NCBI GenBank assembly: GCA_035530615.1 | Contig: DATKUL010000002.1 | Coordinates: 682,001-746,000 of the forward strand | DNA from: Candidatus Paceibacterota bacterium | GTDB lineage: Bacteria > Actinomycetota > Actinomycetes > Nanopelagicales > Nanopelagicaceae | Direction: 5' to 3' | DNA: 64,000 bases | Shown here: piece by piece, positions 1-64,000 of the stretch | Layout of the letters: each line of letters starts with the position of its first letter | Numbering within the stretch: position 1 is the first letter of the stretch | Notes under the pieces: model-generated | Database searches by the model: none | What the model was told of the DNA's origin: nothing | The model's input: only the letters and a program-made list of their open reading frames with translations | Translations under genes and position numbers: made by a program

Positions 1-83
1 GTAGATGGCACAGCAAATAACACGCTCAGTGAAATAACACCAAGCAACGCCAATTTTTTTGGGTATTTTAGGTTTCTCATCAT
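1..83 (-). CDS. N-terminus of a secreted protein, cut by the left edge
   Basis: Read from 83 toward the left edge, two adjacent ATG codons (83-81 and 80-78) open a frame that stays open to base 1. The first 28 residues begin MMRNLKYPKK and continue with a hydrophobic run ending in FAVPST. This is the charged n-region plus h-region of a Sec signal peptide. The mature protein lies outside the window, so no function can be given. No clear Shine-Dalgarno precedes it. It diverges from the antiporter gene at 281. Confidence 0.6.
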   Translation of the reverse strand, partial: MMRNLKYPKKLALLGVISLSVLFAVPS

Positions 84-184
84 AATTCGATTCTGTTGGT
101 TGTTACAAAGGATGCTTACTACATCTCTCCGTTCACAACCATACTCACGCTTGGGCGCATAGCAATTTTAGATTCTGTGAAATT

Positions 185-199
185 GGTAAGTTTCTTACC
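185..199. repeat. Short inverted repeat upstream of the antiporter gene
   Basis: GGTAAG (185-190), a 3-base spacer and CTTACC (194-199) form a perfect 6-bp inverted repeat in the 197-bp gap between the divergent left-edge gene and the antiporter. It may be a regulator half-site pair or a small hairpin. Nothing else was recognised in this gap. Confidence 0.3.
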
Positions 200-280
200 C
201 GAGCGAGAGAGCATTTATTCATTGAAATCAAGGTTCATATCCATGTACACGCTCAATATCTCAACTGCCATACTTAATTC

Positions 281-1462
281 ATGAGCGAACTCCTAGCGGC
301 GAGCGTAGATCGAAGCGCAGGTCTTGTTCTCGGAGAGATCGGATTCGTTCTCATCGTTCTGGGCACAGTTGCATTTGTGACATCGAAGTTAAGAATTTCT
401 GTTGTTCCGTTCTTTCTTCTTTCCGGATTGGTTCTCGGTACTGGTGGAATTCTCCGCCTGGAGTTGAGCGATAATTTTCTATCAATTGGCGCTCAAATTG
501 GCGCAATTCTTCTTCTGTTGCTGATGGGTCTTGAATATTCCGCCAAGGAATTGTTGACCGGGTTCCGAGAACAACGAACTTTAGGTCTCTTTGACTTTCT
601 AGTGAATTTCGTCCCTGGTTCTGGATGCGCACTTATTCTCGGTTGGGGTTGGACCGGCGCTCTCGCACTCGGTGGTATCTCGTACGTTTCCTCCTCTGGT
701 ATCGCAATGCAATTCATCCGCGAATCACGCTGGCAAAGGCTCACGAGCACTAGACACGCAATAAATATCTTGGTTATGGAAGATCTTGCCCTGGCGCCCT
801 TGCTTCCGATTCTAAGTGCCTTTGGTTCTGGAGTCGGTTTACTCACCGGCTTCATATCAATCTCAGTTGCTTTGATAGTTACCGGAGGCGCCGTCATTTA
901 CAGCGCGCGTGGTGGTCACATCCCGTACGCCCCGATCATGCTTGGCGATTCCGCGACACTGCTTCTCGTTGTTTTCGGTTCTGCTCTTCTTGCGTCAGGG
1001 GTCGCCACGTACATTGGATTCTCTGGTGCAGTTGCTGCGTTCTTGGTCGGACTCCTCATGACTGAAGATCTAGCTATCGTGGCTCGCGTCAGATTGGCAC
1101 CATTGCGCGATCTCTTCTCCGCAATCTTTTTCCTGTTCTTCGGGTTGCGGATTGATCCAGCCAAGATTCCATCGATTCTGCTGCCAGCACTCGCTCTTAC
1201 TGCTGTCGGGATTGGTACGAAATTCCTGACGGCTTGGTGGGCCACTAGAAAGGCACAGGAGCCGGGCATCCGATTGCGAGTAACAGGACTGCTGGTGCCA
1301 CGAGGCGAATTCTCACTCGTTATTGCTGGTTTGACGGCCAGCACCTTTTTCGGAGAAAAGATCCAATTAATAACCATTACTTTCGTAATTCTCACAACTT
1401 TTGTTGGATCCATTCTGGTGCGGATTGCCTCGGCAGAGACCACGAAGAACGCGGAGTACTAG
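281..1462 (+). CDS. Cation:proton antiporter, CPA2 (KefB/Na+-H+ exchanger) type
   Basis: A 393-residue integral membrane protein made almost entirely of hydrophobic segments (about 11-12 predicted), typical of the sodium/hydrogen exchanger fold. Seen directly: an N-terminal block rich in Gly and Leu, an internal 'NILVMEDLALAPLL' segment resembling the conserved antiporter core, and a C-terminal 'LLVPRGEFSLVIAGL' motif characteristic of CPA2 proteins. It ends soon after the membrane domain, so the RCK/TrkA-N regulatory domain of longer KefB proteins is absent. It would exchange K+ or Na+ for H+ across the membrane; the ion is not predictable. It appears monocistronic. Confidence 0.85.
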   Translation: MSELLAASVDRSAGLVLGEIGFVLIVLGTVAFVTSKLRISVVPFFLLSGLVLGTGGILRLELSDNFLSIGAQIGAILLLLLMGLEYSAKELLTGFREQRTLGLFDFLVNFVPGSGCALILGWGWTGALALGGISYVSSSGIAMQFIRESRWQRLTSTRHAINILVMEDLALAPLLPILSAFGSGVGLLTGFISISVALIVTGGAVIYSARGGHIPYAPIMLGDSATLLLVVFGSALLASGVATYIGFSGAVAAFLVGLLMTEDLAIVARVRLAPLRDLFSAIFFLFFGLRIDPAKIPSILLPALALTAVGIGTKFLTAWWATRKAQEPGIRLRVTGLLVPRGEFSLVIAGLTASTFFGEKIQLITITFVILTTFVGSILVRIASAETTKNAEY

Positions 1463-1481
1463 ATGGAAGAGTCTATAGCCG

Positions 1482-1529
1482 CCTAGGTTTCCTAAGGTTT
1501 CCTAAGGTTTCCTAAGGTTTCCTAAGGTT
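1482..1529. repeat. Tandem 10-bp repeat (CCTAAGGTTT), probable TA operator
   Basis: Three exact copies of CCTAAGGTTT at 1491-1520, a nearly complete copy at 1521-1529 and a degenerate copy one base short at 1482-1490. The core CCTAAGG is itself an imperfect palindrome, and the 10-bp period places every copy on the same helix face. The array ends 43 bases before the antitoxin start, and a plausible -10 (TAACAT, about 1541) follows it, so it occupies the -35 region. Autoregulatory binding by the downstream antitoxin is inference. Confidence 0.6.
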
Positions 1530-1572
1530 CTTTTTTCTGCTAACATCCGGCTCTAGAAGAAACGAGGACACC

Positions 1573-1782
1573 ATGGCTACCACTGTGAAATTGGCCGATC
1601 ACTTAGTTGACGACGCCAAGAGAATGGCTGCTATTGAACATCGCTCTGTGCCCAAGCAAATTGAGTTTTACTACCAAATTGCTCGAACAGCTGAACAGAA
1701 TCCTGATCTGTCATTTCATTTGATTCGAGAATTACTCAAGTCGAAATCGGAAGAACCTAGCGGGGAATATCAGTTTGACTGA
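1573..1782 (+). CDS. ParD-like antitoxin of a type II toxin-antitoxin pair
   Basis: A 69-residue protein beginning MATTVKLADHLVDDAKRMAA. It resembles ParD-like antitoxins: a short N-terminal strand and helix suited to ribbon-helix-helix DNA binding, then a longer C-terminal region expected to wrap the toxin. SD-like GAGGA lies at about 1564-1568. The stop codon overlaps the toxin start by one base (TGATG), giving the translational coupling typical of TA operons. It probably represses its own promoter through the tandem repeats at 1482-1529. Confidence 0.7.
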   Translation: MATTVKLADHLVDDAKRMAAIEHRSVPKQIEFYYQIARTAEQNPDLSFHLIRELLKSKSEEPSGEYQFD

Positions 1783-2054
1783 TGAAAGTCCGCACTTCTC
1801 CAACTTTTGATAGGTATGCGAAGAAGCTCCATCCGAATGAGAAAAGAACTCTAAACGAGGCAGTTTTGGCTGTTCGAGAAGATCCACTTCTAGGTGAACC
1901 CAAAAAAGGCGATCTGGAGGGCTTCTATATATACAAATACAAATTAAAAGCCCAATTGTGGTTGCTGGCTTACACGGTCGAGTCTGAAGAAGTAATGACC
2001 TTACGCCTCGTAGGCCCACATGAAAATTTCTACCGAACTCTTAAAAGGATCTAG
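1782..2054 (+). CDS. RelE/ParE-superfamily toxin
   Basis: A 90-residue protein with the RelE/ParE layout: N-terminal 'SPTFDRYAKKLHP' helix, then 'EDPLLGEPKKGDLEGFYIYKYK' (a typical 'L.G...G.yr.r.g' strand), followed by 'LWLLAYTVESEEVMTLRLVGPHENFY'. Members are either ribosome-dependent mRNA interferases (RelE) or gyrase poisons (ParE); the sequence does not decide which. The 'GPHENFYRTL' tail resembles YafQ/HigB-like proteins, in which a C-terminal His/Tyr takes part in catalysis. It is translated from the antitoxin transcript with a one-base overlap. Confidence 0.75.
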   Translation: MKVRTSPTFDRYAKKLHPNEKRTLNEAVLAVREDPLLGEPKKGDLEGFYIYKYKLKAQLWLLAYTVESEEVMTLRLVGPHENFYRTLKRI

Positions 2055-2101
2055 CCAGTTGTGACCAAGGCCATCTGTTGGTTAGTGAGGTAAATTTTCT
2101 T

Positions 2102-2584
2102 ATGACTCAAAAACATCCATCAGTGCTCCGAGTCCAAAGTCGATTGCGTGAACTTGGAATACTCGGTGAAGTTCATCATCTTTCTGACTCTGCCCGTAGC
2201 GCACAAGAAGCGGCAGACTCCCTCGGTATCTTGGTTGGACAAGTTGCCTCATCCATCGTTTTCCGTCTTCCAAATGAATTACCACTTTTGGTTATCACGA
2301 GCGGTCGCCATCGAGTAGACACTGTTCTCGTTGCGGAAAAACTCCATGTAGAAAAGCTTCACAGGGCAGATTCCAATTTTGTGCGTGAACATTCGGGATT
2401 CGCGATCGGTGGAGTTAGCCCAGTCGGATGGATTCAACCTGCAACAATAATCATTGATGAAGCGTTGAATGATTATGAAGTCATTTGGGCCGCCGCAGGA
2501 CATCCCCATGCAGTCTTTCCAACGAACTACGAGGAATTGGCAAGAACCACCAATGCGAAACCAATGATCGTCTCAGTAGACTAA
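2102..2584 (+). CDS. YbaK/EbsC-family aminoacyl-tRNA deacylase-like protein
   Basis: A 160-residue single-domain YbaK/ProX-like protein. Members hydrolyse mischarged aminoacyl-tRNAs, for example Cys-tRNAPro. Seen: 'SSIVFRLPNELPLLVITSGRHRVD' strands and the signature 'GFAIGGVSPVGW' near residue 110. ATG 2102 is preferred over the upstream TTG at 2078 because GAGG at 2087-2090 is suitably spaced and typical family members start 'hPSV.RV...L'. A decayed partial copy of the same domain lies about 440 bp downstream, beyond the HIT gene. Confidence 0.85.
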   Translation: MTQKHPSVLRVQSRLRELGILGEVHHLSDSARSAQEAADSLGILVGQVASSIVFRLPNELPLLVITSGRHRVDTVLVAEKLHVEKLHRADSNFVREHSGFAIGGVSPVGWIQPATIIIDEALNDYEVIWAAAGHPHAVFPTNYEELARTTNAKPMIVSVD

Positions 2585-2593
2585 TCTTCTTTC

Positions 2594-3013
2594 ATGAATG
2601 ACAACGCTGGGTGCATCTTCTGCCAGATCGTCGAAGGTCAGTCCCCAGCTAGAGTTTTACTCGAAAATGAACACTGCATGGCGTTCCTAGATATTGCCCC
2701 TGCTGGCAAAGGCCACACCTTGGTGATCCCCAAAAAACATTCGGTGGATATTCTTGATAGTGCAAGTGAGGCACTCTCTGAGGTTATGCGAATGACGAAG
2801 GAAGTATCGCAATTGCTCGATACAAAACTCAAGCCAGATGGTTTATCACTTTTCCAAATGAATCGAACGGCAGGCTGGCAGACGGTTTTCCATTTCCACG
2901 TGCACATCGTTCCTAGGTGGAATGGCGACTCCCTTATCGAGCCTTGGGTTGAAACCTTGGCGCCAGACCTAGAATTAAATAAGGTTTACAGCGAGTTAAC
3001 AAATGTCTCCTAA
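2594..3013 (+). CDS. HIT-family (histidine triad) nucleotide hydrolase
   Basis: A 139-residue protein carrying the histidine triad motif HFHVHIVPR near residue 100. The N-terminal 'CIFCQIVEGQSPA' provides the usual HINT/Fhit zinc-type Cys pair. HINT-type enzymes cleave AMP-linked substrates such as adenosine phosphoramidates or AMP-lysine. The length fits a single-domain HINT. It follows ybaK by nine bases and probably shares its transcript. Confidence 0.88.
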   Translation: MNDNAGCIFCQIVEGQSPARVLLENEHCMAFLDIAPAGKGHTLVIPKKHSVDILDSASEALSEVMRMTKEVSQLLDTKLKPDGLSLFQMNRTAGWQTVFHFHVHIVPRWNGDSLIEPWVETLAPDLELNKVYSELTNVS

Positions 3014-3020
3014 TCCCATT

Positions 3021-3140
3021 GGCTTGCATCCGGTCGCAGACACCACAGGAGGAGTGAGTCCAGTGGGGTGGTTGCAACCAACCACAGTGGTCATTGACGA
3101 CATCCACATTCTCGGTTCCATTAAGTTGTATCGAAACTAA
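3021..3140 (+). pseudogene. Remnant of a second YbaK-domain gene
   Basis: In the frame starting at 3048 the DNA reads GGVSPVGWLQPTTVVIDD, almost matching GGVSPVGWIQPATIIIDE in the intact YbaK at 2102-2584. The flanks do not extend the domain: upstream residues are unrelated and a stop follows at 3138-3140. This is the C-terminal third of a YbaK domain with no start or N-terminus, best explained as a decayed duplication or the scar of a deletion. The two copies differ at many third positions, so the duplication is not recent. Confidence 0.65.
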
Positions 3141-3141
3141 A

Positions 3142-3537
3142 ATGCTCATAGCGCTGAAGAAAACTGTTCCCACCGCCAAGTTCATTAATACTGAATGGAC
3201 ACCTGGTATCGGAACCGAACTTGCGGAAGTCCTTAATAATTCTGGAATAGCGTGTTCCTTTGGAATTCAGTCTGCAAGTGTCGGTGTAACTGCCGCATGG
3301 GTAAGTGATGTTAAAAATTTATTCGATTCACTTACACCCCAAACGCCAAAAGCAAATATTGTCGAAGGAATGGACTCGCAAAGAGAGCTCATTTTCAGGC
3401 AAGTCAAGAACGGTTTCATCAGCGGGTTTGGTCCGATCGAAGTGGTGGGCGAGGTGGAGAAATTGAAACATCCATTGGATCTCACTTGGAATTCAACCTT
3501 CATTTATGTACCAAGTTCGGATTGCGCCTTTTCCTAA
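3142..3537 (+). CDS. Hypothetical protein of unknown family, 131 aa
   Basis: A frame from ATG 3142 to 3537 whose composition resembles the neighbouring genes. The product has no signal peptide or membrane segment. It is mixed alpha/beta in appearance, with 'TEWTPGIGTELAEVLNNSGIA' followed by Gly- and Val-rich strands and a C-terminus with 'GFISGFGPIEVVGE'. I do not recognise a family. No strong SD precedes the start. Because it begins two bases after the YbaK remnant, it could also be debris of an inserted gene. It ends one base before the hydrolase start. Confidence 0.45.
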   Translation: MLIALKKTVPTAKFINTEWTPGIGTELAEVLNNSGIACSFGIQSASVGVTAAWVSDVKNLFDSLTPQTPKANIVEGMDSQRELIFRQVKNGFISGFGPIEVVGEVEKLKHPLDLTWNSTFIYVPSSDCAFS

Positions 3538-3538
3538 A

Positions 3539-4336
3539 ATGATCCTTCACTCAACTGTCCACGGGTCCTCACCACAGAAAGAGACGCTTCTCCTCATACA
3601 CGGCATGGGATCTTCTGCATCCTCGGCCTGGAGAAGCATTCTTCCGAGCCTGATGGATAGGTTCACGGTAGTTACACTCGATCTACCTGGCCACGGAAAG
3701 TCGCCTATTGATAAAGACCAACCGATGGATCCAGAATCATTGGGTGACGCCGTAATTCGCACGATGCATCATCTGAAATTCGAGAAGTTTCATTCGGTCG
3801 GAAATTCTCTGGGTGGCTGGATTTCGCTCGAGATGGCCGCCAAGTATCCCGAGAGAATATCCTCCGTTACCAGCTTGGCGCCAGCGGGGCTCTGGGTTAC
3901 ACCATTTAAAACGCGATACCCCGATGCCGCCATTTCGCAGATGCTCGCCAGCAGCCTTCGAACAGTTTCGCCTTTGCTGATGCGCTACGAATGGGCCAGA
4001 AAAATTGGCTTTGAAAATGTCAGCCCAAAGTGGCGTGAATTTTCTTACGAGCTCTGTCTCGATGCCACTACCGCCATGGCTTCATCGACTGGTTACTACC
4101 CTGCATGGGAAGCCCTCTTGACCAAACGCTTTGACAAAAAAATCCAGCCATCCATCCCGGTGACAATTATCTTTGGCGACTCAGACCGGACCTTACCTGC
4201 AGAGACGTGTCAAACACGCTCCCTGGTCCCGCCACATGCAAAATGGATGACACTCTCTGAGTGTGGTCACGCCCCCATGTGGGACCATCCCGATGACGTG
4301 CTCGAACTAATTTCAATAACAACGGGAGTTCTTTAG
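3539..4336 (+). CDS. Alpha/beta-hydrolase fold protein
   Basis: A 265-residue alpha/beta hydrolase with a complete apparent triad: nucleophile Ser in 'SVGNSLGGW' (GxSxG), Asp in 'IIFGDSDRT' and His in 'SECGHAPMWDHP'. The oxyanion-hole motif 'LIHGMGSSASSAW' is near the N-terminus. Substrate is unknown; esterase, lipase or C-C hydrolase are all possible. ATG 3539 is chosen so that the gene begins just after the previous stop; an upstream ATG at 3506 would overlap it by 32 bp. Confidence 0.8.
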   Translation: MILHSTVHGSSPQKETLLLIHGMGSSASSAWRSILPSLMDRFTVVTLDLPGHGKSPIDKDQPMDPESLGDAVIRTMHHLKFEKFHSVGNSLGGWISLEMAAKYPERISSVTSLAPAGLWVTPFKTRYPDAAISQMLASSLRTVSPLLMRYEWARKIGFENVSPKWREFSYELCLDATTAMASSTGYYPAWEALLTKRFDKKIQPSIPVTIIFGDSDRTLPAETCQTRSLVPPHAKWMTLSECGHAPMWDHPDDVLELISITTGVL

Positions 4337-4394
4337 TGGCAGTGGTTCTCTATTTTTGGCGCATGCTGGTAATGAATAGGGCAGACTAAGCACC

Positions 4395-5198
4395 ATGTCA
4401 TTGCGCCACTACACACCTCACAGAAATAGGCGAAGGGGAATCTCATCACGGGCCCAGAAATTCCTCTACTCGATCTTGTCACTTGCCATTCTGCTTCAAG
4501 TCTTCTACCCCCTGGTGCATGGTGAGATCCTGCGCTACTTAACTTTTGCGGTTATTTATGTGGCGTCACTAGCCATGCTCCTGCACGCGTTCTACTCATT
4601 TGGTTGGCGATATGCATTCAGATATTTCGCCATCACTTTCATTTTCGGTTTTCTCGTCGAAGAAATCAGCTTGCGTACCGGATGGCCATTTGGAACTTAC
4701 GCATACGATCCAAGTTTGGGTCCTCAACTCCTCGGAGTCCCCATAATTGTTCCCTTTGCGTGGCTGATGATGGTGCACCCCATCCTTGTGATCTCACGAC
4801 GTGTGACGCAACATTGGGTTTTTATATACGGCGGCGCTGCCTTGATGGCTTGGGACCTATTTCTCGACCCGATGATGGTGGCGGCGCACAGATGGTCCTG
4901 GACCTTCACCGGCTCGCATGTTCCCTTCGAGCCAGAGATTCCACTTTCGAACACAGCTGGATGGCTCTTAGCGGGGATGGGACTAATCGCGTTACTGCAC
5001 ATATCCCTTCCGCGCGAGAGAAGGAAACAGGGGGCCGAGTTCACCGCGGTGGATATTTTCCTCAGCTGGACACTTTTCTCTGGCGTGGTTGGAAATCTCT
5101 TCTTTTTTGACCGACCAGGAGTTGCGCTCTTTGCCGGCGCGATCTTCGCTCTTGTGCTTGCTCCGTATGCCTTCGCCCGCTGGCTCGGACAACCGTAA
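4395..5198 (+). CDS. cruF: Carotenoid 1',2'-hydratase, CruF family
   Basis: A 267-residue membrane protein of the DUF422 / carotenoid biosynthesis protein family. Diagnostic stretches are 'EEISLRTGWPFGTYAYDP' at about residues 93-110 and 'LMAWDLFLDPMMVAAHRW' at about 150-170, whose acidic residues are the conserved features of CruF-type hydratases. It would add water across the C1'-C2' double bond of an acyclic carotenoid end, giving the 1'-hydroxyl that CruG-like enzymes glycosylate. First gene of a cruF-GT2-crtD run; the glycosyltransferase start overlaps its 3' end. Confidence 0.85.
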   Translation: MSLRHYTPHRNRRRGISSRAQKFLYSILSLAILLQVFYPLVHGEILRYLTFAVIYVASLAMLLHAFYSFGWRYAFRYFAITFIFGFLVEEISLRTGWPFGTYAYDPSLGPQLLGVPIIVPFAWLMMVHPILVISRRVTQHWVFIYGGAALMAWDLFLDPMMVAAHRWSWTFTGSHVPFEPEIPLSNTAGWLLAGMGLIALLHISLPRERRKQGAEFTAVDIFLSWTLFSGVVGNLFFFDRPGVALFAGAIFALVLAPYAFARWLGQP

Positions 5199-6288
5199 AC
5201 TTTTTGTTTCAATGATTTTTGTGCTCTTACTTCTTCCCTCGATAATCATCCTCATCTCTTTTACAAATAAATTCTCTTTGATTCGCCTCAAGAATGCTGA
5301 GAAGATTTCTCCGTTCGCGATTACTGTTTTAGTCCCTTTGCGCAATGAAGAGAAAAATGTTGAAGCGGTGGTTGCCTCGCTCAAGAAACAAAGAGGTCTT
5401 CCCCATTTCAATATTGTTCTCATCGATGACAATTCAACCGACCAAACACGTCGCCTCTGCTCCGAGGCAATATCCAACGATTCACGTTTTTCTCTCTTGG
5501 TCGGAAGTAAGTTGCCCAAGGAGTGGCTGGGAAAGCCGTTTGCACTAAAACAAGGATTAGAGCTCTGCGATTCAGAGTTGATAATTCTCATCGATGCCGA
5601 CGTTCGTTTGAAGGAAAACGCCATCGCGGAAGCGGCTACGCTCTTTGCGGCGAAAGGCCTGGACTTCATCTCTGTTTATCCGAAGGAGATTGCTCTCACA
5701 TGGAGCGAGCGTCTCATTCAACCCCTCCTTCAATGGTCATGGTTAGCGAGTGTTCCCTTGAAAGTTGCCGAACACTCCTCCCGACAATCCCTTGCTATCG
5801 CTAACGGTCAGTTCTTTCTTCTTCGCAAGTCCTCATTGCTGGCCGTAGGCGGGTTTGATTCGATATGTGATGCTGTCATTGACGATATTGCACTGGCCCG
5901 CGTGTTTCTCAGAAACGGATTTCATGGCACCGTAGTTGATGGCTCACGGGTTGCCGAATGTCGTATGTACCAATCGTGGGAAGAATTGCGAAATGGCTAC
6001 AGTAAATCCCTCCCGGTCGCCTTTGGAGGGTGGTTCGGCTCATCCCTAGTGGTCATACTCCTATTCCTCACTGGGGTACTACCACTTGCATTTGCGCTCA
6101 CTGGCTCAACCGTCGGAATCGCATCCCTCAGCCTCATCTACTTATCGCGACTATTGAGCGCGCGAATCACAGGTGGACGGTGGATTGATGCAATCGCGCA
6201 TCCCCTCTCGTCACTCTTGCTCATTTACATGATTGTGCGCTCGTGGCGAACTCGCGGGAAAATTTTATGGAAGGGCAGAGCGATATGA
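5167..6288 (+). CDS. Family 2 glycosyltransferase, CruG-like
   Basis: A 373-residue membrane-anchored GT2. An N-terminal hydrophobic segment is followed by a GT-A domain: 'VLVPLRNEEKNVEAVV', 'LIDDNSTDQT' (nucleotide binding), 'LIDADVR' (DxD-like metal motif) and 'DDIALARVF'. Two to three hydrophobic segments close the protein. Position directly between cruF and a crtD-like gene makes transfer of a sugar to the carotenoid 1'- or 2'-hydroxyl the likely role (inference). Start is ambiguous: ATG 5167 overlaps cruF; ATG 5212 lies just after it. Neither has a good SD. Confidence 0.8.
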   Translation: MPSPAGSDNRKLFVSMIFVLLLLPSIIILISFTNKFSLIRLKNAEKISPFAITVLVPLRNEEKNVEAVVASLKKQRGLPHFNIVLIDDNSTDQTRRLCSEAISNDSRFSLLVGSKLPKEWLGKPFALKQGLELCDSELIILIDADVRLKENAIAEAATLFAAKGLDFISVYPKEIALTWSERLIQPLLQWSWLASVPLKVAEHSSRQSLAIANGQFFLLRKSSLLAVGGFDSICDAVIDDIALARVFLRNGFHGTVVDGSRVAECRMYQSWEELRNGYSKSLPVAFGGWFGSSLVVILLFLTGVLPLAFALTGSTVGIASLSLIYLSRLLSARITGGRWIDAIAHPLSSLLLIYMIVRSWRTRGKILWKGRAI

Positions 6289-7784
6289 GTCGCATCGTTG
6301 TCATCGGCGCAGGTATCGGTGGCATGTCAACTGCAGCACGACTTGCAACACTAGGACACAGCGTTGCAGTCTTTGAGGGCTCAGCACACGTTGGTGGCAA
6401 GTGCCGAACTGAGTGGATCGACGGATATGCATTCGATACCGGTCCCACTCTCTTGACACTGCCTGCCGTTTATCGTGATTTCTTTCTCAAGACTGGAGAT
6501 GCTCTCGAAACAGTTCTTGAAATCCAAGAAGTAAACCCCTCGTTTGACTATCGATTCATAGATGGATCTCACGTTCAATTTGCCAATCTCTCCCGCTTCC
6601 AAACGCTCAAGGCGATCGAAGAGAGTTTTGGAAATCAATCGAGTTATCAGTGGAATCATTTGATGCTCCGGGCAGAGAAAATGTGGGATGCATCCCGCGA
6701 GAAGTTCATTGAAGCGGAATTGCGCTCTTGGCCATCCCTCTTGAAGAATCCTCAATTCTTTCGCGATCTCCAAACAATCGCACCCTGGAAATCTCTACGT
6801 TCGCTCACGCATCAAATCACTCATGACTCCCGACTTCAGTACATCGCTGAGCGTTACGCAACATATAGTGGATCGGATCCGCGAAAGGCACCTGCGGTAC
6901 TTCTTTCAATTGCCTTCGTCGAAGAGGCTTTTGGTGCATGGCACATCAAAGGTGGAATCGGCCAACTTGCGTATGCGATCCACGACCGCGCCGTTGAACG
7001 CGGCGTCACTTTTCATTGTGGGCAAAAAGTGGTTGAAATTCTCCACGATGGAACTCGAACCATCGGAATCCGCTTAGCGGACGGCGCTTCGGTTAAGGCT
7101 GACTTGGTTGTCGCCAATGCAGATGCATCGCAGGTCTACTCATCCCTTCTCAAATCCGACCTAAGAGTCTTAAAGAGACCGCGAAGATCCATTGCGCGAT
7201 CCACTCCGTCATCTGGAGGATTCTCATTGTTTTTAGGATTGAAGAAGGACCCAATGGCTCAACAACTTTCCCACCACACAATTCTTTTCCCAGCCGATTA
7301 TGAGACCGAGTTCGAATCAATCTTTACCCATATGAAGCCAGCCAAAAAGCCAGCGATCTACATATGCTCCCCGAACGATCCATTGATGGTGCGAAGGGAT
7401 GACACCGAGGCTTGGTCAGTTCTCGTAAACACTCCTCCTCACTCCACAACTGGTCAAGGCTGGGATTGGAATGATCGCGAATTTTCGCAGTCCTATGCAA
7501 ATACCATCATCGATCAGATTGAATCACGTGGCATCGCAATTCGAAATCGTCTCGAACTCATGGAAATTCGTACTCCCGCCGACTTGGAGCGAGAGACATT
7601 TTCACCAGGTGGTTCAATTTATGGAACGTCAAGCAATGGCGCTCCGGCGGCGTTTTGGCGCGCGAAGAACCGCTCTCCACTTCATGGGTTGTTCTGCGTC
7701 GGAGGATCAGCACACCCGGGAGGCGGTTTGCCACTGGTCGGAATCAGCGCAGAAATCGTCGCAAACACGATTGACCACGCTTAG
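6285..7784 (+). CDS. CrtI/CrtD-family carotenoid desaturase
   Basis: A 499-residue FAD-dependent desaturase of the CrtI superfamily. The N-terminal dinucleotide fold is 'VVIGAGIGGMSTAARL', followed by the family block 'GGKCRTEWIDGYAFDTGP'. The C-terminal FAD motif is 'VGGSAHPGGGLPLVGISAE'. Start ATG 6285 overlaps the GT2 stop as ATGA. Because a canonical crtI lies at 10399 and this copy sits beside cruF, a CrtD-like role (3',4'-desaturation or hydroxycarotenoid dehydrogenation) is more likely than phytoene desaturation. That assignment is inference from context. Confidence 0.8.
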   Translation: MSRIVVIGAGIGGMSTAARLATLGHSVAVFEGSAHVGGKCRTEWIDGYAFDTGPTLLTLPAVYRDFFLKTGDALETVLEIQEVNPSFDYRFIDGSHVQFANLSRFQTLKAIEESFGNQSSYQWNHLMLRAEKMWDASREKFIEAELRSWPSLLKNPQFFRDLQTIAPWKSLRSLTHQITHDSRLQYIAERYATYSGSDPRKAPAVLLSIAFVEEAFGAWHIKGGIGQLAYAIHDRAVERGVTFHCGQKVVEILHDGTRTIGIRLADGASVKADLVVANADASQVYSSLLKSDLRVLKRPRRSIARSTPSSGGFSLFLGLKKDPMAQQLSHHTILFPADYETEFESIFTHMKPAKKPAIYICSPNDPLMVRRDDTEAWSVLVNTPPHSTTGQGWDWNDREFSQSYANTIIDQIESRGIAIRNRLELMEIRTPADLERETFSPGGSIYGTSSNGAPAAFWRAKNRSPLHGLFCVGGSAHPGGGLPLVGISAEIVANTIDHA

Positions 7785-7789
7785 TGTGC

Positions 7790-8419
7790 TTAGCTCAGAC
7801 TCTTCCGAGCGAACCTAATAACCAGTCCGAAACTAAATGCTTGTAACAATGTCATTGCAATCGCGATCTCATTGAGCCAATTCGCCGTGGAATCAAACTG
7901 CGCAGCCACTATCGCAACGAACATGATGATTGCGCGGATTGGACGCTCCGCGGGAGTCACAACTCCGATCTGGCGAATTCGCTCCGATCCAAGGCGAGCG
8001 CGCGCATATTCTTGCAAGGCAGCGATGAGCCAAAATGCCACAACCCATGTCAACGGTGCTCCAAGTCGATAGAACGCAACCGCCCATAATGCCTCGGAGA
8101 TGCGGTCTGCGACAGAATCAAGGGTTGCACCTAATTTGGTGACTTTGTTCTGGACAATTGCGATGCTTCCATCGACTCCATCACATAGGAGAGAGAATAG
8201 AAGCAGAATGGCTATCCACCAGCGCGGGGAATAAAGGGCAGTTCCTGCTGCTAAGGCGACTCCAAAATAGGTAACCGAGTTGGGACTAAGCCGTGCAGAA
8301 CTGAGTACTCGTGCAATTCGATAAGAGATTCTTAGCCAGCCACCAACCATCCCGGCGGTCGATGCGCCACCATGTTCGAGACTCCACTTCGAGGTGAAAT
8401 CACCGAAGTTCATGGTCAC
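7790..8419 (-). CDS. CDP-alcohol phosphatidyltransferase-family membrane protein
   Basis: A 209-residue protein with several membrane segments and the CDP-alcohol phosphotransferase signature at about residues 84-109: DGVDGSIAI, then GATLDSVAD. All four Asp and both Gly of the D-xx-DG-xx-AR-...-G-xxx-D-xxx-D motif are present, but the Arg of 'AR' is Ile. The family makes phospholipid headgroups from CDP-activated donors. The GTG start (8419) overlaps the metF stop as GTGA, so it is coupled to metF. The substrate cannot be predicted. Confidence 0.75.
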   Translation of the reverse strand: MTMNFGDFTSKWSLEHGGASTAGMVGGWLRISYRIARVLSSARLSPNSVTYFGVALAAGTALYSPRWWIAILLLFSLLCDGVDGSIAIVQNKVTKLGATLDSVADRISEALWAVAFYRLGAPLTWVVAFWLIAALQEYARARLGSERIRQIGVVTPAERPIRAIIMFVAIVAAQFDSTANWLNEIAIAMTLLQAFSFGLVIRFARKSLS

Positions 8420-9267
8420 AGAGAAATACCTAAATTCGTGTATATCTCTCTTGTGGCAGTGGAAGTGTTCATAGTATAGAAATGTAAACCAGGCGCGCCT
8501 GCGTCGAGAAGTTCATGACACAATTTTGTCGCAATCTTGATACCAAGTGCCTTGACTGCACCTGAATCTCCATCGATTTTGGCAAAATCCTCTCGAACTT
8601 TTTGGGGAATCGGCGTGCCACCCAACTCTGCCATCCGCTCCAACTGCTTAACATTTGTAATTGGCAAAATGCCAGGGATCACGGGAATGCTCGACCCGCG
8701 AGCACTGAGTCTCTCGACAAGGGCACTCCACTTGGAAACGTCAAAAAAGAACTGCGTTGTGGCAAAACTCGCTCCAAGGGATTCTTTGCGAAGAAGGACA
8801 TCGATATCCTGTTCCATATTTCCGCCAGATGCCGGGTGACCATCAGGAAAAGCGGCAACTCCAATGGTGAAATCGCCGCTTTCGGCAGCTAACGCCACGA
8901 GTTGGTCAGCATGGTCAAAACCACCAGGTGTAGAAGCCCACGGGACGCTAGGTCCTCCGGTGGGATCGCCTCTCAAAGCCATAATGCTCTTGATTCCCGC
9001 CGCGCGGTAATTTTCCAGGACTTCTCTCAATTCGGCTTGCGTCGAACCGACACACGTGAGGTGGGCAACAGTGGGAATATGAGTCCGTTCTGTTATCTCC
9101 GACGTAATTCGGATAGTGCGTTCGCGCGTAGAACCACCCGCTCCGTAGGTCACCGAGATGAAAGTTGGCGATAAGGACTCCAGTGACTCCATTGCCGACC
9201 ACAGGCGCTCTTCACCCAGGGAATCCTTCGGCGGAAAAAACTCAAAGGAAAACGATCTCTTGGCCAT
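8416..9267 (-). CDS. metF: 5,10-methylenetetrahydrofolate reductase
   Basis: A 283-residue TIM-barrel flavoprotein of normal MetF length. It opens with the family signature 'SFEFFPPKDSLGEERLW', then 'FISVTYGAGGSTRERT' and 'LTCVGSTQAELREVL'. The Glu of EFFPP is the conserved catalytic acid. It reduces 5,10-methylene-THF to 5-methyl-THF for methionine synthesis. Divergent from crtE across only 45 bp, with the CDP-alcohol transferase gene downstream. Confidence 0.95.
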   Translation of the reverse strand: MAKRSFSFEFFPPKDSLGEERLWSAMESLESLSPTFISVTYGAGGSTRERTIRITSEITERTHIPTVAHLTCVGSTQAELREVLENYRAAGIKSIMALRGDPTGGPSVPWASTPGGFDHADQLVALAAESGDFTIGVAAFPDGHPASGGNMEQDIDVLLRKESLGASFATTQFFFDVSKWSALVERLSARGSSIPVIPGILPITNVKQLERMAELGGTPIPQKVREDFAKIDGDSGAVKALGIKIATKLCHELLDAGAPGLHFYTMNTSTATREIYTNLGISL

Positions 9268-9312
9268 AACCTACCTTTCGCGCAACGTGATAAGTGAGGG
9301 TACCGTTGCCAC

Positions 9313-10398
9313 GTGACCCTAGAACCTCAGTTCGCTCTTGCGGATATACGAATGCGCGTTCAACGCAATCTCACAAATTTTCTCGCAGAACAAATCCAGT
9401 ATCTAGGCGAGATCGGCACTGAACTCATACCCGTGGCCGAGGCGATGAACGCCTTTCTCCTTGACGGTGGAAAGCGCTTACGCCCTCTCTTTGCCTACTG
9501 CGGATATCTGGCTGCAGGGGGCGAAGACGACGATGCAATTATAGGTGCCGTTTCAAGTCTCGAACTCTTGCAAGCGTGCGCCCTCATCCATGACGACCTC
9601 ATGGACGGATCAGATACTCGTCGCGGAAAACCTTCGATCCATCGCTGGTTTGAGGCAATTCACGAAAACGAAGAACTCTCCGGATCCGCCACGAGTTACG
9701 GAGCATCTGCGGCAGTGCTCCTCGGAGATCTGGCACTTGTCTGGTCAGATCAGATGCTTCACCAAAGCGGAATTGCGAGTGATGCGCTCATCCGCTCCCT
9801 CTCGATTTATGATGAGATGAGAGTCGAACTCATGGCAGGGCAATTCCTGGATGTACATGAACAAGCCCTTGCTTCTCAGAGTGTGGCACGCTCGCTTAAG
9901 ATCGCCCGGTTCAAGTCGGGCAAATACACAGTTGAGCGCCCGCTGCATTTTGGAGTTTTTCTCGCGCAACCAAATCAGCAGAAGAGATCGACATACACAA
10001 CCATCTTCTCTGAATTTGGCCTCCCACTCGGAGAAGCTTTTCAATTGCGCGATGACCTACTCGGAGTCTTCGGAGATCCATCTGTCACAGGTAAACCCGC
10101 CGGGGATGATCTGCGTGAAGGCAAGCGAACCGTCCTCATGGCAATGACCCACGATCGGGCCACGGAGCAGCAAGAGCGCATCATCTCCAAACTCTTTGGC
10201 GATCCCAACCTCACGGCCGCCGACATTGAAGAAATGCAAATGGTCATTACCAATACAGGTGCCCGCGAACACGTTGAAGAGCTCATCGAAAGACTCACCC
10301 TCACGGCCCTGGATGCCCTCAATCGAGATGAAATCGACTCGACCGCCCACGCCATTCTGAATGAATTGGCATCCAACGCGGTTCGGCGGAGCGTGTAA
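9313..10398 (+). CDS. crtE: Geranylgeranyl diphosphate synthase (polyprenyl synthetase)
   Basis: A 361-residue trans-prenyltransferase. The first Asp-rich motif is 'HDDLMDGSDTRRG' at about residues 93-105; the second is 'FQLRDDLLGVFGD'. The substrate-binding 'DGGKRLRP' is at about 51-58. It condenses IPP with allylic diphosphates to GGPP, the precursor of phytoene. GTG start at 9313. The stop abuts the crtI GTG start, forming a tight crtE-crtI-crtB operon. Confidence 0.9.
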   Translation: MTLEPQFALADIRMRVQRNLTNFLAEQIQYLGEIGTELIPVAEAMNAFLLDGGKRLRPLFAYCGYLAAGGEDDDAIIGAVSSLELLQACALIHDDLMDGSDTRRGKPSIHRWFEAIHENEELSGSATSYGASAAVLLGDLALVWSDQMLHQSGIASDALIRSLSIYDEMRVELMAGQFLDVHEQALASQSVARSLKIARFKSGKYTVERPLHFGVFLAQPNQQKRSTYTTIFSEFGLPLGEAFQLRDDLLGVFGDPSVTGKPAGDDLREGKRTVLMAMTHDRATEQQERIISKLFGDPNLTAADIEEMQMVITNTGAREHVEELIERLTLTALDALNRDEIDSTAHAILNELASNAVRRSV

Positions 10399-11883
10399 GT
10401 GTCGGCACGGGTTAAAGGACCCACCAACAATATTGTCGTAGTCGGCGCGGGTTTGGCTGGATTGAGCGCAGCCCTTCGCTTGGCGGGCGCCGGACGGAAC
10501 GTCACGGTTATCGAGCGTGAATCGGTTCCTGGTGGACGAAATGGTCTGCTCAAAATCGGTGGCTACTCATTTGATACCGGTCCGACGGTGCTCACGATGC
10601 CCAACCTTATTGAAGATGCCTTCAATTGTGTTGGAGAAGAAACAAAGGACTGGCTCGAACTTAAACCACTCTCCCCTCTTTACCGTGCCTTCTATCACGA
10701 CGGTTCGACCATTGATGTTCATGCTGATACCAAAAAAATGGAAAATGAAATTGAAAGAACGATTGGCGCTTCAGAGGCTCAGGCTTATAAGAAGTACGTT
10801 CAATTCGTAACCAAGCTCTACAAATATGAAATGAATGATTTCATAAATCGAAATATTGATTCTCCGCTCAATCTGATTACACCTAACCTGGCAAAACTTG
10901 TTGCAATCGGCGCATTCCGAAAATTAGCGCCGAAGGCTAATCAGTACTTCAAAGATCCTCGTCTCCAAAAGATCTACTCTTTCCAGGCAATGTATGCCGG
11001 GGTGAGCCCTCGACAGGCACTCGCGATCTATGCCGTCATTGCCTACATGGACTCAGTAAATGGGGTCTTCTTTCCCAAGGGTGGAATGCACGCTCTTCCA
11101 GCTGCCTTGGCTAGCGTCGCCGAGAAGCACGGCGTCAATTTCATGTACAACACCACGGTCACTTCAATTGACTATTCAAATGGGCGCGCACGAGCGGTTA
11201 TTACTGATACCGGAAAGAGTATTCCTTGCGACGTCGTGGTTCTCAATCCCGACCTTCCGGTTGCGTGGAGAGACCTGCTCAACCGGACTCCACGCTCTGT
11301 TGCTCGGCTAAAATATTCGCCTTCGTGTGTCACCTTATTGATTGGTTCGAGCAAAGAGTACTCACACCTCGCTCACCACAATATTCACTTCGGTCAAGCC
11401 TGGGATGGGATCTTTGACGAACTCATCGAGAAGAAGACCCTCATGTCAGACCCAAGTTTTCTAGTGACGGTTCCGACCATGGACGATGCCTCACTTGCAC
11501 CACAAGGAAAACAGTCTTACTACGTGCTCTTCCCTGTCCCTAACTTGGATTCTTCAATCGACTGGAATCACATGGCAGAGCCATACCGAGATCAGATGAT
11601 TGAGACTCTTGAAAAACGCGGTTACCCCGATTTCGCCGACTCGATAGAAATCGAAACAGTTACGACGCCGTTGGATTGGCAGAGGCGAGGCATGGAACGA
11701 GGGGCACCATTCGCGAGTGCGCACACCTTCTTCCAAACTGGCCCCTTTCGACCAAGTAATCTTGCCCGCGGTTTCGAAAACGTTGTCTTTGCGGGATCAG
11801 GAACCCAACCCGGAGTTGGCGTGCCGATGGTTCTTATTTCAGGTCGCCTGGCGGCCGAGCGCATAGTTGGTCGGGTGAAATAA
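10399..11883 (+). CDS. crtI: Phytoene desaturase
   Basis: A 494-residue CrtI. FAD fold 'IVVVGAGLAGLSAALRLAG' at the N-terminus, then 'PGGRNGLLKIGGYSFDTGP'. The C-terminal motif is 'FAGSGTQPGVGVPMVLISG'. It introduces the double bonds turning phytoene into lycopene. GTG start immediately after the crtE stop; crtB follows without a gap. Standard family length and intact motifs. Confidence 0.92.
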   Translation: MSARVKGPTNNIVVVGAGLAGLSAALRLAGAGRNVTVIERESVPGGRNGLLKIGGYSFDTGPTVLTMPNLIEDAFNCVGEETKDWLELKPLSPLYRAFYHDGSTIDVHADTKKMENEIERTIGASEAQAYKKYVQFVTKLYKYEMNDFINRNIDSPLNLITPNLAKLVAIGAFRKLAPKANQYFKDPRLQKIYSFQAMYAGVSPRQALAIYAVIAYMDSVNGVFFPKGGMHALPAALASVAEKHGVNFMYNTTVTSIDYSNGRARAVITDTGKSIPCDVVVLNPDLPVAWRDLLNRTPRSVARLKYSPSCVTLLIGSSKEYSHLAHHNIHFGQAWDGIFDELIEKKTLMSDPSFLVTVPTMDDASLAPQGKQSYYVLFPVPNLDSSIDWNHMAEPYRDQMIETLEKRGYPDFADSIEIETVTTPLDWQRRGMERGAPFASAHTFFQTGPFRPSNLARGFENVVFAGSGTQPGVGVPMVLISGRLAAERIVGRVK

Positions 11884-12783
11884 ATGGATGAACTAACTTC
11901 TGCCGGAATCCTTGATCCCCTCCTCCGAGCGTCGTATAAGGAGTGCAAACGACTCAATACGACGCACGGCAAAACCTACTATCTTGCAACCCTTCTCCTA
12001 CCTAAGTCGAAGCGTCCATTTGTCCATGCTCTCTATGGATTCGCCCGTTATGCCGACGAAATTGTCGATGACCTTTCCTCACGACTTGATGCAGTTGAAA
12101 GGGGTCTGCAACTAAAGAGTTGGGGTCAATCCATTCTGGCGAGTCTAAGAAGTGGCGAAAGTCAGGACCCTGTAGGACGCGCCCTTATCGATACCGCCAC
12201 GCGATTTTCAGTACCGATTGAATACTTCGAATCATTTTTACATTCGATGACGATGGACTTATCCATCGTCGAATACGAGACCTTTGATCAACTTATGGAA
12301 TACATGTACGGCTCTGCGGCAGTAATAGGGCTTGAGATGGCGCAAGTACTTGGAATAAGTACACCCGGCGCACTTGAATCAGCAAAGAAACTCGGAATTG
12401 CCTTTCAGCTAGCAAACTTCATTAGGGATATCAGCGAGGATCTTGATCGAGGCAGAATCTATCTTCCCTTGGAAGAGTTAAAAGTCAGTGGAGTCAATCG
12501 CGCAATGCTTGAAAAAAGAGTCCTAACTCCGGAAATTGTGGAGGCACTCAAATTCCAAATCACAAAAGTGAGAATCCTTCAAGAGGAAGCCAATGCAGGA
12601 ATTAGCCTTTTACCTAGAGAAAGTCGTCCCTGTATACGCGCAGCCAGCGAAATGTATTGCGGAATTATTGATGCCGTCGAAGCAAATGGTTATGACATAT
12701 TTAATTCACACTCACAAGTGCCGGTGATTCGGAAAGCGAAGGTTATGCTGCAATCTTATGCAGGCAAAGTCTTCCTGCGCTGA
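11884..12783 (+). CDS. crtB: Phytoene synthase
   Basis: A 299-residue squalene/phytoene synthase. First Asp-rich motif 'YADEIVDD' at residues 56-63; second 'NFIRDISEDLDRGRIYLP'. Two GGPP are joined head-to-head to phytoene. ATG directly after the crtI stop. Its last 28 bp overlap the oppositely oriented crtYd. Confidence 0.93.
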   Translation: MDELTSAGILDPLLRASYKECKRLNTTHGKTYYLATLLLPKSKRPFVHALYGFARYADEIVDDLSSRLDAVERGLQLKSWGQSILASLRSGESQDPVGRALIDTATRFSVPIEYFESFLHSMTMDLSIVEYETFDQLMEYMYGSAAVIGLEMAQVLGISTPGALESAKKLGIAFQLANFIRDISEDLDRGRIYLPLEELKVSGVNRAMLEKRVLTPEIVEALKFQITKVRILQEEANAGISLLPRESRPCIRAASEMYCGIIDAVEANGYDIFNSHSQVPVIRKAKVMLQSYAGKVFLR

Positions 12784-13070
12784 CGTCTTCCGTAGTTAAC
12801 CCAAAGTGAGAGCACGCCTAAAATGAATGCAAACCCATAGATCAGATCTTCTATCGGGGCTGAAGCGATGCGCACACCCAAAATATCTTTCGAGTCGTAG
12901 ATGACTATCTCTCTCGAGGTGAGCCACCAATTTGTTAAAAGCTGAAATGGAAGAATGATTGCGTACGAAGTCCAGAATGCCTTTCTGCCAAGCAATCCAG
13001 TCTTAATTATGAGCAAATCCAGTGCCATGGCCAGACCAAGTGCCAAGATCACAATCTGGGTGTAGGTCAT
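12756..13070 (-). CDS. crtYd: Lycopene cyclase subunit, CrtYd type
   Basis: A 104-residue membrane protein with three hydrophobic segments and the lycopene-cyclase-domain motif 'ASAPIEDLIYGFAFI'. Actinobacterial heterodimeric lycopene cyclases are encoded as two half-size subunits; this is the downstream one. The ATG start overlaps the crtYc stop by 4 bp. Whether the rings are beta or epsilon cannot be told from sequence alone. It is convergent with crtB. Confidence 0.85.
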   Translation of the reverse strand: MTYTQIVILALGLAMALDLLIIKTGLLGRKAFWTSYAIILPFQLLTNWWLTSREIVIYDSKDILGVRIASAPIEDLIYGFAFILGVLSLWVNYGRRQRRKTLPA

Positions 13071-13399
13071 TCTTCATCACCCACCTTCCAGTGAATCTTT
13101 ACCTTCCGCACTGCCTCTAACGTCATGATTGCAGCCAACGGGATGATTATAAAAAAGAGGTATTCCTCGACTGGAAGATGAAACGGTCCGTAAATTCCTA
13201 CGACTTGGTCTGCATCAAAACTCCATTGATTTCGAAGGACCGCGATAGCATCCCAAATCAAAAAGAAAATCGCTGGCGGCAAAATACTTTGCGCTGCCTG
13301 CTTTATTCTGCGAAGAACTCGGACCTTGAGTGCAAATTCCAACCAGAAAGAGGCAAGGGCAGTGAACGCGAGCATCCCTACGTAACCGTATTTCTCCAC
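13067..13399 (-). CDS. crtYc: Lycopene cyclase subunit, CrtYc type
   Basis: A 110-residue membrane protein beginning MEKYGYVGML with the signature 'GPFHLPVEEYLFFIIIPL', the P-x-E-E motif expected at the active site of CrtYc/CrtYd-type cyclases. It forms the heterodimer with CrtYd. The transcript runs opposite to crtEIB. No CrtEb-type lycopene elongase is present in the window, which argues for a C40 rather than C50 product unless that gene lies elsewhere. Confidence 0.85.
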   Translation of the reverse strand: MEKYGYVGMLAFTALASFWLEFALKVRVLRRIKQAAQSILPPAIFFLIWDAIAVLRNQWSFDADQVVGIYGPFHLPVEEYLFFIIIPLAAIMTLEAVRKVKIHWKVGDEE

Positions 13400-13457
13400 C
13401 TGCGTATTCTTACGAGTTATTTGCTACAGTGACAAATGCGAAAGGCTCTCTAAACTC

Positions 13458-14018
13458 ATGGATCTTGTGAAGGTCGTCGAAGAAATCCTGCTCACGCCGC
13501 CACGTTGTGGGAGCACACATGTGCTGGCAATTGATGGACGTGCCGGGGCAGGCAAGACGACTCTTGCCAATAACCTTTTCCTGGCTCTAAGCGCGACGTG
13601 CCCCGCAGCCCTCATACATATGGATGAAATGTATGAGGGCTGGGAATCAGCTCTGGGAGAATCACTCACCGAAAGACTCTCGAATTTGCTTGAGGATTTG
13701 TCGCGTGGCGTGCCACATCAGCTGCCAATTTATGATTGGCATGTAAAGGCTTTCAATGCCTTTCGCGAAATAATGCCAACCTGCATACTGATCCTCGAAG
13801 GGGTTGGAAGTGCACAGCGGATTGTCCGAGAGTTTGCGACGGCAACCTTTTGGCTAGATATTGACTCCGAAACCGGCTTGACCCGCGTATTGGAACGCGA
13901 TGAGAAAATCAGCGAGCCATTCATGAGCCAATGGCAGGTCGATGAAGATGAGCACCACCGCCGTGAAAAGACTCGAGAAAACGCCGATTTCGTCCTCTCC
14001 ACGATCTCGCCGTTCTGA
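13458..14018 (+). CDS. Uridine kinase-like P-loop protein
   Basis: A 186-residue P-loop NTPase with Walker A 'GRAGAGKTT' at about residues 27-35, a 'LIHMDEMYEGW' segment that matches the substrate/metal-binding Asp of the uridine kinase/phosphoribulokinase group, and 'LILEGVGSAQR'. It phosphorylates a small molecule, but the substrate is not known. A weak 6-bp hairpin (14026-14047) without a U-run follows the stop. Confidence 0.75.
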   Translation: MDLVKVVEEILLTPPRCGSTHVLAIDGRAGAGKTTLANNLFLALSATCPAALIHMDEMYEGWESALGESLTERLSNLLEDLSRGVPHQLPIYDWHVKAFNAFREIMPTCILILEGVGSAQRIVREFATATFWLDIDSETGLTRVLERDEKISEPFMSQWQVDEDEHHRREKTRENADFVLSTISPF

Positions 14019-14079
14019 ACTTTCGGGGTTGTAGCGCGCCGCAACCCAGTTGATCTACTGAGTTGCCTAAGATTTTCTT

Positions 14080-15981
14080 GTGTCCGATCTAACTGGTGAA
14101 CTCATCGATGGACGCTATGAGCTCCTAGAGCAAATTGCTACGGGTGGGATGGCGACGATCTATATTGCCTTGGACACTCGTCTCGATCGCAAAGTTGCCG
14201 TAAAGATTATGCATTCGCATCTGGCTGATGATGAGAAATTTGTGAATCGATTCATCAAGGAAGCGAAAGCGGCAGCAGCACTCTCCCACCCAAATATTGT
14301 GAGCGTCCAAGACCAGGGCTGGAATCAAGGTGGTACTCCAGCAGTATTTCTAGTGATGGAGTACGTGGAGGGATTTACCCTTCGGGAATATCTATTTGAA
14401 CAAGGAAAACTTTCATCTAGTGAAGTAATCCGACATCTCATTCCAATCCTGAGCGCCCTTTCCGCCGCTCATAAGATTGGAATCGTCCACCGCGACATAA
14501 AACCGGAAAATATCCTCATCTCAATCAACGGCCGCATTAAAGTTGCGGATTTTGGTTTGGCCCACGGCGGCCTCCTAGGAAATACGATGACCGCAGAGTC
14601 CAGTGTCATTCTGGGCAGTGTTTCTTACTTGTCCCCTGAACAAGTACTCCGCGGGATAGCCGATACAAGGAGCGATGTCTACTCCGTAGGAATCGTCGCC
14701 TTCGAACTCCTCACCGGCGAGAAACCATTCGCCGGGGACTCGCCAATAAATATTGCCTACAAGCATGTCCACGAGCGCGTCCCTGCGCCCTCGACCCTTG
14801 TTTCTGGAATTCCAGAATCTCTTGATGCCCTCATCCTGCGAGCCACAAGTGTTAACCCAGATGATCGCCCGTACGATGCTGAGAATTTCCTGGAAGAAGT
14901 GCGGAACATTCAGACCGAAATGGATCCAAAGCGAACCCAGATGAGTTTGGAACTCGATCTCCCACCCATCGCCAGAGAGAAATCTCGCTCTCCCAAGAGA
15001 GTTTCTGCCAGGCCTATTCCTCCTCCTTCTGGCACAGTGGCGACTATGAAATCGGAGAAAACTGAAAGCACTGCCCAAATAAGTAAACGTAAGGCAAGTT
15101 CACGCGTCCGCAGGAATCGATGGATCGCGTTCATTCTCGCGATCCTGCTTACTGGAGGGTTTTGGTATGCATTTGGAGGTTTTGGCAACCGCGTTTCCAT
15201 TCAAACGATGGCCGGCATGAGCACAAGTGAGGCCGATACATATCTAGCCTCACTTGGCCTTCATGCCCGCGTTGAGAAAATATTTAGCGAGGAGGTCGGC
15301 GCGGGCAAAATAATTTCCACCAATCCTGGCGGAGGTGGCCACGTCAATAAAGGTGGCACAGTCTCACTCGTAGTGTCTAAGGGGCCGGAGAGATATCTCG
15401 TCCCCAATGTAAAGAATCTGGCGATACCGCGCGCTGAGGAACTCCTAAAAGAGAATTCCCTCGTTCTTGGAACGGTGACTGAAGTCTTTAATACAGTCGT
15501 GACAAAAGGCTTAATTATCTCCGCCTCACCGACCATTGGAACTTCCGTGCGGAAAAATACCACCGTTGATCTCCTAGTGAGCAAAGGTATTGAAAAGATT
15601 CCGCTAACGTCCTACCAGGGCAAAAGTAGCGATCAAGCCCTCAACGAACTTACGGCTGCAGGATTCGATGTCACACCAACCTATGCCTTCAGCGATACCG
15701 TGCCTATCGGAATAGTTGTGAGCCAAACACCAGATGGCGGTACGAATTTGCCGAAAGGGACAAAGATTGCCCTTGTCATTTCCAAAGGTCCAGAATGGGT
15801 CTTCATTCCAAATGTCTACTCTCTGACTCAGGAAAAAGCCACCACCGCGCTGGAAGATCTCAATCTCATGGTAACCATTAAGAAAATTGGTACACGTGCA
15901 AATAAGGTGGTCATTGATGTCTCTCCGGCTGTCGGATCCAAAGTGAAACGTGGCAGTACGGTGGTCGTGACAGTAGGGTAG
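14080..15981 (+). CDS. pknB: Ser/Thr protein kinase with PASTA domains (PknB/Stk type)
   Basis: A 633-residue transmembrane kinase. Kinase domain at about residues 10-275 with a Gly-rich loop 'IATGGMATIYIA', 'VAVKIM' lysine, 'VHRDIKPENIL' catalytic loop and 'ADFGLAH'. A basic Ser/Pro/Arg-rich juxtamembrane region leads to one membrane segment at about 345-367. Four PASTA repeats fill the rest, each closing with 'G..V.LVVSKG'-like text. PASTA domains sense peptidoglycan or lipid II and regulate growth and division. GTG start. Endonuclease IV follows after four bases. Confidence 0.92.
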   Translation: MSDLTGELIDGRYELLEQIATGGMATIYIALDTRLDRKVAVKIMHSHLADDEKFVNRFIKEAKAAAALSHPNIVSVQDQGWNQGGTPAVFLVMEYVEGFTLREYLFEQGKLSSSEVIRHLIPILSALSAAHKIGIVHRDIKPENILISINGRIKVADFGLAHGGLLGNTMTAESSVILGSVSYLSPEQVLRGIADTRSDVYSVGIVAFELLTGEKPFAGDSPINIAYKHVHERVPAPSTLVSGIPESLDALILRATSVNPDDRPYDAENFLEEVRNIQTEMDPKRTQMSLELDLPPIAREKSRSPKRVSARPIPPPSGTVATMKSEKTESTAQISKRKASSRVRRNRWIAFILAILLTGGFWYAFGGFGNRVSIQTMAGMSTSEADTYLASLGLHARVEKIFSEEVGAGKIISTNPGGGGHVNKGGTVSLVVSKGPERYLVPNVKNLAIPRAEELLKENSLVLGTVTEVFNTVVTKGLIISASPTIGTSVRKNTTVDLLVSKGIEKIPLTSYQGKSSDQALNELTAAGFDVTPTYAFSDTVPIGIVVSQTPDGGTNLPKGTKIALVISKGPEWVFIPNVYSLTQEKATTALEDLNLMVTIKKIGTRANKVVIDVSPAVGSKVKRGSTVVVTVG

Positions 15982-15985
15982 GTCA

Positions 15986-16837
15986 ATGCCTAACCCACGA
16001 ATCGGTGCGCACGTTCCCACAACTGGCGGAATGGCAAAGCGCTCAATTGCCTACGCAGAGACTGTCGGAGCTGAAGTAATTCAGGTCTTTGCCTCCAATC
16101 CACGGGGGTGGGCGATGCCAGAGCCCAATCGCACAGCTGATGAAGAATTCCGCAAAGTTGCCCGCGAACGCGATATCGCAACCTACGTCCATGCGCCGTA
16201 CCTTATTAATCTTGGATCCCCAACGCATGAGACCTACCAAAATTCGCTTCACTCAACTCGTTATTCACTTTCCCGCGGTGCAGATATTGGTGCCCTCGGA
16301 GTTGTCATCCATACCGGCTCTGCCGTTGAGGTGAATCACGTTCCGCAAGCATGGAAACAAATACATGATGGGATGATGCCGATTTTAGAGGCGCTACCTG
16401 ACGACGCCCCTCCCCTCCTTCTCGAACCCACCGCCGGGCAGGGCCAATCCCTTGTTAAACGCCTAGAGGATTTAGTGCACTACTTCGATGCCTTGGAGAA
16501 TCACCCAAAAGTTGGGGTTTGCCTAGATACGTGCCATGTTTTTGCAGCCGGCCATGACATAAACAAGAAAGGTGGCATGAAGGAGACCATTGACCTACTG
16601 GTCTCAGTAGTGGGGGCAGGCCGGCTTCAACTTATTCATGCCAATGATTCCATGGATGTTTGCGGAGCACTGAAAGACCGGCACCAGAATCTTGGTGAAG
16701 GGTACATCGGCCTAGAACCATTCAAAGAGCTCATCAATCATCCCGCGGTAGCAAATGTTCCCCTAGTCCTAGAGACTCCGGGACAAGAACCTGAACATGG
16801 CAGAGAGATTGCGATCCTTAAGAAGTACCGAAAATAA
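15986..16837 (+). CDS. nfo: Deoxyribonuclease IV (AP endonuclease)
   Basis: A 283-residue Xfp/EndoIV TIM barrel starting 'RIGAHVPTTGGMAKRS'. Metal ligands are seen in 'YVHAPYLINLGSP', 'GVVIHTGS', 'LLLEPTAGQG', 'GVCLDTCHVFAAGHD', 'LIHANDS' and 'LVLETPGQE'. It cleaves abasic sites in base-excision repair. Normal family length. Probably in an operon with pknB and the EamA gene, which starts two bases after its stop. Confidence 0.93.
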   Translation: MPNPRIGAHVPTTGGMAKRSIAYAETVGAEVIQVFASNPRGWAMPEPNRTADEEFRKVARERDIATYVHAPYLINLGSPTHETYQNSLHSTRYSLSRGADIGALGVVIHTGSAVEVNHVPQAWKQIHDGMMPILEALPDDAPPLLLEPTAGQGQSLVKRLEDLVHYFDALENHPKVGVCLDTCHVFAAGHDINKKGGMKETIDLLVSVVGAGRLQLIHANDSMDVCGALKDRHQNLGEGYIGLEPFKELINHPAVANVPLVLETPGQEPEHGREIAILKKYRK

Positions 16838-16839
16838 TT

Positions 16840-17682
16840 ATGCGGTTGCGCTTAGCCCCACTTGCACTTCTGGCTGTCTCGGCAATGTGGGGATCGACCT
16901 TTTTCATGATGAAAGAGGCAATCCAACGCCAAGATGTCAATAGTTTTCTTTTTACCCGCTTCTCGATTGCCATAATTGCGATGCTCCTCATACGACCCCA
17001 AGTGGTTAAGTTATTCAACCGCGACATGGTGACAAAGGGCCTTATATCTGGAACGTTCCTCGCCGCCGGATACCTTTTCCAAACATTTGGTTTAGCACTT
17101 ACATCGGCTGCTGTGACAGGTTTCATCACTGGGCTCTATGTCATCGCTACCCCACTCATGGCAGCTCTCTTTCTTGGGCAAAAGATCTCTCGAAAAATCT
17201 GGTTCTACGTCGCACTCGCGACTTGTGGACTCGGACTTCTATCCCTCCATGGATGGTCAATGGGAAGAGGCGAGCTGCTTGTCCTAGCGTGCGCACTTGC
17301 CTACGCAGCACAAATCATCGCCCTCAGCAAATGGAGCAAAGGCAGGGATGCTTACGCGCTCACCACTCTTCAACTAATCCCGTGCGCGGTTCTGTCAGGG
17401 CTAGCCACACTCTTCAACGGCTACCAAGTGCCACCCGATGCCGGAGTCTGGGGAGTGGTGGTTTTCACGGCCATTTTCGCAACTGCCTTAGCTTTCATGG
17501 TGCAAACCTGGTCACAGGCGCATATCTCCGCTACCAAAGTCGCCGTTATCTTGACGATGGAAACGGTCTTCGCTGCCGTCTTTGCCGTGATATTTGGTGG
17601 AGAACATCTAACCCTGAAGATAGCCGCCGGTGGGGCGATGGTCGTGGCCGCGATGTACATGATCGTTCTTGAAGAAGCGTGA
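16840..17682 (+). CDS. EamA-family (DMT) transporter
   Basis: A 280-residue protein with ten hydrophobic segments arranged as two EamA repeats. '[15 protein letters not shown]' at the N-terminus is typical. Members export amino acids or other metabolites; the substrate is unknown. It begins two bases after nfo and is followed after 12 bases by threonine aldolase. Export of an amino acid linked to that enzyme is possible but unproven. Confidence 0.85.
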
Positions 17683-17694
17683 GAGAATACCCAT

Positions 17695-18741
17695 ATGCGC
17701 GTGGATCTTCGTTCTGACACAGTTACCGTCCCCTCCCCAGGCATGCGTGAGGCCATAGCAGAAGCGCCAGTTGGGGATGACGTATACGGCGAAGACGTCA
17801 CCGTGAATTCGCTGGAAGAGCGGGTTGCCTCAATGTTTGGCAAAGAAGCTGCTCTTTTCACTCCCTCTGGTTCTCTCGCAAATCAACTAGCAATTCGGAT
17901 GCTCGTTGCACCTGGCGAAGAACTTCTTGCAGAGACGTTCTCGCATATTGTGCGTGCCGAGCTGGGAGCTGCGGCGGTTTTCAGCGGAATAACAACTCGT
18001 ACCTGGCAAGCACCGCTCGGATTACTCAAAGCACAGGATGCGATGGAAATTGCACGACCGGATTCTGGTCCCTACCAAGTTTCGACGACTGCAATCGCGG
18101 TCGAGAACACTCATAACTTCGGCGGAGGAACTATCCAACCTCTAAATGAAATCGCCGAACTTTATACATTGGCCGAAGGTGTGGGAATCAAACTCCACCT
18201 TGATGGAGCACGCATTTGGAATGCACACATTGCCAGTGGAGTTGCTCTTCCCGTGTATGCAAAGTACTTCGAAACCATAAGCGTCTGTCTCTCAAAGGGG
18301 CTAGGTGCCCCTGTTGGCTCACTTATGCTTTCAACCAAGGAAAAAATTTCCGGGGCCCGTGTGTGGCGAAAACGATATGGGGCGGGAATGCGCCAAGTTG
18401 GAATCCTTGCCGCCGCAGGTCACTTCGCTCTCGATACAAACTTGCCGTTATTAAAGCATGATCATCGTCGCGCGCACTTTCTTGCAGAAAAACTACATGG
18501 CATCGTGCCATCAATTGTTGACCCCAAAAATGTTGAGACAAATATTGTGTCCCTCGATTTGTCTGACATTTCTTTAAATGCCGCGGAATTTGCATTATTA
18601 CTAAAAAATGAAGGAGTGCTGATTAGTGCACTCGGCCCAAACTTCGCTCGTATTGTTACTCATCTGGATATCGATGATAAAGACATTGAGTTTGCAGCAG
18701 AAGCGATGAGTAGAATTTTACAGGGCACCCTCGTGGCGTAG
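17695..18741 (+). CDS. ltaE: Low-specificity L-threonine aldolase family, PLP enzyme
   Basis: A 348-residue fold-type I PLP enzyme of the beta-eliminating lyase family. '[19 protein letters not shown]' and '[15 protein letters not shown]' are hallmarks of LtaE. The PLP Lys is in '[13 protein letters not shown]'. It splits threonine or allo-threonine into glycine and acetaldehyde. It overlaps the convergent ogt gene by 24 bp. Confidence 0.9.
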
Positions 18742-19212
18742 GAGCCATTCCTTAACATCTAGTCCGTACGCATAATTTCCCAGAGCACCGCCCGTTTTTA
18801 CAACGCGATGGCATGGCACTACAACCACGATCGCATTCTTAGCACAAGCAGTTCCAGCCGCACGAACAGCGGCTGGAGAACCCGCCCGATGGGCAAGATC
18901 CGCGTACGAAAGAACTTTGCCTGGACGAATCTTTCGCATCGCTTTCCACGCGGCTTGAGAAAATTGCGCCCCAACTTGTCTAGTCGCAATTGAATTAATC
19001 GCTTCGACATCACCAGCAAAATAATCATCAATAAGATCAGAAATGATTGGAATTCGCTTTACTCGGTCAATCCCGCGCCGGGCATCAACTTTATCAAGGC
19101 CATCTAACATCGAATCAAAACTGCCAAAACTAGCACTCAAAAGGACGTGTTCATGGGCAATCATCTGAAGCAGACCGATGGAGGTCTTGGTTGATGCTAG
19201 AAGTAGTGCCAC
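18718..19212 (-). CDS. ogt: Methylated-DNA-protein cysteine methyltransferase
   Basis: A 164-residue DNA alkyl transferase with the acceptor-Cys motif 'VVVPCHRVV' near residue 135 and the helix-turn-helix 'LSYADLAHRAGSPAAVRAAG'. It removes O6-alkyl groups from guanine in a suicidal reaction. It is the third gene after pfk and DAHP synthase on the minus strand, starting nine bases beyond the DAHP synthase stop. Confidence 0.92.
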   Translation of the reverse strand: MALLLASTKTSIGLLQMIAHEHVLLSASFGSFDSMLDGLDKVDARRGIDRVKRIPIISDLIDDYFAGDVEAINSIATRQVGAQFSQAAWKAMRKIRPGKVLSYADLAHRAGSPAAVRAAGTACAKNAIVVVVPCHRVVKTGGALGNYAYGLDVKEWLLRHEGAL

Positions 19213-19221
19213 CCTGAAAGA

Positions 19222-20565
19222 TTAGCGATCGCGAAGCATCTCCGCTACGAGGAATGCGAGTTCGAGTGACTGGGCATGGTTGAGCCGTGGGTCACATGCG
19301 CTTTCGTAGCGTGTTGCCAAATCGTCGTGCGATATCTGCTCACCGCCGCCGACGCACTCTGTTACATCATCACCTGTTAATTCGATGTGAATCCCTCCCG
19401 GGTGAGTTCCGAGTGACTTGTGCACCTCAAAGAACCCTTTGACTTCATCCAGCACGTCTTCAAACTTGCGAGTCTTATACCCGCTTGGAGCCTCATAGGT
19501 ATTGCCATGCATCGGATCGCTGACCCAGAGCACTTGAGCGCCCGATTTAGTGACGCCTTCGATCAGTGGCGGCAACGCTTCACGGATGTGCTTAGCCCCC
19601 ATACGAGTAATGAATGTGAGGCGTCCTGGTTCGCGATGCGGATCCAACTTATCAATCAAGGCCAATGCATCCTCAACCGTCGACTTAGGCCCAAGCTTTA
19701 CCCCAATGGGATTTCTCACCTTAGAAGCGAAATCGACATGAGCGCCATCGAGTTGACGGGTCCGCTCACCGATCCAGATAAAATGTGCTGAAACGTCATA
19801 CGGCAATTGCGTACGGGAGTCGATCCGGGTCAGCGCCTTTTCGTATTCCAGAATGAGCGCTTCGTGGCTGGAGAAAAGATCGACGCTTTTGAAAGCAGAA
19901 GGATCGACTCCTGCCGAGCGCATGAATTCAAGGGCACGACCGATCTCGTTTGCCATTTCTTCGTAACGCATACCGACCGAAGAATCACGGATAAAGCCCT
20001 TGTTCCATTCGTGGACTTGGCGCAGATCGGCGAAGCCGCCTTGGGTAAATGCCCGGACGAGGTTGAGGGTGGCGGCAGAAGTGTTATAGACCCTGACCAA
20101 CCGTTGCGGGTCTGGAGTACGGGACTCTTGCGTGAATTCCAATCCGTTTACTGCATCGCCACGGTAGGCCGGAAGTGTAATGTCGCCACGTTTTTCAAAA
20201 TCGTTGGAGCGAGGCTTGGCAAACTGGCCCGCCATGCGACCAACTTTCACCACCGGCAAACTTGAGTAGTACTGCAATACCGCTGCCATTTGCAGAATTG
20301 TCTTGATTCGGTTGCGTATTGAATCCGCGGTTGCGGCTGCAAAGGTTTCGGCGCAATCTCCACCCTGCAGCCAGAAAGCCCTACCCTCGGCTGCTTCCGC
20401 GATCCGCTCTTTGAGATTGTCACACTCACCGGCGAAGACCAACGGAGGAAAGCTTTTCAACTCTTTCACTGCGGCTTTAATCGCCGGTCCATTCGCTCCC
20501 CCGGGCCAGGTTGGTTGTTGGGCCGCGACAAGGCCCGGCGTGAAGAGGGCATCCAAGGTGGTCAT
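19222..20565 (-). CDS. 3-deoxy-7-phosphoheptulonate synthase, class II
   Basis: A 447-residue class II (plant/actinobacterial AroH-type) DAHP synthase. Seen: 'AFWLQGGDCAETFAA', 'VVKVGRMAGQFAKPRS', 'FIWIGERTRQLDGAHVDF', 'VLWVSDPMHGNTYEA' and 'GGIHIELTGDDVTECVGG'. It catalyses the first step of the shikimate pathway from PEP and erythrose 4-phosphate. Full length. Located 43 bp after the phosphofructokinase gene, which links it to glycolytic PEP supply. Confidence 0.95.
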   Translation of the reverse strand: MTTLDALFTPGLVAAQQPTWPGGANGPAIKAAVKELKSFPPLVFAGECDNLKERIAEAAEGRAFWLQGGDCAETFAAATADSIRNRIKTILQMAAVLQYYSSLPVVKVGRMAGQFAKPRSNDFEKRGDITLPAYRGDAVNGLEFTQESRTPDPQRLVRVYNTSAATLNLVRAFTQGGFADLRQVHEWNKGFIRDSSVGMRYEEMANEIGRALEFMRSAGVDPSAFKSVDLFSSHEALILEYEKALTRIDSRTQLPYDVSAHFIWIGERTRQLDGAHVDFASKVRNPIGVKLGPKSTVEDALALIDKLDPHREPGRLTFITRMGAKHIREALPPLIEGVTKSGAQVLWVSDPMHGNTYEAPSGYKTRKFEDVLDEVKGFFEVHKSLGTHPGGIHIELTGDDVTECVGGGEQISHDDLATRYESACDPRLNHAQSLELAFLVAEMLRDR

Positions 20566-20608
20566 AGTTTCCTAGCGTAGAGAGTGGGTGGAGGTCCGCG
20601 CAGTGCGA

Positions 20609-21634
20609 TTATCCGAAAAAGACCTCTGCTTCTTTGTAGAGCGCAGAGCCAACCAACTTCAACTGCTCCGTGGCCGAAGCCAGCGGAACTCGAACAATAT
20701 TTGTGCCGTGAAGTGCAACCATCTTGCCCCAATCGCCCTCATGTGCCGCGGTAATCGCATGCAGGCCAAAACGTGTGGCGAGTACGCGGTCAAATGCAGT
20801 TGGCGTGCCACCACGTTGGATATGCCCTAGAACTGTGTTTCGAGCCTCTTTACCGGTGCGTAATTCGATCTCTCCGGCGAGCCATTCTCCGATACCCGAA
20901 AGTTTGACGTGGCCAAAGGCGTCCAGAGTCTGGTCTTTCACGACCATATCGCCATCTTGAGGAATCGCTCCCTCGGCAATCACAATGATCGGTGAGTAGT
21001 TAACCTTGAAGCGAGATTCGACCCATTCGCATACCTTGGCAACCGAAAACTTTTGCTCAGGAATGAGGATGCAAGCAGCTCCGCCTGCCAAACCAGAGTG
21101 GAGAGCAATCCATCCGGCGTGACGACCCATTACCTCTACTACCAGGGCGCGATGATGAGATTCGGCTGTTGTGTGCAATCGATCAATCGCTTCCATTGCA
21201 ATATTCACTGCAGTATCAAAGCCAAAGGTGTAGTCAGTATTGCTCAGATCATTGTCAATTGTCTTGGGAACACCGATGACGTGGACACCGAGGGAATGAA
21301 GTTTTGTTGCGACCCCGAGAGTGTCTTCTCCTCCAATTGCAATGAGCGCATCAACCCCGGCATCTTCCAAATTCTTCTTTATCTTCTCGATTCCGCCCTC
21401 AATTTTGAAGGGGTTGGTACGAGAAGAACCAAGGATCGTTCCACCGCGCGGCAAAATTCCTCGTGTTGTTTGAATGTCCAACGGCATTGTCAGCCCATCA
21501 AGTGGACCTCTCCAACCATCGCGATAGCCAACGAATTCATGGCCATATTCTTTGACACCTTTACGAACTACTGCTCGGATAACGGCATTGAGGCCAGGGC
21601 AATCTCCTCCGCCAGTCAGGACACCTATACGCAT
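20609..21634 (-). CDS. 6-phosphofructokinase with pyrophosphate-type active-site residues
   Basis: A 341-residue PfkA-family enzyme starting 'MRIGVLTGGGDCPGLN'. Aligned by eye to E. coli PfkA, the position-104 Gly of 'GGDGS' is Asp here ('GGEDT'), and Gly124 of 'PGTIDND' is Lys ('PKTIDND'). Asp104/Lys124 is the combination associated with PPi rather than ATP as phosphoryl donor, as in Amycolatopsis PPi-PFK. Catalytic 'TIDND' and 'MGRHAGW' are intact. It may run reversibly in glycolysis and gluconeogenesis. Followed by DAHP synthase and ogt. Confidence 0.92.
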   Translation of the reverse strand: MRIGVLTGGGDCPGLNAVIRAVVRKGVKEYGHEFVGYRDGWRGPLDGLTMPLDIQTTRGILPRGGTILGSSRTNPFKIEGGIEKIKKNLEDAGVDALIAIGGEDTLGVATKLHSLGVHVIGVPKTIDNDLSNTDYTFGFDTAVNIAMEAIDRLHTTAESHHRALVVEVMGRHAGWIALHSGLAGGAACILIPEQKFSVAKVCEWVESRFKVNYSPIIVIAEGAIPQDGDMVVKDQTLDAFGHVKLSGIGEWLAGEIELRTGKEARNTVLGHIQRGGTPTAFDRVLATRFGLHAITAAHEGDWGKMVALHGTNIVRVPLASATEQLKLVGSALYKEAEVFFG

Positions 21635-21773
21635 CGCAATTCACTCCAACGGTTCAATGGTTTCGGGCAATGTACCCATCAAGTACGGTCAACGCTGACA
21701 AGGCTCAGTCTAGTGCCAATTTATGAGGAATTCTGCCCGACCCTTAAGGCAGAAGTCACGTGCTCACGGTGAG

Positions 21774-22997
21774 TTAAGCGGTAACGCGGACTCCTTTGCC
21801 CACGACGACTATTCCACCAGGCGAGATTGTAAAGCGCTGACTATCTCGCTCGAGGTCTACACCAATTTGCGCACCTGCTTCGACGATGACGTTCTTGTCC
21901 AATATGGCGCGTCGCACAACTGCGCGCTCCCCAATCTTTACGGACGGCATGAGCACCGATCCATCAACAAATGAACCGGCCGAGACCAGGACATCATGCG
22001 AAGCAACAGTTCGATTGAGATGCCCGCCCGCAATAATGGTTCCAGCACCCACGATTGAATCGTGCGCTATTCCCCCTTCACTAAATTTCGCTGGAGGTAG
22101 CGAAGGCGGATTAGTGAGCAAAGGCCAATCACGGTTGTAGAGATTGAAAATCGGATGAACAGAAACCAAATCCATATGTGCGTCAAAATATGCGTCAATT
22201 GAACCTACATCGCGCCAATATCCTTTATCGCGGTCGGTGGCACCAGGGACAACGTTATTTGCAAAGTCATAAACTTTTGCGGAGCCATCTCTAGTGAGCA
22301 TCGGAATTATATTTCCGCCAAGATCGTGTCGACTCTCCAAATCTTCAGCGTCAAGGATGAGAGCCTCTTCCATAATGTCTCTTCGAAAAATGTAATTACC
22401 CATAGAGACCAGACACATATCTGGGTGCCCTGGCATCGGTGGAGGATTCGCTGGCTTCTCATGAAAGGCCTTAATTGTGATTCCGTCTTCGGCAAGTTCA
22501 ATCACGCCAAACTCGCTCGCTTCAGCCCGTGGCACTCGAATCGCGGCGACCGTAACCCCCGCATGTGTCTCCAGATGCTGCGCAAACATCTGACTTGGAT
22601 CCATGCGGTATACGTGGTCCGCACCAAAAACAAGAATATGTTTAGGGTCCTCATCATGGATAAGATTAAAGTTCTGCAAGATTGCGTCGGCACTTCCCGT
22701 GTACCACCGGGGCCCAAGTCTTTGCTGGGCAGGAACGGGCGTAATGAAGTTACCTAAAAGCGTAGACATTCGCCAGGTTGTGGTGATGTGTTTATCAAGT
22801 GAATGGGATTTATACTGCGTCAACACCGCGATTTTAAGCATCCGAGCATTCACTAAATTTGAAAGTACGAAATCCACCAGTCGATACGATCCGCCAAATG
22901 GCACCGCCGGCTTTGCTCGGTCTGCCGTCAGCGGCATCAGACGCTTGCCCTCTCCCCCCGCCAGAACAATTCCTAGCAAGAGATCACGTCGAGGCAT
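21774..22997 (-). CDS. glgC: Glucose-1-phosphate adenylyltransferase
   Basis: A 407-residue ADP-glucose pyrophosphorylase: '[15 protein letters not shown]' nucleotide loop, '[15 protein letters not shown]', 'WYTGSADAI' and '[11 protein letters not shown]'. A C-terminal left-handed beta-helix with '[15 protein letters not shown]' closes it. It makes ADP-glucose for glycogen. ATG 22997 is preferred because actinobacterial homologues start close to the LAGGEG motif; an upstream in-frame ATG at 23024 would add nine residues. Divergent from glgA. Confidence 0.94.
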
Positions 22998-23076
22998 GTC
23001 GTAACGATAGCCTTCTCCATGCAAGCCGCCTAGACCACCAGATATCGAGAGTTATTCGTGGCGAAAGAGAGAGAAG

Positions 23077-24240
23077 ATGATTCCGATTAATGTCGGACTG
23101 GTTACGAAAGAGTGGCCACCACATGTCTATGGGGGCGCCGGAGTGCACGTTGTTCAACTCGCAGAGGCGCTTCGCGAACGCTCCGAGATCACCCTTTCGG
23201 TGCACTGTTTTGGTGAAACAAGAAATGGCGCGCTGGGAAAAGAAGTCCCGCGAGAATTCTCCCAATCCAATCCTGCAATACAGGCAATTGCGACGGATGC
23301 AGCAATAGCCGAATCACTTGGAAGCGTTGATGTAGTACATACGCACACCTGGTACGCGAACATGGCCGGCCATTTTGCCTCGTTAATGTATGGGATTCCG
23401 CACATTGTCACTGCGCATTCACTAGAGCCACTGCGTCCATGGAAAGCAGATCAATTAGCCGGCGGCTACCGACTCTCATTATGGATTGAAAAGACTTCCC
23501 TTGAAGCCGCTGCAGGAATTATCGCTGTGAGCGAGGCAATGCGAACAGACATCCTTTCCGCCTACCCCGACATTGATCCAACCAAGGTGCACACGATTCA
23601 CAATGGAGTGGATACAAATAAATTCGCTCCGCATTTGGATCCTCACGTACTTGCAAAGTACCAGATCACCGGAAGATACGGCCTTTTCGTTGGACGCATT
23701 ACGCGCCAAAAAGGATTGGCACATCTACTCCACGCTTGGAAGGCCGTCCCAGCAGAGTATGGATTGGTGATTGCAGCCGGTAGTCCCGATGAGCCAGTAA
23801 TTGGTCAGGAGGTCGCGGAGTTGATTGCAGATCTGCAACTCACTCGCAAGAATATTTGGTGGATTCAAGAGATGCTTCCACCCGATGAATTGACGGCCCT
23901 CCTGACGTCGGCAGATTTATTTCTCTGCCCGTCGATCTACGAACCCCTTGGCATAGTCAATTTGGAAGCAATGGGTTGCGCCACCGCAGTACTGGCCTCC
24001 GATGTAGGAGGAATCCCTGAAGTTGTAGAGGACGGCGTCACTGGCGAGTTGGTTCATTTCTCGAGCAAATCCTCCGAATATGAATCTAATATTGCCCAAT
24101 CCATCACGCGCCTTATGGCTCAACCCGAAGTTCTTAAGAATTACGGACTCGCGGGTCGTGCGCGAGCTCAAAAATTATTTGGTTGGGACGCAGTCGCCAC
24201 AGCTACAATCGCTCTTTATACGAAAATCTCTCTCCAATAG
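23077..24240 (+). CDS. glgA: Glycogen synthase, actinobacterial GT4 type
   Basis: A 387-residue GT-B glycosyltransferase. N-terminal 'LVTKEWPPHVYGGAGVHV' is the typical actinobacterial GlgA signature; 'GRITRQKGLAHLL' and 'SIYEPLGIVNLEAMGCATAV' carry the GT4 E-x7-E donor site. In this group the enzyme may use ADP-glucose for glycogen or, as GlgM in mycobacteria, for maltose-1-phosphate. It shares a 79-bp divergent promoter region with glgC. Confidence 0.9.
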   Translation: MIPINVGLVTKEWPPHVYGGAGVHVVQLAEALRERSEITLSVHCFGETRNGALGKEVPREFSQSNPAIQAIATDAAIAESLGSVDVVHTHTWYANMAGHFASLMYGIPHIVTAHSLEPLRPWKADQLAGGYRLSLWIEKTSLEAAAGIIAVSEAMRTDILSAYPDIDPTKVHTIHNGVDTNKFAPHLDPHVLAKYQITGRYGLFVGRITRQKGLAHLLHAWKAVPAEYGLVIAAGSPDEPVIGQEVAELIADLQLTRKNIWWIQEMLPPDELTALLTSADLFLCPSIYEPLGIVNLEAMGCATAVLASDVGGIPEVVEDGVTGELVHFSSKSSEYESNIAQSITRLMAQPEVLKNYGLAGRARAQKLFGWDAVATATIALYTKISLQ

Positions 24241-24267
24241 GAGTTTCTACTTTCGAAGCGGAGTTTA

Positions 24268-25149
24268 ATGTCTCGCAGGGGTTGGTCGCTCTTTGGACTC
24301 GTTGGCTTCCTCTGGGGAATTCCCTATCTCTTCATTCGTGTGGCAATCCGAGATTTCGATCCTGCCTTTATCGTTTTCGTTCGCCTGGTAATTGGCGCCG
24401 CAATCTTGCTTCCAATCGCCGCGCGCCGCAAGAATCTTGGTCCAGCTATTTGCGGATTTAAGTATGTTCTCTTTTATGCCTGTTTAGAAATGATTGGTCC
24501 TTGGTATTTCATCACAACCGCAGAAACCAAAATCTCCTCTGGTCTCACCGGGCTTCTTGTCGCGACAACACCTATCTGGTCAACCCTTTTCACTTCGTTG
24601 CACGGCGATAAAACTGTCTGGCATCGAAAGAGATTATTCGGATTAGTACTCGGCTTTATCGGCGTTTTCGCTCTCGTTGGGATTGAAGCCTTAAATGGCA
24701 CCAGTGCACTCTGGGCTATTGGATATGTCCTTCTGGCGTCGGTTGGATATGCCTACGCGATCATCATGATTACCCGAAAACTTCCCGGCGTATCCGGAAT
24801 CGCAATCAATGCTGTAGCCATGACCATATCGGCCGTGGTTTACGCACCGTTCGCAATTGCTCAGTGGCCACGCGGAGCTGTATCTACTAACGCCCTCTTA
24901 TCTCTATTGGGGCTCGGCGTACTGTGCACTGCTGCGGCATTTGTCGTCTTCTTTATGGTCATGAGAGATATTGGCCCTGCCCGCGCTTCACTCGTGACCT
25001 ATTTGAATACCGCTTTCGCAGTTCTTCTCGGATCCCTAATACTTTCCGAACCTTTCACTTTAGGAATGGCCGTCGGGCTGCCGCTGGTCTTGATCGGTTC
25101 GTACTTTGCGGGGCGAAAACCTTCATACATCTCAAATTCAAATGCTTAG
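24268..25149 (+). CDS. EamA-family (DMT) transporter
   Basis: A 293-residue protein with ten membrane segments in two EamA halves ('LVGFLWGIPYLFIRVAIRDF' at the start, 'LLVATTPIWSTLF' in the first half, 'GPARASLVTYLNTAFAVLLG' in the second). Substrate unknown. The first gene after glgA on the same strand, 27 bases away. Convergent with the XRE-TPR regulator, with a hairpin between. Confidence 0.85.
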   Translation: MSRRGWSLFGLVGFLWGIPYLFIRVAIRDFDPAFIVFVRLVIGAAILLPIAARRKNLGPAICGFKYVLFYACLEMIGPWYFITTAETKISSGLTGLLVATTPIWSTLFTSLHGDKTVWHRKRLFGLVLGFIGVFALVGIEALNGTSALWAIGYVLLASVGYAYAIIMITRKLPGVSGIAINAVAMTISAVVYAPFAIAQWPRGAVSTNALLSLLGLGVLCTAAAFVVFFMVMRDIGPARASLVTYLNTAFAVLLGSLILSEPFTLGMAVGLPLVLIGSYFAGRKPSYISNSNA

Positions 25150-25159
25150 AAAAGGAAAT

Positions 25160-25196
25160 TGCCACCGGCCGCGTTTGGGGACACTTGCCGGTGGCA
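25160..25196 (-). terminator. Strong hairpin between convergent genes, terminator of the XRE-TPR gene
   Basis: TGCCACCGGC (25160-25169) and GCCGGTGGCA (25187-25196) form a perfect 10-bp stem with a 17-base loop. Read on the minus strand the stem is followed by ATTTCCTTTTCT, a U-rich tail, so it fits an intrinsic terminator for the regulator transcript. The plus-strand side has no U-run, so it would stop the EamA transcript poorly. Confidence 0.6.
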
Positions 25197-25231
25197 TGGG
25201 TCGTTAGAAATTTCCTCGACCCGATGAAAAA

Positions 25232-26530
25232 CTAAACTTTGAGGTCTGCAAACTCCTCTTGTTTGGCTTGAGACATTGCCGCTACCGCAATTGCCTGCTC
25301 GTAGGCGTGGATGGCACGACCTTGTAATCCCACTTCAACAAATACTCGAGCAATTTCACCCCAATAAAGAGCCAATTCCTTCGACGGAGCCATCTTTTCC
25401 ATGTGGTCTACAGCGCGCTCCAATTGCTGCTTAGACTCTTCAACTTTTCCTAATCTGAAGAGAGCCTTAGCCTCCTGCGAATACAGACTTACTTTAGGAC
25501 CAGGAATTTCCGATGGTAATTCATTCAAGCCTTTTCTTACGTACATCAAGGCCTTATCAACATTTCCAAGTCTCAGTTCAACTTCAGAGAGTGTTATACA
25601 AGCATAAGCTGCGTATCTCGGATTGTTCTGCGATGACATATCCAGGTATGCAGATTCAGCGAGACTGTGGATGCGCGCAAAGTCTGGATTAGGAAGATCA
25701 AGCATGATCTTCGCAGCATTGTCGTTCAGAATTGGCAAAACCTGACTTAACTCAGCCAACTTCGTCCAGTGCATCGCGGTAGTGATGTGATTGAGAGCAA
25801 GCGACAAGTCGCCTCGGCTTTCAGCGAGCATTGATGACTGCCAATACGACTGAACCATTGCCTTCGGCGATTTGCACTTCTCAGCCAATTCAAGTGCTCT
25901 TGAAACTATCTCGCTAGCTCGGGGCGTGTCTCCGCGATGAAAATGACAACTTCCAAGCAAGCAAAGTAACTCGACGACTTCAGTCTCCGCCCACTCCGAA
26001 GCTTCTTCTCGGAGCATCTCTTCGCCCAATTGAACGCCCATGCCCAAATTTCCAAATTGAAAACATACCCGCACAATTTCATTTCCAATGCGGGCCCTCA
26101 AATCAGGAGACGCATGAGGATTTCTTTTGAAGAGTCTCTCCAAATCATCAAGTAAGCCATCCGAGGAACCTTCTCGCGCACGAACTTGAAGCAACACGAC
26201 AGACGCTTCCAACTGTAAACTCGCTGATACGCCAGGATGCTGCAAAACAAGATTTGCATAGTCTCTCGCGCTTCCTAAGTCACCCGAACCAAATGCCACT
26301 TTGGCCATATTTAAATTGAGTGCCACTTCCTGGCTACCCTGATCGACAAGCAATTCATTAGGAGAAATTCCAAGCCGAGATGAAAATTTTTCAATCATCT
26401 CTGGTTTTGGTTTTCGCTTTCCGGTCTCAAGTAATGAGATATAACTCGATGCAGCAATACCCTGCGCCAACTCAGATTGGGTCAGACCGACCCGCTCCCG
26501 TGCCTCCCGAAGCCTGGTACCAAAATCCAT
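25232..26530 (-). CDS. XRE-family regulator with TPR-like sensor domain (RRNPP-like)
   Basis: A 432-residue protein. Residues 1-60 are an XRE helix-turn-helix ('FGTRLREARERVGLTQSELA', then 'SSYISLLETGKRKPKPEMIEKF'). The remaining ~370 residues are all-helical with TPR-like repeats, for example 'LLGSCHFHRGDTPRASEIVSRALELA' and 'AKALFRLGKVEESKQQLERA'. This HTH-plus-TPR layout is that of RRNPP regulators (PlcR, NprR, Rgg), which bind short re-imported peptides. It starts 77 bp from a divergent pre-peptide gene. Other HTH-TPR proteins exist that do not bind pheromones, so the sensing role is inference. Confidence 0.8.
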   Translation of the reverse strand: MDFGTRLREARERVGLTQSELAQGIAASSYISLLETGKRKPKPEMIEKFSSRLGISPNELLVDQGSQEVALNLNMAKVAFGSGDLGSARDYANLVLQHPGVSASLQLEASVVLLQVRAREGSSDGLLDDLERLFKRNPHASPDLRARIGNEIVRVCFQFGNLGMGVQLGEEMLREEASEWAETEVVELLCLLGSCHFHRGDTPRASEIVSRALELAEKCKSPKAMVQSYWQSSMLAESRGDLSLALNHITTAMHWTKLAELSQVLPILNDNAAKIMLDLPNPDFARIHSLAESAYLDMSSQNNPRYAAYACITLSEVELRLGNVDKALMYVRKGLNELPSEIPGPKVSLYSQEAKALFRLGKVEESKQQLERAVDHMEKMAPSKELALYWGEIARVFVEVGLQGRAIHAYEQAIAVAAMSQAKQEEFADLKV

Positions 26531-26574
26531 TCGGTATTCCCTTCTCGGCGAATTTAGTATATGTTACAACCAAC

Positions 26575-26591
26575 CTTTACAGATAGTAAAG
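26575..26591. promoter_or_regulatory. Palindromic operator candidate between regulator and pre-peptide
   Basis: CTTTAC (26575-26580), spacer AGATA, GTAAAG (26586-26591): a perfect 6-bp inverted repeat 16 bases before the pre-peptide GTG. A -10-like TATACT for the regulator lies on the minus strand at about 26557-26562 and TAGTAT for the peptide at about 26555-26560, so the palindrome sits where a dimeric XRE protein could control both genes. In the peptide mRNA it could also fold as a leader hairpin. Confidence 0.5.
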
Positions 26592-26607
26592 CCCCTTGGA
26601 GGAAATT

Positions 26608-26733
26608 GTGAAGAAGTTTATCGCCCTAACTTTAGCCGCACTTGCAGTTCTCACGATGACAAGCGCGCCTGCCAATGCAGCAAAACCTACCGTCACCACA
26701 AGCACCATCCCTGGTGGAATTTGGTGCTGCTAA
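26608..26733 (+). CDS. 41-aa secreted pre-peptide, candidate signalling peptide
   Basis: GTG 26608 is preceded by a strong SD (GGAGG, 26598-26602, five-base spacer). The 41-residue product begins MKKFIALTLAALAV, a textbook signal peptide with KK n-region, a hydrophobic core and an 'APANA' cleavage site after residue 24. The predicted mature part is only 17 residues, AKPTVTTSTIPGGIWCC, ending in Trp and two vicinal Cys. It is encoded divergently next to an HTH-TPR regulator, the arrangement of PapR/PlcR and Shp/Rgg pairs. It resembles no family I know. Its function as a pheromone is inference. Confidence 0.7.
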   Translation: MKKFIALTLAALAVLTMTSAPANAAKPTVTTSTIPGGIWCC

Positions 26734-26749
26734 GTCAAATTCTCCCAGT

Positions 26750-26775
26750 GAAGGCAGCGTCGCCTTCTTACTTCT
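26750..26775 (+). terminator. Hairpin after the pre-peptide gene
   Basis: GAAGGC (26750-26755) and GCCTTC (26762-26767) form a 6-bp stem with a 6-base loop, followed by TTACTTCT. It begins 17 bases after the pre-peptide stop. It could end a short monocistronic peptide transcript or attenuate read-through into the secreted-protein gene at 26838. Confidence 0.45.
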
Positions 26776-26837
26776 AAGCGCCCAGAGTAGGTAGAAGTTC
26801 CCCAACTAAGACGAGAATAAAAGAGAACAGGCCCAAA

Positions 26838-27491
26838 ATGTTAAGCAGCGGAAGAACGGACGGGCAAGTAGATTTGTGCGCCCGCCGAAGGACTTCCCCA
26901 CTTCACTTCTCTCTTGACATTGGAAGAATCTCGAAAAGTGCGATAACTCGAGTAGCAGTGATGCTATCCCTCATCCTTTTCACCCAAACCTTTGGTGTAA
27001 CGATGGGTGATACAAGTTCTGGCCACTTCTCGCAACAACAGATCAGTTCTTTGGTTAAGACTGTCACTAACGAGATAGAAGTAAGCAAGAACTGGAGAGC
27101 AAGTTTTGGTACGAGTACCGATGGTAAGTTGTACTGCCACTCAGTAGTACTTGGTGAGGACGTAAGGGGCGGCAACCACGGTCTCTACACCTGGTTTACA
27201 TGTAGTGCGATGCACAAATTGGATACGTCCGATGCATTCAAAACAAATATATTTTGCACGGGATTCTCGTCGCCAGTATGGATCGAACCAAAAGCTGGCA
27301 AAGTGAAATATCAACCAGTCATTAGTAACGCGGACTACGCAGCGTTTCGAGCATCAGCGCCTACCAAAATTCAGAAAGTAATGGACGCAAACTACACCCA
27401 GCTCAATTCAACCCAGTCAAGAGTTGTCATTGCGCGCGCAGTTCAGGGTGGGCAAGTAAGCAGAGCCATTTCTTCAACGATGTGCCAATGA
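26838..27491 (+). CDS. Orphan secreted or membrane-anchored protein, unknown family
   Basis: A 217-residue frame from ATG 26838. A basic stretch (RISKSAITR) and a hydrophobic segment (VAVMLSLILFTQTFGV, about residues 39-54) form a signal or anchor; the N-terminal 30 residues before it may not be translated, and ATG 26961 or GTG 26958 are alternative starts. The extracellular part carries four Cys (in LYCHSV, FTCSAM, IFCTGF and TMCQ), suggesting two disulfides. No known domain is recognised. It lies 105 bp after the pre-peptide on the same strand and may be a target or effector of the adjacent regulator (inference). It is convergent with era. Confidence 0.6.
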   Translation: MLSSGRTDGQVDLCARRRTSPLHFSLDIGRISKSAITRVAVMLSLILFTQTFGVTMGDTSSGHFSQQQISSLVKTVTNEIEVSKNWRASFGTSTDGKLYCHSVVLGEDVRGGNHGLYTWFTCSAMHKLDTSDAFKTNIFCTGFSSPVWIEPKAGKVKYQPVISNADYAAFRASAPTKIQKVMDANYTQLNSTQSRVVIARAVQGGQVSRAISSTMCQ

Positions 27492-27498
27492 TTAATAA

Positions 27499-28428
27499 TT
27501 ACTGATCACTAAAACCAAGTCGTTCCAAAAGTTTCGGATTGCGCTGCCAATCTTTGGAAACTTTTATATGCAAACCAAGATACACACGAGCCGCCAGAAT
27601 CCTTTCGATATCAGCCCGCGCTCGAGTACCAATATCCTTTAGCCGCTCCCCCTGATGTCCCAGCAGAATTGCTCGTTGCGAATCTCGCTCTACGTGGATG
27701 GTGGCGTGGATGTCGAAAAATGGTTTCTCTTCACTTCCTTCACGTTGCGTTAATTCGTCGATGGTGACCGTTATGGAATGCGGAAGCTCTTCTCGCGCAT
27801 CTCTCAATGCTGCTTCTCTAATAAGTTCGCAGATCCATTGATCCTGACTCTGGTCACTCAACATTCCCTCCGGATAAAACTCTGGCCCTGGGGGTAATGA
27901 TTTTCCGATGAGATCGGCAAGCAGATCAACCTGATCGTGGATTGCGGCAGAGACCGGAACTATCTCTTGCCAGGTAAATTCCTTTGCCAGGGCAACAATT
28001 CCAGTTAGTTTTGCGGCCAACGCTGTTTTGGAAACCAGATCCGTTTTTGTGATGACCGCAATCTTCTTTGCCTTCGGATATTTTGTGATCTCTTGAATTA
28101 TGAAGTCATCTCCAGCACCTGATGTTTCATCCGCGGGCAGGCACATCACAATCACGTCAACGGAGTCCATACTCTGCCCTACTACTGCGTTGAGGCGATG
28201 CCCAAGCAAAGTCTTCGGTTTGTGAATGCCCGGCGTATCAACCAAAATGGCCTGGTAATCAGGGCGATTCAAGATTCCCCTAATTGCGTGCCGAGTCGTA
28301 TTGGGATGCGGAGAAGTAATAACAATCTTGCTTCCGACCAGCGCATTAACGAGGGTCGATTTGCCAGTATTTGGGCGTCCAACGATTGCAACGAAACCCG
28401 AACGAAATTCAGTCATTGAGCCACTCAT
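27499..28428 (-). CDS. era: GTPase Era
   Basis: A 309-residue Era. G1 'GRPNTGKST', G3 'DTPGIHKP', G4 'TKTDLV', and a C-terminal KH domain with 'ILLGHQGERLKDIGTRARADIE'. It binds the 3' end of 16S rRNA in 30S maturation. Full length. Downstream of dprA by 12 bases on the minus strand. Confidence 0.95.
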   Translation of the reverse strand: MSGSMTEFRSGFVAIVGRPNTGKSTLVNALVGSKIVITSPHPNTTRHAIRGILNRPDYQAILVDTPGIHKPKTLLGHRLNAVVGQSMDSVDVIVMCLPADETSGAGDDFIIQEITKYPKAKKIAVITKTDLVSKTALAAKLTGIVALAKEFTWQEIVPVSAAIHDQVDLLADLIGKSLPPGPEFYPEGMLSDQSQDQWICELIREAALRDAREELPHSITVTIDELTQREGSEEKPFFDIHATIHVERDSQRAILLGHQGERLKDIGTRARADIERILAARVYLGLHIKVSKDWQRNPKLLERLGFSDQ

Positions 28429-28440
28429 TGAGCAATTGTC

Positions 28441-29301
28441 TCACCTACTAGAAGATACAAACTCCATTGCATCAGCCACGGAGGTAACAACTTCAGCAAC
28501 TCGCTCGCCTATGAGTCGATGGCAGCCTTCACTAGTTGGTGAGGTGATTGGACCAGGAATAGCCATGACGGGACGGAGCAATTCGGCCGCGTCGCGAGCC
28601 GTACGCAAAGAACCGCTTCGAAAGGCCGCCTCGACCACCAATGTCGCCCGAGAAAGCGCCGCAATAACTCTGTTTCTGGTTAGAAAGCGGGATGGGACCG
28701 CGCAGGTGCCCGGCATCACTTCACTCACAATGAGCCCATTCTCGGTGATTTCTTCAAACAATCTCATGTGGCCAGCCGGATAATTAACATCAATGCCAGC
28801 CGCTAACACTGCGACGGTTACGCCCTCTCCAACTAGAGCCCCCCTATGTGCCGCAGCATCAATGCCATAGGCTCCTCCGCTAATGATCGCCCATTCGCGA
28901 TCCACGAAACCCGCCGCAAAATCTCCTGCCACACGAACTCCGTAATTGGTTGGATTTCGCGTCCCAACGATCGCAAGGGAGCGAAGTTGAAGTACTTCAA
29001 GGGCGCCTTTAGCCACTAATCCGATGGGAGGAGCCACTAGGTCATCAAGTTGTTCCGGCCAGAATGGTTCTTCTCGCGTCATAAATATCCCACCACTGCC
29101 AGCGATCTTTTCCAGAATCTGGGATGGGTTGGAGGTATTGAGTTTGCGAAGAGTCTTTTCAAATTTGGCGATGTCGTAATCGCCATCTAGTGCTTTCTCA
29201 ACCACGCCAATCGGTCCGAGCAGTTCAATCTCCCGCGACCAGAATGGCGAGCCCCCTTCGATGGAGGCGAAAAGAATGGCCCTGGCTTCTCGAACGTTCA
29301 C
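28441..29301 (-). CDS. dprA: DNA-processing protein DprA
   Basis: A 286-residue Rossmann-fold protein with 'LAIVGTRNPTNYGVRVA', 'IISGGAYGIDAAAHRGAL' and 'NGLIVSEVMPGT'. DprA loads RecA on single-stranded DNA during transformation. The start overlaps the comM-like stop by 4 bp. The C-terminal winged helix found in some members is not obvious. Confidence 0.92.
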   Translation of the reverse strand: MNVREARAILFASIEGGSPFWSREIELLGPIGVVEKALDGDYDIAKFEKTLRKLNTSNPSQILEKIAGSGGIFMTREEPFWPEQLDDLVAPPIGLVAKGALEVLQLRSLAIVGTRNPTNYGVRVAGDFAAGFVDREWAIISGGAYGIDAAAHRGALVGEGVTVAVLAAGIDVNYPAGHMRLFEEITENGLIVSEVMPGTCAVPSRFLTRNRVIAALSRATLVVEAAFRSGSLRTARDAAELLRPVMAIPGPITSPTSEGCHRLIGERVAEVVTSVADAMEFVSSSR

Positions 29302-30830
29302 GATGCCAAGCCCTCACGTAGTAGATAAGCCCGTTCGGCATCGGCCAGAGTTGGACGGACGTGACCTGAAAGGTCGGCCAGACTCCAGGCAGTGCGCATA
29401 ACCTTGTGAAGCCCCCGCGCAGTTATCTGTTCGCGATCTAGTTCGGCGTGAAGAAAATTCATGGCGGCTCGCTCGGGCTGAAAAGTTGTTCGCAGAGCGC
29501 GACTGGGTATCTGCGAGTTGAGGGACCACGTTTCATTTCTAAATCGCTCTGCAGCAACCTCTCGAGCTGCGATAACTCTCATTCTTATCATCTGGCTAGA
29601 TTCGCCTAAATCCGGCGCCATGAGTTCTACACGACTGAGAGGGTCGACTTGCACTCGAAGGTCGATGCGATCCATGAGGGGACCAGAGAGTTTTCCCAAA
29701 TACCTTCTCACCTGTTGCGAACTGCAGATGCAATTTCTACCGCGCCCGGAGAATTTTCCGCATGGACATGGGTTGGCAGCCAATACGAGGAGGAAGCGCG
29801 CCGGGTAAGTAACGTTGCCGATCGCACGCGCGATGGTAATTGAACCCGATTCCAGCGGTTGGCGCAGAGAATCCAGGACGCCGATTGCACACTCGGGGGC
29901 TTCATCAATGAATAAGACTCCCCCGTGAGCGAGCGAACATGCGCCGGGTCTGATCGCTTGCGAACCCCCGCCGACCATGGCTACGCGAGTCGCGGTGTGA
30001 TGCGGTGCGACGAAGGGTGCTGTACGTGTCAACGGAGATCTACTGCTCAATCCACCTACAATCGAATGGATCGCGCTTACTTCAAGGACCTCTTCTCGCG
30101 AAAGCGCGGGAAGAATTCCTGGCAATCTCTGCGCAATCATGGTCTTGCCTGCACCGGGTGGTCCGATCAGCAACAAATGGTGCCCACCGACGGCCGCCAC
30201 TTCAGCAGCAGTGCGGGCTTTCTCCTGTCCTGCCACGTCAGCAAAATCGAAGACTTTCTCTTCAGGTTCGCTGACAAACGGCAGTTCTGCCCTTTCCGCT
30301 CTTTCGTCCAAACGTAACCAGCGCAATAAATCACGTAGGTGGCTCATGGGAATAATTCTCATATCCGTATTTAGTTGGGTCATGAGTTGAGCTTCAAGCG
30401 CATTTGCCTCCGGCACCACGGCGGTAGTGATTCCCTGCTTATGCGCGGAGATCAGCGAAGGCAGAACTCCGCGAACCCCACGGATGTGGCCATCAAGTGC
30501 GAGTTCACCTATGTATAGGGTCCGCTCTGATCGTTCCGCGGAAATCGCGGATTGGGCAGCCAACAATGCAATTGCAATGGGAAGATCAAAGCTTGAACCA
30601 CTCTTGGGCAACCAGGCCGGTGAGAGCGAAACCGTCACCTTTCGGTTAGGCCAGCTCTCGGAAGAATTGACCAGCGCAGAACGGACTCGATCGCGCGATT
30701 CAGTAAGCGCAGCATCGGGCAATCCGAGAAGGACGTAGCCTGGAAGCCCATCAGCAATATCTACTTCTACTCGCACGAGATATCCATCTAGTCCTACAAG
30801 CGCAACGCCCAGACTCTGCCCCAGCGTCAT
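29298..30830 (-). CDS. YifB/ComM family Mg-chelatase-like AAA ATPase
   Basis: A 510-residue protein with the N-terminal ComM domain ('GLPGYVLLGLPDAALTESRDRV'), Walker A 'GPPGAGKTMIAQRLPG', Walker B 'VLFIDEAPE' and a C-terminal Mg-chelatase domain. ComM promotes branch migration in natural transformation. ATG 30830 is chosen over a longer frame from 30965 that would overlap yraN and lacks family similarity. It forms a yraN-comM-dprA block. Confidence 0.9.
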   Translation of the reverse strand: MTLGQSLGVALVGLDGYLVRVEVDIADGLPGYVLLGLPDAALTESRDRVRSALVNSSESWPNRKVTVSLSPAWLPKSGSSFDLPIAIALLAAQSAISAERSERTLYIGELALDGHIRGVRGVLPSLISAHKQGITTAVVPEANALEAQLMTQLNTDMRIIPMSHLRDLLRWLRLDERAERAELPFVSEPEEKVFDFADVAGQEKARTAAEVAAVGGHHLLLIGPPGAGKTMIAQRLPGILPALSREEVLEVSAIHSIVGGLSSRSPLTRTAPFVAPHHTATRVAMVGGGSQAIRPGACSLAHGGVLFIDEAPECAIGVLDSLRQPLESGSITIARAIGNVTYPARFLLVLAANPCPCGKFSGRGRNCICSSQQVRRYLGKLSGPLMDRIDLRVQVDPLSRVELMAPDLGESSQMIRMRVIAAREVAAERFRNETWSLNSQIPSRALRTTFQPERAAMNFLHAELDREQITARGLHKVMRTAWSLADLSGHVRPTLADAERAYLLREGLAS

Positions 30831-30843
30831 GCGATCACAATTT

Positions 30844-31224
30844 TCATAAAACTTTCTCTCTGTACTCAATCGAATATGAGCCATCAGGGGAAATAAGCAC
30901 AGCCGCGCAATCGACTTGATAGTCGCTTCCAAAACACTGATGAGTAGCAAGCCAGGCCAGCGCAAGACGCTGCAATCGGTGCGCTTTCTCGCGCGTAATC
31001 GCCTCGAGAGGATGACCGTACGCTTGTGACGTGCGCGTCTTTACTTCAACAAACGCGAATGTTTTATCTGGCGAAGTGGCGATGATATCTATCTCACCCT
31101 CTTTGATCCGCCAGTTTCTTTCGACAATGAGAAAACCTCTACCGATCAGAGAATCGGCAACTGCTTTCTCGCCGAAAGCACCAATGCTTCTATTATGTGG
31201 ATTCGGGCGATTTGTGAGTGCCAT
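30844..31224 (-). CDS. YraN-family (UPF0102) nuclease-like protein
   Basis: A 126-residue protein with the restriction-endonuclease-like core 'GEIDIIATSPDKTFAFVEVKTR' (D and E-x-K). YraN members are predicted nucleases often beside rnhB and dprA, as here. The function is not established. Starts upstream of comM with 13 bases between. Confidence 0.88.
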   Translation of the reverse strand: MALTNRPNPHNRSIGAFGEKAVADSLIGRGFLIVERNWRIKEGEIDIIATSPDKTFAFVEVKTRTSQAYGHPLEAITREKAHRLQRLALAWLATHQCFGSDYQVDCAAVLISPDGSYSIEYREKVL

Positions 31225-31285
31225 AGTTCGGGCACACTAATTCCTAGGGTGAATGGAGCCACTCGCTCCGTCAAATATATGTGAG

Positions 31286-31900
31286 TTAACCGCCTTTGTG
31301 GATATGAGCAGCAACATTTGAGAAGGATCGGCGGTGAATCACAGAAGGACCAAATTTCGTGAGCGCCTCTGAATGAGCGGCCGTCACATAGCCTTTGTGT
31401 CGTGCAAATCCGTACTCCGGGAATTCCTCATCCAATTTCCGCATCATTCGATCCCTGGTGACTTTTGCGATGATAGAGGCTGCACTTATCGTGTGGACGA
31501 CTTGATCGCCCTTCCACACTCCCAAAGTGGAAACACCTAAACCCGGAATGACATAGCCATCTGTCAGAACGTACTTCGGAATCACCGAGAGTCCATGTAC
31601 CGCTCGCCTCATTCCGTCGATATTTGCCACATGAACTCCCCGCTCATCAATTACCTCTGCCGGAATTTCAACAACCGAGACTGCGAGTGAACTTTCAATA
31701 ATGAGATCAAATAGTTCCTCCCGCATATTTTCGGAGATTTCTTTCGAATCGCGAACGGTGACAAGCTCAGGGGCAAATGGGTCTTTCAAGATAACTGCGG
31801 CGACCAATAATGGACCTGCGCATGCGCCCCGTCCGGCTTCATCAACCCCTGCGATCGGGGAAATTCCATTATCGAGCAGGAGGCGCTCGATGGTTTTCAC
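31286..31900 (-). CDS. rnhB: Ribonuclease HII
   Basis: A 204-residue RNase HII with 'GVDEAGRGACAGPLL' carrying catalytic Asp and Glu, 'DSKEIS' (third acidic region) and 'ASIIAKVTRDRMM'. It nicks RNA embedded in DNA. Five bases downstream of lepB. Confidence 0.95.
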   Translation of the reverse strand: MKTIERLLLDNGISPIAGVDEAGRGACAGPLLVAAVILKDPFAPELVTVRDSKEISENMREELFDLIIESSLAVSVVEIPAEVIDERGVHVANIDGMRRAVHGLSVIPKYVLTDGYVIPGLGVSTLGVWKGDQVVHTISAASIIAKVTRDRMMRKLDEEFPEYGFARHKGYVTAAHSEALTKFGPSVIHRRSFSNVAAHIHKGG

Positions 31901-31904
31901 ATTG

Positions 31905-32558
31905 TTACTTTAAGGCATCAAAGCGATTAACAATTTTGGCATGATTTGCCGGCCAGATAACGGCAACCACTCGTCCAACCACCTTACTGACTGGAACCAT
32001 GCCTTTGTTAATGTCATCTTGGTGGTAGCGCGAATCGGCACTTGCCCCACGATGATCACCCATTACCCAGATTTTTCCGACCGGAACAGTAATATCAAAA
32101 TTCATATCACTTGAATTGTCACCTTTAAAAATGTAAGGCTCGTAAAGCGCCTTACCATTAACGGTAATCATTTTGTTGTTATCGCAACAAACAACATGAT
32201 CACCGGCTACGCCGATAACTCTTTTTACCAGGTGTTGTTTAGCGGGATTGGGAAGGACGCCGACGGCTATGAGACCTTCCCGCATAGTGGAAATAAACTT
32301 TGATTCGGTCGAGGGCATGGGGTCTGCTAGCCAGTGGTCCGGGTCACGGAAAACCACAATGTCGCCACGTTCGATGCTCTTGGAAATATATGGGACTTTA
32401 TTTACCGCAACACGATCTTTAATCCGCAAAGTATCTTCCATTGATCCTGATGGAATATAAAAAAACTGCACGAAAAAACTCTTGATAATAAGTGAGACAA
32501 GAAGTGCTACGACTACGAGTATTGGGAACTCACGAAGGACTGAACCCTTGCGCGACAT
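31905..32558 (-). CDS. lepB: Signal peptidase I
   Basis: A 217-residue type I signal peptidase. N-terminal membrane segment at about residues 10-35, catalytic Ser in 'YIPSGSMEDTL' and Lys in 'VKRVIGVAGDHV'; 'GDHRGASADSRY' is box E. It cuts Sec and Tat signal peptides, such as that of the pre-peptide at 26608. Nine bases downstream of rplS. Confidence 0.95.
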   Translation of the reverse strand: MSRKGSVLREFPILVVVALLVSLIIKSFFVQFFYIPSGSMEDTLRIKDRVAVNKVPYISKSIERGDIVVFRDPDHWLADPMPSTESKFISTMREGLIAVGVLPNPAKQHLVKRVIGVAGDHVVCCDNNKMITVNGKALYEPYIFKGDNSSDMNFDITVPVGKIWVMGDHRGASADSRYHQDDINKGMVPVSKVVGRVVAVIWPANHAKIVNRFDALK

Positions 32559-32567
32559 GCCGTTCGG

Positions 32568-32987
32568 TTACGCCTGCTCGGTAGGGACTTCAGCGACAAC
32601 GGTTTCTGTAACAGGGGCGGAGGCCTTCTTTGACGCTTCCATCTCACCGCGCTTTTCGCGAATTTTGGCTGCCTTGCCGCGCAGATCGCGCAAGTAGTAG
32701 AGCTTGGCACGACGGACATCGCCACGTCGGACAACTTCAATCTTCTCAATAACCGGGGTGTGAACTGGGAAAGTGCGCTCCACGCCAACACCGTAAGAGA
32801 CCTTACGGATGGTGAAGGTTTCGCGAGCGCCACTGCCTTGGCGGCGGATGACGATTCCCTGGAAGACCTGGATACGGCTCTTGCTACCCTCTATGACTCG
32901 GACGTGAACCTTGAGCTCATCACCGGCCCGAAAGGTCGGGATATCGGAGCGAAGGGAAGCAGCGTCTACCGCATCAAGCACGTTCAT
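32568..32987 (-). CDS. rplS: Ribosomal protein L19
   Basis: A 139-residue L19. Seen: '[22 protein letters not shown]', '[16 protein letters not shown]', '[32 protein letters not shown]'. The C-terminus has a typical Lys/Ala/Glu-rich tail of about 20 residues. The usual trmD neighbour is absent here. The 142-bp gap upstream of it, before the inositol monophosphatase gene, holds the rplS leader; I saw no clear riboswitch there. Confidence 0.95.
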
Positions 32988-33129
32988 TGTGAGTCCTCAT
33001 CTTTTTCGACCCCAACGGATTGTGACCGCTTAGGTTTCATGTCTTGTGACGCCGAGTGGTTTACCTGGCGTAAGGGGCTTATCCTGCCACAATCGCGCCC
33101 ATTCCACTAAATCCAGGCTCACAAGAGCC

Positions 33130-33954
33130 CTAGACGAGTACCTCAACTGCATGGGCCAGCGTCGAATGAAGAGCAGGACCGGCACAGACTGAAATCCGGT
33201 GAGAATCGGTAGTAAAGAGCGCCCCGGCCTCCTGCGCAATAAGTCCGGCCGCAGCCCAATCCCATTCGTAGAGCCCATATTCGAAATATCCATCAAAGAC
33301 CCCCATCGCGACATAACAAATATCGACCGCCGCCGCACCTAGGCGGCGCAAGTCGCGGATTTGAGGCAAGAGTTGAGCGACAATTCTGCCCTGCTCTACC
33401 CGCCGATCGACATCATAAGCAAAACCTGTCCCGATCAAAGCTCTGTTCAGTGGAACAGGATCGTTGCACTGGATTCTCTGGGGACTCGTCCCGTGAGAGT
33501 TACCTGAGGAAATAAGGAAAGCACCCTGCCCCCGAATGGCGGTGAAAGTCGAATTGATCGTCGGGACATGGACGACGCCAGCGATCACCCCGAGTTCGTC
33601 TTTGACGGCAATGCTGACATTCCATCCTGGGATTCCGTATAAGTAATTAACGGTGCCATCGACTGGATCTATGACCCAGGTAATTCCAGAAGTGGATTCT
33701 CGTTCTGACCCTTCTTCGCCAATGATCCCATCCTGTGGACGGCTGGCGAGAATAGATTCCACAATAAATTTCTCGCTGGCTTTATCCATCTGCGTTGCGA
33801 TATCTATCGCAGTTGACTTTGAGGTAACTTCAAAAGCCGCGGGTCGGTTCATGAGCATTGTTCCCGCTTCAATGGCAATTCCAAGAGCCAAGTCCAAGAG
33901 ATCCTGAGGTAGAGCGTCCCGACTTGGGGATCCCAATGAATTTGTCACGTTCAT
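33130..33954 (-). CDS. Inositol monophosphatase-family protein
   Basis: A 274-residue enzyme with the Mg-binding motifs 'GEEGSE', 'WVIDPVDGTVNYLYG' (D-P-x-D-G-T) and 'WDWAAAGLIAQEAGA'. It hydrolyses inositol-1-phosphate or a related sugar phosphate; histidinol phosphate or PAP are other possibilities. Divergent from an MFS gene across 27 bp. Confidence 0.9.
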   Translation of the reverse strand: MNVTNSLGSPSRDALPQDLLDLALGIAIEAGTMLMNRPAAFEVTSKSTAIDIATQMDKASEKFIVESILASRPQDGIIGEEGSERESTSGITWVIDPVDGTVNYLYGIPGWNVSIAVKDELGVIAGVVHVPTINSTFTAIRGQGAFLISSGNSHGTSPQRIQCNDPVPLNRALIGTGFAYDVDRRVEQGRIVAQLLPQIRDLRRLGAAAVDICYVAMGVFDGYFEYGLYEWDWAAAGLIAQEAGALFTTDSHRISVCAGPALHSTLAHAVEVLV

Positions 33955-33981
33955 ACTCTAACCCGCAATAGGCTCTCCATC

Positions 33982-35181
33982 ATGCTCTCGCCGTACCGCA
34001 GTCTCTTCAAAACTCCGGGCGGCCTTAGATTTTCATTAGCCGGGTTCATCGGGCGAATGCCTATCTCGATGGACCCGCTTGCCATCATCTTTGTTGTCGT
34101 TCATGTCACTCACTCCTACACGTTGGCAGGCTCACTCGCGGCGGTCGCAGCCGTCGTGGTTACCTTCGCTCTTCCTTTCTGGTCGCGGACCGCCGATCGA
34201 ATAGGACAAGGGAAAACACTTCTCATCGCTGTGCCGCTGAGAACTCTCTCCATCTTGGTCTTTATTCTTCTCGTTGCGCAGAATGCACCGCGATGGACAT
34301 GGTTCTTATCCATTATTTTTGCCGAAGCATTTTTTGTGAATACAGGTGGTCTGGTTCGCCGTCGTTGGCTCTGGACTCTGGGCGAGGACCGAACGCTAAT
34401 CAATACCGCTTTCTCCTTTGAGGCGCTCATGGATGAAATCGTCTTTATTTTTGGCCCGGTTTTGGCAACGGCCTGCGCAGCGTCGATTGATCCTGCCGCC
34501 GGGCTCTTCGTCGGATTGGTCTTTCTGCTCCTCGGGTCCTTAGCATTTGCACTTCAACGCAGCACAGAACCCCCTGCGCATCCACGCGATCATGAAGATC
34601 CTCACCCGCCGGTCTTACGGAACACGGCTCTCCAAGCCGTTGTACTGACAACGCTATTCCTGGGAGGTTTCTTTAGCTCAGTGAGTATCGTCGTTGTGGG
34701 TTATATGCAAAGTCAAAACGCAACTAGTCGAACCGGGTTGATGCTCGCCGTCTGGTCCCTGGGTAGCGGCGCATCTGCCATTGTTAATGGGTCAATTAAG
34801 TGGCAAATGAACCACGCAAAAAGATTTTGGATCTTCCTTTTTGCACTCACGATCCTTTCCACCCCATTTCTCTTTGTTCACGGTCTAGCAGCACTCGCTA
34901 TCGCACTCTTTCTTAACGGTATTGCCGTTGCCCCACTACTTGTCTCCGCTTATGGCCTTGCCGAATCCGCAGTTCCACCGGAGCAGACAACTGAGAGCCT
35001 GGCATGGGTCATCGCCGGAATGCCGTTGGGTGGAGCAGTAAGCAGCGCCATCGCGGGGTGGGTTATAGATAATTACGGTGCACAGCGCGGTTTTATTCTG
35101 CCGTTGGCATTTCTCTGCGGCGCCATGCTCATGTCGCTTCCCTACTTTCGCACCTGGAATCGGTTACGCTCGGCATCGTGA
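33982..35181 (+). CDS. MFS transporter
   Basis: A 399-residue protein with about 12 hydrophobic segments and a central charged loop rich in His and Asp ('HPRDHEDPHPP'). N-terminal 'AGFIGRMPISMDPLAIIFV' resembles actinobacterial drug-efflux members. Substrate unknown. The stop overlaps the sepH GTG start (GTGA). Confidence 0.82.
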   Translation: MLSPYRSLFKTPGGLRFSLAGFIGRMPISMDPLAIIFVVVHVTHSYTLAGSLAAVAAVVVTFALPFWSRTADRIGQGKTLLIAVPLRTLSILVFILLVAQNAPRWTWFLSIIFAEAFFVNTGGLVRRRWLWTLGEDRTLINTAFSFEALMDEIVFIFGPVLATACAASIDPAAGLFVGLVFLLLGSLAFALQRSTEPPAHPRDHEDPHPPVLRNTALQAVVLTTLFLGGFFSSVSIVVVGYMQSQNATSRTGLMLAVWSLGSGASAIVNGSIKWQMNHAKRFWIFLFALTILSTPFLFVHGLAALAIALFLNGIAVAPLLVSAYGLAESAVPPEQTTESLAWVIAGMPLGGAVSSAIAGWVIDNYGAQRGFILPLAFLCGAMLMSLPYFRTWNRLRSAS

Positions 35182-35978
35182 CTGAACTTCGTTTAAACGG
35201 AAAAACGCCAGACGGGGCATATATAAGCCTCACCGATAACGACGGCGCCGAGTACACCCTGCGCATCAGCGACACTTTACGCGCCACCGTTAACCAGCCA
35301 CGGCTCTCTGCCGTCACTGACGTTCAAGCCACGCCCCTAACTGTTAAAGAAATCCAAGCGCGTTTGCGCTCAGGAGAACCGATTGAATCTCTTGCACGGG
35401 AAGCACAGTGGACTATCGAAAAAGTAGAACGATTTGCTGGGCCAATCTTGCAAGAGCGCACATACATTATTGGACTCGCGCATGATGTAGTGATGCGGAA
35501 AGAAAACGGCCGCGAGAATTTGAATTTTGCGGAAGTTGTCGCCGCTCGACTCACTCCCCGCCAAGTTGATATGAATGCAGTTGAATGGAATACGTGGCGT
35601 CTGGAAGATGGAAGTTGGGTTATCCGTTTAAATTACCCAAACCGAGATGGATTCGCCATTGCAGACTGGAACTTCGACCTGACTCGCCGCGCTCTTGCCC
35701 CACTAGATGATGATGCTCGTTGGATCATCGGTGACGAGAGCATAAACCGGGAGAGAACCCCCGTTGATCATGGCCTTATTTATGGCAATCATCCTTCTGC
35801 AACCAGGGGCAGTCAGAACCGTCCGCTTGAAACGCGAGACGGACCTCGATTGGTTTCTATACGCGAGACCCCCGATGAGGAGAGTGCGCGCGATGGAGTA
35901 ACCGGTCGCGCCACGGTGCCTTCGTGGGATGAGATCATGTTCGGCTCTCGTAAAAACAATGAGGACTCCGAAGAATAA
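35178..35978 (+). CDS. sepH: Septation protein SepH (DUF3071)
   Basis: A 266-residue protein starting 'ELRLNGKTPDGAYISLTDNDG', the DUF3071 N-terminus of actinobacterial SepH. Residues ~55-85 resemble the HTH-like conserved region ('TVKEIQARLRSGEPIESLA'). A variable acidic C-terminal tail follows. In Streptomyces and mycobacteria SepH stimulates FtsZ assembly at division sites. GTG start overlapping the MFS stop. Confidence 0.88.
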   Translation: MTELRLNGKTPDGAYISLTDNDGAEYTLRISDTLRATVNQPRLSAVTDVQATPLTVKEIQARLRSGEPIESLAREAQWTIEKVERFAGPILQERTYIIGLAHDVVMRKENGRENLNFAEVVAARLTPRQVDMNAVEWNTWRLEDGSWVIRLNYPNRDGFAIADWNFDLTRRALAPLDDDARWIIGDESINRERTPVDHGLIYGNHPSATRGSQNRPLETRDGPRLVSIRETPDEESARDGVTGRATVPSWDEIMFGSRKNNEDSEE

Positions 35979-35984
35979 CTTTTG

Positions 35985-37091
35985 TTAGGAAATGAGCGCG
36001 CTGACCAACGGCACAAACTTCTCTGCATCGCTCATCGCCCCATGATGTCCAACCATGGCAGATTCAAGATTGACACGTAGGGGGTCAACAAAAATCACTC
36101 TTCCCTGTGCTATCGCAATGAGGTCACCCATTCGCTCGGATGCATCACGCGATACAAAGCTTCCAAAGAGACTGGCGTCGATCGCTTCTTGGCGTGTGAA
36201 AATCTCGACTGCCTCACCTAATGTTCCCCGCCAATTTTCTGCTACAACAGAGGGACCATTTCCTTCGAGAAATCGCTCTTCCAGATAAAGATGACGAGCG
36301 CGGGGCTCCCCCGCGACAAGTGCTACACCCTCGAGGAGAGAATTCTCTCGGCCAAGGATAATCTTCTCTTCGACATTGACCATCCCGTGATCGGCCGTAA
36401 TCCAGAATCGGGTTCCTTTAGGAAGTTGATCCAAAAATGTCCGAACAGCCTGGTCGACAAAAGCAAGGGCAAGCAACCATTTCTCCGAACCAACTCCATG
36501 ACTATGTCCAGCAACATCTAAGTCGTTGAGGTATAGATAGGCAAAAGATGGCGCAGTCTTGAATGAGATTTTTGCCGCTTCAACCATTTCCGGCAAAGTA
36601 TTCGCACCGCGATACGTTGCTCCTCGAAATGCCGCCGAGGTAAAGCCGGTGTTCTCATAACGTTTTGAAGCGATATGCGAAACTGAGATTCCCACGCGAC
36701 TCCCCCGCTCAAATAGAGTCGGGACGGGTTGCCATATTTGCGGATCAACTCTCTCATCCCACTTCAGCGAATTGAGAATTCGCCCGCCACTTCGTGGAAC
36801 GCGAACCGTGTAACCCATCATTCCATGAGTGCCCGGAAGCACACCCGTCATGAGTGTCGTCAGACTTGTTGCGGTCGTCGAAGGAAACGGAGTCTGCACC
36901 GGCTCGTAAAACTTCAATCTATTCAGTGTCGGCGCAAATTCAGAATATTTCTCAATTACATCGGCACCAAGACCGTCGACCAAGAGCAGACATTCACGTC
37001 CGTGTGGACTCTCTCCAAAGCCGCAACTGTCATACACATCCGATAACCCAAGTCCCGCGAAAATCGATGGAGTTATATCAGCCAGATGCAC
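35985..37091 (-). CDS. Alkaline phosphatase/phosphodiesterase-superfamily protein
   Basis: A 368-residue type I phosphodiesterase/nucleotide pyrophosphatase. 'LLVDGLGADVI' gives the metal Asp, 'TPFPSTTATSLTTLMTG' the nucleophilic Thr, 'NDLDVAGHSHG' and 'TADHGM' further metal ligands. It probably hydrolyses a phosphodiester or nucleotide; the substrate is unknown. No signal peptide, hence cytoplasmic. It is convergent with sepH, as is common in actinobacteria. Confidence 0.87.
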   Translation of the reverse strand: MHLADITPSIFAGLGLSDVYDSCGFGESPHGRECLLLVDGLGADVIEKYSEFAPTLNRLKFYEPVQTPFPSTTATSLTTLMTGVLPGTHGMMGYTVRVPRSGGRILNSLKWDERVDPQIWQPVPTLFERGSRVGISVSHIASKRYENTGFTSAAFRGATYRGANTLPEMVEAAKISFKTAPSFAYLYLNDLDVAGHSHGVGSEKWLLALAFVDQAVRTFLDQLPKGTRFWITADHGMVNVEEKIILGRENSLLEGVALVAGEPRARHLYLEERFLEGNGPSVVAENWRGTLGEAVEIFTRQEAIDASLFGSFVSRDASERMGDLIAIAQGRVIFVDPLRVNLESAMVGHHGAMSDAEKFVPLVSALIS

Positions 37092-37128
37092 GGTGTCATC
37101 CTCTCACTAAATCCACTATCGTGAGCAT

Positions 37129-38043
37129 GTGATTAAAAAAGACTTGGTTCTGCACTTTTCAGATGAAGTCCACGCCGCACTTGAATCGAAAAAGCCAATC
37201 GTCGCACTTGAATCGACAATCATCAGTCACGGACTGCCCCGTCCGCAAAATCTTGACGTGGCTCGTGAAGTCGAAGCAATCGTCCGAGAACACGGCGCCA
37301 CCCCTGCCACCATTGCCGTCATAGACGGCACCGTGCATATTGGGCTCAATGATTCAGAACTCCAGGAAATTGCAAATCGTGACAATATTGCGAAGGCATC
37401 AAGTCGCGATTTGGCAATCACGGTTGCATCCGGCACAAGCGCGGCGACAACGGTTGCAGCTACTGCACATCTGGCTGTACTGGCCGGCATTTCAGTTTTT
37501 GCTACCGGCGGACTAGGTGGCGTGCATCGCGGAGCCAACGAATCTTTCGATGAATCGGCTGATCTCACTGCTCTTTCTTCCCTCGACATTACAGTCGTGT
37601 GCGCGGGAGTGAAATCAATATTAGATGTTGGAGCCACTCTCGAAAGACTCGAGACTCTCGCGATCGGGCTCGTTGGATTTCAGACAACGAAGTTCCCAGG
37701 TTTTTATCTAACCGACTCTGGGTTCACCATTGAACACCGTGTAGAAAGTGCCCCTGATGTCGCACGCATTTGCCAAGCTAGGGAGATTTTGAAAACCAAC
37801 TCGGCGGCTCTGATCGTTGCAAACCCAGTTCAGAAGGAGATGAATCGCGCGCTTCATGATGAGATCCTCGCAAGCGGTCTGTCACGTGCCAAAGTGGCGG
37901 GTATCAGCGGTAAAGTTGTTACGCCCTTCCTCCTGGAGCATTTCCACTCCAATAGTCATGGCGAATCACTACGAGTAAATATAGAGATCATCAAATCAAA
38001 TGCAGCACTCGCGGCAGACATAGCCATCGCTCTAAGCCTCTAG
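37129..38043 (+). CDS. psuG: Pseudouridine-5'-phosphate glycosidase
   Basis: A 304-residue PsuG: 'VALESTIISHGLPRPQN' and 'IAVIDGTVHIGL', 'ASSRDLA' and 'VFATGGLGGVHRGA' carry the catalytic Lys/Asp-type conserved blocks. It cleaves pseudouridine 5'-phosphate to uracil and ribose 5-phosphate. Paired with a PfkB kinase 16 bases downstream, as in psuKG operons. Confidence 0.93.
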   Translation: MIKKDLVLHFSDEVHAALESKKPIVALESTIISHGLPRPQNLDVAREVEAIVREHGATPATIAVIDGTVHIGLNDSELQEIANRDNIAKASSRDLAITVASGTSAATTVAATAHLAVLAGISVFATGGLGGVHRGANESFDESADLTALSSLDITVVCAGVKSILDVGATLERLETLAIGLVGFQTTKFPGFYLTDSGFTIEHRVESAPDVARICQAREILKTNSAALIVANPVQKEMNRALHDEILASGLSRAKVAGISGKVVTPFLLEHFHSNSHGESLRVNIEIIKSNAALAADIAIALSL

Positions 38044-38059
38044 AAGTTTGGGCGGCCAG

Positions 38060-38953
38060 ATGGAAAAGGTTCTCTGCATCGGTGATGTCATGCTGGACGT
38101 GATTGCGGTTATTAAGACAAAAATCAATTACGGAAGTGACACTCCCTCAAAAATATCCACCCATGGTGGCGGGGCAGCCGGAAATGTAGCCTCCTGGGCT
38201 GCATCATCAGGCGCTTCCACGCGAATTGTCGCCCGTGTCGGTAATGACAGCGCAGGCATCGCCGTACTCTCGGAATTTGATGCTCTCGGCATTGCATACA
38301 GCAATGCAATTATTCCGGGTGTTCAAACCGGAGTTGTTGTCGTGCTGGTTGATACGAGCGGCGAGCGCACAATGTTTCCCGAAACTGGCGCAAACTCTGG
38401 ACTTTCACTTGCCGATCTTCCAGACCTTAACGGTGTCGAGGTTGTTTATCTCTCTGGTTACGCACTCTTGGATTCGGGTTCGCGTCCTGGCGTGCTTGAG
38501 ATGATTTCGAAGATCCAAGATGCAGGAGTTCCAATATTTTTTGATCCAGCGACAGTTGGGGGTATGAGCGAAGTCGATATCTCCGAGGTTCGAAGTTGGT
38601 TGCCTCTCATGAGCGCGCTGTTTATGAACGAAGAAGAGGCAACTTTCCTTACGGGCGAAACCAAACTTGAACCCGCATTGGATTCATTATTGCAGAATGC
38701 GCCGCTGGTTGTTATCAAGCAAGGTTCGCGTGGGGCAATTGGAAAAGTAAGAGGCGGTGCATCGATTTCTATACCCGCAGTGCCTACGCAAGTTCTTGAT
38801 ACCACAGGTGCAGGTGACTCATTTGCCGGTGGATACATCGCCGCATGGATCAAAGATCCGGATCTTCTCAATTGCATGGAGGCTGGCGCTCTCGCAGCGG
38901 GTCACTGTGTTGCAATCATTGGGGCTAGACCGCACGTCACTCCCGCACTTTAA
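38060..38953 (+). CDS. PfkB-family carbohydrate kinase, probably pseudouridine kinase
   Basis: A 297-residue ribokinase-like kinase: '[11 protein letters not shown]', '[17 protein letters not shown]', and the catalytic '[15 protein letters not shown]' with base Asp. Adjacent to psuG, so pseudouridine kinase (PsuK) is the likely role; ribokinase or another sugar kinase is possible. ATG 38060 is preferred to the TTG at 38048. It ends 26 bases before parC. Confidence 0.85.
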
Positions 38954-38979
38954 AGGTTCGCCTTGGCATAATCACCGCC

Positions 38980-40515
38980 ATGGCTACTGCAAAAACCCCT
39001 GCCGCAAAAGGCACACGAGGCAAAAAACCTGTCGGCCCTAAACCTGGCGAATACCCGGGCAAGATCATCGACATCGATGTCGCCTCTGAAATGTCGGGCT
39101 CGTTTCTCGAATACGCATACTCAGTTATCTACTCGCGCGCCCTGCCCGATGCACGTGATGGACTCAAGCCCGTGCACCGACGCATCCTGCATCAGATGGC
39201 GGAGATGGGGCTTCGCCCAGAGCGCGGACATGTAAAGAGCGCCCGCGTCGTCGGTGAAGTCATGGGTAAGTTGCACCCGCACGGTGACGCAGCTATTTAT
39301 GACGCCCTCGTCCGTATGGCTCAGTCCTTCTCAATGCGTCTGCCACTCATCGATGGCCACGGAAACTTCGGCTCCCTTGACGCAGGCCCTGCCGCAATGC
39401 GTTACACCGAAGCACGATTGGCGCTTCCTGCCATGGCGATGGTCGCCGAAGCCGATGAAAACACCGTTGATTTTGGCTCCAACTACGACGGTCAGATTCT
39501 TGAGCCACTTGTACTTCCTGCCGCCTACCCCAACCTCCTAGTAAATGGCGGATCAGGTATCGCCGTTGGTATGGCCACAAATATGGCCCCTCACAATCTG
39601 GGGGAAGTCATTGCAGCAACAAAATTCCTCATCGCCAATCCAACCGCCACGCTTAAGCAATTAATGAAATTTATCCCAGGTCCTGATTTCCCTACCGGCG
39701 GCGAACTCGTCGGAGCAGAAGGCGTCCGAGAGGCGTATGCGACTGGCAAGGGAAGTTTCAAAGTCCGCGCCACTGTCGAAATTGGCAAAGTCTCCGCCCG
39801 CAAAATGGGAATCACCATCCGCGAGCTCCCGTTCACGATTGGACCTGAAAAAGTCGTGGAGCGAATTGCGGACCTTGCAAAAGCCAAGAAAATTCAGGGG
39901 ATTTCCGACATCATCGACCTCACCGACGGCAAAACGGGCACAAATGTAGTCATCGAATTGAAGAACGGCTTCGAACCAGAAAAGGTCCTGGAGCAGCTCT
40001 ACAAACTCACTCCGATGGAAGATGCCTTCGCAATTAATGCTGTGGCACTCGTCAACGGAAAACCTCAGACGCTTGGACTAAAAGAGCTCCTCCAGGTATT
40101 TATTGGCCATCGTATCGAGGTAATCCGGCGTCGCTCTTCGTTCCGCAAGGCAAAGGCAACATCGCGTTTAACTCTCGTGGATGGTCTCCTCAAAGCGATC
40201 ATCGATATAGATAAGGTCATCAAGATTATTCGCAATAGCGATGATGCAGCCGAAGCCAAAGCTGCACTTATTAAAGGCTTTAAACTCAATGACGAGCAGG
40301 CAACGTACATCCTTGATATGCCACTTCGACGCCTCACCAAGATGTCGAAATTGGAACTTGAGTCTGAACAGAAGGAACTCAAAATAACTATTGATGCACT
40401 AAATGTGCTTCTCAAGAGTGAAGAGAACATTCGCAAGCAAGTTAGCGATGAACTTACGGCTGTCGGAAAATCCTTTGCTACTCCCCGCAAGACAAGGATC
40501 ACTACAGCGGTTTAA
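38980..40515 (+). CDS. parC: Topoisomerase IV subunit A without a C-terminal pinwheel domain
   Basis: A 511-residue type IIA topoisomerase A subunit. After a Lys/Ala-rich leader it has '[19 protein letters not shown]', the quinolone-pocket segment '[17 protein letters not shown]' (E. coli GyrA Ser83 is Ala; Asp87 kept) and the catalytic Tyr in 'AMRYTEARL'. It ends at '[17 protein letters not shown]', where the breakage-reunion core normally joins the C-terminal beta-pinwheel. Typical actinobacterial ParC is about 800 residues, so the DNA-wrapping domain is missing. The convergent MMPL gene overlaps its end by 14 bp. Confidence 0.85.
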
Positions 40516-42628
40516 TCCCAGTCTTGCGCAAGAGCCGACTGAGCCAACGCGGCAACCACCAATTGGCTCGATTTCCTACGTGCATGAGCGCCGGCACAAG
40601 CATTGAGCGAATAATTGTGGCATCGACTAGAACGGCAACGGCGAGTCCAGAGCCAAATTCCTGGATAGTGCGTTCTCCCCCAAATACGAATGCGGTGAAG
40701 ACAACAACCATGATTGTTGCCGCCGCAGTGATGACTCCGCCAGTCGCCGCCAACCCACGGTTGACCGCAAGTGAATTGTCATTTGTGTGATGCCACTCCT
40801 CCTGAATTCGAGTGACTAAGAAAACTTCATAGTCCATTGAGAGTCCAAAGACGATGGCGAAGAGCATGATGGGAAGAAAGGGCTCAATCGGCCCACCTTT
40901 CGCACCTAGTATCGGCTCTGCCCAACCCCATTGAAATGCAGCGACAATGACACCAAAAGCAGCACCCATGGAAAGAAGATTCATAAATGCAGCCGTTGCC
41001 GGAATGAGAAGGCTTCTGAAAAGCAGCATGAGAAGCAAGAAACTCAGTAAAACGACACTTCCTATGAAGTAAGGGAGTTTGCCTTTGAGAACGTCTGCAA
41101 AGTCTTGGTTGATAGCCACCAGGCCACCGACGTAGACGGTTATGCCAGTTCCGCTCATCGCACTCGGAATGGTCTGTTCCCGCAAGCGCTTCACCAGATC
41201 TGATGTGGCTTCATCCTGTGGCGCGCTCTTGGCGTAAATGGAGATGACTGCATTCTGACCATCCGGAGTAACCATCGCTGGGAAGACCGTAGCCACGTCA
41301 GCATCTTTGGCAACAATTGAACCTAAATTTTCCAAAGCGCCGTCATCGCCGCCCTTTGGCAGGGTTGCGACGAGAGTAAGCGGCCCGTTATACCCGGGTC
41401 CAAAACCTTTTGCGAGAAGATCATACGCCTTGAAAGTTGTAGAACTTTTCGCATCATTTCCGGCATCTGATGAACCAGTCCTCATAGATAAGGCAGGGAG
41501 ACCTAAAAATAGAACAACGAGTGCCGTCGCCGTAATCCACCGCACCGGATGCCGCTCAATCATCTGTGACCAGCGACGCCACGTATTGCTACCCTCCGAC
41601 TCTTCGTGCAACTTTTTGCCTGGAATTTTGAGTCGATCAATGTTCTTGCCGACAACACTCAACAGCGCGGGAAGCAAAGTCAACGCAGCAAGCATTGTGA
41701 CCAAAACAGCAATTGATGTGGCAATAGCGACGCCGTACAGCATCGAAACTCCGACCGTAAAGAGTCCAAGCATGGAAATACAGACAATCGTTCCGGCGAA
41801 GAGAACTGCTCTACCTGATGTCAGGAGTGCGATGCGAATGGACTCCTCTGGTGTTTTCCCTTCATGAATGAAACGTCGGAAGCGAGTCACGATAAAGAGT
41901 GCATAGTCGATCCCTACCCCCAATCCGACGAGGGCGGCCAGAGTTGGAGCAAAAGAAGCAATACTAAATTGATGGCTTAAGAGTGCAATAAGTGACGAAG
42001 AAATTCCCAGGCCAACTACTGCCACGACCATTGGAATAATTGTCGCGACAACGCTGCCAAAGGTGAGAAGAAGTACGACAAATGCGGCAAGCAAAGCTAA
42101 ACCTGTACTTTCTGACGGCCCCATTGGCTTCTCGACTTGCTTAAGCGCCTCTCCAGCAAACTCCACGTTTAAAGACTGAGTCCTTATGTTTTGAGAGGTA
42201 TCAATAACACCTTGTATAGCTTTGGATGGTATTTCCTCCGCTGGCCCATCAAAGTGAACAGTTGTAAAACCAATCGTCTTATCTGGACTCAATGCTCGAT
42301 ACTGCTGGCTGTACGGATCCTGAACTGAATCTACGTGCGGCAATTTCTTGAGAGATCCAACCAACGAGTTAATTAGCTGCTGATTCGAATCCGATGTGAG
42401 ACCTGAATCGCTCTGGAAGACAATTTGGAGAGTGTCCCCCGATACTCGAGGAAACGACTTTTGCATGACCTCCATAGCGCGGGAACTCTCGGTATTTGGA
42501 AGTGCAAAAGACGAACTGTAAGTACTTCCTACTGACTTGCCAAGGCCGACCATGGCCAACAGGAGTAGAACCCAGGCTACGATGACCAATCTTCGATGTT
42601 TAAAGCTAAATTGAGCGAGGCGATTCAT
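40502..42628 (-). CDS. MMPL-family transporter
   Basis: A 708-residue RND-superfamily protein with two halves, each an N-terminal membrane helix, a soluble domain and about five clustered helices; '[18 protein letters not shown]' and '[21 protein letters not shown]' are the paired MMPL motifs with the Asp-Tyr proton-relay positions. It exports lipids or drugs. Divergent from a TetR regulator with a palindromic site between, so it is probably TetR-repressed. Confidence 0.9.
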
Positions 42629-42660
42629 GCAGACAACTCCGGTTTCTCCCGACTTGGTAA

Positions 42661-42684
42661 CTTACCGAACGGTCAGTAGGTAAG
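42661..42684. promoter_or_regulatory. Palindromic TetR operator between MMPL and tetR genes
   Basis: CTTACC at 42661-42666 and GGTAAG at 42679-42684 are perfect inverted repeats with a 12-base centre containing GAACGGTC. This fits TetR-family sites and lies 9 bp before the tetR start and 33 bp from the MMPL start, so binding would repress both divergent genes. Confidence 0.6.
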
Positions 42685-42692
42685 ATAGTGCC

Positions 42693-43271
42693 ATGAGGGA
42701 TAAAGTTCAAACCAAAGAACGGAAAGCAACTCAAACAAAAGAGGCCATTCTGGCGAGTGCGGTCGCGCTCTTCGCCCAGAAGGGTTACGTCGGCACCTCG
42801 ATGGCCGACCTTGCCGAACAACTTGGGCTCTCCAAAGCAGCCATCTATCACCACTTTGAAAATAAAGAAGCGCTCTTTCACGCACTTGTCGATTCACTTG
42901 CTGACGACATGGAGAAGCTTCTTGAGGTGCATGAGTCTGCGTCGCCTCACACGTTCGATCGATTAAATCTTCTGCGTGGTTTCGCCGAGGTACTTAACTC
43001 TCATCTCGACATCATGCACTTAGCCCCCATGCACATGGTGGGAGCACCTGCCGATTTTACTGATCGGGCAAACAAGTTGATGATGCGTATGCAAAAGTTG
43101 CTCGTAGGAAAAAATCCCACTGACGAGAACGCACTGCGGGCTCGGAGTGCAATAGTAATTATTGCTCGTCTTGGTTTTTCGCAGCCTGCGCCATTCCGGT
43201 CAACGGCAAAGGGTAAAGCAGTCGATATCGATCTACTTCTTAAAGTCGCGTCCAACGCTCTTGGAATTTAG
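42693..43271 (+). CDS. TetR-family regulator
   Basis: A 192-residue TetR: N-terminal HTH 'LASAVALFAQKGYVGTSMADLAEQLGLSKAAIYHHFENKEALF' (residues ~20-60), then a ligand-binding domain ('RLNLLRGFAEVLNSHLDIM'). Likely represses the MMPL gene and itself. Its stop codon overlaps the stop of the parE remnant on the other strand. Confidence 0.9.
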   Translation: MRDKVQTKERKATQTKEAILASAVALFAQKGYVGTSMADLAEQLGLSKAAIYHHFENKEALFHALVDSLADDMEKLLEVHESASPHTFDRLNLLRGFAEVLNSHLDIMHLAPMHMVGAPADFTDRANKLMMRMQKLLVGKNPTDENALRARSAIVIIARLGFSQPAPFRSTAKGKAVDIDLLLKVASNALGI

Positions 43272-43325
43272 ACGTCGATTCGATCGCGATCGATGTCAGC
43301 TGAGGAAATAAATTCCTTTGCTACT
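43268..43325 (-). pseudogene. Remnant of a parE 3' end (direct repeat, copy 1)
   Basis: On the minus strand this encodes AKEFISSADIDRDRIDV followed by a stop, against RKEFISSADVDRDRIDA plus stop at the end of the intact parE (44068-46140). Counting from 43271 and 44071, 41 of 49 bases match. No further ParE sequence precedes it. The two copies are in the same orientation and bracket the doc/antitoxin module, as if the module entered at, or next to, the parE 3' end. Confidence 0.75.
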
Positions 43326-43338
43326 CCCCGCCGAACGG

Positions 43339-43728
43339 TTATTGCCGCTGCTTAGTATTGGCTCGAATCCAATCGGTTAGTTGCTCTTCGGTAATGTTTC
43401 CTGCCGCCAGGGATTGAATGGTTGCAACAGCCTCATCTGTCCCAAGAGCGAGGTCATAGCCGTTGAGATCACAGAAAACGTTGAGTGCCATCCAACCAAG
43501 GCGCTTATTCCCGTCTGGAAGAGGATGATTCCGAACTATTCGAGAGCAGAGCACTGCAGCCTTAGAGAAGAAATCGGGGTACAAGTCGTGCTCCCCGAAT
43601 CCGGCCTCAGATGCCGCGATCGCCGACTCTAAAAGTTCAATTCTCGAAACTCGAATCAGAGTTTCAGCTTCAATGCCGGTAACGGCTTCAGCAATGACGA
43701 GAACTTCAGGAAGGCTTAGGAGCCTCAC
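43339..43728 (-). CDS. doc: Doc-type (Fic-fold) toxin
   Basis: A 129-residue death-on-curing protein: 'EAVTG' near the N-terminus and the Fic/Doc active-site motif 'NHPLPDGNKRLGWMA' at about residues 66-80, with His, Asp and the Asn/Lys/Arg of HxFx[D]GNKR retained (Leu replaces Phe). Doc phosphorylates elongation factor Tu, stopping translation. The start overlaps the antitoxin stop as ATGA. Confidence 0.88.
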   Translation of the reverse strand: MRLLSLPEVLVIAEAVTGIEAETLIRVSRIELLESAIAASEAGFGEHDLYPDFFSKAAVLCSRIVRNHPLPDGNKRLGWMALNVFCDLNGYDLALGTDEAVATIQSLAAGNITEEQLTDWIRANTKQRQ

Positions 43729-43934
43729 TTGGCCAGTTGATCAAGGATTTCCTGATCACGTTCCACCAAATGCCGGACACGACTAATGAATTCGACGTCT
43801 TTGCGCACTCTAGCAATCTCCACAGAGAGGGAATCCACGATGAATTGATTGACGCTCACGCCCTGAGCGCGCGCGATAATTTCCAGTTGATTGGCAAGTT
43901 CTTCAGTAAGGCGAAGGGTGGTTTGTTTCTTCAT
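43725..43934 (-). CDS. Ribbon-helix-helix antitoxin of the doc module
   Basis: A 69-residue protein beginning MKKQTTLRLTEELANQLEI, a CopG/Arc-type ribbon-helix-helix fold ('TTLRLTEEL', then 'AQGVSVNQFIVDSL'), with a C-terminal helix that would neutralise Doc. Classical Phd antitoxins are unrelated in fold, so this is an RHH-Doc pairing. First gene of the operon; three TCATGA sites sit over and upstream of its start. Confidence 0.75.
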   Translation of the reverse strand: MKKQTTLRLTEELANQLEIIARAQGVSVNQFIVDSLSVEIARVRKDVEFISRVRHLVERDQEILDQLAK

Positions 43935-43963
43935 GACATCATGATATCACGGTGTCATGACAC
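43931..43963. promoter_or_regulatory. Cluster of TCATGA palindromes, doc operon operator
   Basis: TCATGA occurs at 43931-43936, 43939-43944 and 43955-43960; the last sits inside the 12-bp palindrome GTGTCATGACAC (43952-43963). The first overlaps the antitoxin ATG. Repeated short palindromes are typical operators for ribbon-helix-helix antitoxins. Binding there would block promoter and start codon. Confidence 0.55.
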
Positions 43964-44067
43964 TAGATAGTTGCCCTGATCAAAATTAAGCGCGCTGGAG
44001 CAAAAGAACCCGGCCCGCCCCATCGTCGGCGACAACCCCCGATGTGCAACTCAGTAAATACTCCGAG

Positions 44068-44119
44068 TTAGGCATCGATCCGATCGCGATCGACGTCGGC
44101 TGAGGAGATAAATTCTTTA
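44068..44119 (-). repeat. parE 3' end, direct-repeat copy 2 (inside intact parE)
   Basis: The terminal 52 bp of parE, repeated imperfectly at 43268-43319. The two copies are 800 bp apart in the same orientation and enclose doc and its antitoxin. The interval 43935-44067 between antitoxin start and parE stop contains no gene. Confidence 0.7.
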
Positions 44120-46140
44120 CGCGGCGCTACTTCGTTGCCCATGAGCAGTTCGAACATGGAATCGGCAGCAGCCGCGTCGTTGACGGTGATGCGACGTAAT
44201 GTCCGGTGATCTGGGTCCATCGTCGTCTCACGCAATTGGTGAGCATCCATCTCTCCAAGACCTTTGTACCGCTGGATCGGCTCTTTCCACTTCTTGCCAG
44301 CCTTGGTGAGGTCGGCTAAAACTTTCCGCATCTCATCATCTGAGTAGGTGTAGTAGAAATCGCCCTTCTTGCCACCCGAGCCCATTACTTCAATCCGGTG
44401 TAGAGGCGGAATCGCGGCAAATACCCGGCCGTCATCAATCAGAGGTCGCATATAGCGATAGAGCAGGGTCAGAAGGAGACAGCGGATATGCGCTCCGTCA
44501 ACGTCTGCATCCGACATCAGAATAATTCGACCATAGCGAGCGGCATCTAATTCAAAGGAGCGGCCAGAGCCAGCGCCAATGACCTGGATGATAGAAGCGC
44601 ACTCGCTGTTGTCGAGCATCTGCGAAAGAGAGGCTTTCTGCACATTTAAGATCTTGCCGCGGATGGGCAAAATAGCCTGGAATTCAGAGTTTCGGGCCGC
44701 CTTTGTGGTGCCGAGAGCAGACTCACCCTCCACAATGAAGAGCTCGGTGCGCGAGACATCCTCTGAACGGCAATCAGATAATTTCGTTGGCAATGACGAA
44801 CTTTCGAGAGCATTCTTGCGTCGTTGCAGGTCTTTATGCGCACGCGCAGAAATTCGGGTACGTGAAGCGGCGGTGACCTTTTCAAGAATCAAGCGGCCGT
44901 TTGCTTTATCAATTCTCTTTGTCGTTGAGAAGAATGCTTTCATCTCATCGGCCACAACAGCGGCGACAATTTTCGTTGCAGCGGCAGTTCCGAGCACCTC
45001 CTTCGTCTGACCTTCGAACTGCGGTTCAGACATTCGCACCGTGATGACAGCGGTGAGACCTTCCATAATGTCATCCTTGATGACATCTGGTTCGTTGTTC
45101 TTCAAAGTCTTGGTCGAGCGCAGGACTTCATTAAACGCCTTGGTGATCGCACGTTCAAAACCTTGTATGTGGGTGCCGCCTTTGGGGGTTGCGATGATAT
45201 TCACGAAGGAACGTATGGTGGTTTCGAAACCATCTCCCCATTTCATGGCAATGTCGACCCCCATGTCCCGCTCAACTTCAGTGGAGACCATGTGACCCTG
45301 CTCATCTAGAACAGGAACAGTCTCTGCGTAGTGCCCACCACCAGTAAGGCGGATGACATCTCCCACTGGTTCATCAGGAGCCAGGAAAGTGCAGTACTCC
45401 GATATGCCACCTTTGTGGTGGAAAGTTTCGCTTGTCTTTATCTTCGTCCGGTTGTCATTGACGATGAGTGTCAGGCCAGGAACAAGATAAGAAGTCTGCC
45501 GTGCACGAGCATAAATTTCCGCAAGTTCGTAATCTGCCTCTTTGAGGAAAATTTGCTTATCGCTCCACCACTTGATGCGTGTGCCAGTGACTTTTGAGGC
45601 CACCTTGCCAACAATCCTGAGCCCAGAAGCCGGAGTGAAAGTAGCTTTCGGACCCTCCCCCTCAAAAATACCCGCAACGCCACGTTGAAATGACATCCAA
45701 TAAATCTTGCCGTCGCGGTCTACTTCAGCATCAAGACGTGATGCCAAGGCATTCACAACGGAGGCACCAACACCATGGAGTCCACCGGATGCGGCGTACG
45801 AACCGCCGCCGAATTTTCCACCTGCATGCAATTTCGTCAGCACGACTTCTACTCCGGTTAGGCCAGTTTTTGGTTCTTTATCGACCGGAATACCGCGACC
45901 GTCATCATGAACTTCGACTGAGCCGTCTGATTCGAGATTGATTTCGATCTTCTTGCAGTATCCAGCAAGTGCTTCGTCCACTGCATTATCGATTATTTCC
46001 CAGAGACAATGATTAAGGCCCCGTGAATCTGTCGACCCGATATACATGCCGGGCCGCTTTCTGACTGCATCGAGTCCTTCGAGAACCGCCAGATCTTTGG
46101 CGGTATAACTCGGTTCTAGGTTTTTCTCTTTGCGGGCCAC
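44068..46140 (-). CDS. parE: Topoisomerase IV / gyrase subunit B
   Basis: A 690-residue GHKL ATPase-toprim protein: 'RKRPGMYIGSTDSRGLNHCLWEIIDNAVDEA' (ATP site), 'GGLHGVGASVVNAL', 'EGESALG' and 'MSDADVDGAHIR' (Toprim metal acids). The C-terminus ends 'YKGLGEMDAHQLRETTMDP' then the short tail. Given the nearby parC, it is called ParE; a chromosomal gyrB must lie elsewhere for this to be certain. Normal length. Confidence 0.9.
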   Translation of the reverse strand: MARKEKNLEPSYTAKDLAVLEGLDAVRKRPGMYIGSTDSRGLNHCLWEIIDNAVDEALAGYCKKIEINLESDGSVEVHDDGRGIPVDKEPKTGLTGVEVVLTKLHAGGKFGGGSYAASGGLHGVGASVVNALASRLDAEVDRDGKIYWMSFQRGVAGIFEGEGPKATFTPASGLRIVGKVASKVTGTRIKWWSDKQIFLKEADYELAEIYARARQTSYLVPGLTLIVNDNRTKIKTSETFHHKGGISEYCTFLAPDEPVGDVIRLTGGGHYAETVPVLDEQGHMVSTEVERDMGVDIAMKWGDGFETTIRSFVNIIATPKGGTHIQGFERAITKAFNEVLRSTKTLKNNEPDVIKDDIMEGLTAVITVRMSEPQFEGQTKEVLGTAAATKIVAAVVADEMKAFFSTTKRIDKANGRLILEKVTAASRTRISARAHKDLQRRKNALESSSLPTKLSDCRSEDVSRTELFIVEGESALGTTKAARNSEFQAILPIRGKILNVQKASLSQMLDNSECASIIQVIGAGSGRSFELDAARYGRIILMSDADVDGAHIRCLLLTLLYRYMRPLIDDGRVFAAIPPLHRIEVMGSGGKKGDFYYTYSDDEMRKVLADLTKAGKKWKEPIQRYKGLGEMDAHQLRETTMDPDHRTLRRITVNDAAAADSMFELLMGNEVAPRKEFISSADVDRDRIDA

Positions 46141-46381
46141 GGGCGCAAAGGCTAGCGAGGGTTGAGTAGGTAAGACAGTAAGCGCGCCGAATCAGTAGCC
46201 GATAGTTAAGGAATCCTGAGAAAGTGCATATCTGTCTCATCTAGTGAGCGTATTAGGTAACACTTTAGTAAATAGTAGGATTAATACCTGCGGGGAATAA
46301 CCAGAGATGGTTTGATGTTCCCTAGATGAGAGATTTTGACCTCAGTGAATTGCTGAGGGATTCAGACGTAAGGAGTGCACC
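46141..46381. other. Divergent intergenic region with a leader hairpin
   Basis: Non-coding gap between parE and DUF7455. It holds CCTCAG-TGAATTG-CTGAGG (46340-46358), a 6-bp hairpin, 11 bases before the AAGGAG ribosome site (46370-46375) of the downstream gene. No other feature was recognised. Confidence 0.45.
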
Positions 46382-46597
46382 ATGACTGAACAGATGATTC
46401 TGGAAGCCACGCCGCTCAATGCCGTTGACCGTTGTGATCGTTGCGGTGCTCAGGCCTACGTCCGTGCCGTGTTGCTCTCTGGTGGCGAACTTCTTTTCTG
46501 TGGTCACCACGCCAAGGAGTATGCGGTTAGTCTGAAGCCGCTCGTTGCGCATATTCAAGACGAGACTCAGAAGTTAGTTCCGCAAACCCAGAATTAG
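46382..46597 (+). CDS. DUF7455 small zinc-finger-like protein
   Basis: A 71-residue protein with 'DRCDRCGAQAYVRAVLLSGGELLFCGHHAKEY': Cys-x2-Cys plus Cys-x-x-His-His, a zinc-binding pattern seen in small actinobacterial DUF7455 proteins next to sigA and parE. Function unknown. SD AAGGAG at 46370-46375. Its last 4 bp overlap the convergent CDGSH gene. Confidence 0.85.
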   Translation: MTEQMILEATPLNAVDRCDRCGAQAYVRAVLLSGGELLFCGHHAKEYAVSLKPLVAHIQDETQKLVPQTQN

Positions 46598-46794
46598 CTC
46601 AGCGCTGGCGCTTCCCAATTGTGCTCTTTATGAGAACTGTCGCAGAACGGTTGATTTTTTGAATGCCCGCATCGACATAGTTTGAAATCAGTCTCAGTAC
46701 GGATCACTTTGCCTTGCGCATCAACGAAATCGACGGTTCCAGTGACATGGATCGAACCGTTGGGCTTGAAATACATCTTGGTATTTTCGCTCAT
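46594..46794 (-). CDS. CDGSH iron-sulfur domain protein
   Basis: A 66-residue protein with the CDGSH pattern 'CRCGHSKNQPFCDSSH' (C-x-C...C-x3-H) that ligates a labile [2Fe-2S] cluster. Small bacterial members probably take part in redox or cluster transfer. Preceded by sigA by about 20 bp on the same strand. Confidence 0.88.
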   Translation of the reverse strand: MSENTKMYFKPNGSIHVTGTVDFVDAQGKVIRTETDFKLCRCGHSKNQPFCDSSHKEHNWEAPALS

Positions 46795-46815
46795 CTTCGC
46801 CTTTTCTAAAGGGTT

Positions 46816-48375
46816 CTAATCCAGGTAATCGCGCAATACCTGCGAGCGCGATGGATGACGCAACTTCGACATCGTCTTAGATTCAATCTGGCGGATGCGT
46901 TCGCGAGTGACCCCGTAAACCTTGCCAATTTCATCCAAAGTTTTTGGTTGCCCATCGGTAAGTCCAAATCGCATGGCCACTACACCAGCTTCACGCTCAG
47001 AGAGGGTGTCGAGTACTGCGTGTAGTTGCTCTTGTAGCAGAGTAAACGAGACTGCATCCGCTGGAACGACCGCCTCGGAATCTTCAATAAGGTCTCCAAA
47101 TTCAGAGTCTCCTTCTTCTCCAAGGGGAGTGTGAAGCGAGATTGGTTCGCGGCCGTACTTCTGAACCTCTACAACCTTTTCGGGGGTCATATCGAGTTCC
47201 TTGGCAAGCTCTTCTGGAGTCGGTTCGCGACCGAGGTCCTGCAACATCTGGCGCTGAACTCGAGCCAACTTATTAATTACTTCAACCATGTGTACTGGAA
47301 TACGGATGGTTCGTGCCTGGTCAGCCATCGCGCGAGTAATCGCTTGGCGAATCCACCATGTTGCGTAGGTGGAGAATTTGTAACCCTTGGTGTAATCAAA
47401 TTTTTCGACCGCGCGGATAAGTCCGAGGTTTCCTTCTTGGATAAGGTCGAGGAAGAGCATTCCGCGGCCGGTATAACGCTTGGCAAGTGAAACAACCAGA
47501 CGCAAGTTCGCCTCTAACAAATGGTTCTTTGCGCGCCTTCCATCTTCCGCGATCCACTCAAGTTCGCGCTTAAGTTTCTTATCCAATTTCTTATCAGTTG
47601 CAAGCTTCTCTTCTGCAAAAAGTCCCGCTTCGATTCTGGTAGCAAGTTCTACTTCAAGTTCGGCGTTGAGGAGAGCAACTCGGCCGATCTGTTTCAGATA
47701 ATCCTTAACTGGATCTGCAGTCGCGCCGGCAGTCATAACTGTCTGTGCGGGGGCATCATCTTCCTCAGAGGCTTTGAGTGTAAAGGCGTTCTCTTCGGTG
47801 CCACTGCTCTCTTCTGCAAGGTTTACAACACGTGGCGCATTCGCCTTGTCTTCCACCGGCTCATCTGCAACAACTTCGGCAACCAGTGCATCAAGATCTT
47901 CGAGTTCGACTTCTTCAAGTTCTACATCTTCGCCGTCGATCTTGACAACTGCTGGAGCATCCGTCTTTGAAACTGGAATAATCTTTGGTGCAACAAGTGC
48001 GTACTCTGTCTTTTTCAAAATGCGATTGGGAGTACCGAGACCGTGCTTGCGGACTTTCTCGATAAGGGCAGGAACAGTTGTAAGAAGTTCGCGGGCCTCA
48101 TCCACTAGCGGCTTATCAATTTTCTTTGGAATCCGATTTAAACTGGTCACACCTCGCTCTGCGAGTTCTTCATTCACTTCCTTCTGACGTGCAATCGCTT
48201 CCTTCGCACTGATGATCAACCGAATATCGGCGACGGTCAATTCTTTCTTCACTGGAATTTTTGCCGTCTTCTTCGCGACTACTTTCTTCGCAGGGGCCTT
48301 TTTGACAGTCGCTTTTTTAGGCGCTGCCTTTTTTGTTGTCTTGGCCTTGTTTTTGAGCGCACTAAGAGCAGCCAC
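46816..48375 (-). CDS. sigA: Principal RNA polymerase sigma factor (RpoD/HrdB type)
   Basis: A 519-residue sigma-70. N-terminal ~45 residues are almost only Lys, Ala, Val and Pro ('[19 protein letters not shown]'), as in HrdB/SigA, then an acidic linker. Region 2: '[19 protein letters not shown]' and '[19 protein letters not shown]'; region 4.2: '[20 protein letters not shown]'. GTG start at 48375 with AAAGGA upstream. It controls most promoters in the cell. Confidence 0.95.
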
Positions 48376-48443
48376 ATCAGTCCTTTGTTTTATCTTCGCT
48401 GAGCCAATCTCTTATCGATCAACCACGAAGAAGCGATGGCTAT

Positions 48444-48460
48444 ATTATAAATTATCCACA
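48444..48460 (-). promoter_or_regulatory. sigA promoter -10 and adjacent DnaA box
   Basis: Minus-strand TATAAT (48449-48444) lies 69 bp upstream of the sigA start. TTATCCACA on the plus strand at 48452-48460 is a perfect DnaA-box nonamer directly beside it, about where the spacer would be. No good -35 was found. The coupling of DnaA to sigA expression is inference. Confidence 0.4.
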
Positions 48461-48503
48461 GGGGTAAATGCACATTGAGAACCCTTTTTTGGCACCAAAC
48501 TCT

Positions 48504-49595
48504 CTACCCCAGCGTGAGGGAGTGCCGTATGACCTCTCCCACAGCTTCAACTTCCACCAAAAACCCGTCATGTCCAAAAGGTGAGGAGATCGAGGCTAAG
48601 GGCTGCGCCTTGGGAGCAAGGTCGGCAATCTCGGCCTGGAGCCGGGGTGGAAAGAGGCGATCCGTATCGATAGATACGACCATGACTGGAATCTGAATGC
48701 TCCTGAGCGCAGCCGCGACTCCTCCTCGATCACGACCAATATCGTGCGAATTCATCGCCTCGGTCAGGGCAATATATGTATTTGCATCAAACCTCTTCGC
48801 CAGTTTCTGCGCCTGGTGGTCAAGATAGGACTCGACGGCGTATCGACCAGTCTCATCACCTTGCAGTTCGCGTCCGAAACGCACATCCATCTCGGCTTCT
48901 GTGCGGTAGGTCAAGTGAGCTATCCGGCGCGCAATTCCCATTCCCCCGTCGGGACCGTGTGTCTTCTCGTAGTAATCCCCCTCGTAGTAGTGCGGGTCGG
49001 ATTTAATCGCACGGATTTGAATCGAAGCGGTACCGATTTGATCTCCAGTGGCCACTGCCGACGATCCAATGGTGCAGATGGCGGCAACGCGGTCGGGGAA
49101 TTGAACGGCCCATTCAAGGGCGCGCATTCCACCCAACGATGGACCCACTGCTAAGCGATAGTGCGAAATTCCGACTGCGTCGCTGAAGGCGACTTCCGCC
49201 GCAACCATGTCGCGGATGGTGATTGACGGGAAACGAGATCCATATCGCTTTCCATTAGGCGCCAAACTGGATGGACCTGTACTCCCCTGACATCCACCGA
49301 TGACATTGGGGCAGATGATGAAATATTTATCGGTATCCAATGGCATTCCCGGTCCGACCATGAGGGGCCACCACCCGGGAACATCTGACCAACCAGTAAG
49401 CGCATGATTGACGAGAATGGCATTGTCGCGAGTTGCGTTTAATCTGCCCCAACTCTGATAAGCAATGGTGACATCTGGAAGCACCGCGCCATTTTCGAGC
49501 GTTAAAGATCCAATGGAGACAAACTCGCGATCGCCAGGATCTTGGAATTCAAGCCAAGCACCCGTGGGCGCCCCAGAATGAACCGATGATGTCAT
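48504..49595 (-). CDS. metX: Homoserine O-acetyltransferase
   Basis: A 363-residue alpha/beta hydrolase of the MetX family. 'NAILVNHALTGWSDVPG', 'LAVGPSLGGMRALEW' (nucleophile context GPSLGGM), 'PVMVVSIDTDRLFPP' (Asp) and 'SPFGHDGFLVE' (His). It acetylates homoserine for methionine synthesis. ATG 49595 has SD GGAGG at 49601-49605. An in-frame ATG at 49652 is rejected because translation from it would run through the riboswitch. Confidence 0.93.
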   Translation of the reverse strand: MTSSVHSGAPTGAWLEFQDPGDREFVSIGSLTLENGAVLPDVTIAYQSWGRLNATRDNAILVNHALTGWSDVPGWWPLMVGPGMPLDTDKYFIICPNVIGGCQGSTGPSSLAPNGKRYGSRFPSITIRDMVAAEVAFSDAVGISHYRLAVGPSLGGMRALEWAVQFPDRVAAICTIGSSAVATGDQIGTASIQIRAIKSDPHYYEGDYYEKTHGPDGGMGIARRIAHLTYRTEAEMDVRFGRELQGDETGRYAVESYLDHQAQKLAKRFDANTYIALTEAMNSHDIGRDRGGVAAALRSIQIPVMVVSIDTDRLFPPRLQAEIADLAPKAQPLASISSPFGHDGFLVEVEAVGEVIRHSLTLG

Positions 49596-49629
49596 GAAAA
49601 CCTCCGCGCTTGCCGGTAGCGAAACCACC

Positions 49630-49718
49630 AACCCGGTCTTCACCCGGAGCACCCCGCCGCGATGGAGGGTTGCCGTCCAGTTAGCCGGGGCTCGTACCTG
49701 GAACTCGTGACCTTGGCA
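49630..49718 (-). promoter_or_regulatory. SAM-IV riboswitch upstream of metX
   Basis: Read on the minus strand, the leader contains GGTCACGAG (49712-49704), GAGCCCCGGCTA, GGCAACCCTCC, GCGGCGGGGTGCTCCGGGTG and GAAGACC, the conserved order of the actinobacterial SAM-IV aptamer. GGTC (49709-49712) pairs with GACC (49635-49638) to close P1. S-adenosylmethionine binding would reduce metX expression, plausibly through the SD at 49601-49605. Confidence 0.85.
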
Positions 49719-49758
49719 GCGATTCTAGACCAAAGCAGAAGGGTTCGAAACTTGCGTG

Positions 49759-50772
49759 TCAGTCAGTAAATATCCCAGCGCAGACCTTCGGGTGCAGGTC
49801 CCTTCGCATCGCGGCAAAGGACTCGGGGGGCCACCCGGCACTAAATACTCTGCGCAAGAGTGCGGCCAATGAATATGCCGGATCATCGGAGAGCGCCCGG
49901 TCAAGCGCCCGCTGCGCCAGGGCTCCTTCACCGCGTTCGTAAGAGAGCGCTGCAAAGAGACTGGCGATAGGTGCCACGAACCCGGCGGGGGCGACACGCG
50001 TGAGATAGCGCCACATCGCCCAGTAAGAATCAATGCTCGTCTCATCATGAGAACCCAGCGCAAAATCTCTTACTTGTATGTCACCAACCCCGGCAATGAC
50101 ACGCGCGGTGAGTTCAAGGTCTGATTCGCAATCCTTCCCGATCGAGTCGTCCACAAAGCGTGCGGCAAGGTCGATCACAGAAGTTGCACTGCCGCGCTGC
50201 GCCAATTGGATCCCTGTCGAATCGGGATCGATGCGGTAACTATGAATGCTGGCCAAAAAATCTAAATCCCTGGAAAGAGAGAGCGGTGCGATTGATTCGG
50301 TAAGCCCGTCGACATCCGCAAAGGGCATTGGCCTGCCTTGAGCAACCTGCTCCACCGCAACTCTGGAAGTAGAAATTTCAGGAAGTATTTTCCCTTCTGT
50401 CGGGCAACAATCACTATCGGTGCAAAGAACTGAGCGCCATCTGCCGTTGGCAATCAAGAGCGACTCACGAAGCGGAATATCTGCTCGGAGCATTGCTGAT
50501 GCGATATTTCCTAAAACATTCTCGCCATCACTTCGGTCATCTGGGACGTAGGCAACAACCAGTGCGCCTTCGGCTCCTTCGCGGAGAAGGTGAAGAACCA
50601 GGGAATCGTAGGGCTCTTCTTTGTCGGATGCGAGAGAAGGGTAGTCCACCCGCATCGCCATCCCAATGGCATCATCTTTTAACGAGACGATGACCAGCGA
50701 ATTCGTGGGGTGATATCCAATGAGAAATGGAACAGCTGCAAGAAGATCATGTGGTGAGGTAAGTGTTGTCAT
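49759..50772 (-). CDS. DUF4192 protein
   Basis: A 337-residue DUF4192 member, beginning 'SPHDLLAAVPFLIGYHPTNSLVIVSL', the family hallmark, and ending with Ala/Leu-rich helices including 'GEGALAQRALDRALSDDPAYSLAALL'. Widespread in actinobacteria; function unknown. No membrane segments. It runs in the same direction as metX, whose leader begins after its stop. Confidence 0.85.
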   Translation of the reverse strand: MTTLTSPHDLLAAVPFLIGYHPTNSLVIVSLKDDAIGMAMRVDYPSLASDKEEPYDSLVLHLLREGAEGALVVAYVPDDRSDGENVLGNIASAMLRADIPLRESLLIANGRWRSVLCTDSDCCPTEGKILPEISTSRVAVEQVAQGRPMPFADVDGLTESIAPLSLSRDLDFLASIHSYRIDPDSTGIQLAQRGSATSVIDLAARFVDDSIGKDCESDLELTARVIAGVGDIQVRDFALGSHDETSIDSYWAMWRYLTRVAPAGFVAPIASLFAALSYERGEGALAQRALDRALSDDPAYSLAALLRRVFSAGWPPESFAAMRRDLHPKVCAGIFTD

Positions 50773-50853
50773 AAGAGCGAAGGTTTCCCGAACGCACCCA
50801 CATCTTTCTCTCTATTCGACTCCGGTTGTGGAAAGACGACAAGAGTGAATGAA

Positions 50854-51636
50854 TCATTGAATAAAGCGGGTGGGCCCGTTTTCAACTGAAAGCGTGATCA
50901 CTGATAACTTACGAATCTGCCCCGTAATCGCTCGCGTCACTCCGTTATGGCTCCATGTTCCACCCCAGGTGGCCAACATCGTGACGAGATAGGTGCCGGA
51001 ATGTGAGTATGTGTGCGTAATTCTTTGATCTGGGTACGGCCTACCCGGCTGGGTTGTGGCAAAGAATGTTCCGTCACCGAAACTCCAGATAAAGGACGGT
51101 CGCATCGCCACATCCACGATCTCCCCGACAACCGAAACCTTTGCGGTGAAGACTGTCGGCAGATCACACCAGTAAATAACCGGCACATTCACGAGAGCGT
51201 TCTCGGCAGGTTGCTTGGCAATTGAGGCGGTGGGAAGGAGTTTCACCAATTTATCGTTGAGAGAAAGTACCGGTGCAACCTTGCGCAAAACTTTTCGCAC
51301 AATCCTCTTCCTTGGATGTGCCTTCACGGGAGCTACTTTGCGGGGTGCCACAAAAACGGGCGAACGACGCGTAGTGGTTACTTTCGGCTTAGGAATAGTC
51401 TTTTTCGGCACCACTTTTTCTTTCGGTTTGACAACAACAACTTTTCTTTTCACCGTTGCGGTCGACTTCTGTCCCGATCCCTTCTTCCCTTCAATGACAA
51501 TCTGACCGTTTTCGACATATACATCAAGACATGTTTTGCTGACGCACTGCGCTGCATTCAGCTGACTCGGCGTGGTCTGAGTGATGAGTAAAAGCGCAAA
51601 AATTAGTGAGGAGCGGGTTTTATATGAAAGGGCCAT
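50854..51636 (-). CDS. Secreted PKD-domain-like protein with basic linker
   Basis: A 260-residue exported protein. The signal peptide spans about residues 1-27 ('SLIFALLLITQTTPSQLNAAQ'-like segment). A long Lys/Arg/Val/Pro-rich linker follows ('KRKVVVVKPKEKVVPKKT'), suited to wall or polyphosphate contact. The C-terminal part has the PKD-type strands 'WSFGDGTFF' and 'THTYSHSGTYLVTM'. ATG 51636 is preferred to 51714 because it places the signal peptide at the N-terminus. Function unknown. Confidence 0.75.
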   Translation of the reverse strand: MALSYKTRSSLIFALLLITQTTPSQLNAAQCVSKTCLDVYVENGQIVIEGKKGSGQKSTATVKRKVVVVKPKEKVVPKKTIPKPKVTTTRRSPVFVAPRKVAPVKAHPRKRIVRKVLRKVAPVLSLNDKLVKLLPTASIAKQPAENALVNVPVIYWCDLPTVFTAKVSVVGEIVDVAMRPSFIWSFGDGTFFATTQPGRPYPDQRITHTYSHSGTYLVTMLATWGGTWSHNGVTRAITGQIRKLSVITLSVENGPTRFIQ

Positions 51637-51725
51637 GTCGGCAAGGGTAAAAGTGTGAGTACTACCTCGCCCTCTCCGTGAGTTTCTCTGTGGAAAGGGA
51701 GTCCACCTGGTCATAAGGTGGTCTC

Positions 51726-52184
51726 ATGGCGCACAGAGATGGCGACGGATGGGTTCAGTGTCGCTGCGGCGGAAAGCACTGGGGGCTACACGGTGCCGCT
51801 GGAATCCTTTTAGTGCGAGAGAAAACACTCCTCCTACAACATCGCTCCGAATGGGTTCACAATGGCGATACGTGGGGAATTCCCGGCGGAGCGCGCGATT
51901 CGCACGAAAGCGTTCTCGAAGCGGCATTGCGCGAAGCGGTGGAAGAGACCGGAATAGATCCGACCCTCCTCCAGGTCCACTCTACTCATACAGATGATCA
52001 TGTCGATTGGCGTTATGACACGGTGGTTGCACTTGCAGATCCCGAACTTTTTCCGCATGAGATGAATGCAGAGTCACAAGAATTGCGTTGGATTGCGTGG
52101 AGCGAAATTGACGCAATGCCTCTGCATCCAAGTTTCGCGAAAACGTGGCCCGCCGTACACGCCATACTGGAGCGAGACTTCTAA
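51726..52184 (+). CDS. NUDIX hydrolase
   Basis: A 152-residue Nudix protein with the box 'GGARDSHESVLEAALREAVEETGI' (G-x5-E-x7-REAxEE-x-G). N-terminal 'QCRCGGKHWG' has a CxC pattern. Hydrolyses a nucleoside diphosphate derivative; substrate unknown. Divergent from the PKD-like gene across 89 bp. Confidence 0.88.
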   Translation: MAHRDGDGWVQCRCGGKHWGLHGAAGILLVREKTLLLQHRSEWVHNGDTWGIPGGARDSHESVLEAALREAVEETGIDPTLLQVHSTHTDDHVDWRYDTVVALADPELFPHEMNAESQELRWIAWSEIDAMPLHPSFAKTWPAVHAILERDF

Positions 52185-52201
52185 ATCGCAGAAGAGGTTC
52201 T

Positions 52202-52789
52202 TTAACCCCTCACCAATGTGTCGATACCGGCTATGCAGAAGTTGGTGGCGGTTTCAATCTCCAAATCCGAATCACTTCCAGTTTCGATTCTTCGCGTTGC
52301 GGCATCTGTAACACTCTGAATTAGTACGAGAGCGTGAACCACATCGGCTACACCAATGTCAGATAGGGCTGTTTCTAAGGGTGCCAGCAAAGCCCTATGA
52401 GCCGCAACAATCTCATGGGTGCGATCGATAGGCAGCGACGTTGCGCTGAAGGCTTTAGCGAGCAAGTGACGACCATCGGCGATATAGCGAAGTGCCGCAT
52501 CAATCCAATTCCGAATCGCCTGATAAGGATCAGGTGACGCATCAGTTGACTCGCGAAGTGCCTCAGAAAAATTAGTGAGTTCCTCAATGACAAGGTCAGC
52601 CACAAGTTCGGCACTACTTCCAAAATATTCATAGACAGATGTGCGAGAAAGTCCGGCACGTTCGGCAACCGCAGCAACAGTGACCGCGCGCCCACCGTCT
52701 TCAAGAGCAATTGCTGAGGCCGCAGAAATGAGTTGTTGACGTCGCCAATCGCGGTGTTGCGCGAGGGTGGCGGTACTAATCCGAGGCAT
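52202..52789 (-). CDS. TetR-family regulator
   Basis: A 195-residue TetR with N-terminal HTH 'RAVTVAAVAERAGLSRTSVYEYFGSSAELV' (about residues 33-62) and a helical ligand domain. The target is not evident. Its start (52789) is 4 bases from the dinG stop, so it is transcribed with dinG. Confidence 0.85.
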   Translation of the reverse strand: MPRISTATLAQHRDWRRQQLISAASAIALEDGGRAVTVAAVAERAGLSRTSVYEYFGSSAELVADLVIEELTNFSEALRESTDASPDPYQAIRNWIDAALRYIADGRHLLAKAFSATSLPIDRTHEIVAAHRALLAPLETALSDIGVADVVHALVLIQSVTDAATRRIETGSDSDLEIETATNFCIAGIDTLVRG

Positions 52790-52793
52790 TGGA

Positions 52794-54797
52794 CTATTTT
52801 GTCATGTATTCATGGAGTCGGCGAAGTGAATCTCGCACGGTCTTCCCGTCCGAGGTTCGCCAGAGCGGAGGCATAGAGTTGAGAAGGACCGATCCATACC
52901 TTTTAGTGATGATCCGTGAATCAAGAATCGCAACCACTCCGCGGTCATCCATTGAGCGGATGAGTCGTCCTGTTCCCTGCGCAAGTAAGAGCGCCGCACG
53001 TGGAAGGGAGACCTTCATAAATCCGCTGCCACCCGCTGCATCGACTTCTGCAGCACGTGCAGACATCACGGGATCGTCGGGCCTTGGGAATGGGATCCGA
53101 TCAATTGCAACCAGGGTGCAGGATGGGCCAGGAACATCGACTCCCTGCCACAAGCTCATGGTGCCGAGAAGAATGGATGTCTCGTCTTTTTCAAATCGCT
53201 CAACCAAAGGTCCGACTGCATCGCCTCTTTTTTGAGTGATGACCTTGATGGGTAACTCAGCCAGCACTTTGCGCAGGTGCGCATCAGCAGCCTCGACTCC
53301 CCGCCATGACGAGAAGAGTGCGAGAGTCCGACCTCCGGCTGCATCAATAAGTTCGCCAAGTTCGGTCAGTGCTTCAATACTTGGACCATCACGGCCGGGT
53401 TCGGGCAGATGTTTGGGCAGATAGAGCATCCCCTGGTTGGCAAAATCAAAAGGTGAGCCAACATCGAGCATCTGCACATTTGCTGGATCTACATCCCCTT
53501 CTTCGACTTCCATTTCTTCCTCAGCAGTATCGCCGATTACAAAACCAATATTGCGCGCCATCGCATTAAAACTATTGCCGACAGCCAACGTTGCAGAAGT
53601 GGCAATTACTGGCGTTTTGGTAAGCAGGTTTTCACGAAGGACGGCGGAAACTGCCAACGGTGCAAGATGCAGAGTTGAAAATGTGGGTTCGTACCAGAGG
53701 ACTTGCCCTGCTCCGAGTTTCAATAATTTAGCAGCGGTTGTTGAGATTTCATTGACTGCACCTTTGACTCGCGCCCTCTCGGCGATGGAATCAGAGTCCA
53801 CGATTTCTTCATCGGCACTGATGAGTTGAAGGACGGCCTGTGCTGCTTCACGAACTTTACGGATGGGCGCTTCCAATTCTGACGGTAATTCGACAAGCCT
53901 GCCCTGCAATGCCGGCTCGAACTTCACGCGCTGTCCGTACTCATCCATCACATCTTCAAAATCACCTGCCGCCTTGGTGAGTGCATCCGATGCCTTGCCA
54001 GGCATATGTTTTCTTGCCATTGCAGCAGATCGCGAGACACGATGTCCGGTCAATTCTTCCGTTACGGCCTGCGTCGTTCGATCCATAAATTCGTGTGCTT
54101 CATCCAGAATGACGGCATCGCGTTCGGGCAATATCGGATGAGATTCGACAATCTCGATGGCAAGCAATGTGTGATTTGTTACGACTACGTCAGCTGTTGC
54201 GGCCTTTGCTTTTGCCAGCGCGGCAAAACATTGATGTCCGTAGGCACAGACATCGGCACCTACGCATTCGCGACCTGAGAGAGAATTTGCCATCCATACA
54301 CGCCTATCGACATCGGGTGCATCATCGCGATCCCCTGTGACGCCTGGAGTTTTGGCCCAGGCGTGAAGCCGCTTTGCATCCGATCCAAGAGAACTGATTT
54401 CCAGCAGAACATCGCCATCGGGATCTGAGGTCTCGCTATTCATCTTCTGCAAGCAGATATAATTTCCTACGCCTTTATAAATTCCATACGTAATCTCGCG
54501 CTCTAGTACCTTCTCCAAGGCCGGCACAATTCTGGGGAGATCTCTCTCCACGAGCTGACGCTGCAAGGCCAAGGTCGCGGTCGCTACAAGAACGCGTTTG
54601 CCGTGAACAAGAGCCGGGACCAGGTAGGCCAGAGATTTGCCGGTGCCGGTGCCGGCTTGCACCATGAGGTGATGGCGATCTGTCAGGGCGTTGGCCACCG
54701 CTTCGGCCATCTCGATCTGACCCTCACGCGTAGATCCGCCGATTGCCTCGACTGCGGCTTCCAGAGCGGCTCGGACCTGATCCAGTAGCTCGCTCAT
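52794..54797 (-). CDS. DinG/XPD-family ATP-dependent DNA helicase
   Basis: A 667-residue superfamily 2 helicase. Motif I 'QAGTGTGKSLAYLVPAL' near residue 50, motif II 'VILDEAHEF'. Cys in 'YICLQK', 'RECVGADVCAYGHQC' mark an Fe-S cluster domain. Motif VI 'LAQGTGRLIRS'. Opens DNA structures, for example R-loops, during repair. ATG 54797 chosen; a longer frame (to 55118) crosses the divergent FAH gene. Confidence 0.9.
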   Translation of the reverse strand: MSELLDQVRAALEAAVEAIGGSTREGQIEMAEAVANALTDRHHLMVQAGTGTGKSLAYLVPALVHGKRVLVATATLALQRQLVERDLPRIVPALEKVLEREITYGIYKGVGNYICLQKMNSETSDPDGDVLLEISSLGSDAKRLHAWAKTPGVTGDRDDAPDVDRRVWMANSLSGRECVGADVCAYGHQCFAALAKAKAATADVVVTNHTLLAIEIVESHPILPERDAVILDEAHEFMDRTTQAVTEELTGHRVSRSAAMARKHMPGKASDALTKAAGDFEDVMDEYGQRVKFEPALQGRLVELPSELEAPIRKVREAAQAVLQLISADEEIVDSDSIAERARVKGAVNEISTTAAKLLKLGAGQVLWYEPTFSTLHLAPLAVSAVLRENLLTKTPVIATSATLAVGNSFNAMARNIGFVIGDTAEEEMEVEEGDVDPANVQMLDVGSPFDFANQGMLYLPKHLPEPGRDGPSIEALTELGELIDAAGGRTLALFSSWRGVEAADAHLRKVLAELPIKVITQKRGDAVGPLVERFEKDETSILLGTMSLWQGVDVPGPSCTLVAIDRIPFPRPDDPVMSARAAEVDAAGGSGFMKVSLPRAALLLAQGTGRLIRSMDDRGVVAILDSRIITKRYGSVLLNSMPPLWRTSDGKTVRDSLRRLHEYMTK

Positions 54798-54903
54798 GGA
54801 GTGCACCTTAGCCACTCCCACCCACATTCCCGATCCAGATACGGTGACAGAGCCCTTCCCATTTTCGTATAGGATTTCGCTGATCGGCGAGAATGGGGAG
54901 AAA

Positions 54904-55752
54904 ATGAGAATTGCACGGGTTGGGGCACCTGGGACAGAGAGGCCCGCGGTAATCGTCGGCGATGAGGCAGTACTTGTGGATTCCCTCATCCCTGACTGGA
55001 ACCGAACCACCCTTGAGCAAGGCGCGTTGGCAAAGGTAGCGGCCGCTACCCTTTCCGGCCTTCCACGCGTTGCACTCTCTAGCACCCGCATAGGTGCGCC
55101 GATCGATCGACCCACCAAGGTGATCTGTGTGGGAATGAATTACCTCAAGCACATTGCCGAAACAAACGGGGCTACCCCAGCCGAGCCAGTTGTCTTCATG
55201 AAGGCACCTGACTGCGTCATTGGCCCAAACGACGACATCGTGATTCCGCCCAATAGCACCGCTACGGATTACGAAGTCGAACTCTCGATTGTGATCGGCA
55301 AGCGCGCGCTTTACCTCTCATCGCCCGACGATGCTCCCAATTACGTCTTGGGTTATTCAATGTCGCAAGATGTGAGTGAGCGTCACTGGCAGACAGAGCG
55401 GTCAGGCCAGTGGGTAAAAGGAAAGTCCTTCCCAACATTTAACCCAATCGGTCCATGCATCGTCACCCCGGATGAAATTGATCCAAACGATGTGCGACTG
55501 TGGTGCAAAGTAGACGGCGAAGTACGGCAAGACTCCCGCACGAGTGATCTTCTCTTTGGACTCAATCACATCGTCTGGTACATCAGTCAATTTATGGAAC
55601 TATTCCCTGGTGACATCATCAACACCGGAACACCTTCTGGTGTTGGACTGGGATTCAAGCCACCCAAGTACCTTCGCGCAGGACAGGTTGTTTCAACTGG
55701 CATTGAGGGAATCGGCGAAATGACTTCGCGAGTTGTCGCTTATTCTTCTTAA
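54904..55752 (+). CDS. Fumarylacetoacetate-hydrolase family protein
   Basis: A 282-residue FAH enzyme. Mg ligands are visible in 'DYEVELSIVIG' and 'DVSERHWQTERSGQWVKGKSF'. The latter matches hydrolases of 2,4-diketo-3-deoxy sugar acids better than fumarylacetoacetase (by eye). Followed by GntR and LutABC, so a product containing lactate is plausible. ATG 54904 has a good SD (GGGGAG) a few bases upstream; an upstream ATG at 54796 would overlap dinG. Confidence 0.85.
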   Translation: MRIARVGAPGTERPAVIVGDEAVLVDSLIPDWNRTTLEQGALAKVAAATLSGLPRVALSSTRIGAPIDRPTKVICVGMNYLKHIAETNGATPAEPVVFMKAPDCVIGPNDDIVIPPNSTATDYEVELSIVIGKRALYLSSPDDAPNYVLGYSMSQDVSERHWQTERSGQWVKGKSFPTFNPIGPCIVTPDEIDPNDVRLWCKVDGEVRQDSRTSDLLFGLNHIVWYISQFMELFPGDIINTGTPSGVGLGFKPPKYLRAGQVVSTGIEGIGEMTSRVVAYSS

Positions 55753-55770
55753 GGTCCTTCCGAGGGAGAT

Positions 55771-56529
55771 ATGACTGAGAATCGTCCGCTAAAAAAAGCG
55801 CCACGGCAGTCAGTACTTTCGGACGAGATCTACCGTGTGATCAGAGCAAAAATATTTGACCACGAGATCGCCCCTGGGCAACGTGTCAACATTGATGCCC
55901 TAGCAATTCAACTCGAGGTTTCGCACACACCTATTCGGGAATCCCTTGCACGACTTGAATCAGAAGGCCTCATTCTCAAAGAACCTCTCAAAGGATATTC
56001 GGCAACGAATTTACTGACAATGAAGGAATTCCACGATCTCTTTGAATTCCGACTTCTCGTCGAGCCCTGGTCGGCCGAGCGAGCAGCATTATCCATTGAT
56101 GATGCTGGTGCCAAAGATTTAAAGGAAGAAATTAAGGCTGCGCATGACGCTTTAAAATTGAAAGGGTACGAGCAGATTCAAGCGCTGACCGAACACGATG
56201 CCCGTTTTCACCTTCTCATCTCGCGCATGTCAGGAAACGAAACTGTGCGCCGCGTCTTCGAGGGCACGCACTGTCATCTCCACCTGTTCCGTCTTTTTCT
56301 TGCAGCAAAAAACAACAAACAACTAGTTCCAGAAACACGGACCAAGTTCATCCAAGATTTCTTCGACCACTACTACCAGTCCGAATCGGGCCAACTCGCC
56401 CTCCAACAGCATGAGGAAATTTCCCGAGCAATCATTGAGAAAAACGCACCTCTGGCTCGCTCGACTATGTACGCTCACATTGAAGCGTCCATTCGGGCGT
56501 ACTCTCCTGCTGTGAACACACAGCCATGA
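55771..56529 (+). CDS. GntR-family (FadR/FCD) regulator
   Basis: A 252-residue regulator with winged-helix HTH 'DEIYRVIRAKIFDHEIAPGQRVNIDALAIQLEVSHTPIRESLARLES' (residues ~17-65) and a C-terminal FCD helical domain, whose Asp/His metal-binding residues are in 'EHDARFHLLI'. It would sense an acid intermediate and regulate the fah-lut cluster. It overlaps lutA as ATGA. Confidence 0.87.
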   Translation: MTENRPLKKAPRQSVLSDEIYRVIRAKIFDHEIAPGQRVNIDALAIQLEVSHTPIRESLARLESEGLILKEPLKGYSATNLLTMKEFHDLFEFRLLVEPWSAERAALSIDDAGAKDLKEEIKAAHDALKLKGYEQIQALTEHDARFHLLISRMSGNETVRRVFEGTHCHLHLFRLFLAAKNNKQLVPETRTKFIQDFFDHYYQSESGQLALQQHEEISRAIIEKNAPLARSTMYAHIEASIRAYSPAVNTQP

Positions 56530-57209
56530 GAGTAGGCATCTTCGCCACCTGCATCAACTCCCTTTATTACACGCGAACAGTGGAGGCGACTCGGACTGTT
56601 CTTGAAAGATTAGGCGTCGTCATCGCTGATACCGAACAAGTCTGCTGCGGTCAGATGCATATCAACTCGGGCTATCCAGAATTGGCCAAGCCACTCATTG
56701 ATCGAGTTGAGAAGAATTTCGCCGACTGCGATTACATCGTTGCTCCCTCAGCTTCCTGCATCGGATCGCTGCGAGAACATGAGGACCGCCCGGAATTAGT
56801 ATCTAAGTGCTTTGACCTTTCAGAATTTCTCATTGACATCCTCAATGTCACTGATGTGGGAGCGACTTTCAACCACCGAGTCACCCTCCACACAACATGC
56901 CACTCGCTGCGTGTGGCCAAACTCGGAGACAAACCGCAACAACTCCTTCGCGCAGTTCGAGGCCTCGATCTCATCGAACTGCCGGCGGCAGATTCATGTT
57001 GTGGATTCGGCGGCACTTTCAGTGTGAAGAATTCCGATGTGAGTGGCGCGATGCTCCATGACAAACTCACAAATATTGTCAGCACTGCTGCCGAATATGT
57101 GGTGAGCGCTGATAACTCATGTCTGATGCATATCGGCGGTGGGCTTCAAAAAAATGAAACGCCAATAGAGGTAATCCACCTTGCGGAAATTCTGGCCAGC
57201 CGTGGGTAA
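56526..57209 (+). CDS. lutA: LutA-like Cys-rich subunit of lactate oxidation
   Basis: A 227-residue protein with two CCG domains: 'VCCGQMHINSGYPE' and 'DSCCGFGGTFSVKNSDVS', plus 'HTTCHSLR'. LutA binds an iron-sulfur cluster in the Lut complex, which oxidises L-lactate to pyruvate. Standard length. It overlaps lutB by eight bases. Confidence 0.9.
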   Translation: MRVGIFATCINSLYYTRTVEATRTVLERLGVVIADTEQVCCGQMHINSGYPELAKPLIDRVEKNFADCDYIVAPSASCIGSLREHEDRPELVSKCFDLSEFLIDILNVTDVGATFNHRVTLHTTCHSLRVAKLGDKPQQLLRAVRGLDLIELPAADSCCGFGGTFSVKNSDVSGAMLHDKLTNIVSTAAEYVVSADNSCLMHIGGGLQKNETPIEVIHLAEILASRG

Positions 57210-58599
57210 GGGTTATTCTGGGGTTCCGATCCCTTTTCCAAAACTTGCCAAAGAGGCGCTCAAAGACACACAACTACGCACCAACCTCAATCGCGCGACC
57301 ACCACCATTCGCAATAAGAGAGCACGAGTCGTCGCCGAAGTTCAGGATTGGGAGGCACTTCGTCAAGCCGGGCACGACATCAAGATGGCCGCGATGGCTG
57401 AGCTATCCACCCATTTAATACGATTCGAAAAGGAATTTACTGAGGCAGGAGGAACGGTCCACTGGGCGCGTGACTCCAAAGAAGCATGCGAGATCGTCAC
57501 AAAAATCGCACTCGATAACACAATCTCAGAAGTAGTGAAAGTAAAATCGCTCACAACCGATGAGATCAGCCTCAACGAACATTTGGCAAAATATGGGATT
57601 AGTGCGAAAGAAACAGATTTAGCCGAGCTAATCATCCAGCTTGCAGATGAACATCCATCTCATATTCTTGTTCCTGCCATTCATAAGAATCGCGATCAGA
57701 TCCGCGACCTTTTTGTGAAAGAAATCCCCGAAGCATCCAGTTCGCTCACCAACTCCCCCACAGAACTTGCGATGACTGCACGTACTCATCTGCGTAAAAA
57801 GTTCCTGAGCGCTCGTATGGCAGTGAGTGGCGCCAACTTCGCAATCGCCGAATCTGGCACCCTCTGCGTCGTCGAATCAGAAGGCAACGGACGTATGTGT
57901 CTGACACTTCCTGAGATTCTGGTCTCAATAATTGGAATAGAAAAAATCCTTCCGACATGGAATGACCTGGAAGTATTCCTCCAGCTACTTCCACGCTCGG
58001 CCACCGGAGAGCGGATGAATCCCTACACAAGTTTCTGGACGGGTAAATGTGGGGACGGTCCGTCAGAACGCCACGTCATCTTGCTCGACAATGGCCGCAT
58101 CCAAACACTCGCCGATACGGTGGGGCGAGAAGCACTCGCGTGCATCCGCTGCTCTGCCTGTATGAATGTCTGCCCTGTCTATGAACGCACGGGCGGGCAC
58201 AGTTACAGCAGCGTCTATCCAGGCCCCATCGGTGCCATCATCACGCCCCAACTTCTTGGCCCCGGACAAGCAAAAACACTCCCCTTTGCCTCCACTCTCT
58301 GTGGCGCCTGCTATGACGTCTGCCCGGTCAAAATCAATATTCCAAAGATCCTGGTCCACCTGCGCGCAAAGGAGAATCGCGATAACGCTAGCGTTTTGGA
58401 AAAATTGGTCATGCGCATTGCGTCAAAAGCCCTCGGACCCCAAGGACTTAGATACCTTTCACGATTCACTTCCACCTTCGCACCGCTCATCGCCAGTGCG
58501 TCGATGCAAACAATTGCCCGTCATCTTCCCGTTCTGCGAAAATGGAGCGCCTTTAGAAATATTCCCACCCCTCGACTTTCCGGCAAGCACCATCGATGA
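57202..58599 (+). CDS. lutB: LutB-like iron-sulfur protein of lactate oxidation
   Basis: A 465-residue LutB. N-terminal DUF162-type region, then the ferredoxin-like Cys blocks 'CIRCSACMNVCPVY' and 'CGACYDVCPVKI' around residues 320-390. GTG 57202 overlaps the lutA stop and places the N-terminus close to that of Bacillus LutB; an ATG at 57181 is less likely. It overlaps lutC as ATGA. Confidence 0.9.
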   Translation: MGKGYSGVPIPFPKLAKEALKDTQLRTNLNRATTTIRNKRARVVAEVQDWEALRQAGHDIKMAAMAELSTHLIRFEKEFTEAGGTVHWARDSKEACEIVTKIALDNTISEVVKVKSLTTDEISLNEHLAKYGISAKETDLAELIIQLADEHPSHILVPAIHKNRDQIRDLFVKEIPEASSSLTNSPTELAMTARTHLRKKFLSARMAVSGANFAIAESGTLCVVESEGNGRMCLTLPEILVSIIGIEKILPTWNDLEVFLQLLPRSATGERMNPYTSFWTGKCGDGPSERHVILLDNGRIQTLADTVGREALACIRCSACMNVCPVYERTGGHSYSSVYPGPIGAIITPQLLGPGQAKTLPFASTLCGACYDVCPVKINIPKILVHLRAKENRDNASVLEKLVMRIASKALGPQGLRYLSRFTSTFAPLIASASMQTIARHLPVLRKWSAFRNIPTPRLSGKHHR

Positions 58600-59198
58600 G
58601 CACCTCACGCGACGACATCCTCAATCGGATCAACACAGCCCGAGCCGGCATGACTACACCCCTCGTCGAGCGCACCTATGGCACATCCCTAACTCTCTCT
58701 CGCAAAGAATTGCTCTATCTCTTTGAGGATCGAATCCTCGATTACCAGGCCACTTTTGTGCGCACCGCCGATGTGGCCTCAACTATTTCAAATATTCTCG
58801 CTGAGTACGGTCTAAGAAATATCCTCCTCCCCGCTGGGCTCCCTGCAGAATGGGCAATGGGTACCACCGATTTCAATCTCTCGCCGGAGCAACTCGACCA
58901 GTTCGATTGCGTCATCACCTCGAGTGAACTGGGCATCGCCGCCACCGGAACCATCGTCCTCAACCACTCGGATTCGACTCAAGGTCGCCGCGCGATTTCA
59001 TTAGTCCCAGATACCCATATTTGTATCGTTCAGGAAGAGAATGTCGTAGGCACTGTTGTTGAGGCCATCCGAGCGCTCAATCCGAAAGAGCACCAGACCT
59101 GGATCTCGGGACCTTCTGCCACCAGTGACATTGAGTTGGAACGAGTCGAAGGCGTGCACGGTCCCCGCAACCTTCACGTCATTCTTATGACGAAATAG
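58596..59198 (+). CDS. lutC: LutC-like protein of lactate oxidation
   Basis: A 200-residue DUF162/LutC protein with 'TSSELGIAATGTIVLNHSDSTQGRRAISL' and 'LVPDTHICIVQEENVV'. Completes lutABC. The three genes are translationally coupled and downstream of FAH and GntR. Overlaps the convergent MFS gene by 14 bp. Confidence 0.9.
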   Translation: MSTSRDDILNRINTARAGMTTPLVERTYGTSLTLSRKELLYLFEDRILDYQATFVRTADVASTISNILAEYGLRNILLPAGLPAEWAMGTTDFNLSPEQLDQFDCVITSSELGIAATGTIVLNHSDSTQGRRAISLVPDTHICIVQEENVVGTVVEAIRALNPKEHQTWISGPSATSDIELERVEGVHGPRNLHVILMTK

Positions 59199-60327
59199 CA
59201 ACCGTATTCGGATTGCGATCTCTCCTGGCCAAAAAGAAGAAGCCCATCATCAGCATTAACATCAAGACTGGAAATGAGTAAGCCGTCGAGAATCCTGATC
59301 TGTCACTCACGAAACCCATGATCCATGGACCAATTCCAATTGCGAAACCGACGCCCATGCCATTGGCTGCGATCCCCGTATCGGCACCCTTTGAAGATGC
59401 GGCACAGAGAGTAAGGGCCAGACCGCTCAAAGGACCGATTCCAAGGGAGGCGATGAGAAGTCCAATCATCGTCATTGCTGAAGTGTGCGCTGTGATGATC
59501 AAGATGAGACCCATGAGCGAGAGTGCAAAAGAGATAACCAATACTGTCTTAATCGTCACCTTCGAACTAAACGAGAATCCGAGTCTGGACACTGCGATTC
59601 CATAACTGAAGAATGCCGCGAGGATTACCGCAGCACTCACGACCATGCCGCGTGAAATAAGTAAATCCAGAGCCCACGCTCCCGCTGCGATTTCCAAGAT
59701 ATTCGCACTCAAACTGAAAATCACAAGAATAATGAGCGACAAATCCCAATGCCGTTCACCTGGAACAGGCCTTTTGATCGAACGTTCAGGAATCACAGGC
59801 ATAAGCTTCGTAGCAAGGAATCCGCAGAGAATTGCAAATACTCCAAGTGTGACCCTCCAAGGAATACCGACACCGATCAGAGTTCCGATGATTGTGGGAG
59901 CGATTGCTCCACACGAAGTTCCGATCCCTGACTGGCGCAGCATCACCTGCATTGAATTGCCCGATGCTGCTCCCAATGTTGCTGCGTTCACGTTATTGAA
60001 AAGGGTGCTTCCAATACCCGTGAAACACATTGCCGGAACTGTGACCCAAAGGGATTGGCCAAGGGCGAATACCAGAACGCTCAAGGAGGTGATGATCCAC
60101 GCGAGAGTCATGATCTTTCTCGGTGGGAAGCGATATAACAACTTGGGGGCATAGAACGAAGCCGCGGTGATCGTGATTGCAAACCCGATTTGATGAAGTG
60201 AGGCCAGCGCTCTTGTTATCTCCATATCTCTCTTGAGGAGAGGCACTGAGTAGGCCATTCCATACATGAGAAATCCCATGGTTCCGGCAAGAATCATCAG
60301 CCGACTTCGACTACCCCGTGTAAGCAC
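59185..60327 (-). CDS. MFS transporter
   Basis: A 380-residue protein of 12 hydrophobic segments starting 'RSRLMILAGTMGFLMYGMAYSVPLL'. Convergent with the lut operon, so it may import or export an organic acid or sugar acid, but that is inference. Confidence 0.82.
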   Translation of the reverse strand: MLTRGSRSRLMILAGTMGFLMYGMAYSVPLLKRDMEITRALASLHQIGFAITITAASFYAPKLLYRFPPRKIMTLAWIITSLSVLVFALGQSLWVTVPAMCFTGIGSTLFNNVNAATLGAASGNSMQVMLRQSGIGTSCGAIAPTIIGTLIGVGIPWRVTLGVFAILCGFLATKLMPVIPERSIKRPVPGERHWDLSLIILVIFSLSANILEIAAGAWALDLLISRGMVVSAAVILAAFFSYGIAVSRLGFSFSSKVTIKTVLVISFALSLMGLILIITAHTSAMTMIGLLIASLGIGPLSGLALTLCAASSKGADTGIAANGMGVGFAIGIGPWIMGFVSDRSGFSTAYSFPVLMLMLMMGFFFLARRDRNPNTVAISS

Positions 60328-60496
60328 CTTTTCCTATCAATCGCGATTCTCAAGCGTGAATGAAGCCCGTAAATGCCAGTAGTTTATCGGGCAAGCCGCA
60401 AGACTCCCCCATTTGGTCCCTGAGCCGAACCGCATGTCCCGGTTGTCCGAAAAAGACTTCAAACTGGAGCGGGTGCAAATCTCACGCTCTCGATAG

Positions 60497-60514
60497 TAGT
60501 TGAACTTTCAACTA
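60497..60514. promoter_or_regulatory. 18-bp perfect palindrome upstream of the LigB-family gene
   Basis: TAGTTGAA-CT-TTCAACTA (60497-60514) is 8+8 bp inverted with a 2-bp centre, 19 bases before the ATG at 60534. A -10-like TATGAT follows at about 60522-60527. This resembles MarR-family operators controlling oxidative or aromatic-response genes. No MarR gene is in the window. Confidence 0.65.
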
Positions 60515-60533
60515 TATTGTATATGATCTGCCT

Positions 60534-61304
60534 ATGAAGATGCCCGCTCTCTACATCGGCCACGGAGCTCCCATGCTCCTGGACGATCCTCTCTGGTCGA
60601 GCCAACTGACCCAGATTGCACAAGATCTTCCGCGACCTAAAGCAATCTTGATTGTCTCTGCGCACTGGGAATCCGCGCCAGTCACTTTAAGCAACGCCGC
60701 CGCAAACTCACCTCTTGTATATGACTTCAGTGGATTTGATCGCAAGTTTTACGAAATGAGATACGACTCCCCCGATGCAACTGCGCTTGCTACAAAGGTC
60801 GCGGCGTTGATGCCAGATTCAGAACCAGTCCATCAGAGCAATCGTGGGCTAGACCACGGCGCTTGGGTTCCACTTCGCGTCATGTATCCCGATGCAGATA
60901 TTCCTGTACTGCAAATGTCGATGCCGACTTCTGACCCATACCGACTCATCGAATTAGGTAAACGGTTGCAACCACTTCGCGATGACGGAGTCCTCGTCAT
61001 CGGTTCTGGTTTCATGACTCATGGCCTTCCATACCTTCGCGACTGGCGAGCAGATGCAGTCGCACCTACATGGTCGAGTGATTTCGATACCTGGGCTGCC
61101 GAGGCGCTCGCCAGCGGCGATGTGGAAACACTCGCAAACTTCAGGACCAAGGCGCCTGGTATGCCCTATGCCCACCCAACCGTAGAGCACTTCACCCCGC
61201 TTTTCATCACCCTTGGTGTCTCAGCATCTATTGAAGAAGCTCCAAAAACCTTGATAGATGGCTACTTTTTGGGTCTTTCTAAGCGTTCGATTCTTGTCGC
61301 ATAG
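60534..61304 (+). CDS. LigB/YgiD-family class III extradiol dioxygenase
   Basis: A 256-residue enzyme beginning 'ALYIGHGAPMLL', with His ligands in 'GHGAP', 'SAHWESA' and 'NRGLDHGAWVPL'. YgiD-type proteins cleave 4,5-DOPA and other catechols. Substrate is unproven. Its promoter carries the palindrome at 60497-60514. Confidence 0.88.
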   Translation: MKMPALYIGHGAPMLLDDPLWSSQLTQIAQDLPRPKAILIVSAHWESAPVTLSNAAANSPLVYDFSGFDRKFYEMRYDSPDATALATKVAALMPDSEPVHQSNRGLDHGAWVPLRVMYPDADIPVLQMSMPTSDPYRLIELGKRLQPLRDDGVLVIGSGFMTHGLPYLRDWRADAVAPTWSSDFDTWAAEALASGDVETLANFRTKAPGMPYAHPTVEHFTPLFITLGVSASIEEAPKTLIDGYFLGLSKRSILVA

Positions 61305-61362
61305 CCGAAGTGCGTGAATCTCAACCTCGCCAGGTAGACTCGCCGACGAACAAAGAGAGCGA

Positions 61363-61986
61363 TTGGATGAACCTGTGAGCGAAATTGAAACGGCACTCAG
61401 AACGGTACGACACCGTGGAACCTTTATCACGATGCTCGTTTCTTCGATCGCCAGCATCACCGCATCCCTCGTCCTCTCGATTGATGCAATAGAGCTCGCG
61501 AAGAACCCGGACTCAAAGCTCGCCTGCAATATCAATGCCATCATTTCCTGCGGAAAAGTCGCCGTCTCATGGCAATCCAATTTGCTCGGCTTCCCTAATG
61601 CATTCCTTGGCCTCATTTGCGAGCCTGTGGTCATCACCTTGGCGGTAGCCGGACTCGTTGGCGTCCACTTTCCAAAAACATTCATGCGCATCGCGACCAG
61701 CGTCTATTTCATTGGTCTGGTCTTCGCTTTCTGGCTCTTCACGCAGTCTTACTTTGTCATCGGCGCCTTCTGCCCATGGTGTTTGCTCGTTACATTCACA
61801 ACAACAACGGTCTTTTCAAGCATGTTCAAAGTTAACGCTCTTGAGGGAAATCTCCCCTTGCCCGAACGGGTCAACGCCAAAATCGTGAAGGCAGTATCCG
61901 CCGGCTGGGACAATGTCGTTGTTGGCGCCATACTCACTGCACTCGCCCTTGCCATCATCCTGAAGTACGGGAATCAAATCTTCTAG
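61363..61986 (+). CDS. Vitamin K epoxide reductase-family protein
   Basis: A 207-residue membrane protein with about five helices; 'ACNINAIISCGKVAVSWQSNLLGFPNA' has the first Cys pair and conserved Ser, 'FCPWCLLV' the CxxC active site. Bacterial VKORs reoxidise thiol-disulfide oxidoreductases during disulfide formation in exported proteins. TTG 61363 fits a near AGAGAG; GTG 61375 is an alternative. Confidence 0.87.
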   Translation: MDEPVSEIETALRTVRHRGTFITMLVSSIASITASLVLSIDAIELAKNPDSKLACNINAIISCGKVAVSWQSNLLGFPNAFLGLICEPVVITLAVAGLVGVHFPKTFMRIATSVYFIGLVFAFWLFTQSYFVIGAFCPWCLLVTFTTTTVFSSMFKVNALEGNLPLPERVNAKIVKAVSAGWDNVVVGAILTALALAIILKYGNQIF

Positions 61987-62229
61987 CGTCTCGAAATATA
62001 GAAAACTATTTCACGGACACATTCTAGGAATTTTATTGTGGCTGTTTAATTTTTCACAGGCAGTAGATCTGCACATTTAGAGTTCGCCTCAGATCCTCAC
62101 ACATTGAACACTTCTACATTCACTCCGTCCCAAAGCCTGCTCCCTCGAGAGTTCAACCGATCCGTCATCGGACCAATTGAACTCCTGATTTCCTAACCTC
62201 CGTTAGGAAATTCGAGGAAGGAGGCCGTT
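61987..62229. other. Structured 5' leader of the small membrane peptide gene
   Basis: This gap holds two hairpins before the peptide start. First: GAGTTCAA (62149-62156) with TTGAACTC (62177-62184), enclosing CCGAT (62157-62161) paired with ATCGG (62167-62171). Second: ATTTCCTAAC (62188-62197) with GTTAGGAAAT (62202-62211), loop CTCC. That loop can pair with the AAGGAGG ribosome site at 62218-62224. No promoter was securely recognised. Confidence 0.6.
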
Positions 62230-62343
62230 ATGGATATTCACAGTTGGCTAGCCCTCATCGTAAGCGTGATTCGAATTGCCTTTCTAGTGATAGAAAAACA
62301 TCGATCTCGCCACGATGGTGGTAAAACCAACAACGAGTCCTAA
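62230..62343 (+). CDS. 37-aa membrane peptide, type I toxin-like or regulatory
   Basis: ATG 62230 follows AAGGAGG (62218-62224, five-base spacer). The 37 residues begin MDIHSWLALIVSVIRIAFLV, a single hydrophobic helix (about residues 5-20), then a basic tail with E, K, R and H and a soluble end (GGKTNNES). One-helix-plus-basic-tail peptides are typical of type I toxins such as Fst/TxpA-like and of small regulators. No family is recognised. It has its own terminator and no downstream gene on this strand. Confidence 0.6.
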   Translation: MDIHSWLALIVSVIRIAFLVIEKHRSRHDGGKTNNES

Positions 62344-62353
62344 CGTGGGACGG

Positions 62354-62390
62354 CCGCCTCGGGGTTTTGCCTCGAGGCGGTTCTATTTTT
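62354..62390 (+). terminator. Strong intrinsic terminator of the small peptide gene
   Basis: CCGCCTCG (62354-62361) and CGAGGCGG (62373-62380) form an 8-bp GC-rich stem that extends inward with GGG/CCT; TTCTATTTTT follows. A textbook Rho-independent terminator. Confidence 0.85.
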
Positions 62391-62501
62391 ACACCCACTT
62401 TTTCGTTACTGCAATGACAAATGACCCGAAAAAATCATTTATATAAAAGAAAACTCTCCGTTGTAATCAGAAGAGTCCTTTCTGTAACTCTGCGTGAGGA
62501 T

Positions 62502-63809
62502 TTATAGTCGATGTTCGGCCATATCTTTTTCGATCCTTTTCTGACTTTCTGTGCTCACTCCAGCCAGATTGGCAAAAGTCACCCAACTATCTACCACATC
62601 AAGAATCTCAGCAACAACTGACTTGTACGCAGGAATTGCCTGGGCGCTTCCAACTTCATAAATATCCGCGAGCGTGATGAATTCGTATTTGGAGTTGATA
62701 CTCATCTGGTGGCGTTGAGTCCACTTGCCTTCCGGATTGAACGCATGAGTCACGTCGTATGCAGGCGCAAGATTCCACGTGCTGTCTTCTCGCAATAGGA
62801 ATCCCACATTCTTGGTGTGATCGTCCCGATTCATACCAACCACGTTAAACACCATGCGGCGAAAAGCCTGAGTGAGTTCTTCTGTGCCCATTCCCAATCT
62901 TCTAATCACATTGAAATATTGTGAGTAGTCATGCGTGTCTCTATATCGAAAATCCAATTGATCCATCGCGCACAAGGACTGAAGATGAATCCGCCCGCCT
63001 TCACTATCACGGTCAAAACGGCGAGTGAGGAAATGCGCGCGGTTCCCCTCTTCATATAATCGACATTCACTCATCGTTATGCCAGCTGCTTGCGCCATTA
63101 AGTAATAGGCATACTCAATTCGAGTGAACTGCTCTGGTCTGTCCAGAGAATTCACGGACCCGTCAGCGGATTTACTGACTCCATCGAGTTTCATTAACCA
63201 GGGTTCGAAGCCAGGCTCGGCGCTTACATACCCTGATCGAAATTGGTGAGTATGTGGCTGATATTGAACGACTGCTTTTGCCCTCGCCCCACCCGCTGAT
63301 GAGCCAACTTGAATCAATTGCATGAGAGCGTCATGGTCCGAACCCGCCTCGGCGGCTTTGCCAGAGAGAACGAGGCGAGCGCCGGCGACGATATCCGCAA
63401 TCTGGATTGCTGTAGCGGGACCTTGAAGATGCTGCTGTGCTGGATGAAATGTCAGCGCGCCGAGCGCCCTCTCTCCTGCGTACGCCAATCGATCCAGCGT
63501 CTTTATCTCAGACTTGGCAATTCCCTCCGCGGCCAGCCACGCATCAATGACAGCATTTCCAAATGCATCAGGAAGCGCATCGGCAATCATTGCGGGCAGA
63601 CCGTAATAAGTTTCCTTTGCTAATTGCGGAAAGGAGTATGTGCCGGACCGATTGACCATATGCAACGGCGCAAGTTCTACGCCACTTGATATCCATTCCG
63701 GGGTGTACTCAAAGACGTTAAGTCCCAACCTTGAGTCATATGCCAACGCGCCGACTGATCTACCCCAACATCTAACTTCAATCACATCGACCGCTACATA
63801 AACGCTCAC
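62502..63809 (-). CDS. hipA: HipA-family Ser/Thr kinase toxin
   Basis: A 435-residue HipA. N-terminal couple-like domain, the Gly-rich loop 'VGSSAGGARAKAVVQYQ', catalytic 'MNRDDHTKNVGF' and 'APAYDVTHAF' (metal). HipA phosphorylates glutamyl-tRNA synthetase or another target and induces dormancy. Its start overlaps the HipB stop by 4 bp. The gap 62391-62501 beyond its end holds only AT-rich sequence. Confidence 0.9.
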   Translation of the reverse strand: MSVYVAVDVIEVRCWGRSVGALAYDSRLGLNVFEYTPEWISSGVELAPLHMVNRSGTYSFPQLAKETYYGLPAMIADALPDAFGNAVIDAWLAAEGIAKSEIKTLDRLAYAGERALGALTFHPAQQHLQGPATAIQIADIVAGARLVLSGKAAEAGSDHDALMQLIQVGSSAGGARAKAVVQYQPHTHQFRSGYVSAEPGFEPWLMKLDGVSKSADGSVNSLDRPEQFTRIEYAYYLMAQAAGITMSECRLYEEGNRAHFLTRRFDRDSEGGRIHLQSLCAMDQLDFRYRDTHDYSQYFNVIRRLGMGTEELTQAFRRMVFNVVGMNRDDHTKNVGFLLREDSTWNLAPAYDVTHAFNPEGKWTQRHQMSINSKYEFITLADIYEVGSAQAIPAYKSVVAEILDVVDSWVTFANLAGVSTESQKRIEKDMAEHRL

Positions 63810-64000
63810 AACTGACCGGCTTTTTTCTTAGCTTGCAAGAGCGCCAACGGTGAGATCGTCGAGACCACCGCAAATATCTGATCCAGATTTTCATCTAGTT
63901 CAAGTGCCCGCACGACATTAAGGAATGTGGCAAGGCTCGACCCTTTGCCCGCTTCCAAGTACTTGATAGCCGAACGCGAGACATTGGATCGGTCTGCCAA
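63806..64000 (-). CDS. HipB-like XRE antitoxin, cut by the right edge
   Basis: Sixty-four visible residues, the C-terminal part of an XRE helix-turn-helix protein: 'ADRSNVSRSAIKYLEAGKGS' is helix 3 and following, then 'LATFLNVVRALELDENLDQIF'. The start is beyond base 64000. It would bind HipA and repress the operon. Confidence 0.8.
   Translation of the reverse strand: MADRSNVSRSAIKYLEAGKGSSLATFLNVVRALELDENLDQIFAVVSTISPLALLQAKKKAGQL

Follow-up and report, generated by a model that had tools for sequence, protein, structure and literature searches.

A family of small-peptide genes within one actinobacterial family whose mRNAs are predicted to hide the Shine-Dalgarno sequence and may work like type I toxin mRNAs

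The DNA analysed here (the window, 64,000 nucleotides) carries near its right end an ORF of 37 amino acids at positions 62230-62343 of the plus strand, with its ATG at 62230. A VKOR-family gene lies to the left of it, and the genes for HipA and its helix-turn-helix (HTH) partner lie to the right on the other strand. An earlier sequence-only reading had described the ORF as part of a transcript-like unit, and this description was borne out: both leader stems, the Shine-Dalgarno (SD) sequence, the ORF and the terminator were read at these coordinates, and the unit recurs across a taxonomic family. On the plus strand, the unit begins with a DnaA-box-like element, ATCTGCACA (62067-62075), a weak match in the window copy, which is located 45 bp before the −10 hexamer TACATT (62115-62120); a TANNNT occupies the same place across the family. 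Transcription would start at about 62127, 7 nt past TACATT. The leader contains hairpin 1, which bears GATCCGTCA (62149-62184), and hairpin 2 (62188-62211), a perfect stem with one compensatory A-U/C-G change between copies and a variable loop, and is followed by the SD AAGGAGG (62218-62224), the ORF and an intrinsic terminator (62352-62391) that consists of a stem-loop (62352-62382) and then CTATTTTTAC. The region contains three terminator-like sites, compared with 0.5 ± 0.7 in shuffled sequences, and the terminator shows one compensatory change in L002 and one broken pair in L003. A conserved 3′ module without assigned strand (62393-62495) ends in TAACTCTGCGT, approximately at the limit of similarity between copies, and could be the mRNA 3′ end, a promoter or a recombination site. 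The repeated unit extends over about 440 bp (~62053-62495) and is longer than first described. A palindrome-like TACTCNGAGTA, or a variant of it, closes many units (L176 and L158; ~62485-62496 in the window), and a similar stretch, TTACTCCGAGT, is found in an ABC-transporter intergenic region of the window's own genome (G000) and of G005 and G017; the frequency of TACTCNGAGTA-type motifs in the window was not above chance. A SAM-IV riboswitch was also found in the window (49601-49712, minus strand, 96.1 bits).

The unit is present at four loci in two species, and divergent forms occur elsewhere in the family. The genome of the window (G000; 2.16 Mb, three contigs) carries a second full copy with 84% amino-acid identity, and the congener G005 carries two copies with 86% and 78% identity. 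In the other 19 genomes of this genus, the close profile detected no copy. The ~440 bp are common to three copies. The fourth, G005b, consists of the SD and the ORF only, without leader or terminator, which counts against reading the transcript as a toxin mRNA; it lies antisense between the genes for class II ribonucleotide reductase and a DEAD-box helicase, the latter being dinG by our reading, in a lexA-nrdR cluster. A 47-bp direct repeat (79% identity) was noticed downstream of the second copy, at ~6337-6383 and 6874-6920 of L043.

Searches with successively wider profiles found about 40 divergent relatives in the taxonomic family, one of actinobacteria with small genomes. With the close profile, 296 family genomes yielded 20 matching places at E ≤ 0.05. 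These include the four known copies; of the others, ten were read, and five proved homologous by peptide, SD and leader. A widened profile matched 78 of the 296 genomes at E ≤ 0.1, chance matches included, and a 37-peptide profile matched 56 of the 296 at E ≤ 0.001, with a weak tail that may hold chance matches; part of each of these two lists was read base by base. Among good-quality genomes the 37-peptide profile matched 28 of 108, and it reached five of 17 genera. In a class sample of 394 genomes, some of which belong to this family, only four matches fell outside the family; these were marginal (E 0.003-0.007) and sit in frames of 73-343 amino acids. No viral carriage was found with the close profile. 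Most relatives come from fragmented genomes, and some remnants may be assembly artefacts. A start is present in 46 of the 47 places read closely (all except L178), and comparison of these places establishes a gene family. The leaders, sorted by eye into types A, B and C plus an unassigned group, differ in sequence and mostly form the same three-way junction. For the promoter and leader counts, the leaderless or doubtful L150, L153, L160 and L171 and the near-duplicates L147 and L177 were left out, L169 was dropped as too short upstream, and inclusion of the three full window-type copies brought the total to 42 units; two of these have no recognizable SD, leaving 40 leaders for the SD and z counts. 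L192 (G173:C1, ~414900) is a probable further divergent unit, in which TCTATCCACAGC, 45 bp and TACCTTTC are followed by a leader and by an ORF whose product begins MVPEFDW. G000 also contains a type B relative with an internal deletion (L194, G000:C2:534500-539500, match at 536989-537051), with the 5′ part of a leader joined to the C-terminal half of an ORF.

The earlier description of a short hydrophobic product with a basic tail also holds beyond the window. The 41 peptides collected across the family are 33-39 amino acids long, and the best 15-residue hydropathy has a median of 2.19 (lowest 1.05; window 2.87). The shared pattern is a hydrophobic stretch followed mostly by E and then by a basic tail, commonly ARR, and the helix and tail are still recognizable at 11-30% identity to the window peptide. 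The peptide is probably inserted in the membrane. The dN/dS ratio was 0.20-0.29 for the window type (six pairs) and had a median of 0.51 for type B (66 pairs), establishing by comparison that the peptide is under selection, which is, if anything, underestimated, because RNA constraint may lower dS. No Pfam family matched the window protein. When 37 members (alignment A8, a selection without repeats from the places read) were compared with Pfam, NCBIfam and PHROGs, the results showed only strays: a KdpF model with one member (E 2.3e-5), phrog_9177 with seven members (best E 0.002) and DUF7313 with five (best E 0.1). No curated family fits the peptide family, which is absent from the libraries searched.

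The predicted mRNA of the window copy (62127-62392) folds with −119.6 kcal/mol (z −10.4), and those of the other two full copies have z values of −10.0 and −8.6. In the minimum-free-energy fold of all three, the 5′-terminal GUCCC (62127-62131 in the window) pairs with a GGGAC that follows the stop codon (62347-62351). The leader is predicted to form a three-way junction in which the 5′ strand GCCTGCTCCCTCGA (62135-62148) pairs with 62212-62225 and so covers the SD. The SD had previously been proposed to pair with the CTCC loop of hairpin 2; this pairing was rejected, since the other two full copies have GACC and CGCC as loop sequences and the predicted partner is the 5′ strand. The more general proposal that the leader hides the SD was upheld, as the predicted fold recurs in the family and is backed by covariation. 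The coding RNA is a single long hairpin, from GUUAUGG to CCUAAC, which is deeper than most synonymous-codon resamplings in four copies (z −1.8 to −3.4); 45, 5, 2 and 2 per 1000 resamplings were as low as the native hairpin, the window copy being the least extreme. None of the 45 pairs of this hairpin had changed on both sides among the four close copies.

Distant relatives showed the same leader architecture with a different sequence. Modelled pairing of the SD was 1.00 in the three full window-type copies; in silico, the SD was paired at >0.7 in 27 of 40 leaders, and the remaining 13 had values of 0.41-0.65. Type C accounts for four of these 13, type A for three and type B for one, and five have no assigned type. 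The z value of the leader had a median of −2.71 and lay below −2 in 27 of the 40 and above it in 13. The 13 leaders with less-paired SDs and the 13 with weak z values count against the reading as a toxin mRNA. Covariation in relatives, which the sequence-only reading had put forward as a check on the leader, was examined in 12 aligned type B units, and the result was in favour of the fold: over 98 pairs, 94.8% of cells were paired, compared with 34-43% when partners were slid, and 20 pairs had changed on both sides, compared with 9.2 ± 2.0 in shuffled alignments (0/500). The number of further pair types, one of five measures, was less extreme (53 versus 47.9 ± 2.1, 7/500), and the structure had been predicted by RNAalifold on the same 12 sequences, which biases the comparison in its favour. 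The 12 sequences are those of the 16 in alignment A9 that remained after three misaligned rows, which distort the fold of the full alignment, and L172, at a contig end, had been left out. No consensus fold (0 pairs) was obtained for alignment A10 (types A and C), in which the sequences are too divergent. With regard to sequence, 13 of 18 type A/C leaders, a group that includes the window type, contain GATCCGTCA, and all 18 contain CGYCA. In type B leaders such as those of L156 and L158, an ATG lies 4 nt before the ORF ATG (12 of 12 aligned units) and opens a five-codon out-of-frame reading frame that overlaps the peptide start, an arrangement that may resemble mok. Given the paralogues, the z values of the mRNA fold, the synonymous-codon resampling and the covariation, an origin by chance or artefact was rejected.

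The structure of the whole transcript is very strong, and in type B the covariation runs through the ORF too. Both points would fit a dual-function regulatory RNA, with the peptide secondary to the structured transcript. The dN/dS values of 0.20-0.51, and a helix and basic tail that persist where identity has fallen so low, argue against such an RNA, which we regard as quite improbable.

Most units have the same promoter geometry. Of 42 units, 36 have a TNCACA followed, 44-46 bp downstream, by a TANNNT −10; the distance is exactly 45 bp in 32 units, and no pair was found at any of ten shifted control positions. The six units without the pair as tested count against the reading as a toxin mRNA; L146 and L157 are among these misses, and a looser rule finds a pair at 44-46 bp there. 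The family consensus of the element, TTATCCACA(G), is like the DnaA box of these genomes: the dnaA loci of ten genomes (G000 included) contain TTATCCACA 35 times, compared with a single occurrence in seven other loci totalling 61 kb. The exact TTWTNCACA was found at −200 to −130 in 17 of 42 units and in none of seven control windows on the same strand, and the window-type copies have the weaker forms ATCTGCACA and ATTTGCACA. Seven of 14 tRNA genes (among loci L183, L187, L195, L196 and L151) also have a TCCACA 44-46 bp before a TANNNT −10, all seven in loci that contain the unit or its remnant, and none of the 15 tRNA genes in 864 kb of G000 carries the element; these counts weaken a simple DnaA story. 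Taken as a general promoter feature, the element did not stand out in the same 864 kb, where 45 bp was not enriched as TYCACA-TANNNT spacing. It is therefore a promoter element that some tRNA genes also have, and DnaA is a candidate for acting on it. No LexA box was found at the units scanned (window, L012, L043, L011 and L044), while a GAAC-N4-GTTC box lies beside the lexA gene in L012, and control by LexA/SOS was rejected for want of a box at the five.

The genomic setting was then compared between loci. Next to the window copy, the neighbour identified earlier as HipA was confirmed (PF07804, E 1e-47), as was its HTH partner (HTH_3, E 5.5e-10, for the full gene, which runs past the window edge). 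A defence setting did not prove general: 17 of 20 neighbour proteins of relatives have a Pfam family, nearly all of them metabolic or repair families, and one protein has a GmrSD-type nuclease domain. At 12 of 46 places, spread over three genera and including a pair from near-duplicate strains, the unit faces the 3′ end of a convergent class II ribonucleotide reductase gene (L142, L143, L145, L149, L155, L164, L166, L168, L170, L175, L177 and L104). Other neighbours are a RibD gene with an FMN riboswitch, a purine/cytosine permease, glutamine synthetase, a DinG-kind helicase, PEP mutase and a photolyase-related gene. Two side observations concern individual loci: L044 has a variable island between its VKOR and ribonucleotide reductase genes (6503-11270; HipA, HTH partner, AAA/DUF234 ATPase and a further HTH gene), and L012, in the congener, has near lexA a gene for a PIN-domain protein together with a MazE-like antitoxin gene, and also an HTH_3 gene (4686-5476 and 6735-7106). 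Two copies lie near each other in G190, G250, G290 and G272, and remnants without leader or N-terminus were found in several genomes. Such truncated or leaderless remnants are expected of a gene that is often better broken, and they count for the reading as a toxin mRNA.

Small regulated membrane peptides that are not toxic, such as the checkpoint peptides SidA and YneA, offer another explanation, in which the unit would encode a replication or division checkpoint induced by DnaA or replication stress and the leader would be a riboregulator. The DnaA-box-like element at a fixed 45 bp, the convergence with ribonucleotide reductase genes at 12 of 46 places and the position of G005b in the lexA-nrdR cluster are in line with this, and a CCGYCA in hairpin 1 (16 of 16 type B and 17 of 18 type A/C leaders) would suit a riboregulator. 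Excerpts of the literature add that nrdAB is regulated by DnaA in Escherichia coli (PMC8203912) and that many bacteria are known to have small division inhibitors bound to the membrane (PMC6051672). However, the patchy distribution (56 of 296 genomes), the neighbouring copies and the frequent decay better suit an expendable toxin, no LexA box lies at the five units examined, and Rfam gave no match at the leaders of the window and 11 further loci. A checkpoint peptide is therefore possible, but we consider it rather unlikely.

The same survey bears on a selfish mobile cassette, of which the conserved ends would be recombination signals and the peptide would serve only to stabilize the cassette. 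Similar copies do sit in different contexts; the congener G017 lacks the unit both at its ABC-transporter locus and at a place where VKOR and a HipA-like gene are adjacent; and similarity between type B units is at background from ~90 bp past the stop and upstream of about −165. Against a cassette, no transposase, integrase or phage family was found among the 20 neighbour proteins scanned, and the nrdJ position is common to three genera, which suggests descent in place. We hold this explanation to be very improbable.

An antisense promoter was searched for in the window-type copies and the type B units and was not found. No consensus minus-strand promoter lies downstream of the ORF in the three full copies, and the weak one guessed at around 62395-62430 in the window is not supported; the two minus-strand promoter-like sites of the window region lie at 62021-62057 and point away. 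Within 170 nt past the stop, a minus-strand TANNNT is absent from the window copy and L002 and occurs once in L003, and within 60 nt none is conserved in at least nine of 12 type B units. By eye, the 3′ modules of the window type and type B have a similar AT-rich stretch on the minus strand.

Taken together, the unit is probably a stand-alone gene for a small membrane peptide, the mRNA of which would be made in a silent fold and work like a type I toxin mRNA. The likeness to type I toxins that had been noted in the window recurs across a family and now has covariation and dN/dS behind it; the hidden SD, the structured ORF, the pairing of the mRNA ends, the one-helix peptide with its basic tail, the neighbouring copies and the decay point to the pattern of type I toxin mRNAs, in particular that of AapA. 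We favour "works like" and would not file the gene as a type I toxin-antitoxin system, because the antitoxin RNA that defines such systems and the toxicity of the peptide are both putative. In the mechanism proposed, transcription would start ~7 bp past the TANNNT −10, with the DnaA-box-like site fixed 45 bp upstream of that hexamer, and the nascent 5′ end would fold into the three-way junction that pairs the SD. The ORF would then close into its hairpin and, in the window type, the two ends of the mRNA would pair, leaving the full mRNA silent. The SD would have to be released, by 5′ or 3′ processing, by loss of a repressor RNA, or by a ligand or protein at hairpin 1, and the peptide might enter the membrane as one helix and need only a low dose to act, probably as a toxin or a brake on growth. 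A wider version, in which this is a type I-like toxin family of Actinomycetia tied to replication, with DnaA driving a stock of silent mRNA that is unlocked when replication or dNTP supply fails so that the peptide halts the cell, is, in our estimate, unlikely.

If true, the wider version would amount to a brake, locked by RNA and sensing replication, in bacteria whose genomes are very small. The family would allow a link from DnaA to an RNA-locked peptide to be tested in small-genome bacteria. It would also contribute an RNA motif and a small-protein family without a match in Rfam, Pfam or NCBIfam, encoded by a small, easily overlooked gene that would look like one for self-poisoning held under an RNA lock. 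An excerpt of PMC12390103, the 2025 report of a cyanobacterial case, limits the range known before it for type I systems to Proteobacteria, Firmicutes and Tenericutes, and no actinobacterial, Nanopelagicales or Planktophila case was among the literature matches listed. A covarying, SD-hiding mRNA family in Actinomycetia would widen that range if an antitoxin were found.

Among known systems, MsoT1/MsoA1 of Microcystis is likewise a type I system reported outside the classical phyla (PMC12390103, in excerpt), but it is cyanobacterial, and the likeness is one of description. TisB/IstR-1, presented in excerpts of PMC2826370 and PMC8145889 as a type I pair tied to host DNA damage, resembles the unit in its small membrane peptide; TisB/IstR-1 is under SOS/LexA, whereas the units examined here have no LexA box and a DnaA-box-like element instead. 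For hok/Sok, no family model shared with the unit was found; as excerpted from PMC6733600, its full-length mRNA is likewise very stable and has to be processed at the 3′ end before it can be translated. For AapA/IsoA of Helicobacter, no shared family model and no IsoA-like antisense promoter were found here, yet the excerpts describe a short single-helix peptide with a positive C-terminus (PMC8309996) and an mRNA whose fold masks the SD and pairs the 5′ end with the 3′ end (PMC6733600), as in the window type. The mask itself differs: in AapA, as far as the excerpts go, the 3′ end covers the SD and 3′ trimming activates the mRNA, whereas here the SD is predicted to be covered by the 5′ strand of a three-way junction.
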